From Kaistella sp. SH40-3 (GTDB lineage: Bacteria > Bacteroidota > Bacteroidia > Flavobacteriales > Weeksellaceae): a DNA stretch of 64,000 nucleotides. Where the stretch lies: positions 62,001 to 126,000 of the forward strand of contig NZ_JAQYUS010000005.1 in NCBI RefSeq assembly GCF_030686865.1, written 5' to 3'. The notes below the pieces were generated by a model. That model was not told the DNA's origin and ran no database searches. It was given only the letters and a program-made list of their open reading frames with translations. The position numbers and the translations under genes were made by a program. Each line of letters begins with the position of its first letter. The first letter of the stretch is position 1. This document shows, piece after piece, positions 1 through 64,000 of the stretch.

Positions 1-162
1 CCCTTTTTGAATTTGAAATAGTGCCATGTCGGTTTTGGTTCCGCCAATGTCTGCGGCTAAAACTAATCCAGATTCAGGTAACCGATTTTTTCTTGAAGGA
101 TAGGCCATTGGTAATTTCGCATCTGAAATATCAGGTAAGCAAATTGATTTAAAATTCTCCAT
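1..162 (-). CDS. glk: Glucokinase, N-terminal part (runs off the window)
   Basis: Reading leftward from an ATG at 162, 54 codons are open to the window edge, so the gene is partial at its 3' end. The visible protein starts MENFKSIC and reaches LAADIGGTKTDMALF. This is the phosphate-1 nucleotide-binding strand of the ASKHA/ROK-glucokinase fold, with the DxGGTK signature at residues 38-43. Glucokinase phosphorylates glucose with ATP at the entry to glycolysis. An in-frame ATG at 169 is out of phase with this reading, so 162 is chosen. The fold identification is firm; glucose specificity is inferred from the resemblance to bacterial Glk. Confidence 0.75.
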   Translation of the reverse strand, partial: MENFKSICLPDISDAKLPMAYPSRKNRLPESGLVLAADIGGTKTDMALFQIQKG

Positions 163-319
163 TTTTCATTATTTAGAAATTAAACACATGTAGAGTAGAG
201 TATCGTAAAGATGGTTTAGATTTGCGAGAGTTATGTTATATTATTGAAGTTAATGTTATATAAATGATAGATTAACTTTCAGTAAAACTTATTAAATATC
301 TTAATTGATAGTTGTTTTG

Positions 320-391
320 TAGCCTCACTGGGAATCGAACCCGGATCTAAAGTTTAGGAAACTTTTGTTCTATCCGTTGAACTATGAAGCC
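320..391 (-). tRNA. tRNA-Arg (anticodon CCT)
   Basis: The minus strand folds as a 72-nt cloverleaf. The acceptor stem is GGCTTCA with TGAGGCT, including a terminal G-T and one internal wobble. The D arm is GTTC/GAAC, the anticodon stem AAAGT/ACTTT with loop TTCCTAA, and the T loop TTCGATT. The anticodon CCT reads AGG (Arg). The T stem CCGGG/CCCAG has one C-A mismatch. No CCA is encoded; A follows as discriminator base. It lies between glk and uvrA, and a terminator separates it from uvrA, so it is probably transcribed alone. Confidence 0.9.
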
Positions 392-454
392 GAAAGTGAA
401 TTCAAATTTAATACTTATCTAGGAAAAATTCTTTCTAAAATTTTTTTTTCTGAC

Positions 455-484
455 CAAAAAAGCCACCTCCGAAAAGTTGGCTTT
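455..484 (-). terminator. Rho-independent terminator after uvrA
   Basis: On the minus strand AAAGCCA and TGGCTTT form a 7-bp stem followed by a run of six T. It lies 45 bp past the uvrA stop and before the tRNA, so it should end the uvrA transcript. Confidence 0.7.
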
Positions 485-529
485 GATATTTAATACAAGG
501 GGTCTATAATTTTTATTACTTCGGACTTC

Positions 530-3313
530 CTACAATTTCTGTTTCAAATATTTCCCCGTATGCGATTTTTTATTATTCACCAAATCTTCGGGAGTTCCTT
601 CAAAAACAACTTCGCCACCGTATTTTCCGGCTTCCGGGCCGATGTCGATAATGTAATCTGCGGTTTTGATAATATCGGGTTGGTGTTCAATAACGATTAC
701 TGAATGTCCAAGTTCTATTAAGGCCTGAAGGGATTTTAATAATTTATTAATATCGTGAAAATGCAAACCTGTTGAAGGTTCATCAAAAATAAATAATGAT
801 TTATCGGTCGTTGCGCCTTTTACTAAAAACGAGGCTAACTTTACTCTTTGTGCCTCACCGCCGGAAAGGGTAGAGGAACTTTGGCCCAATTGTAAATAGC
901 CCAAACCAACGTCCTGCAAAGGTTTTAGTTTGGTAACAATTTTCGGCTGCTCATTATCTTTAAAAAACTCCAGCGCTTCGTCAACGGTTAAATGAAGAAT
1001 ATCTGAAATGTTCTTTTCGTCGAATTTAATTTCGAGGATTTCGTTTTTAAATCTTTGTCCTTTACAGGTTTCACATTCCAATTCAATATCAGCCATAAAC
1101 TGCATGGATACGGTAATTACACCTTCACCTTTACACTCATCACATCGTCCGCCATCCACATTAAAAGAAAAATGTTTTGGCATTAAACCCTGCATTTTTG
1201 CCAGTTTCTGTTTTGAGAACAAATCACGAATATCGTCGTAGGCTTTGAGGTAAGTCACCGGATTTGAACGCGAAGATTTACCAATCGGATTCTGATCGAT
1301 GAGTTCAATATTTTTAATGAGTTTCGTCGGGAAATCTACAGAATCGTAATTGCCCTTTTTTCCGCCCATTCCCAGTTGAATCTGAATGTCATTGGTCAAA
1401 ATTTCTTTCATTAAAGTAGATTTTCCACTTCCTGAAACTCCTGAAATTACGACCAGACATTCCAGCGGAATATCAACATCAATATTTTTCAAATTATTTT
1501 GTCGAGCGCCTTTAATATGAATCCATTCTTTTGGTTTACGACGGCTTTCCGGAACTTTTATTTCTAATCTTCCAGTCAGATATTTTGAAGTTAAAGTGTC
1601 TGCATTTTCGAGTTCATCAAAGTTTCCAGCGAACACCAATTCGCCACCAAGATACCCGGCTTCCGGACCAATGTCGATGATGTAATCTGCGGCTTTCATT
1701 ACGTCTTCATCGTGTTCAACAACGATTACGGTGTTTCCTAAATCACGAAGACTTTTTAAAACTTCAATTAAATTTTCAGTGTCTCGGGAATGCAGACCAA
1801 TCGAAGGTTCATCTAAAATATAGATCGATCCAACCAACGAACTTCCGAGTGAAGTCGCTAAATTAATACGCTGACTTTCCCCACCAGAAAGCGTATTCGA
1901 GGTTCTGTTAATGGTTAAATATCCCAAACCAACTTTATCCAAAAATTCTAAACGCGTCGTAATTTCGTACAGCAAACGTTTTGCAATTTCAGCATCGTGT
2001 TTGTTGAGTTTTAATGATTTTATTAATGGTAAAAATTCATCTAAAGGCAATTCAATCACCGACTGAATATTATGTCCGTCGATTTTTACCCATTTTGTTT
2101 CTTCGCGCAAACGCAAACCTTCACAAGTCGGACAAAGCGTTTTTCCACGGTATCTGGAAAGCATAACGCGGTATTGAATTTTATACAAATTCTCCTCCAG
2201 CATTTTGAAGAAATTATTAATTGAAGGAAAATCAGAAGTTCCATCTCCTTTCCATAAATAGTTTTTCTGCTCCTTTGTTAACTGATGATAAGGCTTATGA
2301 ATAGGGAAGTCTTTGGCTTTTTTAATGAAACTTCTTTTCCATTCGCTCATGCTGTCGCCTTTCCAACTCGCCACGGTTTCTTCAAAAACGGATAAATTTT
2401 TATTGGGAATCACCAGATCTTCATCGATGCCAATTACTTTTCCGTAACCTTCACATTCCGGACAAGCACCGTAAGGATTATTAAAACTGAAGAAATGAAC
2501 ATTTGGTTCCATGAATTCCATTCCATCCAATTCGAATTTGTTGGAAAATTCTGTAATTTTCCCGGTCTCAATATTTTTTAAAGAGCAATAGCCGCGACCT
2601 TCATAAAAAGCCATTTGAATAGAATCTGCCAATCTCTGTAAGAAACTTTCGTCCTCTTCATAACTGAAACGGTCGATCACCAATTGAATTTCCATATCGG
2701 CTTCAGGTACAAAACCGAAACTTTCTAAATCCTCGATTCCTGCTACATTTCCGTTGACTTCTAATCTCGTAAAACCGGATAGTTTTAAAGTATTGACTTG
2801 CTCCGTAAATTTTTCAACATCAAATAGTAGAGGAGTCGTTAAAAGAAAAGTCTGGTTTTCATTTTTTTCAATGAAAGTAATAACATCGGTTACCGAATCC
2901 TTCTTCACTTCATTTCCCGAAACTGGCGAAAATGTTCGTCCAACTCTGGCGAAAAGCAGTTTTAGATAATCATAAACTTCCGTAGAAGTTCCAACGGTTG
3001 AACGTGGATTCGAAGAAATAACTTTCTGCTGAATCGCAATTGAAGGAGCCAAACCTTTAATATCATCAACTTTTGGCTTTTCTAATTTACCTAAAAACTG
3101 TCTTGCGTAAGAACTCAAACTTTCCACGTAGCGCCTTTGTCCTTCAGCGTAAATGGTATCGAAAGCGAGCGACGATTTTCCACTTCCCGAAACTCCCGTG
3201 ATTACGATGAGTTTGTTTTTAGGAATCAGAACATCAATATGTTTCAGATTATTAAGATGCGCATTTTTTACAAAAAGTTGTTTCTTAATATCGATATCTG
3301 TGGGTGTAGTCAT
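530..3313 (-). CDS. uvrA: UvrA-family excinuclease ATPase (possible second UvrA paralogue)
   Basis: This 927-aa protein has tandem ABC ATPase modules. Walker A motifs are at residues 40-47 and 625-632, the first signature LSGGES is at 475-480, and Walker B with [10 protein letters not shown] is at 499-508. Two zinc modules have intact Cys pairs: C284/C287 with C394/C397, and C724/C727 with C747/C750. UvrA dimers scan DNA for bulky lesions and load UvrB in nucleotide excision repair. The segment after LLFARVG reads RTFSPVSG, whereas most UvrA1 proteins have a CPxC-type sequence there. Together with the diverged [14 protein letters not shown] stretch this suggests the second UvrA paralogue that many Bacteroidota carry, rather than the canonical one. 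The gene is monocistronic, with a terminator behind it. Confidence 0.9.
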
Positions 3314-3504
3314 TATAAAATTTAAAGGCTACAAAATTACGGAATTTTTAAGAGAAATTTCCTGAAGATAATTTGGAGTTCCGGATATTTTTTGCAATAT
3401 TTGTTTCAACAAATAAATGTAGTAATATCATGAGAAAAATTTTGAATGATCTGATTACACATTTGATGAAATTAAGATAAGTTTTAACTTTAATCTTCAA
3501 AAGG

Positions 3505-3534
3505 AATGCAGCGCTTCGGTGTTGCATTTTTTTT
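3505..3534 (+). terminator. Strong UUCG-capped terminator upstream of the DUF2490 gene
   Basis: AATGCAGCGC and GTGTTGCATT pair over 10 bp (two wobbles) around a TTCG tetraloop, and eight T follow. No annotated plus-strand gene precedes it. Just upstream, 3430-3480 encodes a possible 16-residue peptide (MRKILNDLITHLMKLR). The hairpin may end a short transcript or act as an attenuator for the next gene. Confidence 0.75.
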
Positions 3535-3554
3535 GATTACACTTTTTTTTCTTT

Positions 3555-3562
3555 TATTTTTG
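3555..3562 (+). promoter_or_regulatory. -7 element TATTTTTG for the DUF2490 gene
   Basis: It matches the Bacteroidota -7 consensus TAnnTTTG and ends 4 nt before the ATG at 3567. If used, the transcript would be leaderless or almost so. Confidence 0.5.
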
Positions 3563-3566
3563 CAAG

Positions 3567-4283
3567 ATGTCAAAACGGATTCTTCTACTTTCCACTTCTC
3601 TTTTTATGCTGAATTTATCAGCACAGAAAGAATCGATTTCCAGTTATAATGTGATTACGGTTAACTATAAGCATAATAAGAAAATATTCGCTTATGCCGA
3701 AGGTCAGTTGCGTGGTATTTCAGATTATTCTTATCCGGACTATTATGAAATTAAAGTTGGTGTCGGTTATAATTTGACCGAAAATCACAAGCCTTTAATC
3801 GGAATTGGAAGATATGTAAACTACAAAAACCATTCTTTAGAAAAAGAAGAATTTCGGGTTTGGTTGCAAGATATTTACGATATTAAGGTCGGCAAATTTA
3901 AATTCGAAAATCGTTTTAGAGCCGAAAAAAGTTGGTTTTATAATAGTTTGAAAGATGAACATTCTGATCGGATTCGTTTGCGTTATCGACTTAATATTTC
4001 AATGCCTTTAAATGCAGATAAAGTTGCACCTGGAACGCTTTCAGCCATGGCTTATGATGAAACATTCTTCGTTGTAACTGATGATCCATTGTTTGCAAGA
4101 AATCGGGTTTTTGGTGGATTTTCTTATCAAATTGATAACAACTTTGCGATTACTTCTGGGTATCTTTGGCAAAGAGAATTTGCTAATTCGGGCAATAAAA
4201 ACTTACATTTTATCTACCTCGGCTTATCTGTAAATATCGATCGCACAAAATCACAGAAAAAAGACTTGCCAGATCTGGATTAA
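3567..4283 (+). CDS. DUF2490 outer-membrane beta-barrel protein
   Basis: This 238-aa protein has an N-terminal signal peptide (MSKRILLLSTSLFMLNLSAQ, cleavage after SAQ). Alternating aromatic and polar strands follow, such as YYEIKVGVGYNL and FRVWLQDIYDIKVGKFKFENRFRAE, then a C-terminal strand ending in LHFIYLGLSVNID. The pattern and length match the DUF2490 family of Bacteroidota outer-membrane barrels, whose function is unknown. It is monocistronic between a UUCG terminator and the dnaN promoter. No substrate can be inferred. Confidence 0.8.
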   Translation: MSKRILLLSTSLFMLNLSAQKESISSYNVITVNYKHNKKIFAYAEGQLRGISDYSYPDYYEIKVGVGYNLTENHKPLIGIGRYVNYKNHSLEKEEFRVWLQDIYDIKVGKFKFENRFRAEKSWFYNSLKDEHSDRIRLRYRLNISMPLNADKVAPGTLSAMAYDETFFVVTDDPLFARNRVFGGFSYQIDNNFAITSGYLWQREFANSGNKNLHFIYLGLSVNIDRTKSQKKDLPDLD

Positions 4284-4351
4284 TGTTGGTAACTTTTTCA
4301 CGGAAACAGTTTTTATCACCCAAAATATTGCATTTTTTAGGGTTTAATTTA

Positions 4352-4359
4352 TATATTTG
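4352..4359 (+). promoter_or_regulatory. -7 element TATATTTG for dnaN
   Basis: An exact TAnnTTTG match lies 24 nt before the dnaN ATG at 4384. A TTG at 4328-4330 could serve as the -33 element (21-bp spacer). Confidence 0.6.
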
Positions 4360-4383
4360 TGAAATTAATAATAATTGATTTTT

Positions 4384-5514
4384 ATGAAATTTATTGTTTC
4401 AAGTAGTGAATTACAGAAAGCCTTACAGACAGTGAGCGGAGTGATCTCCAATTCTCAGTCCCGTCCAATTTTGGAAAACTTTTTGTTTGAAATCGAAAAA
4501 GATATACTGAAAATTACCGCTTCGGATGGTGAGACGACTTTAATTACTTCCTTGGATGTGAAGTCTGACGTTGAAGGTAAGATTGCAGTTCCCGCAAAAA
4601 TATTTCAAGAATTTGTGAAAACTTACGGTGACCAACCTTTAACGCTTTCTGTGAAAGATGCTGAAGATGGAAACGGAAAGTTGCTCGAAATTTTGGATGA
4701 GAAAGATAACTTCGCAGTGGCACTAGATCACGCAGAAGATTATCCGGAAATCCCTGAATTCGATGCGGCTCAAAGCGTAACGATTTCTGCAGGTATCTTA
4801 TCTGAAGCATTAAATAATACTTTATTTGCAACCAGTAATGATTCTCTTCGTCCAGTAATGACGGGAGTTTTGTTCCAATTCAAAGAAGATGAAACCAATT
4901 TCGTTTCTACCGATTCGCACCGTTTAGTGGTTTATAAAAGAACCGACTTAATGAATGCTGAACCAGTAGAATTCATTATGCCGAAAAAACCTTTGGCAAT
5001 TTTCAAAAGCATCTTAGCATCTTCTAACGAAGAAGTTTCTATTGAGTTTAATGAAAATATGGCGAAGTTCACTTTCGGAAATAATATCTGGATCTGTCGT
5101 TTAATTGATGGAAAATATCCAAATTATTCCGCGGTTATTCCAAAAGAAAATCCAAATATTTTAACGATTAATAGAACTCTTTTATTGAACTCCATTAGAA
5201 GAGCCTCGATTATGTCGAACAAATCTACGAACCAGGTTCGTTTCAAATTATCAGGAAATATTCTTCATTTGCATGCAGAAGATACTGAGTTTGCAAACAA
5301 AGCAGATATGCAGATTCCTTGCGATTACAACGGAGAAGATATTAATATCGGTTTTAGTTCTAAGTTTTTAACGGAAATGTTATCCGTACTTTCTGCTGAT
5401 GATATTACCATGAAAATGTCTCAACCAAACAGACCGGGAATTATCGAACCAGTTGATGGTTTAGAAGATCAAGAAAAATTACTGATGCTTTCAATGCCGG
5501 TTATCGGAATGTAA
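4384..5514 (+). CDS. dnaN: DNA polymerase III beta subunit (sliding clamp)
   Basis: This 376-aa protein begins MKFIVSSSELQKALQTVSGVI and ends LLMLSMPVIGM, the clamp C-terminus next to the hydrophobic client pocket. Three repeated clamp domains of about 120 residues are evident. The clamp encircles DNA and tethers polymerase III and other clamp-binding proteins. A TTG at 4375 is also in frame, but the ATG at 4384 gives the conserved MKF start and lies a normal distance from the -7 element. dnaN is not next to dnaA or recF here, and no DnaA-box cluster was seen, so this locus is not evidence for the origin. Confidence 0.97.
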   Translation: MKFIVSSSELQKALQTVSGVISNSQSRPILENFLFEIEKDILKITASDGETTLITSLDVKSDVEGKIAVPAKIFQEFVKTYGDQPLTLSVKDAEDGNGKLLEILDEKDNFAVALDHAEDYPEIPEFDAAQSVTISAGILSEALNNTLFATSNDSLRPVMTGVLFQFKEDETNFVSTDSHRLVVYKRTDLMNAEPVEFIMPKKPLAIFKSILASSNEEVSIEFNENMAKFTFGNNIWICRLIDGKYPNYSAVIPKENPNILTINRTLLLNSIRRASIMSNKSTNQVRFKLSGNILHLHAEDTEFANKADMQIPCDYNGEDINIGFSSKFLTEMLSVLSADDITMKMSQPNRPGIIEPVDGLEDQEKLLMLSMPVIGM

Positions 5515-5547
5515 GAAAAACAGTTTTAAATAATTGCACTAAATATT

Positions 5548-5586
5548 AATTGAGATTCAAAGTTTTTGAATCTCAATTTTTTTTTA
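5548..5586 (+). terminator. Terminator after dnaN
   Basis: Near-perfect inverted repeat AATTGAGATTCAAA / TTTGAATCTCAATT followed by about ten T. Confidence 0.85.
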
Positions 5587-5675
5587 ACCTTCAAAATCAC
5601 GATATTTGCACCTTTCCGGTTTCAAGGTCTTTATTAATGAAATCGAAAATATAACATCTGAAATTTACGACAGAA

Positions 5676-8078
5676 ATGAAAATCTCAAACAACTGGCTGA
5701 AAGAATACATAGACACTGATATCAAATCTGAAAAGATTGGCGAATTCCTGACCGATATTGGTTTGGAAGTAGAAGGAATCGACCCTTTTGAATCGGTAAA
5801 AGGAAGTTTAGAAGGAATCGTTGTTGGGAAAGTTTTAACTTGCGAACAACATTCCAATGCTGATAAATTAAAAGTAACAACAGTTGATGTTGGATCTGGA
5901 AAAATCTTAAATATCGTTTGTGGAGCGCCAAATGTTGCAGCCGGACAAACTGTTCCTGTAGCAGTCGTTGGAACGAAAATTTACGGAAAAGACGGAAGTT
6001 CGTTTGAAATTAAAGAAGCCAAAATTCGTGGTGAAGTTTCTCAGGGAATGATTTGCGCAGAAGATGAACTGGGCTTGAGCGATGATCACGGCGGAATCAT
6101 GATTTTAGATGAAACGAAATTTGAAGTAGGTAAAAACTTCGCAGATTATTTTGATCTTACCAACGATAAAGTTTATGAAATCGGTTTAACGCCAAACCGA
6201 ACTGATGCGATGTCGCATTACGGTGTTGCCAGGGATTTGAACGCCTATTTAAGTACGCATCAACTTGCTTCTACCTTTGAAAAAATGGTTTCTCAACCTT
6301 TAAATAATGAAGGAACTACCGATTTTCAAATTGAGGTTGAAGATTCTGAATTGTGTCCAAGATATATCGGTGCAGTGATCGAAAATGTGGAAGTAAAGCC
6401 GTCTCCGGATTGGTTAAAAAACCGTTTGAAAGCGATTGGATTAAGTCCGATTAATAATATTGTAGATATTACGAATTATATTCTTCACGGTTTTGGTCAG
6501 CCGCTTCATGCTTTTGATGCTGATAAAATTGCAGGCAAAAAAGTAAAAGTTGGAGTGAGTGAAAAAGGAACAAAATTCACCACTTTAGATGGTGTTGAAA
6601 GAACGTTGAACGGAACCGAAATCATGATTAAAGACGGCGAGAATAACCCAATGTGTATTGCTGGTGTTTTCGGGGGACAGACTTCTGGAGTTTCTGAAAC
6701 TACGAAAACCATCTTTTTAGAAAGCGCTTATTTCAACCCGATTGGAATTAGAAAAGGCGCGAAATTTCACAGTTTAAATACCGATGCTTCTTTCCGTTTT
6801 GAACGCGGAGTTGATCCAAACATGACCAGAACTACGCTGACTCATGCCGTGAAAATGATTGCTGAAATTGCTGGTGGAAAAATGGTTGGTGAACTTCTAG
6901 AACATTATCCTACAAAAATAGAAGACCATTATATTATTCTTCGTTTTTCTAAAGTTGAACAAATTTTAGGAACGAAAATTCATCAGGAGAAAATTAAAGA
7001 AATTCTGAAGTCTTTAGAAATTACCGTTTTAAATGATATTCAAAATGGATTAGAAATTTCTGTTCCTGCATACAGAGCCGATGTTACGAGAGAAATCGAT
7101 GTTATCGAAGAGATTTTAAGAATCTACGGGTACAACAAAATCGATTCTCCGCAGAAAATTTCTTTTACACCGGTGAAATTAAGTTTTGATGATCAGGATG
7201 CTTTGGAAAATGCTTGGGCGAGAACTTTACAAAGCAATGGTTTCAATGAAGTGATGAACAATTCTTTAACTTCTGTAAAAGACGAAACTGATGCGGTTCG
7301 TTTGTTAAATCCATTAAGTGGAGATTTGGCATTTATGAGAAAGTCTTTATTAGAAGGACTTCTGGAAAATGCAGATTATAACATCAAAAGAAAAAATCAA
7401 AATATTAAGTTCTTTGAATTAGGTAAAATCTACCACAAAAAAGGAACCTATTTAGAGAGAAAACAACTTGCGATTTTGGTTACAGGAAGAGATGAAGCAG
7501 AAAACTGGTTACAGCCAAAATCTACTACTGATTTCTATAGATTAAAATCTTATGTGAAAGTTCTTTTAGACGCACTTCCGGTTTCAATCGAAGAAAAATC
7601 TTTAGAAGATGCACGTTTTTCAGATGCAATTGAATTATCAGCAAATGGAAAAACCGTAGCGAGATTAGGAAAAGTTGCTCCGGAATTATTGAAAGATGCG
7701 GATATCGAGCAGGAGTGTTTCTATGCCGAAATCGAATTGGAAGTTGCTCAGAGTTTCAGAACAAAAGAGAATTTGAAATTTAAAGATATTCCGAAATTCA
7801 ATAAAACCAGAAAAGATTTGGCTTTATTGATCGATAAAAATGTGACTTACGCTGAACTTTATAAAGCAGCCAGAAGCAATCCTTCCAAATATTTAAAGAA
7901 TATTAATTTATTTGATGTTTATGAAGGCAAGAACCTTCCGGAAGGCAAGAAGTCTTATGCAATGAGTTTTGAATTATTAAACGAAGAAAAAACTTTAGAA
8001 GATAAAGACATTACCGAAGTGATGAATTCTTTGATTAAAACCTTCCAGAAAGAATTTTCTGCGGAGTTACGATCTTAA
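5676..8078 (+). CDS. pheT: Phenylalanyl-tRNA synthetase beta subunit
   Basis: This 800-aa protein has the bacterial PheT architecture. An EMAP-type tRNA-binding domain covers about residues 40-150 (VVGKVLTCEQHSNADKLKV). B3/B4 editing, B5 and catalytic-like core domains follow. The C-terminal FDX-ACB anticodon-binding domain begins near residue 705 (FKDIPKFNKTRKDLALLID). With PheS it charges tRNA-Phe in an alpha2beta2 complex. pheS is not adjacent. The start MKISNNWLKEYID is the standard PheT N-terminus. Confidence 0.97.
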   Translation: MKISNNWLKEYIDTDIKSEKIGEFLTDIGLEVEGIDPFESVKGSLEGIVVGKVLTCEQHSNADKLKVTTVDVGSGKILNIVCGAPNVAAGQTVPVAVVGTKIYGKDGSSFEIKEAKIRGEVSQGMICAEDELGLSDDHGGIMILDETKFEVGKNFADYFDLTNDKVYEIGLTPNRTDAMSHYGVARDLNAYLSTHQLASTFEKMVSQPLNNEGTTDFQIEVEDSELCPRYIGAVIENVEVKPSPDWLKNRLKAIGLSPINNIVDITNYILHGFGQPLHAFDADKIAGKKVKVGVSEKGTKFTTLDGVERTLNGTEIMIKDGENNPMCIAGVFGGQTSGVSETTKTIFLESAYFNPIGIRKGAKFHSLNTDASFRFERGVDPNMTRTTLTHAVKMIAEIAGGKMVGELLEHYPTKIEDHYIILRFSKVEQILGTKIHQEKIKEILKSLEITVLNDIQNGLEISVPAYRADVTREIDVIEEILRIYGYNKIDSPQKISFTPVKLSFDDQDALENAWARTLQSNGFNEVMNNSLTSVKDETDAVRLLNPLSGDLAFMRKSLLEGLLENADYNIKRKNQNIKFFELGKIYHKKGTYLERKQLAILVTGRDEAENWLQPKSTTDFYRLKSYVKVLLDALPVSIEEKSLEDARFSDAIELSANGKTVARLGKVAPELLKDADIEQECFYAEIELEVAQSFRTKENLKFKDIPKFNKTRKDLALLIDKNVTYAELYKAARSNPSKYLKNINLFDVYEGKNLPEGKKSYAMSFELLNEEKTLEDKDITEVMNSLIKTFQKEFSAELRS

Positions 8079-8101
8079 TTTTAAAATTTAAATAAAACCT
8101 A

Positions 8102-8135
8102 AAAAGCATTTCTGAAAAGAGATGCTTTTCTGTTT
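8102..8135 (+). terminator. Terminator hairpin after pheT
   Basis: AAAAGCATTTCT pairs with AGAGATGCTTTT (12 bp) around a GAAA loop. The T tract after it is short and interrupted. Confidence 0.6.
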
Positions 8136-8213
8136 GTACGGAAGAGATTAAATCCTGCAGCAAGTCATTAAATCAATATATTTACTTAAATTTACGGTAT
8201 TAAAATTTTAAAA

Positions 8214-8651
8214 ATGAAAGCAATTCACTTCCCACAGAAGAATATTTTCAGAAATATTTCCTTAGCGATTTTTACGGCTGCAACGATTGTTTCCTGTTCA
8301 ACCATGGCAACTTCCAAATCAAAAGTTGGAACACCACAACCGAATATCGCAAATACGCAATGGACTTTAGCCGATAATGTAAAAGGTAAAAAGCCGACTT
8401 TGATGATTGAGTCTGCAAGAATTACCGGTAATGGTGGCTGCAATAATTACTTCGCCGATTTAATGATTGACCGTACTGTTGGAAATTTTTCAACCAAAAA
8501 TATTGGTTCTACAAAAATGGCGTGCGACAATATGAGCGAAGAATCTAATTATTTCAGTATGCTCGGTGCTGCAACCAAATATGTGGTGAACGGAACTACT
8601 TTAGAATTGTACAAAGACAATCTTTTATTGTTGAAATTTAACAAGTTATAA
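8214..8651 (+). CDS. META-domain (HslJ-like) lipoprotein
   Basis: This 145-aa protein has a lipoprotein signal with lipobox IVSC at residues 25-28. A META domain follows: NTQWTLADNVKGKKPTLMIE, the GNGGCNNYFADL motif, and TKMACDNMSEESNYFSML. META/HslJ proteins are small envelope proteins linked to stress or antibiotic tolerance in other bacteria; the biochemical role is not established. The mature protein should be anchored to a membrane through Cys28. It is monocistronic, with a shared bidirectional terminator at its end. Confidence 0.85.
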   Translation: MKAIHFPQKNIFRNISLAIFTAATIVSCSTMATSKSKVGTPQPNIANTQWTLADNVKGKKPTLMIESARITGNGGCNNYFADLMIDRTVGNFSTKNIGSTKMACDNMSEESNYFSMLGAATKYVVNGTTLELYKDNLLLLKFNKL

Positions 8652-8677
8652 ATTTTAATTCAATAAAAATTGACATA

Positions 8678-8709
8678 AAAAAAGGAACTCAAATTTGAGT
8701 TCCTTTTTT
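8678..8709. terminator. Bidirectional terminator between convergent genes
   Basis: A perfect 32-bp palindrome (A-run, GGAACTCAAA, TTTGAGTTCC, T-run) centred at 8693/8694. A/T tracts on both sides serve the META gene (+) and the acidic protein gene (-). Confidence 0.9.
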
Positions 8710-8723
8710 ATTTTTTTTGCTAT

Positions 8724-8966
8724 CTATTCTTCGTCTTCTTCTTCATCATATTTAGCGAGTTCTTCGTCGCACCATTTGAAAGCTGCTTCGACTACTTTTG
8801 TAGCTTCGTCTGCTACTGTTTCTTCGTCATCTCCTTCTAGATCGTCGAACCATTCTACTTCCTCTTCCTCAACATTCAAAACAAATCTTGGGTATTCGGT
8901 GTGAACTACGAATAAATCTTCAGGAAAATCTGAATTGTCTGCTAATAAAAACTTTGGTAATTTCAT
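8724..8966 (-). CDS. Small acidic conserved protein of unknown function
   Basis: This 80-aa protein begins MKLPKFLLADNSDFPEDLFVVHTEYPRFVLNV and has a very acidic C-terminal half (EEEEVEWFDDLEGDDEET, ending YDEEEDEE). I recognise it only as a Flavobacteriia-restricted type of small protein, sometimes labelled DNA primase in databases without support. There is no signal peptide or membrane segment, so it is probably cytosolic. It is transcribed alone, convergent with the META lipoprotein gene. Confidence 0.7.
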   Translation of the reverse strand: MKLPKFLLADNSDFPEDLFVVHTEYPRFVLNVEEEEVEWFDDLEGDDEETVADEATKVVEAAFKWCDEELAKYDEEEDEE

Positions 8967-9005
8967 TTTCTAATTGTTTATAACTGCGTCAAAGATAATA
9001 ATTAT

Positions 9006-10325
9006 TTATTGAAATTGATTCTTGTCAATTTTAATTTTTTGTAAAACTTTGTATTTTGTTAAAGTGTTATTTTTCAGCGTATCATCTGGTTTAAAGGTTA
9101 CTTTAACATTTGGGTTTACGGTGCTGATTAATTCTGCGATTCTAATTTTATCCAGTTGTTCTTCATTTTCCATATAGAAATTAATGCGTCCATTTTCTAA
9201 ATTTTCAGCATGAAGAAATTGTGTGATTTCCTTTCGGTTTTCTAAATAATTTCCACGCGCTAACCAAGTGAATGCAAAGCCAGTCATTAAACTTAAAACC
9301 GTAATTCCATAAGTGAACTTTCCGATTAATTGCCACAGTTTTTTAAAATAAACCAACCATATTGGAAGTGAAAATGGCGCTAGTAATCGGTAGTCTAAAG
9401 CATTAACGGAATAAAAATATTGAATGAAAAAAGAACAGGCAATTCCGAGAAAGCCAATCGTGAGAAAAAATTTCTCTGTTTCTTTTAATTTTGTTTTAAT
9501 GAAAAGGTAAATCATTAAAGCAAAATTTAATAAACCAATTCCTATAATTCCGTAATTAACGATTCCACCCGCCGGATTTAGGATATGAATGAAGGGATTA
9601 AAAACCGTGACCATTCCCAGAAACAGTTCTTTTAGTAATTTGGAAGTTGGGTGCAAACCGATTTCTAGAAATTTATTAACGTACTGATTATTAAAATAAT
9701 CGATGAATAAAAACTTGTACAAAATCACGAAGATCAATCCAATAATTCCTGAATAAATAAAAGTTTTTCCATAGGTTTTTCTGTAATTTAATATACCAAA
9801 AACTCCAGTTGCAAACATGATGAATAAAGCAGGATAGCGAATATTATATAATCCAATTAAAGCCAAACTTAGATATAAAACTGCTTTTATACCTTTAATA
9901 TTTTCTGTAATAATTTGATGAGCCAAATAAAGAAAAACGAACATTACAGGTAAAATCAACGTTTCGCTCATCGTATAAGAAAAGATAGAAACGAAACTAA
10001 AAAGTCCGCCAACTAAAATTATTTCTTTATAAAAGAATTTCTTTTTCCAGGCGAAAAATACGAGGAATAAATATGCTAAAACTCCAATCGTTTTACTTGC
10101 CCAAAATTCATCAAAACCAAAGAGCGTAAAAAACTTTAAACTCAGCGGATAACCGAGTGGAGTAGTTGTATTATCAATTGTGGGAAATACTTTCGACGTT
10201 CGCATATACCGAATTGAGTCTGGATTTACACGACCTTTTTCATTCCATAAAAAACGAAGAATGATCATTACAAAAGTTGCAATGACCAATAGTATTTGAA
10301 TTGATTTTTCCTGGTTCTTTTTCAT
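9006..10325 (-). CDS. Polytopic membrane protein, possible GT-C-type glycosyltransferase
   Basis: This roughly 439-aa protein has about ten hydrophobic helices. An early luminal loop carries acidic residues (NEKGRVNPDSIRYM) right after the first helix, as in GT-C/PMT-like (family 39 or 87) enzymes that use lipid-linked sugars. A soluble tail of about 80 residues closes it. The start MKKNQEKSIQ at 10325 is preferred: the upstream in-frame ATG at 10355 lies inside an inverted repeat and gives an atypical N-terminus. The glycosyltransferase assignment is inference from topology; no signature proves it. It follows hbd after a 54-bp gap holding a hairpin. Confidence 0.55.
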   Translation of the reverse strand: MKKNQEKSIQILLVIATFVMIILRFLWNEKGRVNPDSIRYMRTSKVFPTIDNTTTPLGYPLSLKFFTLFGFDEFWASKTIGVLAYLFLVFFAWKKKFFYKEIILVGGLFSFVSIFSYTMSETLILPVMFVFLYLAHQIITENIKGIKAVLYLSLALIGLYNIRYPALFIMFATGVFGILNYRKTYGKTFIYSGIIGLIFVILYKFLFIDYFNNQYVNKFLEIGLHPTSKLLKELFLGMVTVFNPFIHILNPAGGIVNYGIIGIGLLNFALMIYLFIKTKLKETEKFFLTIGFLGIACSFFIQYFYSVNALDYRLLAPFSLPIWLVYFKKLWQLIGKFTYGITVLSLMTGFAFTWLARGNYLENRKEITQFLHAENLENGRINFYMENEEQLDKIRIAELISTVNPNVKVTFKPDDTLKNNTLTKYKVLQKIKIDKNQFQ

Positions 10326-10333
10326 TAGAATAG

Positions 10334-10366
10334 AAACCTTCAAGGTTTTTAACATCTTGAAGGTTT
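10334..10366. repeat. Inverted repeat of the AACCTT..AAGGTT family
   Basis: AAACCTTCAAG and CTTGAAGGTTT form an 11-bp inverted repeat around an 11-nt loop. The left arm itself contains the palindrome AACCTTCAAGGTT. It resembles the palindromes at 23720-23752 and 34418-34432. It lies between hbd and the membrane-protein gene and could weaken read-through, although no T run follows. Confidence 0.6.
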
Positions 10367-10379
10367 ATTAAATTTAAAA

Positions 10380-11270
10380 TTACTTCGCAAACATTTTCGA
10401 AACCTTCTCGGCTTTTCTACTTTCGGAATAATCATAAAAACCTTCTCCCGATTTCACGCCCATTTTCCCAGCGGTAACCATATTTACAAGCAATGGATTG
10501 GGTGCGTATTTTGGGTTTTTAAAACCGTCGTGCATCACATTCAGAATTGCTAAACAAACATCTAATCCGATAAAGTCAGCCAATTGCAAAGGTCCCATCG
10601 GATGTGCCATTCCCAATTTCATTACCGTGTCAATTTCCTCAACACCAGCAACGCCGTTGTATAACGTTTCGATGGCTTCATTAATCATCGGCATCAATAT
10701 TCTGTTCGCCACAAATCCAGGATAGTCATTCACTTCAACAGGAACTTTTCCTAAGGTTTTGCTCATTTCATAAATCTCGTCAAAAGTCTCTTTCGAAGTA
10801 GAGTAGCCTTTGATGATTTCTACCAGTTTCATAATCGGGACTGGATTCATAAAATGCATTCCAATTACTTTTTCCGGACGGTTGGTAACCGACGCGATTT
10901 TGGTAATAGAAATAGAAGAAGTATTGGTCGCCAGAATACACTTTTCTGGAGCCAACTCATCCATTTGTTTGAAGATTTTTAACTTCAAATCTAAATTTTC
11001 GGTAGCGGCTTCTACGATTAAATCTGCCTTTGCAGCACAATCTCCTAAGTTGGTAAAAGTCGAAATATTGCCTAAAGTATTTGCTTTTTGGTCTTCAGTC
11101 ATATTTCCTTTTGAGATAATACGATCCAGGTTTTTGGTAATCGTGGCTATCCCTTTATCTAATGCAGATTGCGAAACATCAACTAAATTAACGGTGAATC
11201 CGGTTTGTGCAAAAGTATGCGCAATACCGTTTCCCATGGTTCCGGCGCCGATTACTACTATGTTTTTCAT
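10380..11270 (-). CDS. hbd: 3-hydroxybutyryl-CoA dehydrogenase
   Basis: This 296-aa protein has an N-terminal Rossmann fold (VIGAGTMGNGIAHTFAQTG, GxGxMG at residues 8-13). The catalytic region of 3-hydroxyacyl-CoA dehydrogenases follows (ATNTSSISITKIA, GMHFMNPVPIMKLVE with the catalytic His). The helical C-terminal domain contains GFVANRILMPMINEA and GPLQLADFIGLD. It oxidises 3-hydroxyacyl-CoA with NAD(P)+. The length fits the single-domain Hbd/PaaH class. It lies 28 bp downstream of an M23 peptidase gene in a minus-strand run. The TACTATGCATGCATAGTA operator of the fad genes is absent upstream, so its control is probably separate. Confidence 0.92.
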   Translation of the reverse strand: MKNIVVIGAGTMGNGIAHTFAQTGFTVNLVDVSQSALDKGIATITKNLDRIISKGNMTEDQKANTLGNISTFTNLGDCAAKADLIVEAATENLDLKLKIFKQMDELAPEKCILATNTSSISITKIASVTNRPEKVIGMHFMNPVPIMKLVEIIKGYSTSKETFDEIYEMSKTLGKVPVEVNDYPGFVANRILMPMINEAIETLYNGVAGVEEIDTVMKLGMAHPMGPLQLADFIGLDVCLAILNVMHDGFKNPKYAPNPLLVNMVTAGKMGVKSGEGFYDYSESRKAEKVSKMFAK

Positions 11271-11298
11271 ATATTTTTATTTTTAAAATCTTAATTAT

Positions 11299-12120
11299 TT
11301 ATAAACTTCTGGAGTACTGTTTTTTTTCTTCAACATAAATTGGGTTTGCGTTTCCGGTTACCATAAATTTAGTTTTGATGTAATTTCTTTCTCCATCAAT
11401 TTTGGGAGCGAAAACGGAAAAATGCAGATGTGGGCCTTTAGTCCAACCCGTATTTCCACTATATCCTATTAATTGTCCTTGTGAAACTTGTTCGCCAATT
11501 TGCACCGTAGAACCGTTTTGTTTCAGGTGAACATATTCTGCTAAAGTCCCATCGTTATGTAAAATCGTAATTTTATTGTTGAATCTCGCACAGTCTTTTG
11601 TAATACAATTTTTATTATTATTAATGATAACCTGAACTATTGTACCTTCTCTTGCGGCAAAAACCTGTTCTCCATTTTGCAAACTGAAATCAATCGAATT
11701 TGCATTCTGATGAGAAAATTTCCCGTTGTATCCCTGGTAAACTGAATGCTTTTTATGCTTTGCGAAAGGTAAAGTATAAGCAATATCTTTTTCTTTAAAA
11801 TCGATGTTCACATCTCCTAAAACGTAGTAAGCAGTATAATTGAAACGAGTGCCTTTTTTGGGATCGATGCTTTGTAACTCAGTCAAAAGAAATTTTTTCG
11901 CTAGTGCTGGGATTACCGTAACACTTTTATCTTTCGCCGAAGAACTCATGTTTTCAGCGGTGAAACTATATTCTACAGAAACTGGTGCGTGCTCGTCATT
12001 GTCGGCATAGAGTACAAAAGTTTTGCCGACATTTTCTCGATATATTTTTAACTGTATAGAATCTTGCGCGAAAGAAATACAAGAAACTACCGCAAGAAAT
12101 AAAATTAGAAACTTCCTCAT
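11299..12120 (-). CDS. Secreted M23-family metallopeptidase (copy B)
   Basis: This 273-aa protein has a signal peptide (MRKFLILFLAVVSCISFAQ). A beta-rich N-terminal half precedes a LytM/M23 domain with zinc-ligand motifs in KFSHQNANSIDF (His, Asp) and GPHLHFSV (HxH), plus YSGNTGWTKGPHLHF. M23 enzymes are zinc endopeptidases that often cut peptidoglycan cross-bridges. It is a paralogue of the gene at 13025-13843 with the same layout throughout. It sits 5 bp downstream of the beta-lactamase gene. Periplasmic or secreted action on cell wall is inferred; the protein could also act on other peptides. Confidence 0.88.
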   Translation of the reverse strand: MRKFLILFLAVVSCISFAQDSIQLKIYRENVGKTFVLYADNDEHAPVSVEYSFTAENMSSSAKDKSVTVIPALAKKFLLTELQSIDPKKGTRFNYTAYYVLGDVNIDFKEKDIAYTLPFAKHKKHSVYQGYNGKFSHQNANSIDFSLQNGEQVFAAREGTIVQVIINNNKNCITKDCARFNNKITILHNDGTLAEYVHLKQNGSTVQIGEQVSQGQLIGYSGNTGWTKGPHLHFSVFAPKIDGERNYIKTKFMVTGNANPIYVEEKKQYSRSL

Positions 12121-12125
12121 TCAAA

Positions 12126-13025
12126 TTAATTTTTAGTAAAATAATCAAAAACAATTTTAGAAATATCGGCAACTATTTTAGTATTCGTCGCTTCACTTTC
12201 CATAGAATCTGAAACAAAAACGCTGATTGTATAATGCTTTCCATTTGGAAGAGTGATAATTCCGATGTCGTTTTCTGCAATGGTTAATCCTTGATTGTTT
12301 TTTCCAGAAGAACCGGTTTTGTGGGCAACTGGTGTTCCTTTTGGTAACTGCGCTACAAGTTTTGTAGCTCCGGTATTGGTTTCGACTAAAGTTTTCATTA
12401 AAAAATCAGTGGAATTTTTAGATAAAACTTTTCCTTCATAAAACTTTTTCAATAATAAATTTGCAGCATTAGTCGTGGTCCAGTTCCAGTACATAAACTC
12501 GTAACCTTGATGCATTTTCGCTTCGTCGGCTTTTATCTGAAATTTTTTAATTCCTTGATGATCGATGAATTTTTGAACGGTTTCTGTTCCTCCAATTAAT
12601 CTTAGTAAAATATCACAACCGTTATTATCACTTTGTGCAACCGTATATTGAATCATTTTACCTAAAGACATTTCAATATTTCCGTCGGGATATTTCTCCC
12701 GAATCGGACTCCATGTATCGGGTAGAAGTTCTGATTTCTTGATGAATATATTTTGATCTAAACTCAGTTTCCCTTCATCAACTTGATTCAAAACCGCCAA
12801 TGCAATATGAAATTTGAAAACACTCAACATCGGAAGTTTTTTATTTCCGTTGATGTTTAAACTGAAATTATCGTCTAATGAAAGAACAGAAACCGCCACA
12901 GTTGCTTGTTTCCCTTTAATAATGTTTTTAAGGTCTTTCTTTAAACTTGATTTTTGGGCAAAGGAAAAAACCGAACATACAACAATTAATAGCGTTAATA
13001 ATTTCTTGGTCATTTTTATCATCAT
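12126..13025 (-). CDS. Class A beta-lactamase, subclass A2-like
   Basis: This 299-aa protein has an N-terminal signal (about residues 5-24). All class A elements are present: nucleophile motif S68-V-F-K71, S132-D-N loop, a general-base region with E168 (ADEAKMHQGYEFMYWNWTT), and K236-T-G. The YWNWTT stretch after the omega-loop Glu and SDNNGCD are typical of the PER/VEB/CGA-like subclass A2 found in Bacteroidota. It hydrolyses beta-lactams in the periplasm; the spectrum cannot be read from sequence. Its ATG overlaps the upstream M23 stop (TAATG), implying translational coupling. Other in-frame ATGs at 13022 and 13013 are possible starts. No AmpR- or BlaR-type regulator is nearby. Confidence 0.93.
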   Translation of the reverse strand: MMIKMTKKLLTLLIVVCSVFSFAQKSSLKKDLKNIIKGKQATVAVSVLSLDDNFSLNINGNKKLPMLSVFKFHIALAVLNQVDEGKLSLDQNIFIKKSELLPDTWSPIREKYPDGNIEMSLGKMIQYTVAQSDNNGCDILLRLIGGTETVQKFIDHQGIKKFQIKADEAKMHQGYEFMYWNWTTTNAANLLLKKFYEGKVLSKNSTDFLMKTLVETNTGATKLVAQLPKGTPVAHKTGSSGKNNQGLTIAENDIGIITLPNGKHYTISVFVSDSMESEATNTKIVADISKIVFDYFTKN

Positions 13026-13843
13026 TAATAATTTTTAGTATAACTTTTTCCTTCTTCTAAAAGCGTTGCTTCTCTTTCAGAAGTTCTAAATTTCGTTTTT
13101 ATAAATGTTCTTTTTCCGTCGATTCGATTAATGAAAACTGCGAAATGCAAATGTGGTCCGCTTGCAAAACCAGTACTTCCGCTATAGCCAAGGAGTTGAT
13201 CTTTTTTCACGTGATCCCCTTTTTTAACGACTGCGCCATGGAATGTAAGATGGGAATAATCGGCAAAAGTTCCGTCGCTGTCCATGATGACGATTTTGTT
13301 ATTGTATTTCGCACAAGAAATATCGGGACAATTCTTATTGTTATTATTGATGACGGTAACTACAATTCCGTCGCGTGCAGCCAAAATTTTACTGCCCATT
13401 TTTAAATCAAAATCTAATGAAAATTCATTCTGGTGAGAAAATTTTCCATCGTAACCTTGGAAAATAGTCTGCGTTTTTCCTTCCTCGAAAGGCAATGAAT
13501 AAATATAATCATCATCAAAGTTTTCCTGCAGCGAATTTCCATAATTGTAAGTATTGGTGTAAGAAAAAGAGTTCGCTTGATTTGGATTGATGGGAGCCAG
13601 TTTTGCAATCAGAAACTTTTTTGCTTTTGCTGGAATCACTACTATTACCTCATTTGGAAGCGTACAGGAAAGATTCGTCAGTTTAAAATCAAACTGCGCA
13701 GACATCGGCATTTCTTCCTTATTATCTGCGAAAATAAAAACCTCGCGGTTAATAACTTCATTGTAAAACTGAATATCCCATTTCTCTTGGGAGAAAAGGA
13801 AAGTTTGAATAAACAGAAATAGTATTAATAATATCTTTTTCAT
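13025..13843 (-). CDS. Secreted M23-family metallopeptidase (copy A)
   Basis: This 272-aa protein has a signal peptide (MKKILLILFLFIQTFLFSQ). The layout is as in the copy at 11299-12120: a beta-rich N-terminal half with IPAKAKKFLIAKLAPINP, then an M23 domain with GYDGKFSHQNEFSLDF, GYSGSTGFASGPHLHFAVF and conserved His/Asp/HxH ligands. The two copies share long near-identical stretches, so they arose by duplication. Its stop overlaps the beta-lactamase start by one base, and its ATG follows the upstream hydrolase stop with no gap. It probably acts on peptidoglycan. Confidence 0.88.
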   Translation of the reverse strand: MKKILLILFLFIQTFLFSQEKWDIQFYNEVINREVFIFADNKEEMPMSAQFDFKLTNLSCTLPNEVIVVIPAKAKKFLIAKLAPINPNQANSFSYTNTYNYGNSLQENFDDDYIYSLPFEEGKTQTIFQGYDGKFSHQNEFSLDFDLKMGSKILAARDGIVVTVINNNNKNCPDISCAKYNNKIVIMDSDGTFADYSHLTFHGAVVKKGDHVKKDQLLGYSGSTGFASGPHLHFAVFINRIDGKRTFIKTKFRTSEREATLLEEGKSYTKNY

Positions 13844-14605
13844 TTAATTTTCATTCAGGTACGCTAATATTTTCGAAGTCAAGTATTTTCGTTCTTCTTC
13901 ATTAGCGTCATTGTCCATACTGCTGTGTTTTATATCAGTAAACTGAACGGTAATTCCAAATTTTTTCTGTTCTTCACCAGAAGGTAAAACGCCTTCGTCG
14001 GCAGGATAATCGCTTGAACGTAAAGTATAAACTTTTGGTTTAGACGTTCTGGGTAAATCCATTCTTCTGTTATCCATTGCGATTAATTTATGAATCAATT
14101 CGGGATGTTGATGTGCAAAGAGAACAGATATATCTCCACCATTAGAATGACCAATTAAAACCAGTTTATCAAAATTTACTGAAGAATATTCTTCTTTCAT
14201 TTTATTCAAAACAAAACCAATATTTTCTGAACCTCTTTTCCAATTTGGCATTCTTGTAACTTTTAAAGGTTCATCCATTGCAAGAAGTTCATCCGTATCT
14301 AATTCATGTTGGATGCTGATTACAAAATAACCTTTGCTGGCAAGTGTTTCCAATAAATAAGTGTAATCTTCAATGTACTCATCTCCCTTATTTCCACCAT
14401 AACCATGACTGAAAATTATGGGAGTTTTATTCACTAATTTTTTATCTAAATGTCCGTAAATGGCAACAGGAATTAGTCGATTGCGAGATGAATCGGTATA
14501 CTTTTCTAGAGCTAATAAATATTTATGATTCGAATGGTCAATCGCTATTTTTGATTTACAACCTAAAAGCGAGAATAAAATAATTATAATTAAAGATTTT
14601 TTCAT
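13844..14605 (-). CDS. Alpha/beta-hydrolase lipoprotein
   Basis: This 253-aa protein has a lipoprotein signal with lipobox LLGC at residues 13-16. An alpha/beta-hydrolase fold follows: oxyanion region FSHGYGGNKGD, nucleophile elbow GHSNGG, and a late His in DIKHSSMDND. The layout recalls PAF-acetylhydrolase or dienelactone-hydrolase-like esterases. The substrate is unknown. The stop abuts the ATG of M23 copy A with no gap, so it is the head of a tight four-gene unit (hydrolase, M23, beta-lactamase, M23). A 17-bp gap separates it from the upstream oxidoreductase gene, so a five-gene operon is likely. Confidence 0.8.
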   Translation of the reverse strand: MKKSLIIIILFSLLGCKSKIAIDHSNHKYLLALEKYTDSSRNRLIPVAIYGHLDKKLVNKTPIIFSHGYGGNKGDEYIEDYTYLLETLASKGYFVISIQHELDTDELLAMDEPLKVTRMPNWKRGSENIGFVLNKMKEEYSSVNFDKLVLIGHSNGGDISVLFAHQHPELIHKLIAMDNRRMDLPRTSKPKVYTLRSSDYPADEGVLPSGEEQKKFGITVQFTDIKHSSMDNDANEEERKYLTSKILAYLNEN

Positions 14606-14622
14606 TCGAAATATTCTACTAA

Positions 14623-15585
14623 TTAAGAAATTAACCTCACAATTTCCAAAGCCACCTTCAACGCTTCCGTTCCGTCTTCCAAAGAAACTTCCACGCTTTT
14701 ATTTTCAGTAATCGCATCGGCGAAACTTTCCAGTTCATCTAAAATCGCATTGTTTGGTTGAATGTTCGGATATTCAAAAATTATCTGATTTTTTTCACCG
14801 TCCGCATTTTCAATAATCATATCAAAATCACTTGGGTTTTCAGGAGCCGGTTTCATGCGGATTACTTCTGCTTTTTTCTCTAAGAAATCTACAGAAATAT
14901 AAGCGTCTTTTTGGAAGAAACGAGATTTACGCATCGCTTTCATCGAAATTCTGGAGGTTGTTAAATTCGCAACACAGCCATTTTCAAATTCAATTCGGGC
15001 ATTACAAATATCCGGAGATTTCGAAACCACTGAAACACCACTTGCATGAATCGCTTTCACTTTTGATTTTACCAAAGAAAGTAAAATATCCAGATCGTGA
15101 ATCATTAAATCCAAAACTACAGAAACATCAGTTCCGCGCGGATTGAATTCTGCCAAACGGTGAATCTCAATAAACATGGGATCTTTGATGAAATCTTTGG
15201 AACCAATAAAGGCCGGATTATATCTTTCTACGTGACCAACTTGTGCTTTAATTCCAAATTCACGGCATTTGTAGAGGATTTCTTCTGCCTGTTTCAGGGT
15301 TTGCGTAACTGGCTTTTCAATAAAGAAATGGATTCTTTTATCAATCGCTTTCATCGCGTAATCGTAATGATATAAAGTCGGTGTTACGATATCCAGCATT
15401 TCGATTTCATTTAAAAGATCCTCGAAACTTTCAAAATATTTATATCCGAATTCGCTTTCCAGTTTTTTACCGTTTTCTTTATCTGCATCATAAAAGCCGA
15501 CCAAGTCGTACTTTTCTGATTGTTGAAGTAATTTTAAATGGATTTTTCCTAAATGACCTGCGCCAACTAAACCTGCTTTAAGCAT
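14623..15585 (-). CDS. Gfo/Idh/MocA-family oxidoreductase
   Basis: This 320-aa protein has a Rossmann domain (LKAGLVGAGHLGKIHLKLL, GxGxxG at residues 8-13). The EKPVTQTLKQAEEIL motif holds the catalytic-region Lys. The GHVERYNPAF stretch is typical of sugar-nucleotide dehydrogenases of this superfamily, such as UDP-GlcNAc 3-dehydrogenases. It is cytosolic and NAD(P)-dependent. The substrate is not fixed by sequence, and the lipid A or aminosugar role is only a suggestion. It is divergent from pcm and probably heads the minus-strand operon toward the hydrolase and M23 genes. Confidence 0.85.
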   Translation of the reverse strand: MLKAGLVGAGHLGKIHLKLLQQSEKYDLVGFYDADKENGKKLESEFGYKYFESFEDLLNEIEMLDIVTPTLYHYDYAMKAIDKRIHFFIEKPVTQTLKQAEEILYKCREFGIKAQVGHVERYNPAFIGSKDFIKDPMFIEIHRLAEFNPRGTDVSVVLDLMIHDLDILLSLVKSKVKAIHASGVSVVSKSPDICNARIEFENGCVANLTTSRISMKAMRKSRFFQKDAYISVDFLEKKAEVIRMKPAPENPSDFDMIIENADGEKNQIIFEYPNIQPNNAILDELESFADAITENKSVEVSLEDGTEALKVALEIVRLIS

Positions 15586-15731
15586 AGAAAATTAATTTTT
15601 GTAAAGATAAGAAAATAGATGAAAAGACATGAGAATAAGAGACACGAGACTAAGAGACCGTAGATAATTATGTGAAAATAGAAAATTTTAAAATCTCTAA
15701 TATCATGTCTTTGAATCTCGAGTCTATTTCC

Positions 15732-15739
15732 TATTTTTG
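15732..15739 (+). promoter_or_regulatory. -7 element TATTTTTG for pcm
   Basis: Matches TAnnTTTG, 4 nt before the ATG at 15744. It lies inside the longer open frame, which rules out starts further upstream. Confidence 0.6.
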
Positions 15740-15743
15740 TGAC

Positions 15744-16394
15744 ATGCAGGATTCGTACGTACATAAAGGAAAAAGAAAAATTTTGATTGATTATCTCCGT
15801 GATAAAATGGGAATATCTGATGAGAACGTTTTGGCGGCAATTAACAAAGTTCCACGTCATCTTTTTTTAGAAAGTGTTTTTGAGGATTTCGCTTATGAAG
15901 ATCGGGCTTTTCCGATTTTAGCGAAACAGACTATTTCTCACCCATCAACTGTTGCGGAACAAACCGCCCTTTTAGAAATAGAAGAGAAGGATAAAGTTTT
16001 GGAAATAGGAACTGGAAGCGGATATCAAACTGCAGTTTTAATTGCCATGGATGCTTGGGTTTATACCATTGAACGTCAAAAAGACCTACACGATTTTTCT
16101 CAGAAAAAATTTAGAGAATTACATCTTCGTCCGAAATTTCAAAGTTTTGGAGATGGTTTTTTGGGACTTCCAACTTTTGCTCCTTTTGATAAAATTTTAG
16201 TTACGTGTGGGGCAGAAGTTCTGCCCACAGAATTACTTCATCAGTTAAAAGTAGGCGGAAAAATGGTGATTCCTTTAGGGAAAACGGACGAGCAAATCTT
16301 AATGCGATTCACCAAAAGATCCGAACGTGAATTTGAAAGAGAAGAATTTGGTGCCTATAAATTTGTACCGATGTTGAACAATACCAATCATTAA
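15744..16394 (+). CDS. pcm: Protein-L-isoaspartate O-methyltransferase
   Basis: This 216-aa protein begins MQDSYVHKGKRKILIDYLRDKMGI. It carries the PCMT motifs HPSTVAEQTALLEI, then LEIGTGSGYQTAVL (SAM motif I), then VTCGAEVLPTELLHQLKVGGKMVIPLG. It methylates isoaspartyl residues with SAM, starting repair of aged proteins. The frame is open further 5' (to 15672), but those 24 residues are encoded by the promoter/repeat region and have no family counterpart, so 15744 is chosen. The stop is directly followed by the ATG of the next gene. Confidence 0.95.
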   Translation: MQDSYVHKGKRKILIDYLRDKMGISDENVLAAINKVPRHLFLESVFEDFAYEDRAFPILAKQTISHPSTVAEQTALLEIEEKDKVLEIGTGSGYQTAVLIAMDAWVYTIERQKDLHDFSQKKFRELHLRPKFQSFGDGFLGLPTFAPFDKILVTCGAEVLPTELLHQLKVGGKMVIPLGKTDEQILMRFTKRSEREFEREEFGAYKFVPMLNNTNH

Positions 16395-16844
16395 ATGAAT
16401 ACAGAAATACTCGTTTTTAAAACAAGAATCGGCAAAAGTTTTGTCGCTTTATATCTCCTGATATTTTTGATTATTTTATCGATGAGCATCGTTACTTACT
16501 ATTCAGCCAATGATTCTTCAATGTTCAGTTTTATGGCAGGAATCAGTACTGTTGCTTTAATTTTTATGTCATCTACTTTTTTTCTATTGAAAATTAAGAT
16601 TGAAGATGACTTTTTATGCGTTGACCTTTTTTATCCAATCTATAAAGTTGACATTAGAACAATTACAACCATACAAATGGGTAAGACAATGTGGTTTGGT
16701 TTTCACAAACACGGCACGGCTACCAAAGGTTTAATCATTTCTTCACAATTCAAAAACGATGTTTACATTACTCCACAAAATGAGCAAGAATTTCTTCAAA
16801 AACTACTGAATATTAATCCGAACATCAATATTAAGAAAGACTAA
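16395..16844 (+). CDS. Two-helix membrane protein with bacterial PH-like domain
   Basis: This 149-aa protein has two hydrophobic helices (about residues 15-35 and 45-66). A short beta-rich domain follows: IEDDFLCVDLFYPIYKVDIRTITTIQ ... ITPQNEQEFLQKLL. This is the layout of bacterial PH / DUF304-like small membrane proteins. Its function is unknown. The ATG follows the pcm stop with zero spacing, so it is co-translated with pcm. Confidence 0.7.
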   Translation: MNTEILVFKTRIGKSFVALYLLIFLIILSMSIVTYYSANDSSMFSFMAGISTVALIFMSSTFFLLKIKIEDDFLCVDLFYPIYKVDIRTITTIQMGKTMWFGFHKHGTATKGLIISSQFKNDVYITPQNEQEFLQKLLNINPNINIKKD

Positions 16845-16955
16845 ATTGTTCTTTTATATTTACGCATTGAAGAAATTTATGATTTCTTTCGATTCTATCA
16901 ATGTTAATTAACTTAAAAAAGAAGTTGCAAATTCGCTAATTCAGATTATAGATTG

Positions 16956-16963
16956 TATTTTTG
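16956..16963 (+). promoter_or_regulatory. -7 element TATTTTTG upstream of ccsBA
   Basis: Exact TAnnTTTG match 83 nt before the ATG at 17047, implying a leader of about 75 nt. No convincing -33 element was found at normal spacing. Confidence 0.4.
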
Positions 16964-17046
16964 CCATCGTTCAATTTATTCTAAATTAAAATACCTGAAA
17001 TCAAGAATAAACTTTTTTTCAGTTAAAAGTAAAGTTTTAGATTCTC

Positions 17047-20000
17047 ATGAAAAAAATTCAAAGTATTCTTATTTCGACCAGAACCATGGCGGTTTTATTA
17101 TTAGTTTATGCTGCTTCAATGGGTTATGCTACTTTTCTGGAAAACGATTACGGAACTCCCACTGCAAAAGCACTGATTTACGACGCCAAATGGTTTGAAT
17201 TGGTAATGCTTTTACTCATTTTTAACTTTATCGGGAATATCTCAAGATACCGACTTTGGCGCCGGGAGAAATGGCCGGTTTTGGTTTTTCACCTTTCATT
17301 TATTTTAATATTTCTTGGTGGTGCAGTCACTCGCTACATAAGTTTTGAAGGGGTTATGCACATCAGAGAAGGGGAGACTTCTAACGAAATCATCACCGAC
17401 AAAAATTTCTTTAAAATTCAAATAGAAGAAAAAGGAGATGTTCTTAATTATGAGGATATTCCTTATTTAATGTCCCCTCTTCACAAAAACTTTAAGGCAA
17501 CTTATCAATTCCACGATAATAAAATTTCTGTAAAAGCGCTTGATTATATCCAACGTAAAAAAGACAGTATCGTACTTAATCCTTCTGGTACAGAGTATCT
17601 TCACTTGGTTTCTACAGGACAATCTGGGCGTGAAAATATCTACATCAAACCAGGCGATTCGAAATTGGTAAACGGAATGTTAGTTTCATTCAACAGAGCG
17701 ATTGACGGAGCAGTGGAATTCAATAATACCAATGGAACTTTGTTAATCAAAACTCCAGTAGAATCTGAATATATGACGATGGCGACCCAAGCAAAAGGGA
17801 TGACGAAAAAAGATGAATATGAGCCTTTAGTTTTAAGAAGTCTTTACACCATCAACGATTTGAAGTTGGTTGTTCCTGAAGGTTTGATGAAAGGAAACTT
17901 GATTGCTTATGAAGGTGACCGTAAGAAAGATGCTAATGTTTCTGATAATTTAAAAGTAGAAGTTCAAGGACCAAAATCAAAACTGATTGTTGATCTTCCA
18001 GTTGAAAAAGGAAATCCAAATGCCTTCAAACAAGTTTCACTTGATGGGATGAATATCATGCTTGGTTTCGGACCGAAAGTTTATAAAACACCATTTTCTT
18101 TAAAATTAGAGAAATTTGTGATGGAAACTTACCCAGGAAGTTCTTCACCAAGTGCTTACGAAAGTCACGTACAAATCATTGAAAAAGGAAAACAAACGCC
18201 TTATAAAATTTATATGAATCACGTATTGAATCACGAAGGTTACCGATTCTTCCAGTCAAGTTTTGATCCGGATCGAAAAGGAACTGTACTTTCTGTGAAC
18301 CACGATTTCTGGGGAACATTGCTAACGTATATTGGATATTTCTTCCTGTTTGGTGGAATGTTTGTAATCTTCTTCTGGAAAGGAACTCATTTTTGGAAAC
18401 TGAATCAAATGTTGAAAAACGTAAGCAAAAAGAAAGCAGCAACGCTTTTATTAATATTACTGACTCTCAATTTTAATGCGCAGTATATCGAAACCCACGG
18501 GAATACCGATGGTTCCGGAGCGCCAGTTCATTCTGCCGATGATGGACATGACCACGGTGCCGCAGATTTATTGAATGAAGACGCAGCGCCTCAAAAGCAA
18601 CAGAAGGTAGGAATGTTAAGATCTCCGAAGCCAATTACCGCTGATGAAATTATCGCAAGAAATAAAATTCCTAAAGAACACGCCGATAAGTTCGGATATT
18701 TGTTAGTTCAAAATTACGAAGGTCGTATTGTTCCGATGAATACTCAGGCTTTAGACGTTCTTAGAAAATTGTATAAACACGATAAATTTAATGGAACAGA
18801 CGGAAAATCAATGACAGCTGAACAATGGTTTTTGTCAATTAATACGGATACTGCAAGTTGGACCATGGTTCCGATAATTAGAGTGGGTTCGAAAGGAGGA
18901 GAAGAGTTAAGAAAAAAAACCAAAGCTATTTATAAAGATCATAAGGCTTTAGGTGATGAATATTATACGTCCCTAATGAGTCTTTTCCCAGCTGATAATA
19001 CGGGTGCTCTTCATTACGTTTTGGAAAAGGACTACCAGGAAGCCTTCCGAAAAAAACCTGCAGATCAGACCAATTATGATAAAGAAGTTATTGCAGTAAA
19101 CGACCGTGTTCAGGCCTTCAATGAATTCTTCAGTGGGCAGTTCATGAGAATTGTTCCCGTGAAAAACGATCCGAATAATACTTGGCATTCGTGGTTAGAT
19201 CAAAATTTCGAACCGGATACTGCTTCACAAGAAGTGATGGGACCATATTTCTCAGAAGTTTTAGCAGCACAAAAATCAGGAGACTGGAGCAAAGCAGATG
19301 CTGAGTTGGTGAAATTAGAACAATACCAAAAAACTTGGGGGAAAAATGTAGTTCCGAATGAAACGAAAGTTAATCTTGAAGTATTTATGAACAAAGCGAA
19401 CATTAACTTTTACTTATTGATGTTCTATTCTGTAATAGGTGGTTTAATCTTGCTTTTAGGTTTCTTCGAGTTATTCAAACCGAATAAGATTTTAAATAAA
19501 ATAATCAAAGGATTAATTCTTGTTGGCTTAATTGGATATTTCGCGCAATTCTTAGGATTGGTAGGAAGATGGTACATTTCAGGTCACGCACCTTGGAGCA
19601 ACGGTTACGAAGCAATTATCTTTATCTCCTGGGTCGGGATTACCGCCGGATTATTATTATACCGAAATTCAAATGCACTAATTCCTGCCGCCGGATTTAT
19701 GGTAGCAGTAATCATGATGGGCTTTGCACACGGTGGTTCAGCGCTTGATCCGCAAATTACACCGCTGGTTCCGGTGCTGAAATCATATTGGTTAATTATC
19801 CACGTTGCCATTATTGTTTCGAGTTACGGTTTCTTCGGTCTTTCCATGGTAATCGCAATTATCACATTGTTCTTCTATATTTTCTCCGACAAAAAAACCT
19901 ATAAAGTTCACCATGATACCACGATTAAAGAATTAACCATCGTTTCAGAAATGTCTTTAACCATTGGATTATATGCCTTAACTGTCGGAACCTTCCTTGG

Positions 20001-20334
20001 TGGAATTTGGGCCAATGAATCTTGGGGAAGATACTGGAGTTGGGATCCAAAAGAAACCTGGGCCTTCATTTCCGTTATGGTTTACGCCTTCGTTTTACAC
20101 ATGAGATTAGTGCCGGGCTTAAGAGGAAGATGGGCCTTCCACGTAGCCTCTTTATTCTCCATCAGCACAATTGTGATGACGTATTTTGGAGTAAATTATT
20201 ACTTAAGCGGATTGCATTCATACGCCGCAGGAGATCCGGTTCCTGTCCCAATTTGGGTGTACATCGGTATTGCATTCATGTTCACCTTAGCCATCGTTTC
20301 GTATTTCAGATTCAAAGCGATTAACAAGAAATAA
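17047..20334 (+). CDS. ccsBA: Fused CcsB-CcsA (System II) cytochrome c synthetase
   Basis: This 1095-aa fusion has an N-terminal CcsB/ResB half with membrane helices in the first 100 residues, a large periplasmic domain, and helix LLTYIGYFFLFGGMFVIFFW. A linker, a second periplasmic region and a C-terminal CcsA half follow. The CcsA half has the heme-binding WWD motif WGRYWSWDPKETWAF near residues 993-1007 and several membrane His. CcsBA exports heme and attaches it to apocytochrome c CxxCH motifs. A His-rich patch DDGHDHGAAD lies in the linker near residue 500. The fused form is normal for Bacteroidota and epsilon-proteobacteria. It is monocistronic with its own terminator. Confidence 0.93.
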   Translation: MKKIQSILISTRTMAVLLLVYAASMGYATFLENDYGTPTAKALIYDAKWFELVMLLLIFNFIGNISRYRLWRREKWPVLVFHLSFILIFLGGAVTRYISFEGVMHIREGETSNEIITDKNFFKIQIEEKGDVLNYEDIPYLMSPLHKNFKATYQFHDNKISVKALDYIQRKKDSIVLNPSGTEYLHLVSTGQSGRENIYIKPGDSKLVNGMLVSFNRAIDGAVEFNNTNGTLLIKTPVESEYMTMATQAKGMTKKDEYEPLVLRSLYTINDLKLVVPEGLMKGNLIAYEGDRKKDANVSDNLKVEVQGPKSKLIVDLPVEKGNPNAFKQVSLDGMNIMLGFGPKVYKTPFSLKLEKFVMETYPGSSSPSAYESHVQIIEKGKQTPYKIYMNHVLNHEGYRFFQSSFDPDRKGTVLSVNHDFWGTLLTYIGYFFLFGGMFVIFFWKGTHFWKLNQMLKNVSKKKAATLLLILLTLNFNAQYIETHGNTDGSGAPVHSADDGHDHGAADLLNEDAAPQKQQKVGMLRSPKPITADEIIARNKIPKEHADKFGYLLVQNYEGRIVPMNTQALDVLRKLYKHDKFNGTDGKSMTAEQWFLSINTDTASWTMVPIIRVGSKGGEELRKKTKAIYKDHKALGDEYYTSLMSLFPADNTGALHYVLEKDYQEAFRKKPADQTNYDKEVIAVNDRVQAFNEFFSGQFMRIVPVKNDPNNTWHSWLDQNFEPDTASQEVMGPYFSEVLAAQKSGDWSKADAELVKLEQYQKTWGKNVVPNETKVNLEVFMNKANINFYLLMFYSVIGGLILLLGFFELFKPNKILNKIIKGLILVGLIGYFAQFLGLVGRWYISGHAPWSNGYEAIIFISWVGITAGLLLYRNSNALIPAAGFMVAVIMMGFAHGGSALDPQITPLVPVLKSYWLIIHVAIIVSSYGFFGLSMVIAIITLFFYIFSDKKTYKVHHDTTIKELTIVSEMSLTIGLYALTVGTFLGGIWANESWGRYWSWDPKETWAFISVMVYAFVLHMRLVPGLRGRWAFHVASLFSISTIVMTYFGVNYYLSGLHSYAAGDPVPVPIWVYIGIAFMFTLAIVSYFRFKAINKK

Positions 20335-20347
20335 ATTAAATAGTAAG

Positions 20348-20377
20348 TCCCGAAATTAATTTTCGGGATTTATTTTT
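20348..20377 (+). terminator. Terminator after ccsBA
   Basis: TCCCGAAA and TTTCGGGA pair around TTAAT, followed by a T-rich tract. Confidence 0.85.
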
Positions 20378-20414
20378 TAGGAGCAAGTAGATTTTCGCTT
20401 CTTAGAAAACCGGT

Positions 20415-20485
20415 CCGGCTGTCCACTATATCTTTTAATTTTTTCTGTCGAAAAAAATAAAAAGGATGCCGTTTCCATCCGGGCT
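20415..20485 (+). repeat. ~70-bp dispersed dyad repeat, copy 1
   Basis: It begins CCGGCTGTCCACTATATCTT and ends GTTTCCATCCGGGCT. Inner arms ATCTTTT and AAAAGGAT form a hairpin. It aligns end to end with 26919-26988, sharing the CCxxCTxTCCACT start, the ATCTTTT/AAAAAGGAT arms and the CCGGGCT end. Both copies lie between a stop codon and the next start in the same orientation. I see no coding capacity. Confidence 0.65.
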
Positions 20486-20531
20486 ATAATCAAGATTGTT
20501 TTTTTCTTTTATAAGTCTTCTAAATATTCAG

Positions 20532-20539
20532 TAAATTTG
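20532..20539 (+). promoter_or_regulatory. -7 element TAAATTTG for rnz
   Basis: Matches TAnnTTTG. It overlaps a TTG codon at 20537 that is in frame with rnz, so translation must start downstream; the TTG at 20573 fits. Confidence 0.6.
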
Positions 20540-20572
20540 TTTGAATTTAAAAACACCAAACATTCTAAACTT

Positions 20573-21490
20573 TTGAGCGCACACCTAACTATTCTCGGCT
20601 TCAACTCAGCAATTCCCACCGTGAATTCGTCTCCCACAGCACAATTCCTGGAAATGGATGAGCGTTGTTTTCTCATTGATTGTGGTGAAGGAACGCAAGT
20701 GCAGTTGAGAAAAGCAAAAGCACGATTTTCCAAAATCAATCATATATTTATTTCGCATTTACATGGCGACCACTGTTTCGGATTACCGGGATTAATCGCA
20801 TCTTTCCGATTATTAGGAAGAGACACGCCTTTGCATGTTTACGGCCCGAAAGGAATCAAGGAATTACTCGAAACAATTTTCAAACTGACAGAAACGCACA
20901 AAGGTTTCGAAGTCATTTACCATGAACTGCAAAGTAAGAAATCAGAAAAAATTTACGAAGATCACAAATTAGAAGTTTTCACGATTCCTTTGGATCACCG
21001 TATTTACTGCAATGGTTACCTGTTCAAAGAAAAACCAAAAGAGAGACATCTCAATATGCAGGAAGTTTCGAAATATCCCGAAATAGAAACCTGCGATTAT
21101 CAAAATATAAAAAACGGAAAAGATTTCGTTTTAAGTGATGGCTACGTTTTGAAAAATGAAGTGTTAACAACTGATCCTAACCGGTCAGTTTCTTATGCTT
21201 TTTGCAGCGACACGCGTTATTCAGAAAGTATTTTACCCATCATCAATGAAGTAGATTTGCTTTACCACGAAGCCACTTTCTTACACGATCTAAAAGAAAT
21301 GGCAGATTACACTGGACATACCACCGCTTTAGAAGCCGCCAGAATTGCGAGAAAAGCCAACGTCGGAAAATTGATTGTCGGCCATTTCTCCAACCGCTAC
21401 CATGATTTAAATGTATTTCTGGATGAAGCTCGCCAGGTTTTTCCAAATACGGATTTACCAAAAGCGTTAGTTCCAGTTGAGATTGGTTGA
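20573..21490 (+). CDS. rnz: Ribonuclease Z (tRNA 3'-endonuclease)
   Basis: This 305-aa metallo-beta-lactamase-fold protein has zinc-binding SHLHGDHCFGLPGL and later SDTRYSE, HEATFLHD and GHTTALEAARIA motifs typical of RNase Z. It removes tRNA 3' trailers. The family N-terminus xSxxLTILGFNSAIPTxNS is met by a TTG start at 20573 (then SAHLTILGFNS). A 5' in-frame TTG at 20537 overlaps the promoter and encodes an unrelated extension, so it is rejected. Length then equals the usual about 305 aa. Confidence 0.93.
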   Translation: MSAHLTILGFNSAIPTVNSSPTAQFLEMDERCFLIDCGEGTQVQLRKAKARFSKINHIFISHLHGDHCFGLPGLIASFRLLGRDTPLHVYGPKGIKELLETIFKLTETHKGFEVIYHELQSKKSEKIYEDHKLEVFTIPLDHRIYCNGYLFKEKPKERHLNMQEVSKYPEIETCDYQNIKNGKDFVLSDGYVLKNEVLTTDPNRSVSYAFCSDTRYSESILPIINEVDLLYHEATFLHDLKEMADYTGHTTALEAARIARKANVGKLIVGHFSNRYHDLNVFLDEARQVFPNTDLPKALVPVEIG

Positions 21491-21595
21491 GAGTTTTAAT
21501 TAAGGAATTTACTTAGAAAGTGTTTTTTTTAATTCTTGATTTTTGCGTTGAATTCTAAGAAGAAATTGAAAACACTATATTTAAATCAAATTAAT

Positions 21596-21603
21596 TAAAT
21601 TTG
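21596..21603 (+). promoter_or_regulatory. -7 element TAAATTTG for the toxin-antitoxin pair
   Basis: Exact TAnnTTTG match ending 5 nt before the antitoxin ATG at 21609. Confidence 0.5.
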
Positions 21604-21608
21604 TAATT

Positions 21609-21842
21609 ATGAGTACAGCAGAATTAAAATTAGACTTAATTAGTCAAATTGCGGGTATAACTGATAAAGTTAAACTTAAAGAATTGATGCAATTACTTAA
21701 ATTTCAAACCGAAGAATCTACTTACATCACCTCAGAAGAAGATAAAAACGCAATTTCGGAAGCGCGTAAAGAAATCGCTCAAGGAAAAGTCTTCACCAAC
21801 GAAGAGGTGCAAAAAGAGATTAAGGAATGGTTAGAACAATAA
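21609..21842 (+). CDS. Putative type II antitoxin
   Basis: This 77-aa protein is mostly helical: STAELKLDLISQIAGITDKVKLKELMQLL, then a charged C-terminal part EARKEIAQGKVFTNEEVQKEIKEWLEQ. The ending resembles the toxin-wrapping tail of antitoxins paired with ParE/RelE toxins. Its 3' end overlaps the toxin gene by 16 bp, the usual arrangement of such operons. The N-terminal part should dimerise and may bind the operator; no clear ribbon-helix-helix signature is visible. Identification rests largely on the partner. Confidence 0.75.
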   Translation: MSTAELKLDLISQIAGITDKVKLKELMQLLKFQTEESTYITSEEDKNAISEARKEIAQGKVFTNEEVQKEIKEWLEQ

Positions 21843-22123
21843 TTTGGACTGAAAAAGCCAAGAAAGAATTATTTGAAATTCTTAAATATTGGAATAATCG
21901 TAATAAATCAAAATCATTCAGTTTAAGATTGAACAATTTAGTTGAAGAACAATTGAGTTTAATTACTGAATTTCCCAAAATCGCGAGGGCAACCGATATT
22001 CCAAATGTTAATGTGAAGGTTGTTCACAAATACTTACTTTATTATGAAATTGTCGACGACGTATTGTACGTTTTAACATTTCGAAACGGTAGCAAAAATC
22101 CTAAAACATTAAAGATTAGATAA
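21827..22123 (+). CDS. RelE/ParE-family toxin
   Basis: This 98-aa basic protein has the RelE/ParE fold pattern: IIWTEKAKKELFEILKYWNNRN (helix hairpin), SLITEFPKIARATDIPNVNVKVVHKYLLYYEIVDDVLYVLTFRNGSKNP (beta sheet). Toxins of this superfamily cut mRNA on the ribosome (RelE) or poison gyrase (ParE). The YYEI...LYVLTFRN ending is closest to the ParE-like plasmid-stabilisation group, and the target cannot be decided. The ATG overlaps the antitoxin frame by 16 bp. Confidence 0.85.
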   Translation: MVRTIIWTEKAKKELFEILKYWNNRNKSKSFSLRLNNLVEEQLSLITEFPKIARATDIPNVNVKVVHKYLLYYEIVDDVLYVLTFRNGSKNPKTLKIR

Positions 22124-22171
22124 GATTTTATTTTCGAATCATTTAAAAAGCCCATTCACTCAATCCAACCG

Positions 22172-22939
22172 ATGACCTTTCAAGAACTAAAAGATTTCCT
22201 CGACGAAAAAGCCGATCTATACAATCACATCGACTTTATCGAAAATGATCCCATTCAGATCCCACACCGTTTTTCTTTAAAACAGGATATTGAGATCGCT
22301 GGATTTTTAACCGCGACAATTTCTTGGGGAACCCGAAAATCAATCATCAGTGATGCAGAGAAAATCCTTTCTTGGATGGGGATTTCACCGTATGATTTCG
22401 TCTTAAATTTTAAAGAAACCGACATGGATTTCTTTAATCACAATTCCGTGCACCGAACTTTTAATAAAGAAGATTTAAATGAGTTCGTCCGAAACTTAAA
22501 CCGACTTTACAAAGAAAATGACTCTTTGGAAAATCTCTTTTTAGTAAAAAAAGATGAAACCAATTTTTACCACAGTCTCCATCGCTTCAGAACAGAATTC
22601 TTTAGAGAAAACGAAATTCACCGAAGTACAAAACACGTAAGTTCTACTTATAAAAACTCCTCTGCAAAACGCTTAATCATGTTTCTCCGCTGGATGGTTC
22701 GCCAGGATCGAAAAGGAGTAGATTTCGGAATTTGGAAAAATATCGATCAGAAAAACTTATCAATTCCTTTGGATGTTCACACGGGAAATATTTCCCGCAA
22801 ACTCAATCTCATCCAAAGAAAACAAAACGACTGGAAAACCGTCGAAGAAATGGATCTGGTTTTAAGAAAGTTTGATGATCAAGATCCTGCGAAATACGAT
22901 TTTGCACTTTTTGGTTTAGGAATTGCTAAAGAGATTTAG
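22172..22939 (+). CDS. TIGR02757 / DUF2400 family protein
   Basis: This 255-aa protein begins MTFQELKDFLDEKADLYN and contains DPIQIPHRF, TATISWGTRKSII, and a C-terminal LIMFLRWMVRQDRKGVDFGIW ... PLDVHTGNISRKLNL. The last part recalls the helix-hairpin-helix/GPD region of DNA glycosylase folds, so members may act on DNA; this is inference only. Conserved in Bacteroidota and of unknown function. About 48 bp after the toxin gene. Confidence 0.85.
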   Translation: MTFQELKDFLDEKADLYNHIDFIENDPIQIPHRFSLKQDIEIAGFLTATISWGTRKSIISDAEKILSWMGISPYDFVLNFKETDMDFFNHNSVHRTFNKEDLNEFVRNLNRLYKENDSLENLFLVKKDETNFYHSLHRFRTEFFRENEIHRSTKHVSSTYKNSSAKRLIMFLRWMVRQDRKGVDFGIWKNIDQKNLSIPLDVHTGNISRKLNLIQRKQNDWKTVEEMDLVLRKFDDQDPAKYDFALFGLGIAKEI

Positions 22940-23138
22940 GACTTTAAAACCAAAAAGTAACAGAAGTAAAGTTCACTAAAGTCATTGCTTTTGTAAGTAA
23001 AGAAAACAAAGTTTTTGAAAATCTCTAGATTTTCTATTTTGTGAACTTTTAATTTTAAGTAATTTGCACTCCATAAATTTTTGTGACTTTTGTGGTTTAA
23101 AAAGTGAGGTGCTTATTTAATAATTTGACGTAAAAAAT

Positions 23139-23690
23139 ATGAAAGACAGAGAAGAAAAAACCAAAGAAAAGATCGAACTTCTGGTTCGTATAACCGATGG
23201 CGTAATGTGGTGGATTGGTTCTATTCCGTCTTTGATTGTACATTCAATTATTTTCATAACTGCTTTTTTACTACCGATTTTCGGATTTGTCGAATTTGAC
23301 AAAATGCTTTTGGTCTTAACAACGGTACTTTCTTTAGAAGCAATTTATCTCGCCATTTTCATTCAGATGTCAGTAAACAGAAGTCAGGAACATATCGAAG
23401 ATTTGAAAGACGACGTAAACGAAATCCAGGAAGATATTGAAGATATCCAGGAAGATATTGAAGAGATTAGTGAAGATATTGATGATATCCAGGAAGACAT
23501 CGAAGATATTGCCGAAGAAGAAGATGACGAGGATCACAATGAACGTGCAAAAAACGTAATGTTAAAAAGCAATGTTTCATCGAACAAGAACGATATCAAA
23601 GCAATGAGAGAAGTAATTGCCAATCTTCAAAAACGTTTGGAAGATTTAAAAAGTGAAGAAGAAAAATCTAATCTTCCGCCAGAAAAATAA
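23139..23690 (+). CDS. Membrane protein with two helices and acidic heptad-repeat coiled coil
   Basis: This 183-aa protein has a basic N-terminus, then two membrane helices (about 25-49 and 54-78, the second ending EAIYLAIFIQMSVNRS). A strikingly regular coiled coil at about 83-133 consists of heptads like IQEDIED and ISEDIDD, then EEEDDEDHNE and another helix (KAMREVIANLQKRLEDLK). The helical hairpin ending in QxxxNR resembles DUF1003 and low-affinity-iron-permease-like families, but I cannot assign it firmly. The cytoplasmic acidic rod probably mediates oligomerisation. The DNA of the coil is a degenerate 21-nt tandem repeat. Confidence 0.7.
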   Translation: MKDREEKTKEKIELLVRITDGVMWWIGSIPSLIVHSIIFITAFLLPIFGFVEFDKMLLVLTTVLSLEAIYLAIFIQMSVNRSQEHIEDLKDDVNEIQEDIEDIQEDIEEISEDIDDIQEDIEDIAEEEDDEDHNERAKNVMLKSNVSSNKNDIKAMREVIANLQKRLEDLKSEEEKSNLPPEK

Positions 23691-23719
23691 GTTTCAATAG
23701 ACCTTCAGATTTTTCCTAA

Positions 23720-23752
23720 AACCTTGTCAAGGTTCTGAACCTTTACAAGGTT
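23720..23752. repeat. Tandem pair of 15-bp palindromes
   Basis: AACCTTGTCAAGGTT, then CTG, then AACCTTTACAAGGTT. Together with 34418-34432 and 10335-10347 they form a small family of dispersed palindromes. They lie in the convergent gap between the coiled-coil membrane gene and rsmA. Confidence 0.7.
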
Positions 23753-23840
23753 AAACGCTACCTTTTTAGCATTTTTGAAGAGCACTTAAGTGACAAGACT
23801 TTTGTGACTTTGTGATAAAAAAATCAAGTTTATATTTTAA

Positions 23841-23875
23841 AAAAAAACCATTTCAAATCTGAAATGGTTTTTTTT
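23841..23875. terminator. Bidirectional terminator between convergent genes
   Basis: AAACCATTTCA and TGAAATGGTTT pair around AATC, with A/T runs on both sides, so it can stop both the plus-strand gene and rsmA. Confidence 0.88.
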
Positions 23876-23879
23876 ATTT

Positions 23880-24650
23880 TTAAGAATGCTCTTTCCAGAG
23901 TTTGCTAAAAGCAATAAAATCTTCTACCGATAATTCCTCCGCCCGTTTATCCATAAATTCATGCGTTTTCAACGCTTCCGGAATATCCAGCGCTTTCCAG
24001 GAATTTGATAATTTCTTTCTTCTTTGCCCGAAGCCCGCTTTTACAATTCGCTTAAACAAAACTTCATTTCCGGCTAAACCTTCTTTTGGATTTCTTGTCA
24101 ATCGAATAACGCCCGACTTTACTTTAGGAGGTGGATTAAAGACGTTTTCATGCACCGTAAACAAATACTTCACATCGTACAACGCCTGAACCAGAACCGA
24201 CAGAATTCCGTAGTCTTTCGTTCTCGGGACAGCAGCCGTTCTTTCAGCAACTTCTTTCTGAAACATTCCAACCATTTCTGGAACATGATCGTAATAATCA
24301 ATAATTTTAAATAAAATCTGCGATGAAATATTATACGGGAAATTCCCAATAATTGAGACTTGACCTTCAAAGGTTTCTGCAAGATTTAATTTTAGAAAAT
24401 CGCCGATAAAGTGTTTTTCTTCTAATTTCGGATAATGGCTTTTTAAATATTCGATGGATTCAGTATCAATTTCTGCCACGAAAATTTCAGCATCTTTTTC
24501 CAAAAGATATTTGGTAAGTACGCCCATTCCGGGACCAACTTCCAAGACCTGATTACTATTTCCGTAACTCAGTCCATCCACAATATTTTTGGCAATATTT
24601 TCATCCGTTAGAAAATGTTGACCGAGGTGTTTTTTGGCTCTTACGCTCAT
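23880..24650 (-). CDS. rsmA: 16S rRNA dimethyladenosine transferase
   Basis: This 256-aa protein (KsgA) begins MSVRAKKHLGQHFLTDENIAKNIV and carries SAM motif I VLEVGPGMGVLT, AEIDTESIEYL, GDFLKLNL, the catalytic NFPYNISS and NPPPKVKSGVIRL. It dimethylates two adjacent adenines near the 3' end of 16S rRNA during 30S maturation. Loss causes kasugamycin resistance in other bacteria. The C-terminal domain is present (GFGQRRKKLSNSW). Monocistronic, divergent from ftsX. Confidence 0.96.
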   Translation of the reverse strand: MSVRAKKHLGQHFLTDENIAKNIVDGLSYGNSNQVLEVGPGMGVLTKYLLEKDAEIFVAEIDTESIEYLKSHYPKLEEKHFIGDFLKLNLAETFEGQVSIIGNFPYNISSQILFKIIDYYDHVPEMVGMFQKEVAERTAAVPRTKDYGILSVLVQALYDVKYLFTVHENVFNPPPKVKSGVIRLTRNPKEGLAGNEVLFKRIVKAGFGQRRKKLSNSWKALDIPEALKTHEFMDKRAEELSVEDFIAFSKLWKEHS

Positions 24651-24805
24651 TCAGAAATTTAATTTTTAAAATTAAAAATGAAGGTCATAATCCCAGTTTT
24701 CTAGGTTACACCTTATTTCTTTTAAGTTTTTTTTAACAGCGATTTTCCGCGTTTGTCCGCAAATTACGGAAGTTTTTTTCTATTTTAGCAGAAATTTTTT
24801 ATTTA

Positions 24806-25705
24806 ATGGCTAAGACAGTTGAGGATTTTAACAAAAGACGACTTCGCTCCAGCAATATTACCGTAGTAATAAGTATTGCATTGGTGTTATTTTTATTAGG
24901 GTTAATGGGACTTATCCTTATTAATGCTCAAAAATATTCAGATTATATCAAGGAGCAATTGGTGGTGAATGCGTATTTTGATGAAAATTATGATGCAAAA
25001 GATTCGGTGAAAATCGCGAAAATGGAAGCAGAGACCTTTAAGAAAATTCAGGTTTTGGCTCCCGTAAAAAAAGCGACTTATATTTCCCGGGAAATGGCTG
25101 CAGAAGAAGCAAAGAAAAGTATGGGCATTGAAAGCAGCGCGCTTTTCGACGAAAATATTTTCCCTTCGTCTATTGAAGTTGCCTTGAAACCCGAATTCGT
25201 AGATCCGGCAAAAATCGATGAAGCGATTAAGCAGATTAAATCGACACCCGGAATCATTGATGTGAAAAACAACAGTACTTTGATGGTTGAAGTTTATAAC
25301 AACCTGAACAATATCTTGAAATGGATTTTAGGATTTTCAATCTTGTTTTTAATCTTAGCAATTGTCTTGATTAACAACTCAATTCGTTTAAAAATATTCT
25401 CTAAAAGATTTATTATCAAAACCATGCAGTTGGTTGGTGCCAAGCGCCGTTTCATCTTAAAGCCTTTTATTAAAGAAGCAATTATTCTTGGCGTAATCGG
25501 TGCTTTAATTGGTTTAGGCGTTTTATTTGGTGCCTGGTATTACTTCGTTACTCAAATCGGAACTCCGTTTGCGCAGGACAATAATCAATTGATTATTTTA
25601 GTTGTGGCTATTTTCTTATTGGGTGTTTTTATCACCGTATTCTCGACGATTTTCGCAACATGGCGTTTCCTAAGATCGAATGTTGATGATCTTTATTATT
25701 CTTAA
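24806..25705 (+). CDS. ftsX: Cell-division protein FtsX
   Basis: This 299-aa protein has four membrane helices in the FtsX order. One lies after the cytosolic N-terminus (NITVVISIALVLFLLGLMGLI). An extracytoplasmic domain of about 120 residues follows (NAYFDENYDAKDSVK ... TPGIIDVKNNSTL). Three C-terminal helices close it, with the conserved cytosolic stretch RLKIFSKRFIIKTMQLVGAKRRFI. With FtsE it forms an ABC-type complex that activates cell-wall hydrolases at the septum. ftsE is not adjacent. A -7-like TATTTTAG lies at 24781-24788. The next gene starts 2 bp after its stop. Confidence 0.93.
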   Translation: MAKTVEDFNKRRLRSSNITVVISIALVLFLLGLMGLILINAQKYSDYIKEQLVVNAYFDENYDAKDSVKIAKMEAETFKKIQVLAPVKKATYISREMAAEEAKKSMGIESSALFDENIFPSSIEVALKPEFVDPAKIDEAIKQIKSTPGIIDVKNNSTLMVEVYNNLNNILKWILGFSILFLILAIVLINNSIRLKIFSKRFIIKTMQLVGAKRRFILKPFIKEAIILGVIGALIGLGVLFGAWYYFVTQIGTPFAQDNNQLIILVVAIFLLGVFITVFSTIFATWRFLRSNVDDLYYS

Positions 25706-25707
25706 AA

Positions 25708-26010
25708 ATGAGCAAAAAAAATAAACAGTTCTCTGCTGATACGATTGGTAAATCGGTAGAAGTTTCAGAAAATAATCCTTTCTATTTCGGCAAAGAAAAT
25801 TACAAATTGATGCTGATCGGTTTAGCCTTAATTGTAGTTGGATTTCTATTAATGATGGGCCCTGATGCCAACACCGTTGATGGAAAATACGATCCGAATG
25901 TTTGGAACGAAGATATTTTCTCGATCCGCCGAATTCGTATTGCCCCAATGTTGGTAATTGCAGGTTTTGCCGTTGAAGTGTACGCTATTCTGAAAAGAAA
26001 GAAAAAATAA
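25708..26010 (+). CDS. DUF3098 small membrane protein
   Basis: This 100-aa protein has two hydrophobic helices: LMLIGLALIVVGFLLMMG (about 34-51) and IAPMLVIAGFAVEVYAIL (about 78-95). Between them lies the conserved DxxxFSIRRIRIAP stretch. The ENNPFYFGKENYK lead-in is typical of DUF3098 proteins of Bacteroidota, which regularly follow ftsX. The function is unknown; conserved linkage suggests an accessory role in division or envelope. It starts 2 bp after the ftsX stop. Confidence 0.85.
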   Translation: MSKKNKQFSADTIGKSVEVSENNPFYFGKENYKLMLIGLALIVVGFLLMMGPDANTVDGKYDPNVWNEDIFSIRRIRIAPMLVIAGFAVEVYAILKRKKK

Positions 26011-26029
26011 TTATTTTTTACAATACATC

Positions 26030-26066
26030 ACTTTGTCATCGTTTATCTTTGACAAAGTTTTTTTTT
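26030..26066 (+). terminator. Terminator after the ftsX-DUF3098 unit, overlapping a -7 element
   Basis: ACTTTGTC and GACAAAGT pair around a 13-nt loop and nine T follow. The loop contains TATCTTTG (26044-26051), a match to the -7 consensus that would fit the uppP start at 26080, so terminator and uppP promoter appear superimposed. Confidence 0.7.
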
Positions 26067-26079
26067 AATATCAATTTAC

Positions 26080-26898
26080 ATGGATTTATTCAGAGCAATT
26101 ATCATTGCAATCATCGAAGGTCTTACCGAATTCCTTCCTATTTCTTCTACCGCACACATGGGTTTTATCGCAAATTTAATGGGCATGGAAGAGACAGAAT
26201 TCTTAAAAATGTTTCAGGTATCAATTCAGTTCGGAGCAATTTTAGCCGTAGTCGCTGCTTACTGGAAAAAGTTTTTTGATTTTCAGAACCTTAAATTTTA
26301 TTATAAACTGGCCTTCGCAGTTCTTCCGGCCTTAGGATTAGGATTTTTATTCGATGATAAAATAGAAGAATTTCTTGGAAACCAGGTTGCAATTTCAACC
26401 GTTTTGGTTTTAGGTGGAGTCGTTTTACTCTTCGCAGATTCCTGGTTTAAAAATCCAAAAATCGATGATGAAAAGGACATGTCGATTAAGAAAGCCGTGA
26501 TCATTGGTTTTTGGCAATGTTTAGCAATGATGCCCGGAACGAGTCGGAGTGCCGCTTCAATCATCGGTGGAATGACACAGGGATTGACTCGAAAAGCCGC
26601 TGCAGAATTTTCATTTTTCCTGGCAGTTCCTACGATGTTGGCCGTTACTGTTTATTCCATTTTTGTAAAAACTTGGGGCAAAACGACCGCAAATCCTATG
26701 AAAGGTTATGAGATGATTTTGGCTTCAAATGATAATATTATTGCGTTTGTTGTTGGGAATGTAGTCGCGTTTATCGTGGCGTTAATAGCGATAAAATCGT
26801 TCATTGGATTGCTTAATAAATACGGTTTCAAACCTTGGGGTTGGTACCGGATTATCGTGGGAATCGTGTTGTTGATTTATTTTTTGAAGTTTCAATAA
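26080..26898 (+). CDS. uppP: Undecaprenyl-diphosphate phosphatase
   Basis: This 272-aa polytopic membrane protein (BacA family) has both conserved motifs: EGLTEFLPISSTAHM near the N-terminus (Glu-rich catalytic loop) and MPGTSRSAASIIGG in the second half. It converts undecaprenyl diphosphate to the monophosphate, recycling the lipid carrier of peptidoglycan and glycan synthesis. Loss causes bacitracin sensitivity in other bacteria. The adjacency of division (ftsX) and carrier recycling is common in Bacteroidota. Confidence 0.96.
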   Translation: MDLFRAIIIAIIEGLTEFLPISSTAHMGFIANLMGMEETEFLKMFQVSIQFGAILAVVAAYWKKFFDFQNLKFYYKLAFAVLPALGLGFLFDDKIEEFLGNQVAISTVLVLGGVVLLFADSWFKNPKIDDEKDMSIKKAVIIGFWQCLAMMPGTSRSAASIIGGMTQGLTRKAAAEFSFFLAVPTMLAVTVYSIFVKTWGKTTANPMKGYEMILASNDNIIAFVVGNVVAFIVALIAIKSFIGLLNKYGFKPWGWYRIIVGIVLLIYFLKFQ

Positions 26899-26918
26899 TT
26901 TGATTTGGGCAGACATTT

Positions 26919-26988
26919 CCGTCTTCCACTCCCAATCTTTTTTCAATCCTGAAAGGATTAAAAAAAGGATTTCCGTTCAAGCCGGGCT
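26919..26988 (+). repeat. ~70-bp dispersed dyad repeat, copy 2
   Basis: It begins CCGTCTTCCACTCCCAATCT and ends TTCCGTTCAAGCCGGGCT. Internal arms AATCTTTT/AAAAAGGATT and a second small hairpin AATCCTGAAAGGATT are present. It aligns over its full length with 20415-20485. It fills most of the uppP-truB gap. Confidence 0.65.
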
Positions 26989-27024
26989 GCAAGGCAGAAC
27001 TTTTCACCAATTTAGTTTTTAAAA

Positions 27025-27729
27025 ATGACCGATACCGATTTCTTAGAAGGCCAAATAATACTCCTCGACAAACCTTTGGATTGGACGAGTTTTCAAGCGG
27101 TGAATAAACTGAAATACAAACTCAAAAAAGAATTCAATCTTCCGAAGAAATTTAAAATCGGTCACGCCGGAACTTTGGATCCGCGTGCCACAGGATTACT
27201 AATTGTCTGCACCGGAAAATTCACCAAGATCATTCCTGAAATTCAGGATGCTCCAAAAGAATATTTTACCGAAATAAAAATCGGCGTTCAAACAGAATCC
27301 TACGACACCGAAAAACCGGAGATTCTTCAACAGGATATTTCAAATATTACGGAAGAACAAATCAAGGAAACTTTAGAAAAATTCCTTGGCGAAATCGATC
27401 AGAAACCACCCATCTTTTCGGCCATTAAAATTGAGGGAAACCGCGCCTATGATCTAGCCAGAGCAGGTAAAGAGGTCGAGATGAAAACCCGTAAAACCAC
27501 CATTAATTATATCACCGATATTGAGATAGAATTACCTTTTGTAAGATTTACCGTTGGCTGTTCGAAAGGAACATATATTCGAAGTTTAGCCCACGATATT
27601 GGTCAGGATTTAGGAGTGGGCGCTTACCTCACCAATCTTCGCAGAACAAAAATTGGAGATTACAAAATTGAAAATGGGAGTTCAGATTATTTGAAAGACG
27701 AATACCGATTTGAAAATTTCAATCAGTAG
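27025..27729 (+). CDS. truB: tRNA pseudouridine-55 synthase
   Basis: This 234-aa protein contains LLDKPLDWTSFQAVNKLK, the catalytic-Asp motif GHAGTLDPRATGLLIV, IEGNRAYDLARAG and CSKGTYIRSLAHDIGQDLG. It makes pseudouridine at position 55 of the tRNA T loop. The core TruB fold is complete; the extra C-terminal PUA domain of some orthologues is absent or minimal, as is usual in Bacteroidota. Confidence 0.96.
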   Translation: MTDTDFLEGQIILLDKPLDWTSFQAVNKLKYKLKKEFNLPKKFKIGHAGTLDPRATGLLIVCTGKFTKIIPEIQDAPKEYFTEIKIGVQTESYDTEKPEILQQDISNITEEQIKETLEKFLGEIDQKPPIFSAIKIEGNRAYDLARAGKEVEMKTRKTTINYITDIEIELPFVRFTVGCSKGTYIRSLAHDIGQDLGVGAYLTNLRRTKIGDYKIENGSSDYLKDEYRFENFNQ

Positions 27730-27736
27730 CCTTGAT

Positions 27737-28321
27737 ATGAAAAAACTATGTTTTATTTTTGTATTAATTTCCAGTCTTGGATTTAGCCAAAGTAATCCTG
27801 AGAAAAGACCAATACAGGGTTTTTATTTCAGTCCGGAAGTAAGTGCAGGATTTAATTTATCGAATATTATTGCAAGTAATCGAGATAAACAGAACAATCC
27901 AGAAAATCAATATACAACCTATCCCAACGATTTTTCTTACGGAATTTCAGCGGTAGCAGGATATAATTTTATACCGAATCTATCTTTAGGTGGCGGAATA
28001 AAATACACGTACACCACAGATAATTTTCATATTGTGTACGGAATTATCCAACCGAAAATCCTTTTCAATGTTGATGATGGAGAACCTGTTTTCATTGATT
28101 TGACGTATGGATTTCAACTGAATAAATCGGTGGTTAATGATTCAGATTTGTATGGAATTAAAGTGGGAAAATTAGTTTCTCACAGTACACGGTTAAGCCA
28201 GCAAGGCGGCTTATATTTTGAAGGTCAACAATTAGGAAATACTGGAGTTACCTTTGTAGGGTTATTTTACGGACTAACGATCTTCAGTAATAAAAACTAT
28301 AATGAGTATGGAAAAGACTAG
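27737..28321 (+). CDS. Putative outer-membrane beta-barrel protein
   Basis: This 194-aa protein has a clear signal peptide (MKKLCFIFVLISSLGFSQ). Beta strands follow (YFSPEVSAGFNLSNI, YGISAVAGYNFIPNLSLGGGIKYTY, PIFIDLTYGFQLNKS-type), ending TGVTFVGLFYGLTIF. It fits small Bacteroidota barrel proteins of unknown role. An in-frame TTG at 27710 would overlap truB and block the signal peptide, so the ATG at 27737 is chosen. Its last 20 bases overlap rluF. Confidence 0.75.
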   Translation: MKKLCFIFVLISSLGFSQSNPEKRPIQGFYFSPEVSAGFNLSNIIASNRDKQNNPENQYTTYPNDFSYGISAVAGYNFIPNLSLGGGIKYTYTTDNFHIVYGIIQPKILFNVDDGEPVFIDLTYGFQLNKSVVNDSDLYGIKVGKLVSHSTRLSQQGGLYFEGQQLGNTGVTFVGLFYGLTIFSNKNYNEYGKD

Positions 28322-29030
28322 AATAAATAAATATCTTTCAGAAGTTGGTTTTTGTTCCCGCAGAGAAGCAGACCGACTTTTAGAACAGGGAAGAATAACC
28401 ATCAACGGCGCAGTTCCGGAAATGGGAACTAAAGTTTCTGACGACGATGAAATCTTTGTCGATGGCGTGACCATTCGAAAAACAGATGAAGAACCTGTTT
28501 ATATCGCATTGAATAAACCGGTCGGAATTGTCTGCACCACGGATACCAAAAGAGAAAGAGACAATATCATCGAATTCGTGAATCATCCGAAAAGAATTTT
28601 CCCAATCGGAAGATTAGATAAACCGAGTGAAGGATTAATTCTTCTGACGAATGATGGTGATATTGTGAACAAAATTCTTCGTTCCAGAAACAACCACGGA
28701 AAAGAATATATCGTACGAGTTGACAAACCAATTACGCCGAAATTCCTCATGCAAATGCGTGGCGGAATTCCGATTCTGGATACCGTTACCAATAAATGTG
28801 AAGTAGAGCAGATCGATAACTTATCGTTCCGTATTGTTTTAACGCAAGGCTTAAACCGCCAGATTCGCCGCATGTGCGAATATTGTGGTTATGAAGTAAA
28901 AAAACTGAAAAGAATCCGTGTTTTAAATATCAAACTCGATCTTCCAATAGGGAAGTGGCGGGATTTAACCGCAGCAGAAGTCAGCGAATTAAAAGCCTTG
29001 GTGGCTGATTCTGACAAGACCGTTGATTAG
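28302..29030 (+). CDS. rluF: 23S rRNA pseudouridine synthase RluF-type
   Basis: This 242-aa protein has an N-terminal S4 domain (RINKYLSEVGFCSRREADRLLEQGRITING). An RsuA/RluB-family catalytic domain follows with GRLDKPSEGLILLTNDG (catalytic Asp) and LTQGLNRQIRRMCEYCGYEVKKLKRIRV. The short VNHPKRIFPIGRLD form matches RluF, which modifies U2604 of 23S rRNA; specificity is inferred from the subfamily. Its stop codon overlaps the stop of the convergent HD gene. Confidence 0.88.
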   Translation: MSMEKTRINKYLSEVGFCSRREADRLLEQGRITINGAVPEMGTKVSDDDEIFVDGVTIRKTDEEPVYIALNKPVGIVCTTDTKRERDNIIEFVNHPKRIFPIGRLDKPSEGLILLTNDGDIVNKILRSRNNHGKEYIVRVDKPITPKFLMQMRGGIPILDTVTNKCEVEQIDNLSFRIVLTQGLNRQIRRMCEYCGYEVKKLKRIRVLNIKLDLPIGKWRDLTAAEVSELKALVADSDKTVD

Positions 29031-29470
29031 TATTTTTCCTTTAAATAAAGATAAGCCGTTAAGTATTTATTTAACCGTTTGAAATCTCTTTCGGTCATAA
29101 CATTATTAAATCTCGTTAGATTCATGTTATCCTGCAAGTCATTTAATTTTACCGAAACGGCCAGTTTTGACTGTTCCGTTTTTTTGATGAATTCCATGTA
29201 GTCAATATCAGTCGGATTTTTAGTAAGACATTTTATAGCAAAAATTACTTCTTCAGAAAATCCTTCTTCAACCAAAGTTTCATAGGTGATTTCTGGGCAA
29301 TCTTCGATCACATCGTGAAGAACGCCAACGATTTTTTCGTCGTACGTTTTTCCGGCATTCATTACCCGAATTACATGACCGATGTACGGCGTTCCGAATT
29401 TATCAGTTTGTCCCTTGTGCGCTTTCTGGGCTAATTTTATGGCTTTGTTAAGCAGTTCGTCTTTGGTCAT
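29027..29470 (-). CDS. Small HD-domain hydrolase (RelA/SpoT hydrolase-like)
   Basis: This 147-aa protein has an HD phosphohydrolase domain: KAHKGQTDKFGTPYIGHVIRV, VGVLHDVIEDCPEITYETL (the HD pair) and VSVKLNDLQDNMNL. It resembles the isolated ppGpp-hydrolase (MESH1-like) part of RelA/SpoT, so guanosine tetraphosphate or a related nucleotide may be the substrate. There is no synthetase, TGS or ACT domain. Convergent with rluF; the two stop codons share bases 29028-29029, with no terminator between. Confidence 0.82.
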   Translation of the reverse strand: MTKDELLNKAIKLAQKAHKGQTDKFGTPYIGHVIRVMNAGKTYDEKIVGVLHDVIEDCPEITYETLVEEGFSEEVIFAIKCLTKNPTDIDYMEFIKKTEQSKLAVSVKLNDLQDNMNLTRFNNVMTERDFKRLNKYLTAYLYLKEKY

Positions 29471-29549
29471 TTTGTTTTTTATTAAAGATAAAATTTAAAG
29501 TAAAATAGAAGTTTGTTTTTTTAAATATAATTAAATACAAAATAAATTT

Positions 29550-30113
29550 TTAAGAAGGGTTTGAGGGTTTTGATAGGACCTTCATTTTTTTGTTCAATTC
29601 CTCTAAAAGAGCGAGTTGCTTCTGCTGAATATCGCAAAGATGCTTGTATTGATCGATTATCGAAAGGTCTATTTTCTCATGAAGATTTCTAATTTCAATC
29701 TCAGATTTCAGGTTGATCATATAATCGTTAATGGCTCTTTTTCGGTCTTTAACTTCTTTTCTATTTTGGCTCATCATTATGATTGGAGCCTGTACTGCAG
29801 CGATACAAGACAAAATAAGATTAAGTAAAATGTAGGGATAAGGATCAAAACTTTTGTTGTACTTAATTTCCGTATTATATAAAATCCAAATCATCAATAA
29901 AACGCCAAAGATGATGATGAACTTCCAACTGCCGCCCAACTCTGCTACTTTATCAGAAAGTTTTTCGCCATACGTCCGCTCTTCGTCATTATCCTGAATG
30001 GTCGTGGTGATGAATGTTTCCTCCGTTATGGCCTTATCGATAATCTCGTGCATTTTGTTAAGTTGGTCGTCTTCACTTTTTAGCAGATCGATTACATACT
30101 TTTTATTTTTCAT
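29550..30113 (-). CDS. DUF1003 membrane protein
   Basis: This 187-aa protein contains the DUF1003 core: EKLSDKVAELGGSWKFIIIFGVLLMIWILYNT, then FDPYPYILLNLILSCIAAVQAPIIMMSQNRKEVKDRKR. This gives two membrane helices, with a cytosolic basic patch after the second and a coiled-coil tail (LHEKIDLSIIDQYKHLCDIQQKQLALLEELNKKM). The function is unknown; members are often called cyclic nucleotide-binding-like without proof. Transcribed with its minus-strand neighbours or alone. Confidence 0.88.
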   Translation of the reverse strand: MKNKKYVIDLLKSEDDQLNKMHEIIDKAITEETFITTTIQDNDEERTYGEKLSDKVAELGGSWKFIIIFGVLLMIWILYNTEIKYNKSFDPYPYILLNLILSCIAAVQAPIIMMSQNRKEVKDRKRAINDYMINLKSEIEIRNLHEKIDLSIIDQYKHLCDIQQKQLALLEELNKKMKVLSKPSNPS

Positions 30114-30178
30114 AATGAAAGGTCTAAGGAATTAGCAATAAAACTTAAATAAAATTAATTCTTATTTTTCAATACTCT

Positions 30179-30481
30179 TTATTGGAGCCAGAATTTTTTC
30201 AAAAGAACGAGCACAATAATTCCAATCCCTGTAATGGCCGTTCCAAAAAGAATTTCTGCGATCAATTCCAGTCGGTGCGTCCATTTTTTATTTTCACTTT
30301 TAATGGAGGCAAAAGATAAGATTACCGAAAGGCATAATAATAAAGCAACGATACTTGTAAATTCATCTAAAATAGAATTTACGGTCGCCGAACTGATGTG
30401 CAGTGATGTAATTACGATGAGACAAAATCCCAGTAAATTAGAAGCAGTCGGAAGAATATGTTGTGAAGTTTTATTGGCCAT
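30179..30481 (-). CDS. Small three-helix membrane protein, unknown
   Basis: This 100-aa protein from the ATG at 30481 (MANKTSQHILPTASNLLGFCLIVITSLHI) has three hydrophobic helices: about 15-33, 43-60 and 75-95. The last ends IGIIVLVLLKKFW. I do not recognise the family, but the N-terminal HxLPTASNLLGFCLIV looks conserved rather than random. A 5' extension to 30514 is open but has no start context. It lies 65 bp upstream of the DUF1003 gene on the same strand, and both are small membrane proteins. Confidence 0.6.
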   Translation of the reverse strand: MANKTSQHILPTASNLLGFCLIVITSLHISSATVNSILDEFTSIVALLLCLSVILSFASIKSENKKWTHRLELIAEILFGTAITGIGIIVLVLLKKFWLQ

Positions 30482-30855
30482 TGATGTACTTTGAAAATAT
30501 ATTATTTCCCGCACCTTTTTTCTGAAATAGTTGATCCATTTTCGTGCGCATAAAATCGTTAAAGTTTGCGAAATAGTTCTTCGTTTTGAGAAATAGTCAT
30601 TTTGATGATCGGTGTTCGACGGTAGAACTTAATTGAACGAAGTAGTTTAAACGCTTCAATATTTTTTTTTAATCGATCTTGAGACGATTCATTATTAGAT
30701 TGAGTCGTAAAAAATTACTTCAGTTTTTTCTTAATCAGCAATAGTTTTAAAAGATTTTTATCCTATATAAAAAATGCTCTTGTATCTTAAAATAAAATTG
30801 AACGCTCCGGTTACGAAGTGTTTTTTTGTTTTTATCTATTTGGAAATATAAGGAA
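30482..30855. other. Gene-free interval
   Basis: About 370 bp of AT-rich sequence between two minus-strand genes. I find no convincing reading frame. It contains the hairpin at 30801-30822 and a weak GAAG/CTTC stem-loop near 30635-30660 followed by a T run on the plus strand. Confidence 0.6.
30801..30822. terminator. Hairpin after phhB
   Basis: AACGCTCCG and CGAAGTGTT pair with one mismatch around GTTA. Seven T follow on the plus strand and a looser T-rich tract on the minus strand. It lies 34 bp past the phhB stop. Confidence 0.5.
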
Positions 30856-31089
30856 TTACCCAATTATTTTGTCAATTGCTTTTGCGAGTTTATGGTCTTT
30901 CTCAGTAATCGCATTCCCTTCGTCATGCGTACACAAACTGATATTCACTTTGTTATACTCATTCGACCAATCTGGATGATGTTGCTGGCACTCTGCAACC
31001 AATGCGACTCTGGTCATAAAGGCAAACGCTTCGGAAAAATTTTTGAACTTAAAAGTCTGTTGAAGTTTTCCATCGATTTCTTTCCACAT
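30856..31089 (-). CDS. phhB: Pterin-4a-carbinolamine dehydratase
   Basis: This 77-aa protein has the family motif [26 protein letters not shown], including the catalytic His pair. It dehydrates 4a-hydroxytetrahydropterin, recycling the cofactor of aromatic amino-acid hydroxylases. It is slightly short, since orthologues run about 95-110 aa: the N-terminus begins at [18 protein letters not shown] and lacks the usual leader of about 15 residues, as in other compact Bacteroidota forms. No hydroxylase gene is adjacent. Confidence 0.9.
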
Positions 31090-31134
31090 GATTTTATATT
31101 TTAAAGATTAGAATATGTTGTTGATAGTCAAACA

Positions 31135-31449
31135 TTATTTATTTGGTTTTATCTTTTCATTTTCCGGAATCGCATTCAAAATTTTGTGCGGTTTATCATT
31201 TCTGGCTTTTCCCTTTAATGCTGCATAAATAGAACTGTCTTTAGGTTTTGCATTCGGCATATGAATAGTTTGGACTCTTTGCTTAATTTTTGAATTTGCT
31301 GACGAAAGTTTGAGTTGCTCGGAACTTTTTAAATTCAACATATCCAAACTGTCCACTTTTTTTTCTGGATTAATTTTAGGCAGAACCTGTTGACCAAAAA
31401 GGAAAGACGTGAACATTAGCGAAAATAAGATGGTGATATTTAGTCTCAT
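31135..31449 (-). CDS. Small secreted protein, unknown function
   Basis: This 104-aa protein has a signal peptide (MRLNITILFSLMFTSFLFGQ). A low-complexity, lysine- and serine-rich mature part without Cys follows (SLDMLNLKSSEQLKLSSANSKIKQR ... LKGKARNDKPHKILNAIPENEKIKPNK). It is probably periplasmic and mostly disordered. No family recognised. It precedes phhB on the same strand with a 45-bp gap. Confidence 0.55.
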   Translation of the reverse strand: MRLNITILFSLMFTSFLFGQQVLPKINPEKKVDSLDMLNLKSSEQLKLSSANSKIKQRVQTIHMPNAKPKDSSIYAALKGKARNDKPHKILNAIPENEKIKPNK

Positions 31450-31576
31450 CGTTTTTAAATTTTATTAAAGATAGAATTTATATTTAGTGTAAAACTGTAT
31501 TTCTCCTAGAATTTTCGTTAAAATTTATATTTGTGATATTTATTTTCGAGAGAATTTAACTCTAGGCGGTTAACTG

Positions 31577-34246
31577 TTAATTATGTTTTTTTACAAAAAT
31601 TATTTTATAAATTTCCAGCGTAACCAAAGGGACAAGACCCAGAAATAATGCCATGATCCAACCTTTGGAATCGGGCATATGGAGTTTGAATGCGTTTCTC
31701 AAAACCGGGATAAAAAGCAAGGTTAGCTGTAGGAAAAGTCCCAGTAAAACAGCTCCGTTTAAATAATGATTGCCAAAAATTTTGATCTGATAAAAAGGTT
31801 TTTTGCTGTTTCTTAATCCTAAAGAATAGAAAAGTTGTGCACATACCAAGACCAAAAAAGCCAGCGTTCTCGCATTTTTCACTACTTCCTCCGGAATGTT
31901 TTTCTCAAATGGCGTATAACCGAGTTCGTAAAAGCCGTACCAAAAAGCAAAAATGGTAATCAAACCGATAAGGATTCCGCCGATGACTACATGAGTTCCA
32001 GCGCCGTGGGAAAAGAAATTTTCATTGGCATCTCTTGGTTTTTCCTGCATTACGTCGGGATCATCACCATCCATTCCCAGGGCGATTGCGGGCAGAGAAT
32101 CCGTGAGAAGGTTGATCCACAAAAGTTGGGTCGCAATAAGTGGAGCCGGCCAGCCAAAAGCGAGTGGCAGAAACATGGCCAGGACTTCGCCCAGATTACA
32201 GGTCAGTAAAAAGACCACCGATTTTTTAATGTTCTGAAAAATATTTCTTCCCTGTTCTATGGCAACAACAATCGTAGAGAAATTATCATCGGTCAGGATC
32301 ATATCGGCGGCGTTTTTGGCCACATCGGTGCCGGTAATTCCCATTGCCACTCCAATATCTGCGATGTGAAGTGAAGGTCCGTCATTCACTCCGTCACCAG
32401 TCATCGAAACGATATTTCCGTTTGCTTGTAACGCTTGTACGATTTGCACTTTGTGTTGCGGGGAAACGCGCGCAAAAACGCGATAGTTAGTTACTTTTTC
32501 AATGAATTCATCTTCGCTAATTTCCTCCAGTTCCGGTCCTGTAAGAACTTGGTCAATACTTTCCGCAACTTCTAAATCTTTTGCAATGGCGAAAGCGGTA
32601 TTCTTGTGATCACCAGTAATGATAATGGTTTTGATACCGGCATTTGCGGCAAGTCTTATGGAAGGTTTCACTTCTTCCCGTGCGGGATCGATCATTCCCA
32701 CCAAACCGGCGAATACTAAATCTTTTTCCATGTCCTCCGGAGCTAAATTTTCATCTGCAGGTTTGTAGGCTAAAACGAGGGTTCGTAAAGCATTGTCAGA
32801 CATTTTTATCGCTGCCTCACTGAAATTCTGAAGGTCTTTTTCTGTAATGGCTCTGATCTCTCCTTTATCAAAAATCCGGGTAGCCACTTTTCGAAGACTT
32901 CCCAAAGCACCTTTCGTAAAAACGCTGCACCCACTTTCAGATTTCACCAGAACCGACATCATTTTACGGTTACTGTCGAAAGGATTTTCTCCGATACGTG
33001 TATATTTCTGACCTAAGTTTTTGCGGTCGAGTCCGAGTTGATCGCCCAGAACAAGCAGGGCAATTTCCGTCGGATCTCCTGTTGCTTCTTCGTTTTCGAG
33101 CGTTGCGTCGGAGCAGAGAATCATTCCTTCAGACAGTAATTTTGCCGATTCAGAAATGGTCGTATTTTCTGTTTCTTCCAATACCATTAAACCTTCTGAG
33201 GTAAAGATTTGAGTAACGGTCATTTTATTCATCGTCAGGGTTCCGGTTTTATCGGAGCAGATGATGTTCACAGAACCTAAAGTTTCTACCGCCGGAAGTT
33301 TTCGGATAATGGCATTTTTTCGGGACATGGCGGTAACACCTATGGAAAGCACGACGGCGACAATCGCAGCCAGACCTTCCGGAATGGAGGCAACGGCGAG
33401 TGAAACTGAAATCAGGAACATTTCCGCCAGATCACGCCCCTGAAGCCAGGAAACTCCGAAGATGAAAATACAGATTCCGACGGCGATTTTCCCAAGTGAT
33501 TTCCCGAGTTCGCTAAGTTTCTTTTCTAAAGGTGTTTTAATGTTGGAGTCTGTATCCAGGAGATCTGCAATCTTTCCGACTTCGGTGGTCATTCCGGTAT
33601 CGACTACAATTCCTAAACCCCTTCCGGCAGTGACGATGGTCGACATAAAGGCCATGTTTTCAATTTCAGCCAGCGGCATTTTGATGTTGTCAAAAACACT
33701 TTCTGCCTTTTTATGCACGGGCAGAGATTCTCCTGTTAAAGAAGATTCTTCGATCTGCATGTTCACCGTTTCCAGGAGACGTAAATCTGCGGGAATGATT
33801 CGGCCTGCGTCTAAAATAACAAGGTCGCCCGGTACCAATTCGGCACTGTCTATTTCTTTGGTCTGCCCGTCACGTTTTACGACGGCTTTCGGCGAAGACA
33901 TTTTCAAAAGCGCATCGATCGCCTTTCCGGCTTTCACTTCCTGATAGGTTCCAATGGCGGCATTAAGGAAAATGACAAGCGTAATAATCACCGAATCTAT
34001 ATATTCGCCCATGAAAGCGGTGATGATTACGGCAGCAAAAAGGACATAGATGAGCCAGTCATTTAGTTGAGAGAAGACAATTTTTAAAAGAGATTTTTTC
34101 TTTTTGCCTACCAAAATATTTGCGCCAAAATGTTCTTTTCTTTTCCGCGCTTCATCTTCAGAAAGTCCTGTATCAGCCTCCACCGAAAGCAACATTAAAG
34201 TTTCGTGAACAGATTTGGTGAACCAGTGTTTTATTTCTTTATTCAT
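31577..34246 (-). CDS. P-type cation ATPase, calcium-translocating type
   Basis: This 889-aa P2-type ATPase has an N-terminal cation-ATPase domain, the TGES actuator loop at 171-174 and SIPEGLAA at 288-294 (ion-binding helix 4). The phosphorylation motif CSDKTGTLT has Asp332. The hinge MTGDGVNDGPSLHIADIGVAM and six C-terminal helices complete it. Architecture matches bacterial Ca2+ (SERCA/PMCA-like) pumps; Ca2+ over Mn2+ or Na+ is inferred. Hand counts on three 60-base lines inside give 32, 30 and 25 G+C, well above its neighbours, which suggests transfer from a GC-richer source. No Ca2+-responsive regulator is adjacent. Confidence 0.9.
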   Translation of the reverse strand: MNKEIKHWFTKSVHETLMLLSVEADTGLSEDEARKRKEHFGANILVGKKKKSLLKIVFSQLNDWLIYVLFAAVIITAFMGEYIDSVIITLVIFLNAAIGTYQEVKAGKAIDALLKMSSPKAVVKRDGQTKEIDSAELVPGDLVILDAGRIIPADLRLLETVNMQIEESSLTGESLPVHKKAESVFDNIKMPLAEIENMAFMSTIVTAGRGLGIVVDTGMTTEVGKIADLLDTDSNIKTPLEKKLSELGKSLGKIAVGICIFIFGVSWLQGRDLAEMFLISVSLAVASIPEGLAAIVAVVLSIGVTAMSRKNAIIRKLPAVETLGSVNIICSDKTGTLTMNKMTVTQIFTSEGLMVLEETENTTISESAKLLSEGMILCSDATLENEEATGDPTEIALLVLGDQLGLDRKNLGQKYTRIGENPFDSNRKMMSVLVKSESGCSVFTKGALGSLRKVATRIFDKGEIRAITEKDLQNFSEAAIKMSDNALRTLVLAYKPADENLAPEDMEKDLVFAGLVGMIDPAREEVKPSIRLAANAGIKTIIITGDHKNTAFAIAKDLEVAESIDQVLTGPELEEISEDEFIEKVTNYRVFARVSPQHKVQIVQALQANGNIVSMTGDGVNDGPSLHIADIGVAMGITGTDVAKNAADMILTDDNFSTIVVAIEQGRNIFQNIKKSVVFLLTCNLGEVLAMFLPLAFGWPAPLIATQLLWINLLTDSLPAIALGMDGDDPDVMQEKPRDANENFFSHGAGTHVVIGGILIGLITIFAFWYGFYELGYTPFEKNIPEEVVKNARTLAFLVLVCAQLFYSLGLRNSKKPFYQIKIFGNHYLNGAVLLGLFLQLTLLFIPVLRNAFKLHMPDSKGWIMALFLGLVPLVTLEIYKIIFVKKHN

Positions 34247-34417
34247 AAGGAGAATTATCTTTAGAAAATTGGTAAGTGCAATTTACCGCTTTAAAGGGGG
34301 ATTTCATAAAAATATCGCAGTGAAATTTAGAAAAAAGAAGTAATGGAAAAAGAGAGGAGAAAAGGAATTAGATTTTAGATTATTTTACAAAATCCTTTGA
34401 AATTTAGAGAAAATGAC

Positions 34418-34432
34418 AACCTTGACAAGGTT
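34418..34432. repeat. 15-bp palindrome AACCTTGACAAGGTT
   Basis: Perfect except for the central base, and one base different from the palindrome at 23720-23734. A T run follows on the plus strand, so it could also terminate plus-strand transcripts. Confidence 0.65.
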
Positions 34433-34603
34433 TTTTGAGTATCAAAGTACTCAATGCTTTGAAAATCTGCAGCGCCGGAAAAAACCTTTTCATTGCTGCA
34501 AAAGTAAGGTCATTATAATCTCTGTCCCAATTTTTAACAAACTTTATAGATTCAAGACTATTAAACTGGAGTGGGAGTTATACTTTGTTATTATTAGCCA
34601 CAC

Positions 34604-34649
34604 GAAAGGATTCGTGCGGGAGCGGGGAAAGGATTTGTGCGGGGGTGGG
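34604..34649 (+). repeat. Two tandem 23-bp G-rich repeats
   Basis: Unit 1 begins GAAAGGATTCGTGCGGGAGC and unit 2 GAAAGGATTTGTGCGGGGGT, each ending GGG. They differ at three positions. The G runs (GGG, GGGG, GGGGG, GGGG) on the plus strand stand out in a genome of this base composition. Directly beyond the 3' end of the HEPN gene. Confidence 0.75.
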
Positions 34650-34660
34650 GGAAATTCAAT

Positions 34661-35641
34661 TTAATTTTTTGTGCTATCAGTGATTTTGCAAAAAAATTTT
34701 CGATTTCCTGTAAGATTTGTATTACTTTTTAATTTTAAAGTTAAATCATTATTTTCAAATGATTTAATATTGAGAATTTCAGCACTTTGAAAAGATCCGT
34801 CACTTTTCATAATTACTATTAAACTTTCATTAGTGACAGCTATATTTTTAAGATTTGAAAATCCAAGAATGTTTCCCGCGAAAACTTTTGCATTTTCAAT
34901 TTCAATACAATGAAATTTTCTCCAATACTTTAATTTTTCTTGTTCCAAATCGATTGTAAGAATTTTGTGTAAACTCTTAAAGTATTTTTCAATGAAATTA
35001 ACATATTCAACTATTTGACTTGGGTCTAGTAATGAAATAACACTTCCGTGAGCGACCTCATTTCGCATTTCTACTAATTCATCTAACTTTATAAATTGAT
35101 TTTCGGAATTTGATAAATTAAAATCTGTATGTTTACGAAATTCTTGATTTAAATCTAAATCTATTTGTTTAAATAGTTCACATACTTTTGCATGTTTCAT
35201 ATTACCAGATAAAATGGTAAAACCATCATAATTAAGTAAATAATTTGGAACATCTGTAAGGCAAGAATTTAAATTTCTTATCAGATCAACTTCCTTTAGA
35301 TGTTTATATTTAAGGTATTTATTATCAAAAACTTTTAGTGTAAGATCTGCAGAGTTTCGAATATTCTTTTTTTTAATAACTTCTTTTAAATTTGAATATT
35401 CCGAAATTACTGTACTTAAATTCTCAAGGTATGTTTTGATAAATCTATCACAATAGTTTTCTACAATACCATATAGAGAAATTATTAAAGATTTATAATT
35501 AAAGGTTCGTTTCGTTATTGAATTGACATATATGTATAGTGAACTTGTCTCACCTATTTCCGTAGTAATATTCTGAATATACTGCAAATGTTGTCGTAAT
35601 TCAATTATTTCATCGTCAAATTTTTTTAATGAAGAATTCAT
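34661..35641 (-). CDS. HEPN protein, MAE_28990/MAE_18760-like
   Basis: This 326-aa protein is mostly helical in its first 230 residues. It has the HEPN RNase motif R193-N-E-V-A-H198 (ELVEMRNEVAHGSV) and the paired earlier helix NYKSLIISLYGIVENYCDRFI typical of MAE_28990-type HEPN proteins. A C-terminal part of about 90 residues looks beta-rich. HEPN R-x4-H enzymes are metal-independent RNases in toxin-antitoxin, CRISPR and abortive-infection systems. Its ATG overlaps the DUF262 stop by one base (TAATG), so the two are coupled. Very AT-rich: one 60-base line holds only 14 G+C. Role as the effector of a defence pair is inferred. Confidence 0.8.
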   Translation of the reverse strand: MNSSLKKFDDEIIELRQHLQYIQNITTEIGETSSLYIYVNSITKRTFNYKSLIISLYGIVENYCDRFIKTYLENLSTVISEYSNLKEVIKKKNIRNSADLTLKVFDNKYLKYKHLKEVDLIRNLNSCLTDVPNYLLNYDGFTILSGNMKHAKVCELFKQIDLDLNQEFRKHTDFNLSNSENQFIKLDELVEMRNEVAHGSVISLLDPSQIVEYVNFIEKYFKSLHKILTIDLEQEKLKYWRKFHCIEIENAKVFAGNILGFSNLKNIAVTNESLIVIMKSDGSFQSAEILNIKSFENNDLTLKLKSNTNLTGNRKFFCKITDSTKN

Positions 35642-36852
35642 TATGCAATTGAATGTTCTATTAGATTAGTAAAATATTTGATTCTAGCTTCTACATTACT
35701 CCTGCTGTTATATTTTCCGTCAAATAGATCAATTTTTTTTCCTCTAGATTCATACGTTATTTTTTCTAAATCTTTAAATTTTGATTCTCGAATTGTTGAT
35801 TGATTGCTTAAAATTACCTTTTCCTTATCAAGATTCATTGAAAATGCCTGCATTATTGAATCGTAAATAGTTTTTGTAGGAGTACTTTTCTTTTGAGTGC
35901 TTTCCGGCATATAAAATGCGCTTTCTCCAAAAAGAGAATAAACAAGTTCGACAGTTTTTGAAAAAATATTTTTTAACTCAATTAATAGATTTGGTTGATA
36001 TTGATTAGCTATTTGCAAGTAATTGTCTAAGAATTGTTCTTGTGACCTAAAGTTAGAAAGTTGTTCAATATGTCGGTAAGCAAAAAATCTTAAAATCATT
36101 TCAACGTCTTCCATTTTTCTAAAAGTCTCATCTACCAATAGTTCGTCTTCATTCATCAATTTACCATTGGAATATTTGTAAGATGTATAATTCCATAATT
36201 TTCTAAACGTATCATTTTTAGACAACTCGATACAAAATTCATTGAATTTTCCGGCATATAGCGCATTTCTAGTTTCCTGGGGAGTTAATTTATCCCCACC
36301 ACTGTTAAGTCTTCCAAATACCATTTGTTTAAGCGAATCTGCAATTTCTTTATCTTTAGCAGTTTCATTTAAAAGCACAATTGAAGAAAGATACCTACGG
36401 TCAATACCTTCTTTAATATTTTTTGGAAGTTGAGAATATTTTCTACCATTTAATTCTTTCCATTCTTCTAGACCACTTAGCGCAAATTTATCAGTATAAA
36501 AATCATTTATTGCTGTAAGTCTTTGTAAGCCATCCATTACCTCATACTTTGCATAAACAACTTCATATAAAAAAATTGGAGGTATTGGTACATTTATAAT
36601 AAAGGATTCGATAAGTTTTGACTGTTGTACAGTGCTCCACCTTTTTCTTCTTTGATATTCTGGATTTAAATCATATTTGCCACTTTCAAGCATTGACGGG
36701 ATAGTATCTAAAGGATAGCGCGCTTGTTCGGTAATAATTCTAATTTCACCTTTTGAATATTTTTCATTAATATCAGAATCAGATATTACAGAACTTTTAC
36801 CTTCATCTAGCTTATAAAAGTTTATAAATTTTTCCCCGTTTAATAAGTTCAT
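35641..36852 (-). CDS. DUF262 domain protein (ParB/Srx-like)
   Basis: This 403-aa protein has an N-terminal DUF262 fold: YPLDTIPSMLESGKYDLNP (47-65), EYQRRKRWS (65-73), LIESFIINVPIPPIFLYE (80-97) and the catalytic-type motif DGLQRLTAI (107-115). The family norm is DGQQR; here Leu replaces the first Gln. The rest is helical with no DUF1524 HNH nuclease domain, so unlike GmrSD/BrxU/SspE it lacks its own obvious DNA-cutting part. DUF262 proteins bind or hydrolyse NTPs and sense foreign DNA or RNA in defence systems. Translationally coupled to the HEPN gene. Its upstream gap to fadE holds only the fad operon terminator. Confidence 0.85.
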   Translation of the reverse strand: MNLLNGEKFINFYKLDEGKSSVISDSDINEKYSKGEIRIITEQARYPLDTIPSMLESGKYDLNPEYQRRKRWSTVQQSKLIESFIINVPIPPIFLYEVVYAKYEVMDGLQRLTAINDFYTDKFALSGLEEWKELNGRKYSQLPKNIKEGIDRRYLSSIVLLNETAKDKEIADSLKQMVFGRLNSGGDKLTPQETRNALYAGKFNEFCIELSKNDTFRKLWNYTSYKYSNGKLMNEDELLVDETFRKMEDVEMILRFFAYRHIEQLSNFRSQEQFLDNYLQIANQYQPNLLIELKNIFSKTVELVYSLFGESAFYMPESTQKKSTPTKTIYDSIMQAFSMNLDKEKVILSNQSTIRESKFKDLEKITYESRGKKIDLFDGKYNSRSNVEARIKYFTNLIEHSIA

Positions 36853-36985
36853 ATTGATTATTTGTTTCTTTTTAATAGCTTTATCGAATGTAATTATTTC
36901 AATGTTAAATATACAAACAAATCCAATATTCCATTAAGGTAATTTGAAAAAATTATTAACTTCATTTTATGATAATGCTAATCAT

Positions 36986-37017
36986 GAAAAAGAACGCCCC
37001 GATTTCTCAGAGCGTTC
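36986..37017 (-). terminator. Terminator of the fadNAE operon
   Basis: On the minus strand GAACGCTCTGA and TCGGGGCGTTC form an 11-bp stem (two wobbles) with a GAAA loop, followed by TTTTT. It lies 22 bp past the fadE stop. Confidence 0.88.
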
Positions 37018-37038
37018 AAACCACATATCAAACTATTT

Positions 37039-38826
37039 CTAGTAAGATCCTTTTTCCACGAAATGCGCTGCAACTTTTTCAGTTAAGGCAACTACATTTG
37101 GCATATTGGTGTATTTTGTAAATCTGCGTAATCCAGAAAGCATCATGCGCTGTTCGTCGCCTTCTGCGAACGAGACAATTCCTTCTTTCGCTGCGGTAGA
37201 AATAGCTTCTACAGCTTTGTAAAGATTTAATCTCGCCATTGCTGCTTCTACAGAATCGGTATCGAAATGTTTTTCTGCTCTTAAAACTGCAGATTCTGCC
37301 ATATAGATCTGGTTCAGAATTTCAGAGGCATTTAATAAAAGATGCTGCTGTTTTTCGATTTCCATCATGTATTTCTGAAGCGCTGCTCCGGCAACCATTA
37401 AGAATACTTTCTTCAAGTTGTGAAGAATTGCTCTTTCTTCAGACATATATTCTGAATAATCTGGAACTTCAAAAGACGGAATTCCCATCAATTCTTTTCC
37501 GATCGCCATGGCTGGTTTCAACAAATCAAGTTCGCCTTTCATTGTTTTCTTGATCAACATTCCTACGGCAAGAAGTCTATTAATTTCGTTGGTTCCTTCA
37601 TAGATTCTTCCAATTCTGGAATCTCTCCAGGCTGCTTCCATTGGTGCATCTTCGGAGAATCCCATTCCACCGTAAATCTGAATTCCTTCGTCTGCGATAT
37701 GTTGGGTTAAATCTGAAACGTACACTTTAAGAATTGAACATTCTACGGCATATTCTGCCAAAGCGCTTAATTCTGCTTCTGCGTGAGACATTCCACCCGC
37801 AACGAATTCCTCAATTTTATCTTCTACATTTTTCGCTGCACGGTAAGAACCTGCTTCAGAAACGAAAATTCCTGTTGCCATTTCTGCAATTTTCTTACGG
37901 ATCGCTCCGAAAGTTGAAATAGAAACGCCGAACTGTTTTCTTTCATTTGCGTAGTTGATGGCAAGTCCTGTAATTCTTCTCTGTCCGTCAATGTTTGCAG
38001 CGGCTAATTTAATCCGACCTGCGTTTAAGGCGTTGATCGCGATTTTGAAGCCATTGTTTCTTTCGCCCAATAAATTTCCTACCGGAATTTTCATATCGTT
38101 AAAGAAAACCTGACGCGTAGAAGAGGAGCGGATTCCTAATTTGTGTTCTTCTTCGCCCATGGTCATGCTGTTTGGATCTTCCAGTTCAGAACGGTTGATG
38201 ACGAAACCTGTAATGTTTTTATCGTCTTCAATTCTTGCGAATAACGTGAATGTATCTGCAAAACCTGCATTCGAGATCCACATTTTCTGTCCGTTGATGA
38301 TATAATGTTTTCCATCTTCTGAAAGAACGGCTCTCGTTTTCCCGGAGTTTGCATCTGAACCTGCATCAGGCTCTGTCAGACAGTACGCTCCGAATTTTTC
38401 ACCTGTTGCTAAAGCGGGAAGGTATTTTTGTTTCAATTCTTCCGTTCCGTACAAAAGGATAGGAAGCGTCCCGATTCCCGTATGCGCTCCGTAAGCAGTT
38501 GCCAAAGAACCGTTCGCGCCGGAAACCACATCGCAGGTCAACATTGTACTCACAAATCCCATTCCGAGACCGCCGTATTCTTCCGGAACTGCAATTCCCA
38601 AAGTTCCCATTTCACCCAATTTCCGCATGGTTTCTTCGGTCAGTGCGTAATCTTTTTTCTCGAAACGCTCTCTGTGTGGGATGACGTCTCTTTCCATAAA
38701 TTCAGTAATTGAATCCCGAAGCATTTTTTGCTCATCGCTCAATTCTTCAAGACTGAATAGTTCTGCTGCAGGAATATCTTTGATGATGAATTCACCGCCT
38801 TTTAATGTTGTTTTTGTATCGCTCAT
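37039..38826 (-). CDS. fadE: Acyl-CoA dehydrogenase (FadE)
   Basis: This 595-aa flavoprotein has the acyl-CoA dehydrogenase core. Flavin- and substrate-binding parts include YCLTEPDAGSDANSGKTRA and KMWISNAGFADTFTLFARI, and the catalytic Glu lies in GRIYEGTNEINRLL. A C-terminal extension of about 170 residues matches the roughly 594-aa Bacillus FadE type rather than short-chain enzymes. It makes the first double bond in acyl-CoA oxidation and passes electrons to ETF. It is last in the marR-fadN-fadA-fadE operon, separated from fadA by an inserted four-helix-bundle gene. Confidence 0.95.
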   Translation of the reverse strand: MSDTKTTLKGGEFIIKDIPAAELFSLEELSDEQKMLRDSITEFMERDVIPHRERFEKKDYALTEETMRKLGEMGTLGIAVPEEYGGLGMGFVSTMLTCDVVSGANGSLATAYGAHTGIGTLPILLYGTEELKQKYLPALATGEKFGAYCLTEPDAGSDANSGKTRAVLSEDGKHYIINGQKMWISNAGFADTFTLFARIEDDKNITGFVINRSELEDPNSMTMGEEEHKLGIRSSSTRQVFFNDMKIPVGNLLGERNNGFKIAINALNAGRIKLAAANIDGQRRITGLAINYANERKQFGVSISTFGAIRKKIAEMATGIFVSEAGSYRAAKNVEDKIEEFVAGGMSHAEAELSALAEYAVECSILKVYVSDLTQHIADEGIQIYGGMGFSEDAPMEAAWRDSRIGRIYEGTNEINRLLAVGMLIKKTMKGELDLLKPAMAIGKELMGIPSFEVPDYSEYMSEERAILHNLKKVFLMVAGAALQKYMMEIEKQQHLLLNASEILNQIYMAESAVLRAEKHFDTDSVEAAMARLNLYKAVEAISTAAKEGIVSFAEGDEQRMMLSGLRRFTKYTNMPNVVALTEKVAAHFVEKGSY

Positions 38827-38925
38827 TGCTATTAATTTTAATATTTGTTTTGTTGAATTGACGAATAGATGATAGACGGATAGATAATAGATTCTAACTG
38901 CTTCATATTGTCTGTCATTTTGTAG

Positions 38926-38962
38926 TCTATTGTCTGTTGGTCTATTATCTTTTAGTCTTTTA
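38926..38962. repeat. 37-bp direct repeat, left copy
   Basis: TCTATTGTCTGTTGG... matches 39361-39397 at 30 of 37 positions, in the same orientation. The two copies bracket the four-helix-bundle gene. A further related, partly inverted stretch lies at about 38862-38892. Confidence 0.65.
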
Positions 38963-39317
38963 ATGTGTTTTGGAAAACCATCGTAGCACGTTGAAATTCT
39001 TCAATTTTACTTTCTAATGAAACAGTAAGTTCATCAGAAATATATTTTTTATAGTTTGCTAAAATAAGTTGGGTTTGCAATTCGAATGATGAACCTAAAG
39101 ACATATCTAAGAAATGACTGAAAGATTTATTAGTTCTACTTGAACCTTCGGCTACATTTGATACTATTGAAACGGAACATCTATCCATCTGACTTCGCAT
39201 TCCAAAATTTTCAAAGGACGGAAAGGCGACAGTGATATCTGAAATGTTTTTCGCAATTTCCATAGCCTAATGCCAAATTTTCAATTTTTTGAAATTATGT
39301 CTTTTAAAATCGCTCAT
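38952..39317 (-). pseudogene. Four-helix-bundle (S23/IVP-type) protein gene with in-frame amber codon
   Basis: From an ATG at 39317 the frame reads MSDFKRHNFKKLKIWH, then TAG at 39267-39269, then A and an ATG at 39263 opening 103 codons. The sequence resembles the TIGR02436 four-helix-bundle family (FGMRSQMDRCSVSIVSNVAEGSSR). The start xDFKxLKIWxxAMEIAKNI is the usual family N-terminus, so the stop interrupts a formerly complete gene of 121 codons. Residue 17 is normally coding. A shorter product from 39263 lacking the first helix is possible. It sits between fadA and fadE, with 37-bp direct repeats overlapping both ends, which suggests an inserted module. Confidence 0.75.
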
Positions 39318-39360
39318 AATCAAATTTTTGTTTAATTAAAATCTCTTTATCGTTTCTCAG

Positions 39361-39397
39361 TCTATCATCTATCCGTCTATTATCTCTTCGTCTTTTA
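39361..39397. repeat. 37-bp direct repeat, right copy
   Basis: TCTATCATCTATCCG... , 30 of 37 identical to 38926-38962. Its last three bases are the complement of the fadA stop codon. Confidence 0.65.
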
Positions 39398-40579
39398 GAA
39401 AAGTTCGAAAATACTCGCTGCTCCCTGTCCAGTTCCTACGCACATTGTTACCATTCCATATTTCATATTTCCACGTTTGCGCATTTCATCCAAAAGTTGA
39501 ACGGTTAGTTTTGTTCCGGTGCAACCAAGTGGATGTCCAAGTGCGATTGCTCCGCCGTTTACGTTGAGGATGTCAGGATTAAGGTTGAGTTCTTTTTTCA
39601 AAGCAACAGATTGAGAAGCAAAGGCTTCATTCAATTCAATTAAATCGATGTCTTTTAATTCTAAACCGGCTTGTTTTAATGCTTTTGGAACGGCATATAA
39701 TGGACCCATTCCCATGATTCTTGGTTCTAAACCTGCTGCTGCATAAGCGACTAATCGTGCTTCCGGTTCCAAACCTAATTCTTTCACCATTTCCTCGGAC
39801 ATTACAATTACGAATGCCGCACCGTCACTCATTTGAGACGAGTTTCCTGCAGTTACAGATCCGCCATTTGCAAACACCGGACGTAACTTTGCCAAACCTT
39901 CTAAACTCGTATCTTTTCTTGGACCTTCATCCATCGTAAAGTCGTATTTCTTCGTCTGCATTTTCTGGTTCTCGTCAAGATAATTGTATTCTACCGGAAT
40001 CGGAACAATCTGATCTTTGAATCGGCCAGTTTCGTTTGCTTTCAATGCTTTTTGATGAGATTCAAAAGCGAACTGATCTTGCTCCTCACGGGAAATTTTA
40101 AATTGGTTGGCAACTTCCTCTGCAGTATAACCCATTCCCCAATAATAATCAGGATTGGATTTTGCCATATCGCTTTCCGGAACTGGTTTGTAACCACCCA
40201 TCGGAATGTAAGACATTGATTCCGTTCCACCTGCGATGATACAATCAGCCATTCCCGCCTGAATTTTCGCAGAAGCAATTGCAATCGCTTCAGATCCGGA
40301 TGCGCAATATCTGTTCACCGTAACACCCGGAACTTGATCGGTATTTAATCCCATTAATGAAATTAAACGCGCCACGTTTAAACCTTGTTCTGCTTCCGGC
40401 ATTGCGTTACCAACGATTAAATCGTCGATTCTGTTTTTATCTAACTGCGGCACTGCAGCCATTAACGTTTCGATAACTGTTGCTGCCATGACGTCGGGAC
40501 GCGTGAAGCGAAGTGATCCTTTCGGAGCCTTTCCGACTGCGGTTCTAAACCCTTTAATTATATATGCTTGTTTTGACAT
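39395..40579 (-). CDS. fadA: Acetyl-CoA C-acyltransferase (FadA)
   Basis: This 394-aa thiolase has the nucleophile Cys in VNRYCASGSEAIA, the GGTESMSYIPMGG loop, NEAFASQSVA, and C-terminal His and Cys in GGAIALGHPLGCTGT and VTMCVGTGQGAAS. It cleaves 3-ketoacyl-CoA to acetyl-CoA in the last beta-oxidation step. Gene order fadN-fadA-fadE and lengths match the Bacillus fadNAE operon. It is distinct from the acetyl-CoA acetyltransferase at 58303-59481. Confidence 0.96.
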   Translation of the reverse strand: MSKQAYIIKGFRTAVGKAPKGSLRFTRPDVMAATVIETLMAAVPQLDKNRIDDLIVGNAMPEAEQGLNVARLISLMGLNTDQVPGVTVNRYCASGSEAIAIASAKIQAGMADCIIAGGTESMSYIPMGGYKPVPESDMAKSNPDYYWGMGYTAEEVANQFKISREEQDQFAFESHQKALKANETGRFKDQIVPIPVEYNYLDENQKMQTKKYDFTMDEGPRKDTSLEGLAKLRPVFANGGSVTAGNSSQMSDGAAFVIVMSEEMVKELGLEPEARLVAYAAAGLEPRIMGMGPLYAVPKALKQAGLELKDIDLIELNEAFASQSVALKKELNLNPDILNVNGGAIALGHPLGCTGTKLTVQLLDEMRKRGNMKYGMVTMCVGTGQGAASIFELF

Positions 40580-40612
40580 TTGTTAAATTTTTAATTTTAT
40601 TTCATTCCATTT

Positions 40613-40655
40613 CATTGGGCTTCACCCAATGCTTTTGATTTCGCCACTTCGTGGC
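40613..40655. repeat. Two hairpins in the fadN-fadA gap
   Basis: CATTGGG/CCCAATG (40613-40631) and GCCAC-TTC-GTGGC (40643-40655) sit 12 bp apart in the 90-bp gap. No T run follows either on the minus strand, so they are more likely mRNA-processing or stability structures, or a dispersed repeat, than terminators. Confidence 0.6.
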
Positions 40656-40669
40656 TCAACGATTGAAAA

Positions 40670-43063
40670 TTAATTTCTAAGTGGTTTCCCTTTCGTTAAC
40701 ATGAACTGGATTCTTTCCAAAGTTTTTCTCTCACCACACAATTGTAAGAAAGTTTCTCTTTCCAGATTCAATAAATATTGTTCTGTAACAATTGTTGGTT
40801 CCGAAAGATTTCCACCTACAAGAACGTTTGCTAATTTGTCAGCAATCAGTTTATCGTGCTCAGAAATATATTTCCCGGTTAACATTTGGTCGGTTCCAAC
40901 TAAGAACATTCCTAAAGCATCACGTCCTAAAACTTTTACTTTTTGTTCGATTGGTTGCGTGTAACCGTGTTCCGCTAAACTTAAAGCGAGCATTTTTGCA
41001 GTTTTGATCTGACGGTTTTTATTCACCACCACGATGTCTTTATGGTTTTCTAAAATTCCCATATCGTAGGCTTCGTAAGCAGAAGTCGCTACTTTACCCA
41101 TCGCGATATTCATGAACATATCACGAAGTCTGTTGTTCTTCACATCATCAGAATGGAATTCACGGGAAACTCTCAACGCCATTTCTTTCGTTCCACCACC
41201 ACCAGGAATTACACCAACACCAGTTTCCACTAATCCGATATAGGTTTCTGCCGCTGCAACAACGCGGTCAGCATGCATTGTCATTTCGCAACCACCACCT
41301 AAAGTCATTCCGTGAGGAGCAACAACTACAGGGATTGTAGAGTAACGAACGCGCATCATGGATTTTTGGAAATAAGCAATTGCCATATTCAAATCATCCC
41401 AATCTTGGTCGATCGCCATCATTAAAATCATTGCTAAATTGGCTCCAACAGAGAAATTGGCACCTTGGTTTCCGATTACCAAACCGTCATATTCTTTTTC
41501 TGCTAAATCGATGGCTCTGTTCAAACCATCTAAAACTTCACCTCCTAAAGAGTTCATTTTAGAATGGATCTCGAAGTTTATAATTCCATCGCCCAAATTC
41601 TGAATTGAGGAACCTGAATTACTCCAAAGGGTTTTATTTTTTCTAATATTATCAAGAATGATAAAAGATTCCTGACCCGGAATGTTATTATAGTTTCCAG
41701 AGTTTTTGTCGAAGTAAATACTTTGACCTTCTTCGTTTACTTTATAGAAAGTTGCTACGTTTTTCACCCAATCAGAAACTTCATAACCGGCTTCTTTTGC
41801 CAGTTCAATTCCTTTTTGAACTCCAACTGCATCCCAAATTTCGAATGGTCCATTTTCCCAACCAAAACCTGCGCGCATTGCATCGTCGATTTTGTACAGT
41901 TCATCAGAGATTTCCGGAACTTTATGAGAAACGTAAGCGAATAAAGCGCCTAAAGATTTTCTATATAATTCTCCGGCTTTATCTTTTCCACCGATGAGAA
42001 CTTTGAAACGGTCGATTGGTTTATCAATGGATTTGGTTAAAGCAAGCGTTGGAAATTCTGTTTTTCCTTGAAGTTCGTATTCCATGGTGTCCAAATTCAA
42101 ACCTTGAATCTCAGATTTACCATCGGCATTTTTTACTTTCTTGTAAAAACCTTGTTCCGTTTTAGAACCCAACCATTTGTTATCAACCATGGTTTGGATG
42201 TATTTCGGAAGTTTGAAAACATCGTTGAAATCGTTGGCTTCAGCGCCACTTTGACTTACTCCGTTCGCAACCATCACCAAAGTATCCAATCCAACAACAT
42301 CTGCAGTTCTGAAAGTTGCAGATTTCGGACGACCGATTACTGGACCGGTTAATTTATCAATGTCAGAAACATTTAAACCAAGATTTTGAACTTCATGAAG
42401 TAAATTCATAATCGAGAAAACTCCAATTCTGTTCGCAATAAATGCTGGAGTATCTTTCGCTTCTACCGTTGCTTTTCCTAAGAACTTCGCGCCATATTCC
42501 ATATAGAATTTCACGATTTCAGGATCAGTTTCCGGCGTCGGAATAATCTCTAAAAGTGGTAAATATCTTACCGGATTAAAGAAATGCGTTCCCGCAAAAT
42601 ATTTTTTGAAATCATCACTTCTTCCTTCGATCAAGAAATGAATCGGAATTCCAGAAGTGTTCGAAGAAACTAAAATTCCCGGTTTTCTAAACTGTTCGAT
42701 CTTTTCGTAAACCGATTTTTTAATGTCGAGTCTTTCAACAACAACTTCTATGATCCAGTCGGTATTTTTGATTTTTTCTAAGTCATCATCAAAGTTTCCA
42801 ACGGTAATTCTTTCCGCAAATTTCGGAGAGTACAAAAGTGCCGGACTTGATTTCTGTAATTTTACAAAGTTCTCCGCAGCGATTCTGTTTCGGAAAACTT
42901 TATCTTCTTTCGTTAGACCTTTTTTCTGTTCAGCTTCCGTCAGTTCAAAAGGTACAATATCGAGTAAAAGCACTTGTACACCAATGTTGGCGAAGTGTGC
43001 CGCGATACCAGAACCCATAATTCCTGAACCTAAAACCGTAACGTGTTTGATGCGTCTGTTCAT
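40670..43063 (-). CDS. fadN: 3-hydroxyacyl-CoA dehydrogenase/enoyl-CoA hydratase (FadN-type)
   Basis: This 797-aa bifunctional enzyme has its dehydrogenase part first (VTVLGSGIMGSGIAAHFA, SSNTSGIPIHFL, GTHFFNPVRYLPLLEI). The enoyl-CoA hydratase/crotonase part lies in the C-terminal third (GLVIGNQGANFSVGANLAMIL, VVVAPHGMTLGGGCEMTMHADRVVAAAETYIGLVETGVGVIPGGGG). This order is the reverse of E. coli FadB and the same as Bacillus FadN. It performs hydration and NAD-linked oxidation of enoyl-CoA. Starts 8 bp after the marR stop, so they are co-transcribed. Confidence 0.96.
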   Translation of the reverse strand: MNRRIKHVTVLGSGIMGSGIAAHFANIGVQVLLLDIVPFELTEAEQKKGLTKEDKVFRNRIAAENFVKLQKSSPALLYSPKFAERITVGNFDDDLEKIKNTDWIIEVVVERLDIKKSVYEKIEQFRKPGILVSSNTSGIPIHFLIEGRSDDFKKYFAGTHFFNPVRYLPLLEIIPTPETDPEIVKFYMEYGAKFLGKATVEAKDTPAFIANRIGVFSIMNLLHEVQNLGLNVSDIDKLTGPVIGRPKSATFRTADVVGLDTLVMVANGVSQSGAEANDFNDVFKLPKYIQTMVDNKWLGSKTEQGFYKKVKNADGKSEIQGLNLDTMEYELQGKTEFPTLALTKSIDKPIDRFKVLIGGKDKAGELYRKSLGALFAYVSHKVPEISDELYKIDDAMRAGFGWENGPFEIWDAVGVQKGIELAKEAGYEVSDWVKNVATFYKVNEEGQSIYFDKNSGNYNNIPGQESFIILDNIRKNKTLWSNSGSSIQNLGDGIINFEIHSKMNSLGGEVLDGLNRAIDLAEKEYDGLVIGNQGANFSVGANLAMILMMAIDQDWDDLNMAIAYFQKSMMRVRYSTIPVVVAPHGMTLGGGCEMTMHADRVVAAAETYIGLVETGVGVIPGGGGTKEMALRVSREFHSDDVKNNRLRDMFMNIAMGKVATSAYEAYDMGILENHKDIVVVNKNRQIKTAKMLALSLAEHGYTQPIEQKVKVLGRDALGMFLVGTDQMLTGKYISEHDKLIADKLANVLVGGNLSEPTIVTEQYLLNLERETFLQLCGERKTLERIQFMLTKGKPLRN

Positions 43064-43071
43064 ATTCCTTA

Positions 43072-43524
43072 TTATTTTTTATTATTTAATTCATTGGCTA
43101 TTCTCAAGATGTCGGTCATGACTTCCTTAAAAACATCCAGTTTTTCTTCTGAAATTTGTTCAACAACTTTTTTATTAAAATTAACTACAACTTCTTTGGA
43201 GAGATTTCTGGAGTTAAGGCCTTTTTCAGTCAGTTTAATGATTACTTCACGTTTGTCGCTCGTGGTTTTCTCTTTATAGATATAGCCATTGTCTTCTAAA
43301 AGTTTAATGATTCTTGTTAAAGAAGTTGGTTCGATTGCCATTTTGGGACCTAGATTCGTACTCCGAGTTCCTTCTTTAGGATCAATTTTTAGAAGAGTAA
43401 GTGCCTGAACGGCTGTTGCTGCATGGTCTTGTGCTAATTCTGAATACATTTTCGAAACCGCAAGCCAAGTAGATTTCAATATGAGATCAATATTCTCAAC
43501 TTTTTCACTGTGCCTTTTGTTCAT
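43072..43524 (-). CDS. MarR-family transcriptional regulator, probable fad-operon regulator
   Basis: This 150-aa protein has the MarR winged helix: VQALTLLKID, then LGPKMAIEPTSLTRIIKLLEDNGYIYKEKTTSDKREVIIKLTEKGL, flanked by dimerisation helices. It is the first gene of marR-fadN-fadA-fadE. An acyl-CoA or fatty-acid ligand is likely by analogy with other beta-oxidation regulators, but nothing in the sequence proves it. Palindromes upstream of its own promoter and of etfBA are the probable operators. Confidence 0.93.
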   Translation of the reverse strand: MNKRHSEKVENIDLILKSTWLAVSKMYSELAQDHAATAVQALTLLKIDPKEGTRSTNLGPKMAIEPTSLTRIIKLLEDNGYIYKEKTTSDKREVIIKLTEKGLNSRNLSKEVVVNFNKKVVEQISEEKLDVFKEVMTDILRIANELNNKK

Positions 43525-43548
43525 AATATTGTTGTAATGTGGTTATGT

Positions 43549-43556
43549 CAAATATA
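43549..43556 (-). promoter_or_regulatory. -7 element TATATTTG for marR-fadNAE
   Basis: On the minus strand, an exact TAnnTTTG match 24 nt before the marR ATG. Operator 1 begins 6 bp upstream, covering the -33 region and spacer. Confidence 0.65.
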
Positions 43557-43562
43557 ATTAAT

Positions 43563-43578
43563 ATTATGCATGCATAGT
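43563..43578. promoter_or_regulatory. MarR operator 1 (imperfect)
   Basis: ATTATGCATGCATAGT differs by one base from the 16-bp core of the operator at 43646-43663. It overlaps the position where RNA polymerase would bind the marR promoter, so binding should repress. Confidence 0.7.
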
Positions 43579-43645
43579 ATATTTATTCTGTTAAAATTTT
43601 GTTAATAACTGAATAGCAGTACTTTAAAAGATATGAAAAGCATAA

Positions 43646-43663
43646 TACTATGCATGCATAGTA
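43646..43663. promoter_or_regulatory. MarR operator 2 (perfect 18-bp palindrome)
   Basis: TACTATGCATGCATAGTA, about 120 bp upstream of marR and identical to the site before etfBA. Two sites spaced 84 bp (8 helical turns) could allow looping. Confidence 0.75.
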
Positions 43664-43690
43664 CTTTAGAAACTGTTGAAGAATAGGGAT

Positions 43691-44614
43691 TTAATGAAGG
43701 TTTTGGATAAATAAAGCAATTTCCTCAAAAGAATGGCAATTTTGTTGAAAATGATGGTTTGAAACTACCCAAATTTGCTCTTTGAATTCAAATTTGAGAA
43801 AAGAGAGGTCAGTTTTGAAGTTTTTTTGAAGAAAAGAGTAGAGCATTTCTTTGTGCAGATTTGGTGCGAAAATTTGAGGAGCCACAAATCCTTCCGTAAA
43901 TGCAAAAATGTTGGGATTTAATAGTTCATCATGCAATAGCAGAATTTCTTCTGTAATGCCGGCGTCAATTTTTTGAGTATTAATGAGCCATATCTTATCT
44001 GCAAATTCTTTCGCCAATCGCCAATCGTGGGAAGAGAATAGGATCAATTTATTTTGTTTTTTTGCTAAATTCCGCAGTAATTTTAGAATGATTATTTTAT
44101 TTTCTTCGTCCAAATGAGTCGTAGGTTCATCTAAAATAATCATCGGAGAATTTTGTGCTAAAGCACGACCGATAAATGCTTTCTGAAGATTACCATCAGA
44201 TAACTGACTTAAGGGAAAATCCCGGTATTGTGTTAAATTCAGACTTTCTATAATCTGTTCAACTTCTTTTTTGTCTGTGTCGTTTAATTCGAAATAGTAG
44301 GGATAGTGAATATATTTTCCGAAAGAGATTAAATCCCGTAAAGTATAATTTGCGGGAATTTGCGATTTAGAAAAAACGACCGCAATTTGTTCTGCCATTT
44401 CTTTTGATGAAAAAGTTTTGGTGTCTTTTCCATTTAATAAAACGTGCCCATCCAAGAACTTAATTTGATTCAGAATACTTTTAATTAAAGTTGTTTTCCC
44501 AACACCGTTATTCCCGATTAAAAGACAAACTTCACTTAAAGCCAAAGAGGTATTAACTCTATTAATTAAAGGAGTTTTATAACCAATTGTTGTATTTTTT
44601 AATTCTAGAAACAT
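43691..44614 (-). CDS. ABC transporter ATPase, FecE/BtuD-type
   Basis: This 307-aa protein has Walker A GNNGVGKT (34-41), a signature LSDGNLQKAF in place of the usual LSGGQ, Walker B MIILDEPTTHLD and the switch His in LFSSHD. After the ATPase core comes an extra C-terminal part of about 75 residues (PNIFAFTEGFVAPQIFAP ...). It probably powers the FecCD-type permease encoded just upstream for uptake of an iron chelate or a cobalamin-like compound. No substrate-binding protein gene is in the window. Confidence 0.88.
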   Translation of the reverse strand: MFLELKNTTIGYKTPLINRVNTSLALSEVCLLIGNNGVGKTTLIKSILNQIKFLDGHVLLNGKDTKTFSSKEMAEQIAVVFSKSQIPANYTLRDLISFGKYIHYPYYFELNDTDKKEVEQIIESLNLTQYRDFPLSQLSDGNLQKAFIGRALAQNSPMIILDEPTTHLDEENKIIILKLLRNLAKKQNKLILFSSHDWRLAKEFADKIWLINTQKIDAGITEEILLLHDELLNPNIFAFTEGFVAPQIFAPNLHKEMLYSFLQKNFKTDLSFLKFEFKEQIWVVSNHHFQQNCHSFEEIALFIQNLH

Positions 44615-44687
44615 TTTTTTTAAATTGCAAAGTCACAAATGCTTTTCCTTAAGTCAAATTTTATTTTCGAATATTTTAAACTTTTTA

Positions 44688-45665
44688 TTACCTGGCTCTT
44701 TTATTATTCAACATCATCGTCAAAATTACTGGAATTCCAAATAGGGAAGTGATCACATTCAAAGGAAACTGTGTAGATTCTGAAATAATAGAGAAAAATT
44801 CCATTATTAATATTCCTAATAACATATTTAAAATCCATTGTTGCCACAGTTTTGCGGGATTAAACAGCATTCTGCAAAAATGTGGAACTACAATTCCTAT
44901 AAATAAAATTGGGCCTAAAAATGCCGTAACTGAAGCTGATAAAAGTGAAGAAGAGATTATTATAAAATATTTTAAGTGTTTCAGATTTACGCCTAAACTT
45001 TGAGCATAAGCTGTTCCCAGGGAATTTCCTATCAAAGGTTTGATGGTTTTGAAACTTAACATTAAACCAATTAGAACGAAAATACTTAAAACAATGATTT
45101 GATTCGTAGAAACCTGATTATTCGCACCGAAACTCCACAAAATATAATTTTTTAAACTTTGATTTTCTGCGTAAAACTGCAATATCGAAACTACTGCTCC
45201 TGCTAAAGCAGAAATCAAAAAACCAAAAATGATCAGAAATGACTTGTCCTGAAATCGTCCTGAAAATGCCAGCAAAATAATCATTAAGAACAAACTTCCG
45301 CCGATGGCTGAAAAACTTAAAAAACTATTCTGCAAAAATTCTGGCAAAATAAAATCTTTAGAAAAGAAAATATAAAATGCGACACTCAAACTTGCCACAG
45401 ACGTAATTCCCAAAACGGATGGTCCCGCTAAAGGATTCTGAAAATATTCCTGCAATAAAAACCCAGAAGTCGGTATCGAAATTCCCGCCAACATCATAAC
45501 CAAAATACGGTTGATACGAAGTTGCGCGATCTGCGAGTTTTCAGAAGTTGAGGAGAAAAAATCAGAAAAACTTAAATCCATAAAACCGATATTCAAATTG
45601 ATGACGATTGAAATAAGAATTCCAATGACAATAAAGATTCCAGTGATTTTAAAGTTTTTTGACAT
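44688..45665 (-). CDS. FecCD/BtuC-family ABC permease
   Basis: This roughly 325-aa protein has about ten membrane helices and the FecCD motifs LRINRILVMMLAGISIPTSG, LAGPSVLGITSVASL and LGPILFIGIVVPHFCRML. The start at the ATG 45665 (MSKNFKITGIFIVIG) is preferred to an in-frame ATG at 45761 that would add a non-homologous 32-residue leader. It imports siderophore, heme or cobalamin with the downstream ATPase, 73 bp away. Substrate undetermined. Confidence 0.9.
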   Translation of the reverse strand: MSKNFKITGIFIVIGILISIVINLNIGFMDLSFSDFFSSTSENSQIAQLRINRILVMMLAGISIPTSGFLLQEYFQNPLAGPSVLGITSVASLSVAFYIFFSKDFILPEFLQNSFLSFSAIGGSLFLMIILLAFSGRFQDKSFLIIFGFLISALAGAVVSILQFYAENQSLKNYILWSFGANNQVSTNQIIVLSIFVLIGLMLSFKTIKPLIGNSLGTAYAQSLGVNLKHLKYFIIISSSLLSASVTAFLGPILFIGIVVPHFCRMLFNPAKLWQQWILNMLLGILIMEFFSIISESTQFPLNVITSLFGIPVILTMMLNNKRAR

Positions 45666-45813
45666 TTTTAGATAACAAAAAAGCCACAAAAATTCTGTTA
45701 TTATTAAAGGTGAAAAAAAGGAAAAATTGAAAGATGATTGAGGATAAACCTTCTCCATCAAAAATACCTCTTCACTATAATTTTACAGTAATTTTTGTGA
45801 CCTTTAATTGTTT

Positions 45814-46386
45814 TTATTTAAAAGAATTAATTTTCTCTGTTAATGCTTCCATGCTCATCATTCCCACAGTTTCGTCGGTTTTATCGCCTTTTCTCATAAA
45901 GGTGAAAGGAATAGATCCACCGTCCCACTGTTTGAAGTTTTCTGCAAAAAATCCAGGAGTAAGCATTGAACCATCTACTAAAACGACATTATTTGAAAGA
46001 CCATGCTCTTCTGCGAATTGTTTCACTTTTGTGTCCCAATCTTCTTTTGGATCTAAACTTACAAACGTAAACTTCACCGGTTGTGATTTCAATTCGGTCA
46101 TTTTTTCTTTGAAATGCGGAATTTCTCTAACGCATGGAGGACACCAAGTTGCCCAGAAATTAGTTACATATAAAGTGTCATTTTCTTTTTTACCAAGGAG
46201 TTCAGAAGTTTGATCTTGACTTAATTCAACACGTTTAAATGGAGCAACCGCTTCCATTGAACCTTCTGATTTATTTGCAGTTATGGAGTCAGCACTTGCG
46301 TCATCAGTAGTTTCTGTAATTTTAACTTCTTTTTTACAAGCCGAAAGTGCAGTTAATAACACCACACCAAAAATCAATTTTTTCAT
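45814..46386 (-). CDS. TlpA-like thioredoxin-fold lipoprotein
   Basis: This 190-aa protein has a lipoprotein signal with lipobox LSAC at residues 14-17. An acidic linker precedes a thioredoxin fold with the redox motif FWATWCPPCVREIPHF, plus cis-Pro region GSIPFTF. TlpA/ResA-type proteins reduce disulfides in the periplasm, often for cytochrome c or copper-centre maturation. Here it is divergent from the flavin reductase gene with only 33 bp between them. Confidence 0.88.
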   Translation of the reverse strand: MKKLIFGVVLLTALSACKKEVKITETTDDASADSITANKSEGSMEAVAPFKRVELSQDQTSELLGKKENDTLYVTNFWATWCPPCVREIPHFKEKMTELKSQPVKFTFVSLDPKEDWDTKVKQFAEEHGLSNNVVLVDGSMLTPGFFAENFKQWDGGSIPFTFMRKGDKTDETVGMMSMEALTEKINSFK

Positions 46387-46397
46387 TTTATTTTTAT

Positions 46398-46405
46398 TAT
46401 TTTTG
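46398..46405 (+). promoter_or_regulatory. -7 element TATTTTTG for the flavin reductase gene
   Basis: Exact consensus, 14 nt before the ATG at 46420, within the 33-bp divergent gap. Confidence 0.55.
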
Positions 46406-46419
46406 AATTCTTAATAATT

Positions 46420-47544
46420 ATGGAAAATCTCTTATCTAAAGCAAGACCAATAAAATTTCACCGGTTAAAATTAGCGAAAAAGGCAGAGCTGACCAAAACA
46501 ACCTTTGCGCTAGAGTTCGAAATTACCGACGAATTGTCAACCAAATATCAGTTTGAGGCTGGGCAATATGTCACGCTTCAATTCATCGCCAGCGGAAATG
46601 TTGTACAGAAAGACTTTTCAATGACTTCGGCGCCACATGAGGGAAAGATTTCTTTAGGAATTAAAATTAACAGCGAAGAAAGTGTAGCCAATTCTCTTTT
46701 TAAAAATTTAAAAGTAGGAGATGCAGTAGAAGTTTCGGAACCTCGTGGAAGATTTACATTAATTTCCAAACCTCATGAATTCCGTACTATCGTGGGATTT
46801 GCAGGAGGAATTGGGATTACACCCATTTTAAGTCATTTCAAAAATATATTGTATTCCGAACCCAGAACGCGCCTCTTTCTATTTTATGGAAACAGGAGTA
46901 AAAAGCAAGTTGCCTTTAAAAATGAACTGGAAGAGTTGGTAAAGCAATATCCTGATCGATTAGAAATTCATTATTTTTACTCGCAGGAAAAAGTGGGGAA
47001 TGGACTTTTTGAAGGACGATTAAATGCGAAAAAAGTAGCTTTAATCATCAATCAAATTTTAATGTTGGATGATACTGATGAAGAAAGCACAATTTGGGAT
47101 GCTGTTGATGAAGTCTTAATTTGTGGGAAAGGTGAAATGATAAAATCAATTGCTAACGCTTGTTACAAACATGGAATTCCGAAGAAAAATATTCATTTTG
47201 AATTGTTTGAGGAATTTAATGAAGACATTTATCCGGTTGAAAAAGAATTTCCTTTGATAGAAGATATTGAAGTTGATTTTAAACTTTTTAATAAAGAATA
47301 TAAAACCACTTTGAACAATAATAAAATGCGACTGTTGCAGCAATTATTGATTCAGAAATTTCCGGTTCCTTATTCTTGTAAGTCAGGGATTTGTGGAAGT
47401 TGTGAATGTGTTTTGGAAGAAGGAGAAGTAGAACTTTTAGAGAACGAATATTTGACGGAAAAAGAAGAAGCATCCGGAAAAATATTGGCCTGCATGTCTG
47501 TTGTATTAAGTAAAAATATTAAAGTCAATTTTGATTTAATTTAA
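46420..47544 (+). CDS. PaaE-like FAD/2Fe-2S reductase
   Basis: This 374-aa protein has an FNR-type module (FAD-binding QKDFSMTSAPHEGK and GFAGGIGITPILSHF, NAD-binding LFYGNRSKKQ). A C-terminal plant-type 2Fe-2S ferredoxin follows with ligands in PYSCKSGICGSCECV and LACMSV. The fusion order matches PaaE/HmpX-like reductases that feed electrons to oxygenases. No oxygenase or paa gene is near, so the partner is unknown. Five bp before the next gene. Confidence 0.9.
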   Translation: MENLLSKARPIKFHRLKLAKKAELTKTTFALEFEITDELSTKYQFEAGQYVTLQFIASGNVVQKDFSMTSAPHEGKISLGIKINSEESVANSLFKNLKVGDAVEVSEPRGRFTLISKPHEFRTIVGFAGGIGITPILSHFKNILYSEPRTRLFLFYGNRSKKQVAFKNELEELVKQYPDRLEIHYFYSQEKVGNGLFEGRLNAKKVALIINQILMLDDTDEESTIWDAVDEVLICGKGEMIKSIANACYKHGIPKKNIHFELFEEFNEDIYPVEKEFPLIEDIEVDFKLFNKEYKTTLNNNKMRLLQQLLIQKFPVPYSCKSGICGSCECVLEEGEVELLENEYLTEKEEASGKILACMSVVLSKNIKVNFDLI

Positions 47545-47549
47545 CCGTT

Positions 47550-48170
47550 TTGAAAAAAGTATTAGACTTACTAAAATCATTTTTTAATCTCATTGAAATT
47601 GGGATTTTAATTATGATTTTGGCTAATATTTGGGTTTTTGCAGTTACGAATGGAAAGACTTACACTAAAATCTCGAAAATTCCGCCGCGGGAAACAGCGC
47701 TCGTTTTAGGAACCTCTCCGAAAATGAAATCCGGAATTTCAAATCCTTATTTTACCTCGCGAATGGACGCTACGGCTCTTTTGTACCATCACGGGAAAAT
47801 TAAAAAAATCATTGTGAGCGGCGAAAAAAGCAAAGGTTATGATGAACCTGCTGCCATGAAAGATTACCTTATTTATCAGGAAGGGGTTCCCGAAAATATC
47901 ATCATCGAAGATCCAAAAGGTTTTAAAACACAAACCAGTATTAAAAATTGCCTGCAGATTTATCATCAAAAAGATGTAATTATTGTTTCCCAGGGTTTTC
48001 ATAATTTGCGTGCTTTGTTCTATGCCAGAAATAGCGGTATGAATGCTTTGGGTTTTGATGCACAAGATGTTTTAGCCAATAAAAGTTATTATAGAAATCA
48101 GTCGCGTGAATTTTTGGCGAGAGTAGTAGCGGTAATATATTACGTCTTTAATATTGAAAGAAAAGTGTAG
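47550..48170 (+). CDS. sanA: SanA/YdcF-family (DUF218) membrane protein
   Basis: This 206-aa protein has one N-terminal membrane helix (LIEIGILIMILANIWVFAV) and a periplasmic DUF218 domain: ALVLGTSPKMKSG, KIIVSGEKSKGYDEPAAMKDYLIYQEGVPENIIIED, VSQGFHNLRALFYARNSGMNALGFDA. SanA-type proteins affect envelope integrity and vancomycin exclusion. The start is a TTG 5 bp after the upstream stop; no ATG fits in the N-terminal region, so a non-ATG start is likely. Probably co-transcribed with the reductase. Confidence 0.85.
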   Translation: MKKVLDLLKSFFNLIEIGILIMILANIWVFAVTNGKTYTKISKIPPRETALVLGTSPKMKSGISNPYFTSRMDATALLYHHGKIKKIIVSGEKSKGYDEPAAMKDYLIYQEGVPENIIIEDPKGFKTQTSIKNCLQIYHQKDVIIVSQGFHNLRALFYARNSGMNALGFDAQDVLANKSYYRNQSREFLARVVAVIYYVFNIERKV

Positions 48171-48225
48171 TTTTTTTTTAAAGACAATTAAGACTAGATT
48201 TACTGAAGAATTTACGACAAAATCT

Positions 48226-48233
48226 TATATTTG
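48226..48233 (+). promoter_or_regulatory. -7 element TATATTTG for udk
   Basis: Exact consensus, 14 nt before the udk ATG at 48248. Confidence 0.6.
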
Positions 48234-48247
48234 TAAAAACAAAAAAT

Positions 48248-48865
48248 ATGCTCGTAATCGGAATTGCAGGAGGAACCGGATCTGGTAAAACTACTGTTGT
48301 CAATAAAATTCTTCAGCAACTTAACACAGAAGGTGTTAATGTGCTTTCTCAGGATAATTACTATCATGATAATCCTAATTTGACATTACAGGAGAGAGAA
48401 GTTTTAAATTATGATCATCCGAAATCGATTGACTTTGATTTGCTTATCAAACATGTAAAAGCTCTGAAAAATGGCGAAACGATTGAGCAACCTTTGTATT
48501 CTTTTGTAACGCATTCCAGAACGGGAGATCACGTTTCCATCGATCCAAGAAATGTTTTGATTGTTGAAGGGATTTTGGTGTTAACCAATTCTGAACTGTT
48601 GAAAGAATATGATTTAAAAGTTTTTGTTCATGCGGATTCTGATGAAAGGTTGATTCGTAGAATTAGACGTGATACGCAAGAACGCGGTCGGGATCTGCAG
48701 GAAGTTTTGCACCGTTACCAAACGACTTTGAAACCAATGCATCAGGAATTTATAGAACCGTCAAAAAATGAAGCCGATTTAATTGTTCCAAATATGAAGC
48801 AAAATACCGTAGCGATTGATTTTCTTTCAACGGTTATCAATAATACTTTGAAACACACTCATTAA
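48248..48865 (+). CDS. udk: Uridine kinase
   Basis: This 205-aa P-loop kinase starts MLVIGIAGGTGSGKTTVVNKIL (Walker A at residues 8-15). It has QDNYYHD, YDHPKSIDFD and FVHADSDERLIRRIRRDTQERGR. It phosphorylates uridine and cytidine in nucleoside salvage. The divIC gene begins 1 bp after its stop, a pairing that recurs in Bacteroidota. Confidence 0.95.
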   Translation: MLVIGIAGGTGSGKTTVVNKILQQLNTEGVNVLSQDNYYHDNPNLTLQEREVLNYDHPKSIDFDLLIKHVKALKNGETIEQPLYSFVTHSRTGDHVSIDPRNVLIVEGILVLTNSELLKEYDLKVFVHADSDERLIRRIRRDTQERGRDLQEVLHRYQTTLKPMHQEFIEPSKNEADLIVPNMKQNTVAIDFLSTVINNTLKHTH

Positions 48866-48866
48866 A

Positions 48867-49217
48867 ATGGAAGACTTAATTAAAGAAATTAAACCCAAAT
48901 CACCGAAGTTAAAATTCATTCAAAAATATTTTGTGAATAAATATTTCGTGACCATTTTTCTTTTTTTAATGTGGATGATTTTCTTCGACAGTACTTCGTT
49001 TTTAGTTATTAATGAATTGAATGGGGAAATTAATAAGTACGAAAATCAATTAGCCTACTATCAATCAGAGTACCATAAAAATGATGATTTCTATAAAAAA
49101 TTGATGAACAATAAAGATGAGAAAGAAAAATACGCCCGTGAAAATTACTTCATGAAAAAACCAAATGAAGAAATTTTTATTTTGGTTGTAGACAGTACGA
49201 AAGCGGTTCAGAAATAA
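48867..49217 (+). CDS. FtsB/DivIC-type septum formation initiator
   Basis: This 116-aa protein has a short basic cytosolic part, one membrane helix (FVTIFLFLMWMIFFDSTSFLV, about 28-48), and a periplasmic coiled coil (INKYENQLAYYQSEYHKNDDFYKKL). It ends with the family motif YARENYFMKKPNEEIFILVV. Members link FtsL/FtsQ to the divisome. Co-transcribed with udk. Confidence 0.9.
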   Translation: MEDLIKEIKPKSPKLKFIQKYFVNKYFVTIFLFLMWMIFFDSTSFLVINELNGEINKYENQLAYYQSEYHKNDDFYKKLMNNKDEKEKYARENYFMKKPNEEIFILVVDSTKAVQK

Positions 49218-49256
49218 CTCACGAGATAAAAGTCAGCAACTGACGCCATCAAAAAT

Positions 49257-50423
49257 ATGTTCAAAAAAACTTCACTTCAAGACTGGGAATCTGTTGTTCA
49301 AAAACAATTGAAAACAGAAAATATCTATGAGATTTTATCCAAAGAAAACCTCGAAGGAATCGTTGTTAAGCCGTATTACGATTCTGTTTCAAACACTTTA
49401 AGCAATCTTCCTAAAGTTGAAGAATCTACACATCTTGTTTCTCTTTATCACGAAAGTGCAGAAGAAAACGTTTTCGCTTTTCTTTTAAATAATAATGTGG
49501 AAAATTTACAGGAGAAAGTACTTTTTGTGAATGATAAAGATTTGGCAGAACATATATCTGTTGATGAAAGTAACCGTTATTTTTCTTTAATCGATGTTTT
49601 TTCAGAAGATCAAAGTGGTGAATTAAATCAGCAATTGGCGAAAGAACTTTTGGCGAAAGATTTTGAACGAAATATTTGTATTACTATTTCTTTACATCAA
49701 AATGCTGGAGCATCTATTGTTCAGCAGTTAGCAATCGCCTTGGCAAAAACAAAAGAACTGACCGAAGTTTTCGGCGCAGAAGTTTTAAATAAATTAAGTT
49801 TCAAAATTGCAGTTGGTGGAAATTATTTCTTTGAAATTGCGAAAGTTCGAGCCTTGAAATTAGTCTTTAATGAATTTTCAAAAGAGTTCGGTTTAGATGA
49901 AATTCCATTTATTTTTGCAGAAACCTCGTTGCGTAATAAATCAAAAAATGATGCAGAAAATAATTTAATCCGTTCGACTTTAGAACTTTCTGCAGCCATG
50001 ATTGGTGGCGCAGATGCAGTTTTTAGCAACGATTATAAAATAGAAAATTCTGATTCTGTTTCAGAAGAAATTTCCTTTAAACAGCAAATCGTTTTGGCTT
50101 ACGAAAGTATCATTAATGTTTTTGATGATGCCGGAAATGGATCTTATTATGTAGAAGATTTAACCCAACAATTCGCAGAGAAATCCTGGCAATTGTTTTT
50201 AGAAATAGAAAATAAAGGCGGCTATTGTGAACTTTTAAAATCTGGTTGGATTCAACAGATAATTTACGACCAAGCCATCAAAGAACAAAATTGGGTTGAA
50301 GAAGGAAAGGTGAAAATCATAGGCGTGAATCTTTATCCGAAATTAGAGAAGACTAAATCTGCTGAAGAATTATATTCATCAAATGAAATTAAAGCGGTTC
50401 GGTTAGCAGAAATGTTTGAATAG
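49257..50423 (+). CDS. Methylmalonyl-CoA mutase small-subunit homologue
   Basis: This 388-aa protein has the mutase TIM-barrel half: TSLQDWESVVQKQLK, then FIFAETSLRNKSKNDAENNLIRSTLELSAAMIGGADAVFSNDY and FKQQIVLAYESIINVFDDAGNGSYYVEDLT. The C-terminal cobalamin domain (DxHxxG) is absent. Small subunits of this heterodimeric enzyme are normally longer (about 450-620 aa) and pair with a large B12-binding subunit. That partner is not adjacent here. It may assemble with a subunit encoded elsewhere; activity alone is unlikely. Confidence 0.85.
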   Translation: MFKKTSLQDWESVVQKQLKTENIYEILSKENLEGIVVKPYYDSVSNTLSNLPKVEESTHLVSLYHESAEENVFAFLLNNNVENLQEKVLFVNDKDLAEHISVDESNRYFSLIDVFSEDQSGELNQQLAKELLAKDFERNICITISLHQNAGASIVQQLAIALAKTKELTEVFGAEVLNKLSFKIAVGGNYFFEIAKVRALKLVFNEFSKEFGLDEIPFIFAETSLRNKSKNDAENNLIRSTLELSAAMIGGADAVFSNDYKIENSDSVSEEISFKQQIVLAYESIINVFDDAGNGSYYVEDLTQQFAEKSWQLFLEIENKGGYCELLKSGWIQQIIYDQAIKEQNWVEEGKVKIIGVNLYPKLEKTKSAEELYSSNEIKAVRLAEMFE

Positions 50424-50499
50424 TTTTTGCCATGAATGCATGAATTTTTATTTCTTTTTTCCTTTAAAAAGATTTTAATTCCAAATTCAAAACAACCAT

Positions 50500-51669
50500 G
50501 TGTGGTTTAGAAGAAATACTGTGAAAAACATCCTTAATAAAGAAATTCAACAATATATCAATGCAAATCTTACAACGGATTTGCATTCTTTGTTATTGAA
50601 AAAATCACCTTTCCCAGAAATTTCGATGCAGGAAATTGTGCAGCAAATAAAAGGGAAGAAAGTGGCTCAGAAAAAGTTTTCGTATTTGTTGAAAGACGGA
50701 ATTATATTTCCACCCAACTTAAATTTAGAACAGGCTTCTTCGCAAGCAACTGCTGAGTTTAAAGCTAAAAGTTTAAGTGGAAAAAGTTTCATCGATTTAA
50801 CTTCCGGCTTTGGTATCGATCCTTATTTTTTATCTCAAAATTTTGAAGAAGTTACTTTGGTCGAACAGAATGCTGAACTTTTAGCAATTGTAAAACACAA
50901 CTGGAAAACTTTAAATAAAAAGGCGAACTTCATTAATGAAAACTTAGAAAATTTCTTAAAGCAAAATGATGAAAAGTTTGATTTGATCTATCTTGATCCG
51001 GCAAGAAGAGATGAACATAAAAATAAGAAATTTCTGCTGGAGGATTTGTCGCCGAACCTTTTGAAAATTCAAGATCAGTTGTTGAAAATTTCCGATCAAA
51101 TTATCATTAAACTTTCACCGCTGATTGATATTTCTTATTTAATTTCAACTTTGAAGAATATTGTTGAAATTCAAATTATCGCGGTGAGAAATGAAGTTAA
51201 AGAATTGTTGGTTTTTATTTATTCAAATAAATTAAAAGATCAAATTGCAATTACTTGCATCAATCTTGAAAGTGAAGAAAAACAATTTTCTTTTAATTTT
51301 GATGAAGTAAAATCTGCTGTTTCAGAATTTTCAGAAGCCCTTCAGTATCTATATATTCCAAATAATGCGGTGTTGAAATCGGGTGGATTTAATTGTATTT
51401 CAGAGAAATTTAATTTAAAAAAATTGCATCCTAATTCACATTTTTATACTTCAGAGGAACTTTTGGAAAATTTTCCAGGACGAGTTTTAAAAGTAGAAAT
51501 CATAGATTCAAAACAAATTAAAAAAGGGGAGAAGTACAATATCATTTCCAAAAATCATCCTTTAACCCCTGATGCAATTAAGAAAAAATATAAGATTATG
51601 GATGGTGGAAATGCCTATTTAATTTTCACCCAAACTCAGAAAAGTAAAATTATTTTAAGAACTGTTTAG
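50500..51669 (+). CDS. Class I SAM methyltransferase with THUMP-like domain
   Basis: This 389-aa protein has SAM motif I FIDLTSGFGIDPYFLSQNF at about residues 97-115, acidic VEQNAELL, and IYLDPARRDE, a DPAR-type catalytic loop. A C-terminal segment typical of THUMP-like-domain methyltransferases follows (FPGRVLKVEIID ... YNIISKNHPLTPDAIKKKYKIMDGGNAYLIFT). The substrate is probably a nucleic acid but is not known. The ATG at 50500 is used; a GTG at 50521 opening VKNILNKEIQQYI is an alternative start closer to the family N-terminus. Confidence 0.8.
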   Translation: MWFRRNTVKNILNKEIQQYINANLTTDLHSLLLKKSPFPEISMQEIVQQIKGKKVAQKKFSYLLKDGIIFPPNLNLEQASSQATAEFKAKSLSGKSFIDLTSGFGIDPYFLSQNFEEVTLVEQNAELLAIVKHNWKTLNKKANFINENLENFLKQNDEKFDLIYLDPARRDEHKNKKFLLEDLSPNLLKIQDQLLKISDQIIIKLSPLIDISYLISTLKNIVEIQIIAVRNEVKELLVFIYSNKLKDQIAITCINLESEEKQFSFNFDEVKSAVSEFSEALQYLYIPNNAVLKSGGFNCISEKFNLKKLHPNSHFYTSEELLENFPGRVLKVEIIDSKQIKKGEKYNIISKNHPLTPDAIKKKYKIMDGGNAYLIFTQTQKSKIILRTV

Positions 51670-51760
51670 AATTTATAGAAAAGCTTTGTTAAAAATGGTA
51701 ATATTTCATACTTTTGGGGCATTGAAAATTATAAAAATTCTTAATCATCATAAATAAGAT

Positions 51761-52048
51761 ATGAAAAAAGTTATTTTAGCAGTAGCAATCGCAGGTTTAG
51801 CAATCAGTTGTCAGAAAATTCAGGCAGGTGGTAACAAGGGAGTTTTGAAAATGGAAAACGGTGTCGAAAGATACAGCGATGATGTGATGAGCGATGAGGC
51901 GACAGCAGCAGTGAATGCAGCAGATGCTAAAAAATCTGCAGAGATGATGTCTGCAGACAGTTCTAAAGTAGTTGCTCAGCCAGCACAAGTAATCAAAACG
52001 GATAGTGTTAAAGCAACTGAAATGCCTACTTCTACTCCGACTAAATAG
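51761..52048 (+). CDS. Small lipoprotein, unknown function
   Basis: This 95-aa protein has a lipoprotein signal (MKKVILAVAIAGLAISC, lipobox AISC at 14-17). A short Gly-rich segment and a disordered Ala/Ser/Thr/Asp-rich tail follow (DEATAAVNAADAKKSAEMM ... ATEMPTSTPTK). No domain recognised. Monocistronic, ending at a UUCG terminator. Confidence 0.65.
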   Translation: MKKVILAVAIAGLAISCQKIQAGGNKGVLKMENGVERYSDDVMSDEATAAVNAADAKKSAEMMSADSSKVVAQPAQVIKTDSVKATEMPTSTPTK

Positions 52049-52070
52049 TATTTTTCAGATATTAAAAGGT

Positions 52071-52100
52071 AAATGTCTTGCTTCGGCGAGACATTTTTTT
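52071..52100 (+). terminator. UUCG-capped terminator
   Basis: AAATGTCTTGC and GCGAGACATTT pair over 11 bp around TTCG and a T run follows. Confidence 0.9.
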
Positions 52101-52144
52101 TATTTTTACAAAGTTCGATTTTAAATAATTTTAATTAAAATAAA

Positions 52145-53524
52145 ATGAAAGAAACCCTCAGTTACATTCAAGAAAATAAACAGCGTTATGTTGATGAACT
52201 TTTTGAATTGTTAAAAATTGCTTCGATCAGTGCAGATCCTGCTTATAAAGATGAAGTTTTGAAATGTGCAGATGAAGTAGCAAAATTCTTAAAAGATGCT
52301 GGTGCAGATGATGTAGAAGTTTGCGAAACCAAAGGATATCCTATTGTTTTTGGACAAAAATTCCTCGATAAAAATTTACCAACAGTTTTGGTTTACGGTC
52401 ATTACGATGTACAACCACCAGATCCATTAGAATTATGGACGAAACCACCATTCGAACCTTATATTGAAAAAACTGAAATTCACCCAGAAGGTGCAATTTT
52501 CGCCCGAGGTTCTGCCGATGATAAAGGTCAGTTTTTCATGCACATCAAAGCTTTTGAAGCGATGATGAAAACCAATACTTTGCCTTGTAATGTTAAATTT
52601 ATTTTTGAAGGTGAAGAAGAAGTTGGCTCAAAAAGTTTAGAAGATTTCGTGAATGAAAATAAAGAAAAATTATCATGTGATGTTATTTTAATTTCAGACA
52701 CGCATATTTATTCGAATGAACAACCGACTGTAACAACAGGTTTAAGAGGTTTGAGTTATGTAGAAGTTGAAGTAGAAGGACCAAACAGAGATTTGCATTC
52801 TGGTTTATATGGAGGTGCTGTTCCTAATCCGATTCACGTTTTGTCAAGAATGATTGCTAATTTAATTGATGAAAACGGACATATCACCATCGATGGTTTT
52901 TATGATAATGTAGAAACGGTTTCTGATGACGAACGAGCGGCTATGAATAAGTTGAAAGACGATCCAGAACATTTCAAAAAATCAATCGGTTTAAATGGAG
53001 TGGAAGGTGAAAAAGGATATACAACTTTGGAAAGAACATCGATTCGTCCGACTTTAGACTGCAATGGAATTTGGGGTGGATATATCGGTGAAGGTGCGAA
53101 AACCGTGATTCCGTCAAAAGCATTTGCGAAAATTTCTATGCGTTTGGTTCCTTATCAAACTCCAGATGAAATTACCGAAAAGTTTACCAAATACTTTGAG
53201 AAAATTGCACCTGCAAACGTAAAAGTAAAAGTAAATCCGCACCATGGCGGAATGCCTTACGTTTTACCTAGCGATACGAAAGAATTTTTGGCGGCAAAAA
53301 CAGCAATGGAAACTGCATTTGGAAAAGAAGTGCTTCCGTACAGAAGTGGTGGAAGTATTCCGATTACTGCGATGTTCGAGCAAGTGCTTGAGGCAAAATC
53401 AGTATTGATGGGATTTGGATTGGATTCCGATGCAATTCACTCGCCAAATGAGCATTATGGATTATTTAATTTCTACAAAGGAATTGAGAGTATTCCATTA
53501 TTCTTTGAGAATTACACAAAATAG
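52145..53524 (+). CDS. M20-family dipeptidase
   Basis: This 459-aa metallopeptidase of the M20 family has metal-binding VLVYGHYDVQP (His, Asp), GSADDKGQ (Asp), EGEEEVGS (Glu-Glu) and ISDTHI. The inserted dimerisation domain contains GLRGLSYVEVEVEGPNRDLHSGLYGGAV. C-terminal GSIPITAMFEQVL and DAIHSPNEHYGLFNF (His) complete the site. It cleaves dipeptides or short peptides in the cytosol; carnosinase-like specificity is not decided. A terminator follows. Confidence 0.93.
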   Translation: MKETLSYIQENKQRYVDELFELLKIASISADPAYKDEVLKCADEVAKFLKDAGADDVEVCETKGYPIVFGQKFLDKNLPTVLVYGHYDVQPPDPLELWTKPPFEPYIEKTEIHPEGAIFARGSADDKGQFFMHIKAFEAMMKTNTLPCNVKFIFEGEEEVGSKSLEDFVNENKEKLSCDVILISDTHIYSNEQPTVTTGLRGLSYVEVEVEGPNRDLHSGLYGGAVPNPIHVLSRMIANLIDENGHITIDGFYDNVETVSDDERAAMNKLKDDPEHFKKSIGLNGVEGEKGYTTLERTSIRPTLDCNGIWGGYIGEGAKTVIPSKAFAKISMRLVPYQTPDEITEKFTKYFEKIAPANVKVKVNPHHGGMPYVLPSDTKEFLAAKTAMETAFGKEVLPYRSGGSIPITAMFEQVLEAKSVLMGFGLDSDAIHSPNEHYGLFNFYKGIESIPLFFENYTK

Positions 53525-53528
53525 ATAG

Positions 53529-53555
53529 AAAGCACCTTTTTCAAGGTGCTTTTTT
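53529..53555 (+). terminator. Terminator after the M20 peptidase
   Basis: AAGCACCTT / AAGGTGCTT stem with TTTC loop and a T run. Confidence 0.88.
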
Positions 53556-53677
53556 ATTTTAGTAAAATGACTGCTTTTTAGACTGATAGATTTTGAAATT
53601 ATCTGCCTTCACTTTTTAAAATGAGAGAAATTCTGCTACGTCACAGACTTTTTTTATCTTTATAAAAATAAAAAGTA

Positions 53678-54382
53678 ATGAAAAATAAAGTCGCATATAT
53701 TACTGGCGGAACTAAAGGGATCGGTTTAGGAATCGCAGAAGTACTCCATAAACATGGAATCATAGTTGCCGTTTCTGGACGTAATAAAGAAGATGCAATT
53801 ACAATTGCCGACCAATTATCTACTATGGAAGCACCTGTTTTTGGTATTGGCTCAGATGTGAAAAATTTTGAAGACGAGAAAAATGCAGTTGCCGAAATCA
53901 CCAAAAAATTTGGGAAAATAGATTACGTTATTGCGAATGCAGGACTTGGAGTTTTCAAACCTGTTGATGAACTTTCGATTGAAGAATGGTCGTCAATGAT
54001 CGATACCAATCTTACCGGAATTTTTCACACCTTGAAAGCATCTGTTGAAGAATTAAAGAAAACAGAAGGCTATTTTATAACCATTTCAAGTTTAGCAGGA
54101 ACTAATTTTTTCGAAAATGGTTCTGGTTACAATGCGTCAAAATTTGGTGCAGTTGGGTTTACTCAGGCAGCAATGCTGGATTTAAGAAAATATAATATTA
54201 AAGTTTCGACCATAATGCCTGGTTCAGTCTCAACTCATTTTAATGGAAATGAACCTTCAGAAAAAGATGCCTGGAAAATTCAACCCGAAGATATTGGTGA
54301 ATTAATCTTGGATATTTTTAAAATGAATCCGCGTACTTTACCGAGTAAGATCGAGATTAGACCTTTAAAACCAAAAGGTTAA
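53678..54382 (+). CDS. SDR-family oxidoreductase
   Basis: This 234-aa classical short-chain dehydrogenase has TGGTKGIGLGIA (TGxxxGxG, residues 9-16), NAGLG, the catalytic Ser in ITISSLAGTNF, and YxxxK in GYNASKFGAVGF, followed by PGSVSTHF. NAD(P)-dependent; the substrate is not defined. A -7-like TATCTTTA lies about 15 bp upstream. It precedes etfBA but the operator site lies between them, so it is probably outside that regulon. Confidence 0.88.
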   Translation: MKNKVAYITGGTKGIGLGIAEVLHKHGIIVAVSGRNKEDAITIADQLSTMEAPVFGIGSDVKNFEDEKNAVAEITKKFGKIDYVIANAGLGVFKPVDELSIEEWSSMIDTNLTGIFHTLKASVEELKKTEGYFITISSLAGTNFFENGSGYNASKFGAVGFTQAAMLDLRKYNIKVSTIMPGSVSTHFNGNEPSEKDAWKIQPEDIGELILDIFKMNPRTLPSKIEIRPLKPKG

Positions 54383-54411
54383 TTATGTACCAAATATAAA
54401 TTTTTTTAAAA

Positions 54412-54429
54412 TACTATGCATGCATAGTA
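54412..54429. promoter_or_regulatory. MarR operator upstream of etfBA (perfect 18-bp palindrome)
   Basis: TACTATGCATGCATAGTA, identical to 43646-43663. It ends 10 bp before a -7-like TATCTTAG (54440-54447), so it covers the -33 region of the etfB promoter. Confidence 0.75.
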
Positions 54430-54475
54430 AATAATTTTTTATCTTAGCAAACAGTAAAACAATAAATATTAACAC

Positions 54476-55222
54476 ATGAAAATATTAGTTTGTATCAGTA
54501 GTGTCCCAGATACTACGTCCAAAATTAATTTTACCGCAGACAAATCTGCGTTTGATAAAAATGGAATTCAGTGGGTTATTAATCCTTTAGATGAATTCGG
54601 TTTAACCAAAGCCATTAAATTGCAGGAATCAGCGGGAGCAACTGTAACGGTAATTAACGTTGGTGATGCTACAACAGAACCAGTAATCAGAAAGTCTTTG
54701 GCAATTGGTGCTAACGATGCTATACGAATTAATGTAGAGCCTAAAGATAGTTACTCGGTTGCTAAAGAAATTGCAAATATCGCTCAAAGTGGTGGGTACG
54801 ATTTAATTCTTTGTGGTAAAGAATCCATCGATTATAATGGTGGAGCAGTTCCGGGAATGATCGCTCAGATGTTGAACCAACCTTTTGTGAACGCTTGTGT
54901 TGGCTTAGAAGTTAGTGGTTCTGAAGCAACTGCAGTAAGAGAAATCGAAGGGGGTAAAGAAACCATCTCCGTAAAACTTCCAGCAGTTATCGCAGGTCAA
55001 AAAGGAATGGTTGATGAGAAAGATTTAATTATCCCGAACATGCGTGGTATTATGTCTGCCAGAACAAAACCTTTGACGGTTAACGAACCAATGAATAACG
55101 AAGTAAAAGTAGATGCGGTTTCTTTTGATTCAGTACCTGCAAGAGCGGCAGTGAAAATGGTGGCCCCGGACAATCTTGATGAATTGGTAAGATTACTTCA
55201 CGAAGAAGCGAAAGTAATTTAA
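54476..55222 (+). CDS. etfB: Electron transfer flavoprotein beta subunit
   Basis: This 248-aa EtfB begins MKILVCISSVPDTTSKI and has WVINPLDEFGLTKAIKLQE, LCGKESIDYNGGAVPGMIAQ and LPAVIAGQKGMVDEKDLIIPNMRGIM. With EtfA it carries electrons from acyl-CoA dehydrogenases such as the FadE at 37039-38826 to the quinone pool. The predicted MarR operator precedes it, and etfA begins 25 bp after its stop. Confidence 0.96.
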   Translation: MKILVCISSVPDTTSKINFTADKSAFDKNGIQWVINPLDEFGLTKAIKLQESAGATVTVINVGDATTEPVIRKSLAIGANDAIRINVEPKDSYSVAKEIANIAQSGGYDLILCGKESIDYNGGAVPGMIAQMLNQPFVNACVGLEVSGSEATAVREIEGGKETISVKLPAVIAGQKGMVDEKDLIIPNMRGIMSARTKPLTVNEPMNNEVKVDAVSFDSVPARAAVKMVAPDNLDELVRLLHEEAKVI

Positions 55223-55247
55223 TTCTTAAACTTAAACAAAATCAATC

Positions 55248-56195
55248 ATGGCAATATTCGTATATGCAGAAAATATAAACGGAATCTATAAAAAAGCAGC
55301 GTTCGAGGCAGTTTCTTATGCCAAAGCAATCGCTGATAAAAATGGGGACACGGTTACCGCAATCTCTATTAATCCAACAGATTCTTCCGATTTATTATAT
55401 AAATATGGTGCAAATCAAGTTCTTAATATTAAAGATGAAGGATTAAAAAACTTCAGTGCAAAAGCATACGCCCAGGCGGTGAGTGAAGTAGCAGACGGAA
55501 ATGTAATTGTTTTTCCTCACACTACAGATGCTTCTTCAATTGCGCCTATGTTGGCGATTATGAAGAACTATTCTTTAATCACCAACGCAATTGATACTCC
55601 AGAAAGTATGTCGCCTTTTCAAGTGAAAAGAAGAGCGTTTTCTGGTAAAGGAATGATGCACGCAAAAGCAGATGCCGCTGGCGTAATCGTAACGATTTCT
55701 CAAAATGCTTACGGTGTTAAAGAAAATACAGTTTCAGGTTCTGAAGAAGTGAAGAATCTATCGGTAGCAAATGAAGATACCAAAGTAATTTCTCACGAAC
55801 AGAGTTCAGGAAAATTGGATTTGAAAGAAGCAGAAATCGTAGTTTCGGCAGGACGTGGAATGAAAGGTCCTGAAAATTGGGGAATGATTGAAGATTTAGC
55901 AAACCTTTTGGGTGCTGCAACAGCTTGTTCAAAACCAGTTTCAGATATTGGCTGGAGACCTCATTCAGAACACGTAGGACAAACGGGGAAAGCCATTTCA
56001 CCTAACTTGTACATCGCAATAGGTATTTCGGGAGCGATTCAGCATTTAGCAGGAGTAAATTCTTCTAAAACGATTGTGGTAATTAACAGCGATCCAGAAG
56101 CTCCTTTCTTTAAATCAGCAGATTATGGAGTAGTAGGTGATGCGTTCCAAATTATCCCAGAATTAACTCAGAAAATTAAAGCCTTAAAAGGATAA
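55248..56195 (+). CDS. etfA: Electron transfer flavoprotein alpha subunit
   Basis: This 315-aa EtfA has an N-terminal domain and a C-terminal FAD-binding domain with VVSAGRGMKGPENWGMIEDLANLLGAATACSKPVSDIGWRPHSEHVGQTGKAISPNLYIAIGISGAIQHLAGVNSS-type motifs (SAGRGMKG, QTGK, GISGAIQH) and a closing INSDPEAPFFKSADYGVVGD. Binds FAD; partner of EtfB. A strong terminator ends the etfBA unit. Confidence 0.96.
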   Translation: MAIFVYAENINGIYKKAAFEAVSYAKAIADKNGDTVTAISINPTDSSDLLYKYGANQVLNIKDEGLKNFSAKAYAQAVSEVADGNVIVFPHTTDASSIAPMLAIMKNYSLITNAIDTPESMSPFQVKRRAFSGKGMMHAKADAAGVIVTISQNAYGVKENTVSGSEEVKNLSVANEDTKVISHEQSSGKLDLKEAEIVVSAGRGMKGPENWGMIEDLANLLGAATACSKPVSDIGWRPHSEHVGQTGKAISPNLYIAIGISGAIQHLAGVNSSKTIVVINSDPEAPFFKSADYGVVGDAFQIIPELTQKIKALKG

Positions 56196-56219
56196 AACTT
56201 TTTTTTGATTTACAAACTT

Positions 56220-56247
56220 AAAGTCCGAAATTAAATTCGGACTTTTT
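56220..56247 (+). terminator. Terminator after etfBA
   Basis: AAGTCCGAA / TTCGGACTT stem followed by TTTTTT. Confidence 0.9.
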
Positions 56248-56313
56248 TGTGATTTTTTCATGATATTTTTCACAAATTCACTTCTTCCAAACCCATCTTG
56301 TTAAAATTTCATT

Positions 56314-56321
56314 TATATTTG
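56314..56321 (+). promoter_or_regulatory. -7 element TATATTTG for the DUF151 gene
   Basis: Exact consensus ending 4 nt before the ATG at 56326; predicted leaderless or near-leaderless transcript. Confidence 0.55.
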
Positions 56322-56325
56322 TCTT

Positions 56326-56922
56326 ATGGATTATAAAAAATTAACCATTCGCGGAATTTCCTACAGCCAAACGCAATCTGGTGCTTACGCATTGCTTTTG
56401 GAACATGAGGAGACGAATATTAAACTGCCAGTTGTGATCGGTAATTTCGAAGCGCAATCTATTTCTTTAGGTTTAGAGAAAGATATTCATCCGCCGCGTC
56501 CTCTAACTCATGATTTATTTTCAAAGTTTGTTTTAGCAACTCATTTTGAGATTACATCGGTCATTATTTATCAAATCATCGATGGCGTATTTTTCTCCAA
56601 TATTAATTTTAAAAATAAAACAACCGAAGAAGAGTTAATCTTGGATGCAAGAACTTCTGATGCTGTTGCAATGGCCGTACGTTTTGATGCGCCTATTTAC
56701 ACCACACAGCAGGTTTTGAATGAAGCCGGGATTTTGTTAGAGCTCGATGTGCCTTCAAAGGAAATCGCAATGGAAGAAGATATTCCGGTTGAAGGAAATT
56801 TATCCGGTCTTAGTAATGAGGAGTTAAATAAACTCTTGGAAGATGCAGTAAAAGATGAAGATTTCGATGCTGCCTTGGAAATCCAGGAAGAAATTAAACG
56901 TAGAAAAAAGAAAATCGACTAA
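56326..56922 (+). CDS. DUF151 (bifunctional nuclease) protein with C-terminal UVR motif
   Basis: This 198-aa protein has a DUF151/BFN domain (ALLLEHEETNIKLPVVIGNFEAQSI, RPLTHDLF, ILDARTSDAVAMAVRFDAPIYT). A C-terminal UVR-like helical hairpin follows (NEELNKLLEDAVKDEDFDAALEIQEEIKRRK), as found in UvrB/UvrC and McsA. DUF151 members from plants have nuclease activity; the bacterial role is unsettled. Sixteen bp before the nucleoside carrier gene, so probably one operon. Confidence 0.9.
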   Translation: MDYKKLTIRGISYSQTQSGAYALLLEHEETNIKLPVVIGNFEAQSISLGLEKDIHPPRPLTHDLFSKFVLATHFEITSVIIYQIIDGVFFSNINFKNKTTEEELILDARTSDAVAMAVRFDAPIYTTQQVLNEAGILLELDVPSKEIAMEEDIPVEGNLSGLSNEELNKLLEDAVKDEDFDAALEIQEEIKRRKKKID

Positions 56923-56937
56923 AATTATCATACTATT

Positions 56938-58218
56938 ATGAATTTAAAATTAAGACTTACTGTATTATCGTTTCTACAATTTGCAGTATGGGGTGCCTAT
57001 TTAACCTCTATGGGAAATTATTTAGGATCCGTAGGGCTGGGTTCTAAAATAGGATTGTTTTATGCAACTCAGGGCATCGTTTCGATTTTCATGCCGGCGA
57101 TAATGGGTATTGTAGCAGACAGATGGGTTCAGGCCCAAAAACTTTTGGGAATATGTCATTTTTTGGCAGCCAGTTTTTTAATAGCCGCAGGATATTATGG
57201 AATGACCGCTGGTGCTGATGTCGAATTTTCTAAACTGTTTACCCTTTACAGTTTAAGTGTGATGTTCTACATGCCAACGATTGCACTCTCTAATTCTGTG
57301 GCCTACGCATTATTGGTTAAAAATAATTTTGATACGATAAAAGCATTCCCACCCATACGTACTTTTGGAACGATTGGTTTTATTTTAGCGATGCTTTTTG
57401 TTGATTTTACAGGTCATCAGGCCAGTTATACGCAGTTCTATATTTCCGGAATTCTTGGGATTATTCTTTTTATATATTCATTTACATTGCCACAGTGTCC
57501 GACCAGTAAAAAAGAAGAGAAAATGAGCGTTTCTGACGCTTTGGGTCTAAAAGCATTTAGTCTTTTTAAAAACAAAAAGATGGCTATTTTCTTTATATTT
57601 TCCATGTTACTGGGAGTTTCACTTCAAATAACAAATGGATATGCTAATCCTTTTATTACAAGTTTCAAAGAGATTCCTGGTTACGCCGATACGTGGGGTG
57701 CAAATCACGCCAACGCTTTAATTTCCCTTTCTCAGGTTTCTGAGACCTTATGTATTTTGTTGATTCCCTTTTTCTTAAAGAAATTTGGTATTAAGAAAGT
57801 AATGTTGATGGCGATGTTTGCGTGGGTTTTAAGATTTGGTCTCTTCGGTTTAGGGAATCCAGGAACTGGGGTTTGGCTATTCATTTCGTCTATGATCGTT
57901 TATGGTATTGCCTTTGATTTTTTCAATGTTTCAGGTTCTTTGTTCGTAGATAAAGAAACGGATAAAAGCATTCGATCCAGCGCTCAGGGCGTCTTTATGA
58001 TGATGACCAATGGTTTCGGTGCTACAATCGGAATGCTTGCCGCACAGGAAGTTGTAAATCACTATGTGTTTTCACAAACTGATCCTCTTGCTCAACTTGC
58101 AGGTTGGCAGACTTCCTGGTATATATTTGCTGCTTATGCATTGATTGTTACCGTATTATTTGCAATATTATTTAAGCACAAACATCATCCTGAAGAGGTC
58201 GCAGATTTAAGACATTAA
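56938..58218 (+). CDS. MFS nucleoside:H+ symporter (NupG/XapB-like)
   Basis: This 426-aa protein has twelve predicted membrane helices. It begins MNLKLRLTVLSFLQFAVWGAYLTSMGNYL and has KAFPPIRTFGTIGFI, ANALISLSQVSETLCILLIPFFLKKFGIKKVMLMAMFAWVLRFGLFG and GIAFDFFNVSGSLFVDKE, the pattern of the nucleoside-H+-symporter family. Inner-membrane importer of nucleosides, which fits the salvage kinase udk elsewhere in the window. Specific substrate inferred. Confidence 0.9.
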   Translation: MNLKLRLTVLSFLQFAVWGAYLTSMGNYLGSVGLGSKIGLFYATQGIVSIFMPAIMGIVADRWVQAQKLLGICHFLAASFLIAAGYYGMTAGADVEFSKLFTLYSLSVMFYMPTIALSNSVAYALLVKNNFDTIKAFPPIRTFGTIGFILAMLFVDFTGHQASYTQFYISGILGIILFIYSFTLPQCPTSKKEEKMSVSDALGLKAFSLFKNKKMAIFFIFSMLLGVSLQITNGYANPFITSFKEIPGYADTWGANHANALISLSQVSETLCILLIPFFLKKFGIKKVMLMAMFAWVLRFGLFGLGNPGTGVWLFISSMIVYGIAFDFFNVSGSLFVDKETDKSIRSSAQGVFMMMTNGFGATIGMLAAQEVVNHYVFSQTDPLAQLAGWQTSWYIFAAYALIVTVLFAILFKHKHHPEEVADLRH

Positions 58219-58233
58219 TTTTTTAAAGAATAC

Positions 58234-58265
58234 AACACACTTTTTTCAAAGTGTGTTTTTTTTTG
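58234..58265 (+). terminator. Terminator after the nucleoside carrier gene
   Basis: AACACACTTT / AAAGTGTGTT stem with a short loop and nine T. Confidence 0.9.
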
Positions 58266-58302
58266 TAATTTGGCGTACTTTTAAAAATATAAAATCTACA
58301 TA

Positions 58303-59481
58303 ATGAAAGAAGTATTCATCGTATCAGCAGTAAGAACTCCAATGGGAAGTTTTCTAGGAAGTCTGGCTTCAGTACCAGCAACTAAATTAGGTTCAACTGC
58401 AATTAAAGGTGCGCTAGACAAAATAAATCTTGACCCAAAACACGTTCAGGAAGTGTATATGGGAAATGTACTGCAAGCAGGTGAAGGTCAAGCACCGGCA
58501 CGCCAGGCTGCAATGGGAGCGGGCTTATCAAATCACACTCCGGCAACTACGATTAATAAAGTATGTGCTTCAGGAATGAAAGCAGTAATGATGGCAGCAC
58601 AATCCATTAAAGCAGGTGATCAAGACGTGATCGTTGCAGGTGGAATGGAAAACATGTCTTCTGTTCCTCATTATTATAATGCAAGAAATGCTACGAAATT
58701 AGGTGATGTTAAAATGTCGGACGGAATGGTTCTGGATGGTTTAACAGATGTTTACAATAAAGTTCATATGGGAGTTTGCGCAGAAAAATGTGCGGCTGAG
58801 TACGGATTAACCAGAGAAGATCAGGATAACTTCGCTATAGAATCTTACAAACGTTCAGCAAAGGCTTGGAGCGAAGGTAAATTTAAAGACGAAGTTGTTT
58901 CAGTTGAGATTCCACAAAGAAAAGGAGATCCAGTTATTTTTTCTGAAGATGAAGAATACAAATCTGTAAACTTTGATAGAATCGGAACTTTGCCAACGGT
59001 TTTCCAAAAAGAAAATGGAACAGTAACGGCTGCTAATGCTTCAACTTTAAACGACGGTGCATCTGCTTTGATTTTAATGTCTAAAGAAAAAATGGACGAA
59101 TTAGGTTTAAAACCTTTAGCAAAAATCGTTAGTTATGCTGATGCCGCTCACGAACCTGAATGGTTTACAACGGCTCCTTCAAAAGCGTTACCAATCGCTT
59201 TGAAAAAAGCAAACTTAGAAATTTCAGATATCGACTTCTTTGAATTTAATGAAGCGTTTTCTGTAGTAGGTTTAGCAAATAATAAAATTTTAGGATTAGA
59301 CAGTTCCAAAGTAAATGTGAACGGTGGAGCGGTTTCCTTAGGTCATCCACTTGGAAGTTCAGGTTCCAGAATTATTGTTTCTTTAATTAATATTTTGAAG
59401 CAAAACAACGGTAAGTACGGTGCGGCAGCGATTTGTAACGGTGGCGGTGGCGCTTCGGCAATTGTTATTGAAAACCTATAA
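58303..59481 (+). CDS. Acetyl-CoA C-acetyltransferase
   Basis: This 392-aa thiolase begins [19 protein letters not shown]. It has the nucleophile Cys in [41 protein letters not shown] (His) and [16 protein letters not shown] (Cys). Biosynthetic-type thiolases of this sort interconvert two acetyl-CoA and acetoacetyl-CoA. In this organism it could feed the mevalonate pathway, whose kinase-like gene is 1.7 kb downstream, or end butyrate/acetoacetate degradation with hbd. It lacks the fad operator upstream. Confidence 0.95.
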
Positions 59482-59506
59482 AATATTTAACAGTCTTTAA
59501 ATCAAG

Positions 59507-59556
59507 CCATTAAGAATAACTAGTGATTTTTTCAGTAGATTCTTAATGGTTTTGTT
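59507..59556 (+). terminator. Long-stem terminator after the thiolase
   Basis: CCATTAAGAAT and ATTCTTAATGG form an 11-bp perfect stem separated by 21 nt, followed by a T-rich tract that also contains the next promoter element. Confidence 0.75.
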
Positions 59557-59563
59557 ATTTTTG
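59556..59563 (+). promoter_or_regulatory. -7 element TATTTTTG for the UMF1 gene
   Basis: Exact consensus 20 nt before the ATG at 59584, immediately after the terminator stem. Confidence 0.6.
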
Positions 59564-59583
59564 TTCAATCAATTACTTAACAC

Positions 59584-61065
59584 ATGTCGGAAAACGAATC
59601 TCTACAAACTCCAAATATCAAGAATAATCCAAAGATCATGAAAGCGTGGGCTTTGTATGATTGGGCAAATTCTGTTTATTCATTGGTCATCACTTCAACT
59701 ATTTTTCCGATTTATTATTCGATTCTTACGACGGCTTCAGAAAAAACGGAATTTGTAGAAGCAACAGGACAATGGATTAAAGTTCCAGTTCGTCACATGA
59801 TTACCATTTTTGGAAAACAATATCAGCCTGATGCGATTTATGGATATTCCTTAACGATTTCCTTTTTAATTGTGGTTTTAATTTCACCCTTTTTATCTTC
59901 GTTAGCAGATACGATCGGTAACAAAAAATCATTTCTACAATTTTTCTGTTACTTGGGAGCGACTTCCTGTATGGGTTTAGCGATGTTTACAGGAATGCAG
60001 AATGTATTTTTAGGATTACTTTTCAGTATTACAGCGAGTGTTGGATTCTGGGGAAGTTTGGTTTTCTATAATTCATTTTTACCGGATATCGCAACGCCGG
60101 ATAAACAAGATGCGCTTTCTGCAAAAGGCTATGTTTACGGTTATTTAGGTTCTGTAGTTTTAGTGATTATTTGTTTGGTAATGATTCAGGTTTTTGCGAA
60201 AGATGCCGAGCAAGCGAAAATGTACACCCGAATTTCTTTCCTATTAACTGGTGCATGGTGGTTTGGTTTTGCGCAATATACCTTTAAACATTTACCGCAG
60301 TTTGGAAATATTAAAGAGCAGTTACCGAAAGATTTGGTACTTTTAAATTATAAAAACATCTTCAAAAAACATGAAGAACATGGTGGTGTTTGGGTCGTGT
60401 TAAACGATAATATTCATTTCTATTTTGATATTGCAAAACAAAGTTTCCGGGAATTATTTAAGGTTGGCCGAACTTTATTTCAAGATCGCAACTTAAAATT
60501 CTTCTTATCGAGTTTCTTCTTTTACAGTGTCGGAATGCAAACTATTTTCTTAATGGCGACGCTTTTTGGCAAAAGTGAAATTAATTTAGAACAGGATAAA
60601 CTGATCATGACTTTGTTATTGATCCAGATTGAAGCAATTATTGGAGCCGTAATTTTCTCCAGATTGTCCAGAAGAATTGGAAATAAAAATGTGATTTCAA
60701 TTGCTATCATTCTTTGGATTGTTGCTTGTTTATCAGCGTATTTCCTCAACAAGGAAAATCCAAATGTAGAATATCAATTCTATCTGATTGCTGGAATTAT
60801 TGGTTTGGTGATGGGAGGTTTGCAGGCCATGTCTCGCTCGACTTATTCCAAATTATTACCGGAAAATAGTATGGATAATACAACCTATTTTAGTTTTTAT
60901 GATGTTTTGGAAAAAATAGCGATTATCATTGGAACATTCATTTTTGCGACAATGATTGAACAATATCATAATATGAGATATTCTGCTTTATCGATGTCTG
61001 CATTTTTCTTTGTAGGATTGGTGTTAATCCGTTTTTTGAAGGTGAAAGTAAATAAAGTAAAGTAG
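59584..61065 (+). CDS. MFS transporter, UMF1 (Atg22-like) family
   Basis: This 493-aa protein has about twelve membrane helices. The UMF1/Atg22 hallmark MKAWALYDWANSVYSLVITSTIFPIYYSIL opens the protein, and LVMGGLQAMSRSTYSKLLPENS lies in the second half. Yeast Atg22 exports vacuolar amino acids; bacterial substrates are not known. Monocistronic. Confidence 0.9.
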   Translation: MSENESLQTPNIKNNPKIMKAWALYDWANSVYSLVITSTIFPIYYSILTTASEKTEFVEATGQWIKVPVRHMITIFGKQYQPDAIYGYSLTISFLIVVLISPFLSSLADTIGNKKSFLQFFCYLGATSCMGLAMFTGMQNVFLGLLFSITASVGFWGSLVFYNSFLPDIATPDKQDALSAKGYVYGYLGSVVLVIICLVMIQVFAKDAEQAKMYTRISFLLTGAWWFGFAQYTFKHLPQFGNIKEQLPKDLVLLNYKNIFKKHEEHGGVWVVLNDNIHFYFDIAKQSFRELFKVGRTLFQDRNLKFFLSSFFFYSVGMQTIFLMATLFGKSEINLEQDKLIMTLLLIQIEAIIGAVIFSRLSRRIGNKNVISIAIILWIVACLSAYFLNKENPNVEYQFYLIAGIIGLVMGGLQAMSRSTYSKLLPENSMDNTTYFSFYDVLEKIAIIIGTFIFATMIEQYHNMRYSALSMSAFFFVGLVLIRFLKVKVNKVK

Positions 61066-61145
61066 CGAATTTTTAATTTTTTTAACTTTTCATTTTGGAT
61101 TAATAATTGCTTGTTTAATTGCGAAGTTGTTAAATTAAATTTCCG

Positions 61146-61153
61146 TAAATTTG
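61146..61153 (+). promoter_or_regulatory. -7 element TAAATTTG for the GHMP kinase gene
   Basis: Exact consensus with a TTG at 61127-61129 (16-bp spacer) as candidate -33 element, 30 nt before the ATG at 61184. Confidence 0.6.
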
Positions 61154-61183
61154 CAACAGTAAATCAATGGACTACATTACATT

Positions 61184-62110
61184 ATGACCAACCCTTTATT
61201 TTACGCAAAGATTCTTTTGTTCGGCGAATACGGTATTATCGAAGATTCGCAGGGACTTACGCTACCGTATAGTTTTTATAAAGGAACTTTGAAGTTTTCT
61301 GATTTAGAAAGTGATTTCGAGGAAAAATCGAATGAATCACTTTTAAAATATTCAGAATATTTAAAGGATTTACAACTTCCGAAAACTTTTCAACTCGATA
61401 TTTCTAAGTTCAAAAAAGATATTAAGAAAGGTCTGTTCTTCGATTCTAATATTCCGCAAGGATATGGTGTAGGAAGTTCAGGTGCTTTGGTTGCAGCAAT
61501 TTTCGAAAAATACTCGTTAAAAAGTTACGGGCCGGAGCAGGTTTCTAAAGACGAACTTAAAAATCTTAGAACTATTTTTGGTCAAATGGAAAGTTATTTC
61601 CACGGAAAAAGTTCAGGAATTGATCCACTGATTTGTTACATGAATCTTCCGATTCTTATTGAAAGCAAAGATAGTGTAGAGAAGGTTTCTGTGCCAGCAA
61701 GTCATGAAGGAAAAGGAGCGATTTTCTTAATCGATTCAGGAATGACTGGAGAAACTGGACCAATGGTTCAAATCTTCTTCGAAAAAATGAAAACCGAAGG
61801 TTTCCGTAAAACGATGAAAGAAGAGTTTATCCGTTACAACAATGCCTGTATCGATGCTTTCCTGAAAAAAGAAATGACGCCACTTTTCAGAAATTTAAAA
61901 AGTCTTTCTGTATGGGCATACGAACATTTCAAACCAATGATTCCTGAAAGTATTTATAATGCCTGGAAAAAAGGTTTAGATACCAATGCGTATTACCTTA
62001 AACTCTGCGGAAGTGGAGGTGGCGGTTATATTTTGGGTTTCACCAAAGACTATCAGAAAGCAGAAAAAATGCTCGAAGGTTTTCATAAAGAAGTAATTTA
62101 TCGGTTTTAG
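61184..62110 (+). CDS. GHMP-family kinase, mevalonate-kinase-like
   Basis: This 308-aa protein starts FYAKILLFGEYGII and has the GHMP ATP-binding loop NIPQGYGVGSSGALVAAI (about residues 90-107). FHGKSSGIDPLICY contains the Ser/Asp active-site region, and KLCGSGGGGYILGF is the C-terminal GHMP motif. Several Flavobacteriia make isoprenoids through mevalonate and encode such a kinase. The mevalonate substrate is inferred from this and from the neighbouring prenyltransferase gene, not proven by sequence. Confidence 0.8.
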   Translation: MTNPLFYAKILLFGEYGIIEDSQGLTLPYSFYKGTLKFSDLESDFEEKSNESLLKYSEYLKDLQLPKTFQLDISKFKKDIKKGLFFDSNIPQGYGVGSSGALVAAIFEKYSLKSYGPEQVSKDELKNLRTIFGQMESYFHGKSSGIDPLICYMNLPILIESKDSVEKVSVPASHEGKGAIFLIDSGMTGETGPMVQIFFEKMKTEGFRKTMKEEFIRYNNACIDAFLKKEMTPLFRNLKSLSVWAYEHFKPMIPESIYNAWKKGLDTNAYYLKLCGSGGGGYILGFTKDYQKAEKMLEGFHKEVIYRF

Positions 62111-62180
62111 ATAAATTGCGCAAGTCGGAAGCCACCAATCAAAATTCAATTTTAATTTAGAAGTTAGTGACTTACGGTCT

Positions 62181-63077
62181 ATGAAAAATCCCTTATTTTA
62201 TCGATTTTCACAGTTCATTGCCTTTCTTATGGGCGCGCGGGTTTTCGTGACTTTACTACTTACTTTTGCTTTATATGTTTCTACTTTTTTTCTCTTTAAT
62301 CAAGAAGAAAGTTTGAGAAATTTCGTCTTTGATTTTAGAGTTCACGGCATTATTTTCTGTTCTATTTTAAGCATTCTGGCTGGCGGAATTATCAATCAAT
62401 TTTACGATCGGGAAAAGGATCAGGTTACAAAACCATTCAGAACAAGAGTTCAGAATTTCCTGAAACAAAAATATTTCCTTTACGCTTATATTGTTCTGAA
62501 CACATTTTCGCTGGGAATTGCGGGAATGATTTCTATGCGGGTTTTCTTTTTCTTTTTAATCTATCAGTTCTTGATGTGGTTTTACAGTCATAAATTAAGT
62601 AAGTTATTGATTATTAATAATCTAACTTTTGTGAGTTTGTCTTTATATCCCTTTTTCGGAATGCTGTTTTACTATAAAACGTTTTCGCTGCACATCTTTT
62701 TAATGTCGATTTTTATCTTTTTAATGCTTTTAATTATTGATGTTATTAAAGATACTTTAACCAAAAACGCAGACAAAATTTTCGGATATTATACCATTCC
62801 CAACTATTTCAGCACTCAAGTTTCAAACACAATTATTGTAATTCTTTTAATTTTAGCTCAAATTTCTTCTGCATTAATCATTTTGAAAATGGGCTTGCAC
62901 AGCATCATGAGTTATTATTTTGTTGCCAGTATTTTCGTTCAGATCTGCTCTATTATTTTAGTTTTAAACAGAGCCAAATATTCGAAATTTGCTAATTTGA
63001 ATTTACTCAGAATCTGGATTTTTATTGGAATTATTTCAATGTTAGCAAATGGAATTCATCAGTACTATTTTTTCTAA
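62181..63077 (+). CDS. UbiA-superfamily prenyltransferase
   Basis: This 298-aa protein has eight to nine membrane helices. The first Asp-rich site reads GGIINQFYDREKDQVTKPFR, where the canonical motif is NDxxD. The second reads IDVIKDTLTKNADKIFGYYTIP (DxxxD-type). UbiA enzymes transfer prenyl groups to aromatic or glycerol acceptors (menaquinone, heme O or geranylgeranylglyceryl lipid types). The degenerate first motif keeps N, D and a spaced D, so metal binding is plausible. Acceptor unknown. It is 70 bp downstream of the GHMP kinase gene, likely the same transcript. Confidence 0.82.
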   Translation: MKNPLFYRFSQFIAFLMGARVFVTLLLTFALYVSTFFLFNQEESLRNFVFDFRVHGIIFCSILSILAGGIINQFYDREKDQVTKPFRTRVQNFLKQKYFLYAYIVLNTFSLGIAGMISMRVFFFFLIYQFLMWFYSHKLSKLLIINNLTFVSLSLYPFFGMLFYYKTFSLHIFLMSIFIFLMLLIIDVIKDTLTKNADKIFGYYTIPNYFSTQVSNTIIVILLILAQISSALIILKMGLHSIMSYYFVASIFVQICSIILVLNRAKYSKFANLNLLRIWIFIGIISMLANGIHQYYFF

Positions 63078-63201
63078 GTTTCAAGTTTAATCATTTTACT
63101 AAGTTTGTGAACTGATCATTTAGCAATACTTTTTTTTGAAGTTTATTGATTTTAAGGACTATCTTATTGCATTGCCGTATTTAAACAAATAAAAAATACC
63201 T

Positions 63202-63209
63202 TATCTTTG
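63202..63209 (+). promoter_or_regulatory. -7 element TATCTTTG for the RluB-like gene
   Basis: Exact TAnnTTTG match 19 nt before the ATG at 63229. Confidence 0.6.
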
Positions 63210-63228
63210 CAGATAAATTTTTCAGAAC

Positions 63229-64000
63229 ATGAGCAGAGACAGTAATGGTAATAAGAAGCCACGCATAAGCAAAATTTCTAATTCAGGAAGTTCCCCAAAA
63301 CCACGCGGAACAAAATCTACTCGTCCGCGAACTGAAAAACCAGTTGAGAGAAAAGAGCCTAAAGAACCGAAAGCACCAAGAGAACCAAGATTAATGTCTC
63401 AGTCGGAAGCGAAGTCTTACGAGAAAACATTTGATAAACCGACTTCCCGTAAAATGGGAAAAAGAATTGGAAAATCTTACGACAGCAGCAGTAAGTTTGA
63501 AAAAGGACCTTCAAAATCTGGAGTTAAAAAACCATATAAGAAACCTTTCGTTCCAGTTGATGAAGCGGAAAAAACACGTTCTTTTGTTCAAAAAAGAAGG
63601 TTTGATAAATTAGCCAAAGAAACGCCGAAAGAATCAATCCGATTAAATAAATATATCGCTAACTCAGGAATCTGTTCCCGTAGAGAAGCAGATGATTTGA
63701 TCACGCAAGGTCTTGTAGAAGTAAACGGGAAGCCTGTTACGGAGATGGGTTACCAAGTTCAGAAAACCGACAGAGTGGTTTTCGACGGACAGGGAATTAC
63801 GCCAGAGAAACCGGTTTACGTTTTATTGAACAAACCAAAAGGTTATATTTCTACTACAAAAGATGACAAAGCCAGAAAAACCGTTTTGGATTTGGTAGCA
63901 AACGCATCGCCTTACCGATTGTTCCCAGTAGGAAGATTAGACCGTTCTACAACCGGAGTAATCTTGTTAACGAATGATGGTCACATGACGAAGAAATTGA
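63229..64000 (+). CDS. rluB: RluB-type 23S rRNA pseudouridine synthase, 5' part (runs off the window)
   Basis: At least 257 codons are open from the ATG at 63229 to the window end. The first about 135 residues are a basic, Pro/Lys/Ser-rich, probably disordered extension (MSRDSNGNKKPRISKISNSG ... EPKEPKAPREPR). An S4 domain follows (IRLNKYIANSGICSRREADDLITQGLVEVNGKPV), then the RsuA/RluB catalytic domain with FPVGRLDRSTTGVILLTNDG (catalytic Asp). It isomerises uridine in 23S rRNA. It is a paralogue of the gene at 28302-29030. The exact site (U2605 for RluB) is inferred from subfamily resemblance. Confidence 0.85.
   Translation, partial: MSRDSNGNKKPRISKISNSGSSPKPRGTKSTRPRTEKPVERKEPKEPKAPREPRLMSQSEAKSYEKTFDKPTSRKMGKRIGKSYDSSSKFEKGPSKSGVKKPYKKPFVPVDEAEKTRSFVQKRRFDKLAKETPKESIRLNKYIANSGICSRREADDLITQGLVEVNGKPVTEMGYQVQKTDRVVFDGQGITPEKPVYVLLNKPKGYISTTKDDKARKTVLDLVANASPYRLFPVGRLDRSTTGVILLTNDGHMTKKL

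Follow-up and report, generated by a model that had tools for sequence, protein, structure and literature searches.

Deletion of PD-T4-2 from Escherichia coli ECOR65 was found to raise the plaquing of phage T4 (Vassallo et al. 2022; PMC9519451). The term DUF262 has 0 occurrences in the main text of that study as available, which gives neither the domains of PD-T4-2 nor whether its mode is abortive; a review, in its accessible text, puts the system under both DUF262 and the HEPN family PF18735 (PMC10952713). Already in 2013 a table of HEPN proteins (Anantharaman et al.; PMC3710099) listed, in its accessible part, a Ribo L-PSP-HEPN in an operon with ParB and an MAE_28990 HEPN together with a ParB nuclease and a DNA methylase. 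The same table names a fusion to endoRNase L-PSP and, for some MAE_18760 HEPNs, a beta-rich domain at the N-terminal end. Domains of the GmrSD-type DUF262 class are described, in the accessible part of the source, by the motifs QR, DGQQR and FxxxN (PMC12137116).

Gene organisation and base composition

The window, that is the whole stretch of 64,000 nucleotides from Kaistella sp. SH40-3 analysed here (C5:62001-126000), contains the following two genes.

35641..36852, minus strand, DUF262 gene, 403 aa; GmrSD_N with a ParB/Srx-like NTPase fold and without DUF1524; predicted sensor/regulator
34661..35641, minus strand, HEPN gene, 326 aa; predicted RNase effector

The DUF262 gene lies upstream and the HEPN gene downstream, and the overlap is one base, 35641, which is common to both open reading frames (ORFs) and lies inside a TAATG. 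The GC content is 24.6 % for HEPN and 29.2 % for DUF262, compared to 35.0 % for the window, and the two are the lowest-GC ORFs among the 48 non-overlapping window ORFs of at least 150 aa. The pair is flanked by a P-type ATPase gene (43.3 % GC) on one side and an acyl-CoA dehydrogenase gene on the other, both named by reading the proteins. PF18735 was found once in the whole genome of this organism.

A sequence-only reading of the same DNA had described a tightly coupled pair of very low GC between a GC-rich ATPase gene and a metabolic operon. Its coordinates, strand and TAATG overlap agree with the ORF check, the base composition and the placement are as it had described them, and its motifs could be located, NPEYQRRKRW from residue 63 and DGLQRLTAI from residue 107 of the DUF262 protein as well as R193 and H198 of the HEPN protein. 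The absence of DUF1524, which it had also reported, holds in Pfam, where no match to the DUF1524/GmrSD C-terminal model exists in either protein at E ≤ 1.

Comparison with described systems

Among the PADLOC profiles the DUF262 protein matches NsnA best (1.1e-67), followed by PD-T4-2_A (9.3e-37, residues 53-369) and REase_II (1.1e-10). NsnA and NsnB are taken here to be Menshen, an assumption based on the AAA/DUF3696 ATPase of NsnB, on the words of the above review about Menshen and on the name; the names NsnA, NsnB, NsnC and NsnAB were not traced in print among the matches listed. Read in this way, Menshen resembles the window pair in its DUF262 protein but differs in the partner, since NsnB is an AAA_15/DUF3696 ATPase and the window pair has a HEPN in that place.

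PD-T4-2 is similar in its DUF262 component and in the Pfam family PF18735 common to the HEPNs. However, the window HEPN has no match to PD-T4-2_B at E ≤ 1, whereas the HEPNs of two E. coli pairs (L010 and L116) match this profile with 4.4e-4 and 1.4e-8; these proteins have 191 and 211 aa, respectively, in contrast to the 326 aa and the long tail of the window HEPN. Judged by the PADLOC profiles, the window pair is a relative of PD-T4-2 and not PD-T4-2 itself.

GmrSD, BrxU and SspE share the DUF262 fold and the motifs QR, FxxxN and DGLQR (with L for the first Q of DGQQR). Unlike these proteins, the window pair lacks the DUF1524 HNH nuclease (His-Me domain) and has a separate HEPN gene instead. 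The RiboL-PSP and MAE_28990 operons of 2013, which are predictions, comprise the same HEPN families in an operon with a ParB-superfamily gene, but the C-terminal barrel described below is absent from the table and from section 10 of PMC3710099 as accessible. With the HEPN/MNT toxin-antitoxin pairs the modelled HEPN fold is shared (Z 10.3); the partner here is a DUF262 protein, and the neighbours, a P-type ATPase and an acyl-CoA dehydrogenase, include by eye no MNT nucleotidyltransferase.

The DUF262 protein

In Pfam the protein matches PF03235 (GmrSD_N) at 5.6e-25, and no nuclease domain beyond GmrSD_N was matched. Three motifs of the GmrSD type are present.

36649..36654, minus strand, QR motif, Q67 and R68; invariant in 19/19 DUF262 sequences (alignment A4)
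36520..36534, minus strand, DGLQR motif, residues 107-111, counterpart of DGQQR; D107, G108, Q110 and R111 invariant in 19/19 (A4)
36304..36318, minus strand, FxxxN motif, F179 and N183; both invariant in 19/19 (A4)

Across a wider set the strict QR pattern was not found in 12 of 41 paired proteins, all of them distant ones. The structural model (mean pLDDT 84.4) was matched to BrxU (7p9k; Z 8.1, 276 aligned residues, rmsd 12.5, covering BrxU residues 1-420), to the ParB-like PadC (Z 7.1, 94 aligned, rmsd 3.2) and to SspE (6jiv; Z 6.7, 129 aligned, rmsd 3.8). A DUF262 profile run against the sequences of solved structures reached BrxU at E 0.096.

The HEPN protein and its active site

Two Pfam families match the HEPN protein above gathering, PF18735 (HEPN_RiboL-PSP) at 1.1e-15, with 58.5 bits against a gathering threshold of 28.4, and PF18737 (HEPN_MAE_28990) at 1.3e-11. 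The sole PADLOC match is RTasHEPN (4.3e-4).

34925..35641, minus strand, HEPN helical domain, residues 1-239; its model matches the HEPN toxin of an MNT/HEPN pair
35048..35065, minus strand, RNEVAH active-site motif with R193, N194 and H198; R, N and H invariant in 19/19 HEPNs (alignment A3)

E61 is likewise invariant in these 19 aligned HEPNs. All but two of the 41 paired HEPNs (39/41) contain an R-x4-H motif. One exception, in L004, is the 5' part of a split gene whose 3' part carries RNQIAH; the other, in L011, is a short ORF. The active site, whose degeneracy had been a point to check, is thus intact across the family.

In the model (mean pLDDT 83.6) the helical part resembles 7ae6_A (Z 10.3, rmsd 4.2, 137 aligned, residues 1-235) and 7ae8_A (Z 9.8, residues 1-239). 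A HEPN profile gave nothing convincing against the sequences of solved structures (best E 0.052, a DNA glycosylase), and a Foldseek search with the HEPN model had no hit at E ≤ 0.001, V-ATPase barrels and EF-Tu ranking first.

Partner types and a long-tailed clade

A tree of 65 DUF262 proteins, with L110-L113 as outgroup, separates 45 HEPN-partnered from 13 ATPase-partnered members, with three others lying among them; L015, L023, L036 and L116 were assigned to the HEPN group from Pfam, annotation or PADLOC. The forks which divide the partners have only moderate support (83/90 and 87/86), and L036, L018 and L092 form long rows. Scans of two ATPase partners showed both to be NsnB-like (AAA_15, DUF3696). 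The E. coli pairs L010 and L116 lie on the HEPN side. One DUF262 module joined to a HEPN, an AAA/DUF3696 ATPase or an HNH nuclease brings PD-T4-2-like pairs, Menshen and GmrSD onto a common footing.

The window protein belongs to a clade of 15 (support 98/89). In the 14 measurable HEPNs of this clade 118-152 residues follow the R-x4-H motif, compared to 30-69 in 24 of 25 HEPNs outside the clade; the exception, L014, has 121. In the window protein the tail is modelled as follows.

34679..34912, minus strand, predicted C-terminal beta-barrel spanning residues 244-321; similar barrels occur in EF-Tu domain 2 and at the N-terminus of F1/V1, among others

The model has six strands in residues 245-304 and a low-confidence strand at 316-319, with pLDDT blocks of 64-82 up to residue 310 and below 50 beyond. 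Best among the structural matches is the GH110 glycosidase 7jw4_B (Z 6.9), followed by EF-Tu domain 2 (5i4q_C; Z 6.8, 72 aligned, rmsd 2.5) and V1 (5ze9_D; Z 6.7), the V1/F1 N-terminal barrels being level with a lambda tail-tip protein. A Z near 7 can reflect a common arrangement, and the barrel is claimed as a fold resemblance of the window model alone. Because the GH110, EF-Tu, lambda tail-tip and V1 barrels score as tied, the resemblance to EF-Tu is not specific; a Pfam match to GTP_EFTU_D2 is missing at E ≤ 1.

The long-tailed clade, its tail and the split by partner look new, the general idea being already known. A description of the clade was not found among the papers listed from the accessible literature on DUF262-HEPN, PD-T4-2 and HEPN/ParB operons, drawn mostly from papers outside subscription.

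Conservation of the pair

The HEPN protein is a poor probe: used as query it found only its own copy among 395 genomes of a phylum sample (1/395) and gave 1 match in 72,556 plasmid records. The searches were therefore led by DUF262. A HEPN gene lies directly downstream, in the same order and in near-contact, in 26 of 26 DUF262 loci at E < 1e-45 (window included, 16 of them viral). These were drawn from a set of 65 loci; of the two HEPN profiles applied, one derives from A3 and so includes 19 of those HEPNs. Own copies (L001, L012, L042), a near-copy (L102) and the flank loci L043-L090 had been excluded before the count, and L114 and L115 failed to reach the E-value limit of this set. The pairing on which the sequence-only reading was built is accordingly conserved and not due to chance.

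An alignment search of viral contigs (IMG/VR) yielded 23 DUF262 loci; a first scan with a single protein had confirmed nothing. At tblastn E ≤ 8e-50, 16 of 17 viral loci have a HEPN downstream by a profile made without viral loci (L102, the near-copy of L101, included), and the seventeenth, L097, carries RNIVSH and matches PF18735 at 2.5e-5, below gathering. No HEPN was found beside the remaining six (E 7e-12 or worse). The search was made with alignment A1 of eight DUF262 proteins, all HEPN-partnered, so the viral loci sample that branch. On genome contigs the HEPN partner is present in 2/2 loci.

In the phylum sample DUF262 matches at 1e-15 occur in 38 of 395 genomes, at 43 places. Besides the own locus, 29 loci were classified: 11 have a HEPN by profile, 3 a HEPN by Pfam (L015, L023 and L036, the last below gathering), 12 an ATPase and 3 neither (L024, L027, L039). 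The HEPN of L014 is weakly supported (1.6e-4 in Pfam, below gathering). Eleven extra loci (L004-L011, L116-L118) were hand-picked from hit lists, L117 and L118 from listings already naming HEPN, and give no unbiased count.

Both proteins diverge in parallel. Distances of DUF262 and HEPN correlate over 25 pairs (Mantel r 0.81, reached by 0 of 5000 permutations), a value expected from joint inheritance of two genes alone. Mean pairwise identity over these pairs is 18 % for HEPN and 37 % for DUF262.

Mobility and DNA methyltransferase neighbours

Close relatives are located on plasmids, in viral contigs of IMG/VR and in a P2-like Vibrio phage; P2-type phages and prophages carry DUF262-HEPN pairs that are more distant. 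Restriction or methyltransferase genes adjoin some relatives. Within the clade, L002 carries downstream genes for a C5 methyltransferase and an NgoPII-type endonuclease. In L009, L094, L095 and L096 the gene immediately upstream encodes a DNA methyltransferase, which is of the N4/N6 type by Pfam in L094, L095 and L096 and large in L009 and L094. L009 and L094 are close kin, as are L095 and L096; the 5 of 14 other clade loci with such a neighbour therefore comprise two close-kin pairs and L002, the flanks of L013 and L091 being short. Outside the clade a C5 methyltransferase lies beside the HEPN in L008, L117 and L118.

No DNA methyltransferase adjoins the window pair in searches for C5 enzymes and PF01555. 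The genome contains two C5 methyltransferases, at C2:455151 and C5:49199 and so outside the window, which are 26-29 % identical to the C5 enzyme of L002; PF01555 has no match over the cut-off in this genome.

Proposed function

The pair is very likely to belong to the anti-phage systems akin to PD-T4-2, in a distinct long-tailed clade. We further hold it to be likely that it is a mobile two-gene system in which the DUF262 NTPase detects an infection cue and licenses the HEPN endoRNase, whereupon phage growth stops. The cue sensed by the ParB/GmrSD-fold NTPase would most likely be the state of invading DNA, and NTP binding or hydrolysis by DUF262 would release the activity of the HEPN partner. 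With its RN-x3-H motif the endoRNase would cut host and/or phage RNA and halt the phage, probably because the infected cell is stalled. The C-terminal tail, modelled as a barrel, may provide a further surface for binding RNA or a partner and so direct the nuclease. The current evidence extends to anatomy and evolution, and from this ground we infer sensing, licensing, RNA cleavage, defence by the window copy and a function for the tail.

The sequence-only reading had likewise taken DUF262 for sensor or regulator and HEPN for the RNA-cutting effector of a defence cassette. Adjacency, the active site, the missing DUF1524, mobility and kinship to a validated defence system speak for this part. 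Of the three refuting conditions named by that reading two, rare adjacency and a degenerate active site, were checked, and both results favour it. Its implied newness does not stand, since the 2013 table and PD-T4-2 already cover DUF262/ParB with HEPN. Against defence it counts that the proven PD-T4-2 is by the profiles only a relative, in whose original main text DUF262 is not named, that by eye the window copy has no recognised defence gene beside it, and that 12 of the 29 phylum loci have an ATPase instead and 3 neither.

A toxin-antitoxin addiction module, with the HEPN as toxin, DUF262 as the antitoxin keeping it inactive and any phage effect secondary, would suit the two overlapping genes and the relatives on plasmids and phages, and the closest solved fold of the helical part is the toxin of a HEPN/MNT pair. 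Yet the three NTP-site motifs kept in 19/19 DUF262 proteins go beyond the needs of a passive antitoxin, the family has a validated defence relative and an MNT partner is missing, which makes such a module unlikely. Also unlikely, though a little less so, is a restriction-modification branch, compatible with the anti-phage reading, in which a methyltransferase marks self, DUF262 senses whether the mark is present and the HEPN provides the output. It is favoured by the methyltransferases adjoining the pair in L002, L009, L094, L095, L096, L008, L117 and L118, by the ParB nuclease and DNA methylase tabulated with an MAE_28990 HEPN in the accessible part of PMC3710099 and by the two C5 methyltransferases elsewhere in the own genome. 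However, the window pair has no adjacent methyltransferase, such genes occur in only five of the 14 other clade loci and the own C5 enzymes have low identity to that of L002.

Proteins of the ParB/Srx superfamily are stated to nick DNA, in the accessible text of PMC12839542, and the available section 10 of PMC3710099 argues for HEPNs as a backup. DUF262 itself could accordingly be a DNase or nicking effector. The HEPN would then be a suicide RNase acting as backup, a role put forward for other HEPNs linked to restriction. We regard this reading as very unlikely, because no nuclease domain beyond GmrSD_N was matched, the model matches DUF262/ParB/Srx folds and a HEPN in 26 of 26 close loci is unlike an optional backup.

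In the most far-reaching reading, the clade might be modification-aware: the DUF262 NTPase would read DNA methylation and fire an RNase rather than a DNase, which the EF-Tu domain 2-like barrel would steer to tRNA or the translation machinery. The tied barrel matches lower the odds of this case, which we consider very unlikely. If it is true, restriction would here respond to foreign DNA with an arrest of translation, and a long-tailed clade that cuts tRNA or acts on translation would clearly link the sensing of DNA to the cleavage of RNA.

Genomic site

34402..36986, no strand, variable stretch holding the cassette, 27.9 % GC; homology to genus relatives stops at or close to these limits

On the ATPase side DNA homology stops at 34401 (G400, G401) or 34433 (G407). 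Its limit on the dehydrogenase side is at about 36987 in the 24 genus relatives (36987 in most, 36949-37049 over those listed) and slightly earlier, near the gene end, in more distant genomes. The acyl-CoA dehydrogenase gene is present in 33 of 40 genomes searched and the P-type ATPase gene in 7 of 13, own included in both.

Other genes occupy the same site in G400, G401, G407, G411 and G417. In G400, G401 and G407 the two flanking genes are 2.7-2.9 kb apart, and the DNA between them has no match to the cassette; the gap of G411 (3.2 kb) holds an IS110-like gene (by eye) and an Mrr-type gene (Pfam Mrr_cat 5.7e-20), and 6.3 kb lie between the two genes in G417. Because other content lies between the same flanking genes in relatives, the cassette is cargo of a site with variable content. 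None of these five relatives showed a truly empty site. As a defence hot spot the site is a weak candidate, a restriction-type gene being identified only in G411 among the five, with the other cargo judged by eye; by eye, too, no recognised defence gene was seen beside the window copy.

The distribution in the genus is patchy, with a DUF262 relative in 3 of 36 genomes, namely the own one, G407 and G397. That of G407 (51 %) lies at another location together with a HEPN (L091), and that of G397 has an ATPase partner (L092).

Genomic settings of DUF262-HEPN pairs and related loci

An Escherichia coli locus (L116, 2964-6827) carries a DUF262-HEPN pair within a prophage, with the CI repressor gene on one side and the integrase gene on the other, and the partner protein of this pair matches PD-T4-2_B, a component of the anti-T4 system PD-T4-2. 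On a viral contig (L109) a gene downstream of another such pair encodes a TIR protein of the CAP12/Pycsar type (4771-6309). In two other viral contigs (L095, 1762-5318; L096, 1781-5307) the DUF262 and HEPN genes come after a gene for an N4/N6 DNA methyltransferase, at a distance of no more than 50 bases from it, and this three-gene unit looks like a restriction-modification system with an RNase output. Since in L029 (3176-3997, minus strand) a putative C5 DNA methyltransferase gene, recognised by eye, is located immediately upstream of an ATPase-partnered (Menshen-like) DUF262 gene, the methyltransferase link may not be restricted to HEPN-partnered DUF262 proteins.

The HEPN gene of a Nostoc plasmid (L004) is divided into two ORFs (6195-6599 and 6612-7226), possibly representing an inactivated effector; the DUF262 gene there is intact.

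The chromosomal site of the window cassette is occupied in a relative (G411) by an Mrr-type restriction gene (L083, 1847-2536), which adjoins a gene that by eye encodes a putative IS110-like transposase. Within the fatty-acid oxidation cluster of the window, a 103-aa ORF (38952-39263, minus strand) flanked by acyl-CoA dehydrogenase and thiolase genes resembles by eye a four-helix-bundle protein of the 23S rRNA intervening-sequence type.
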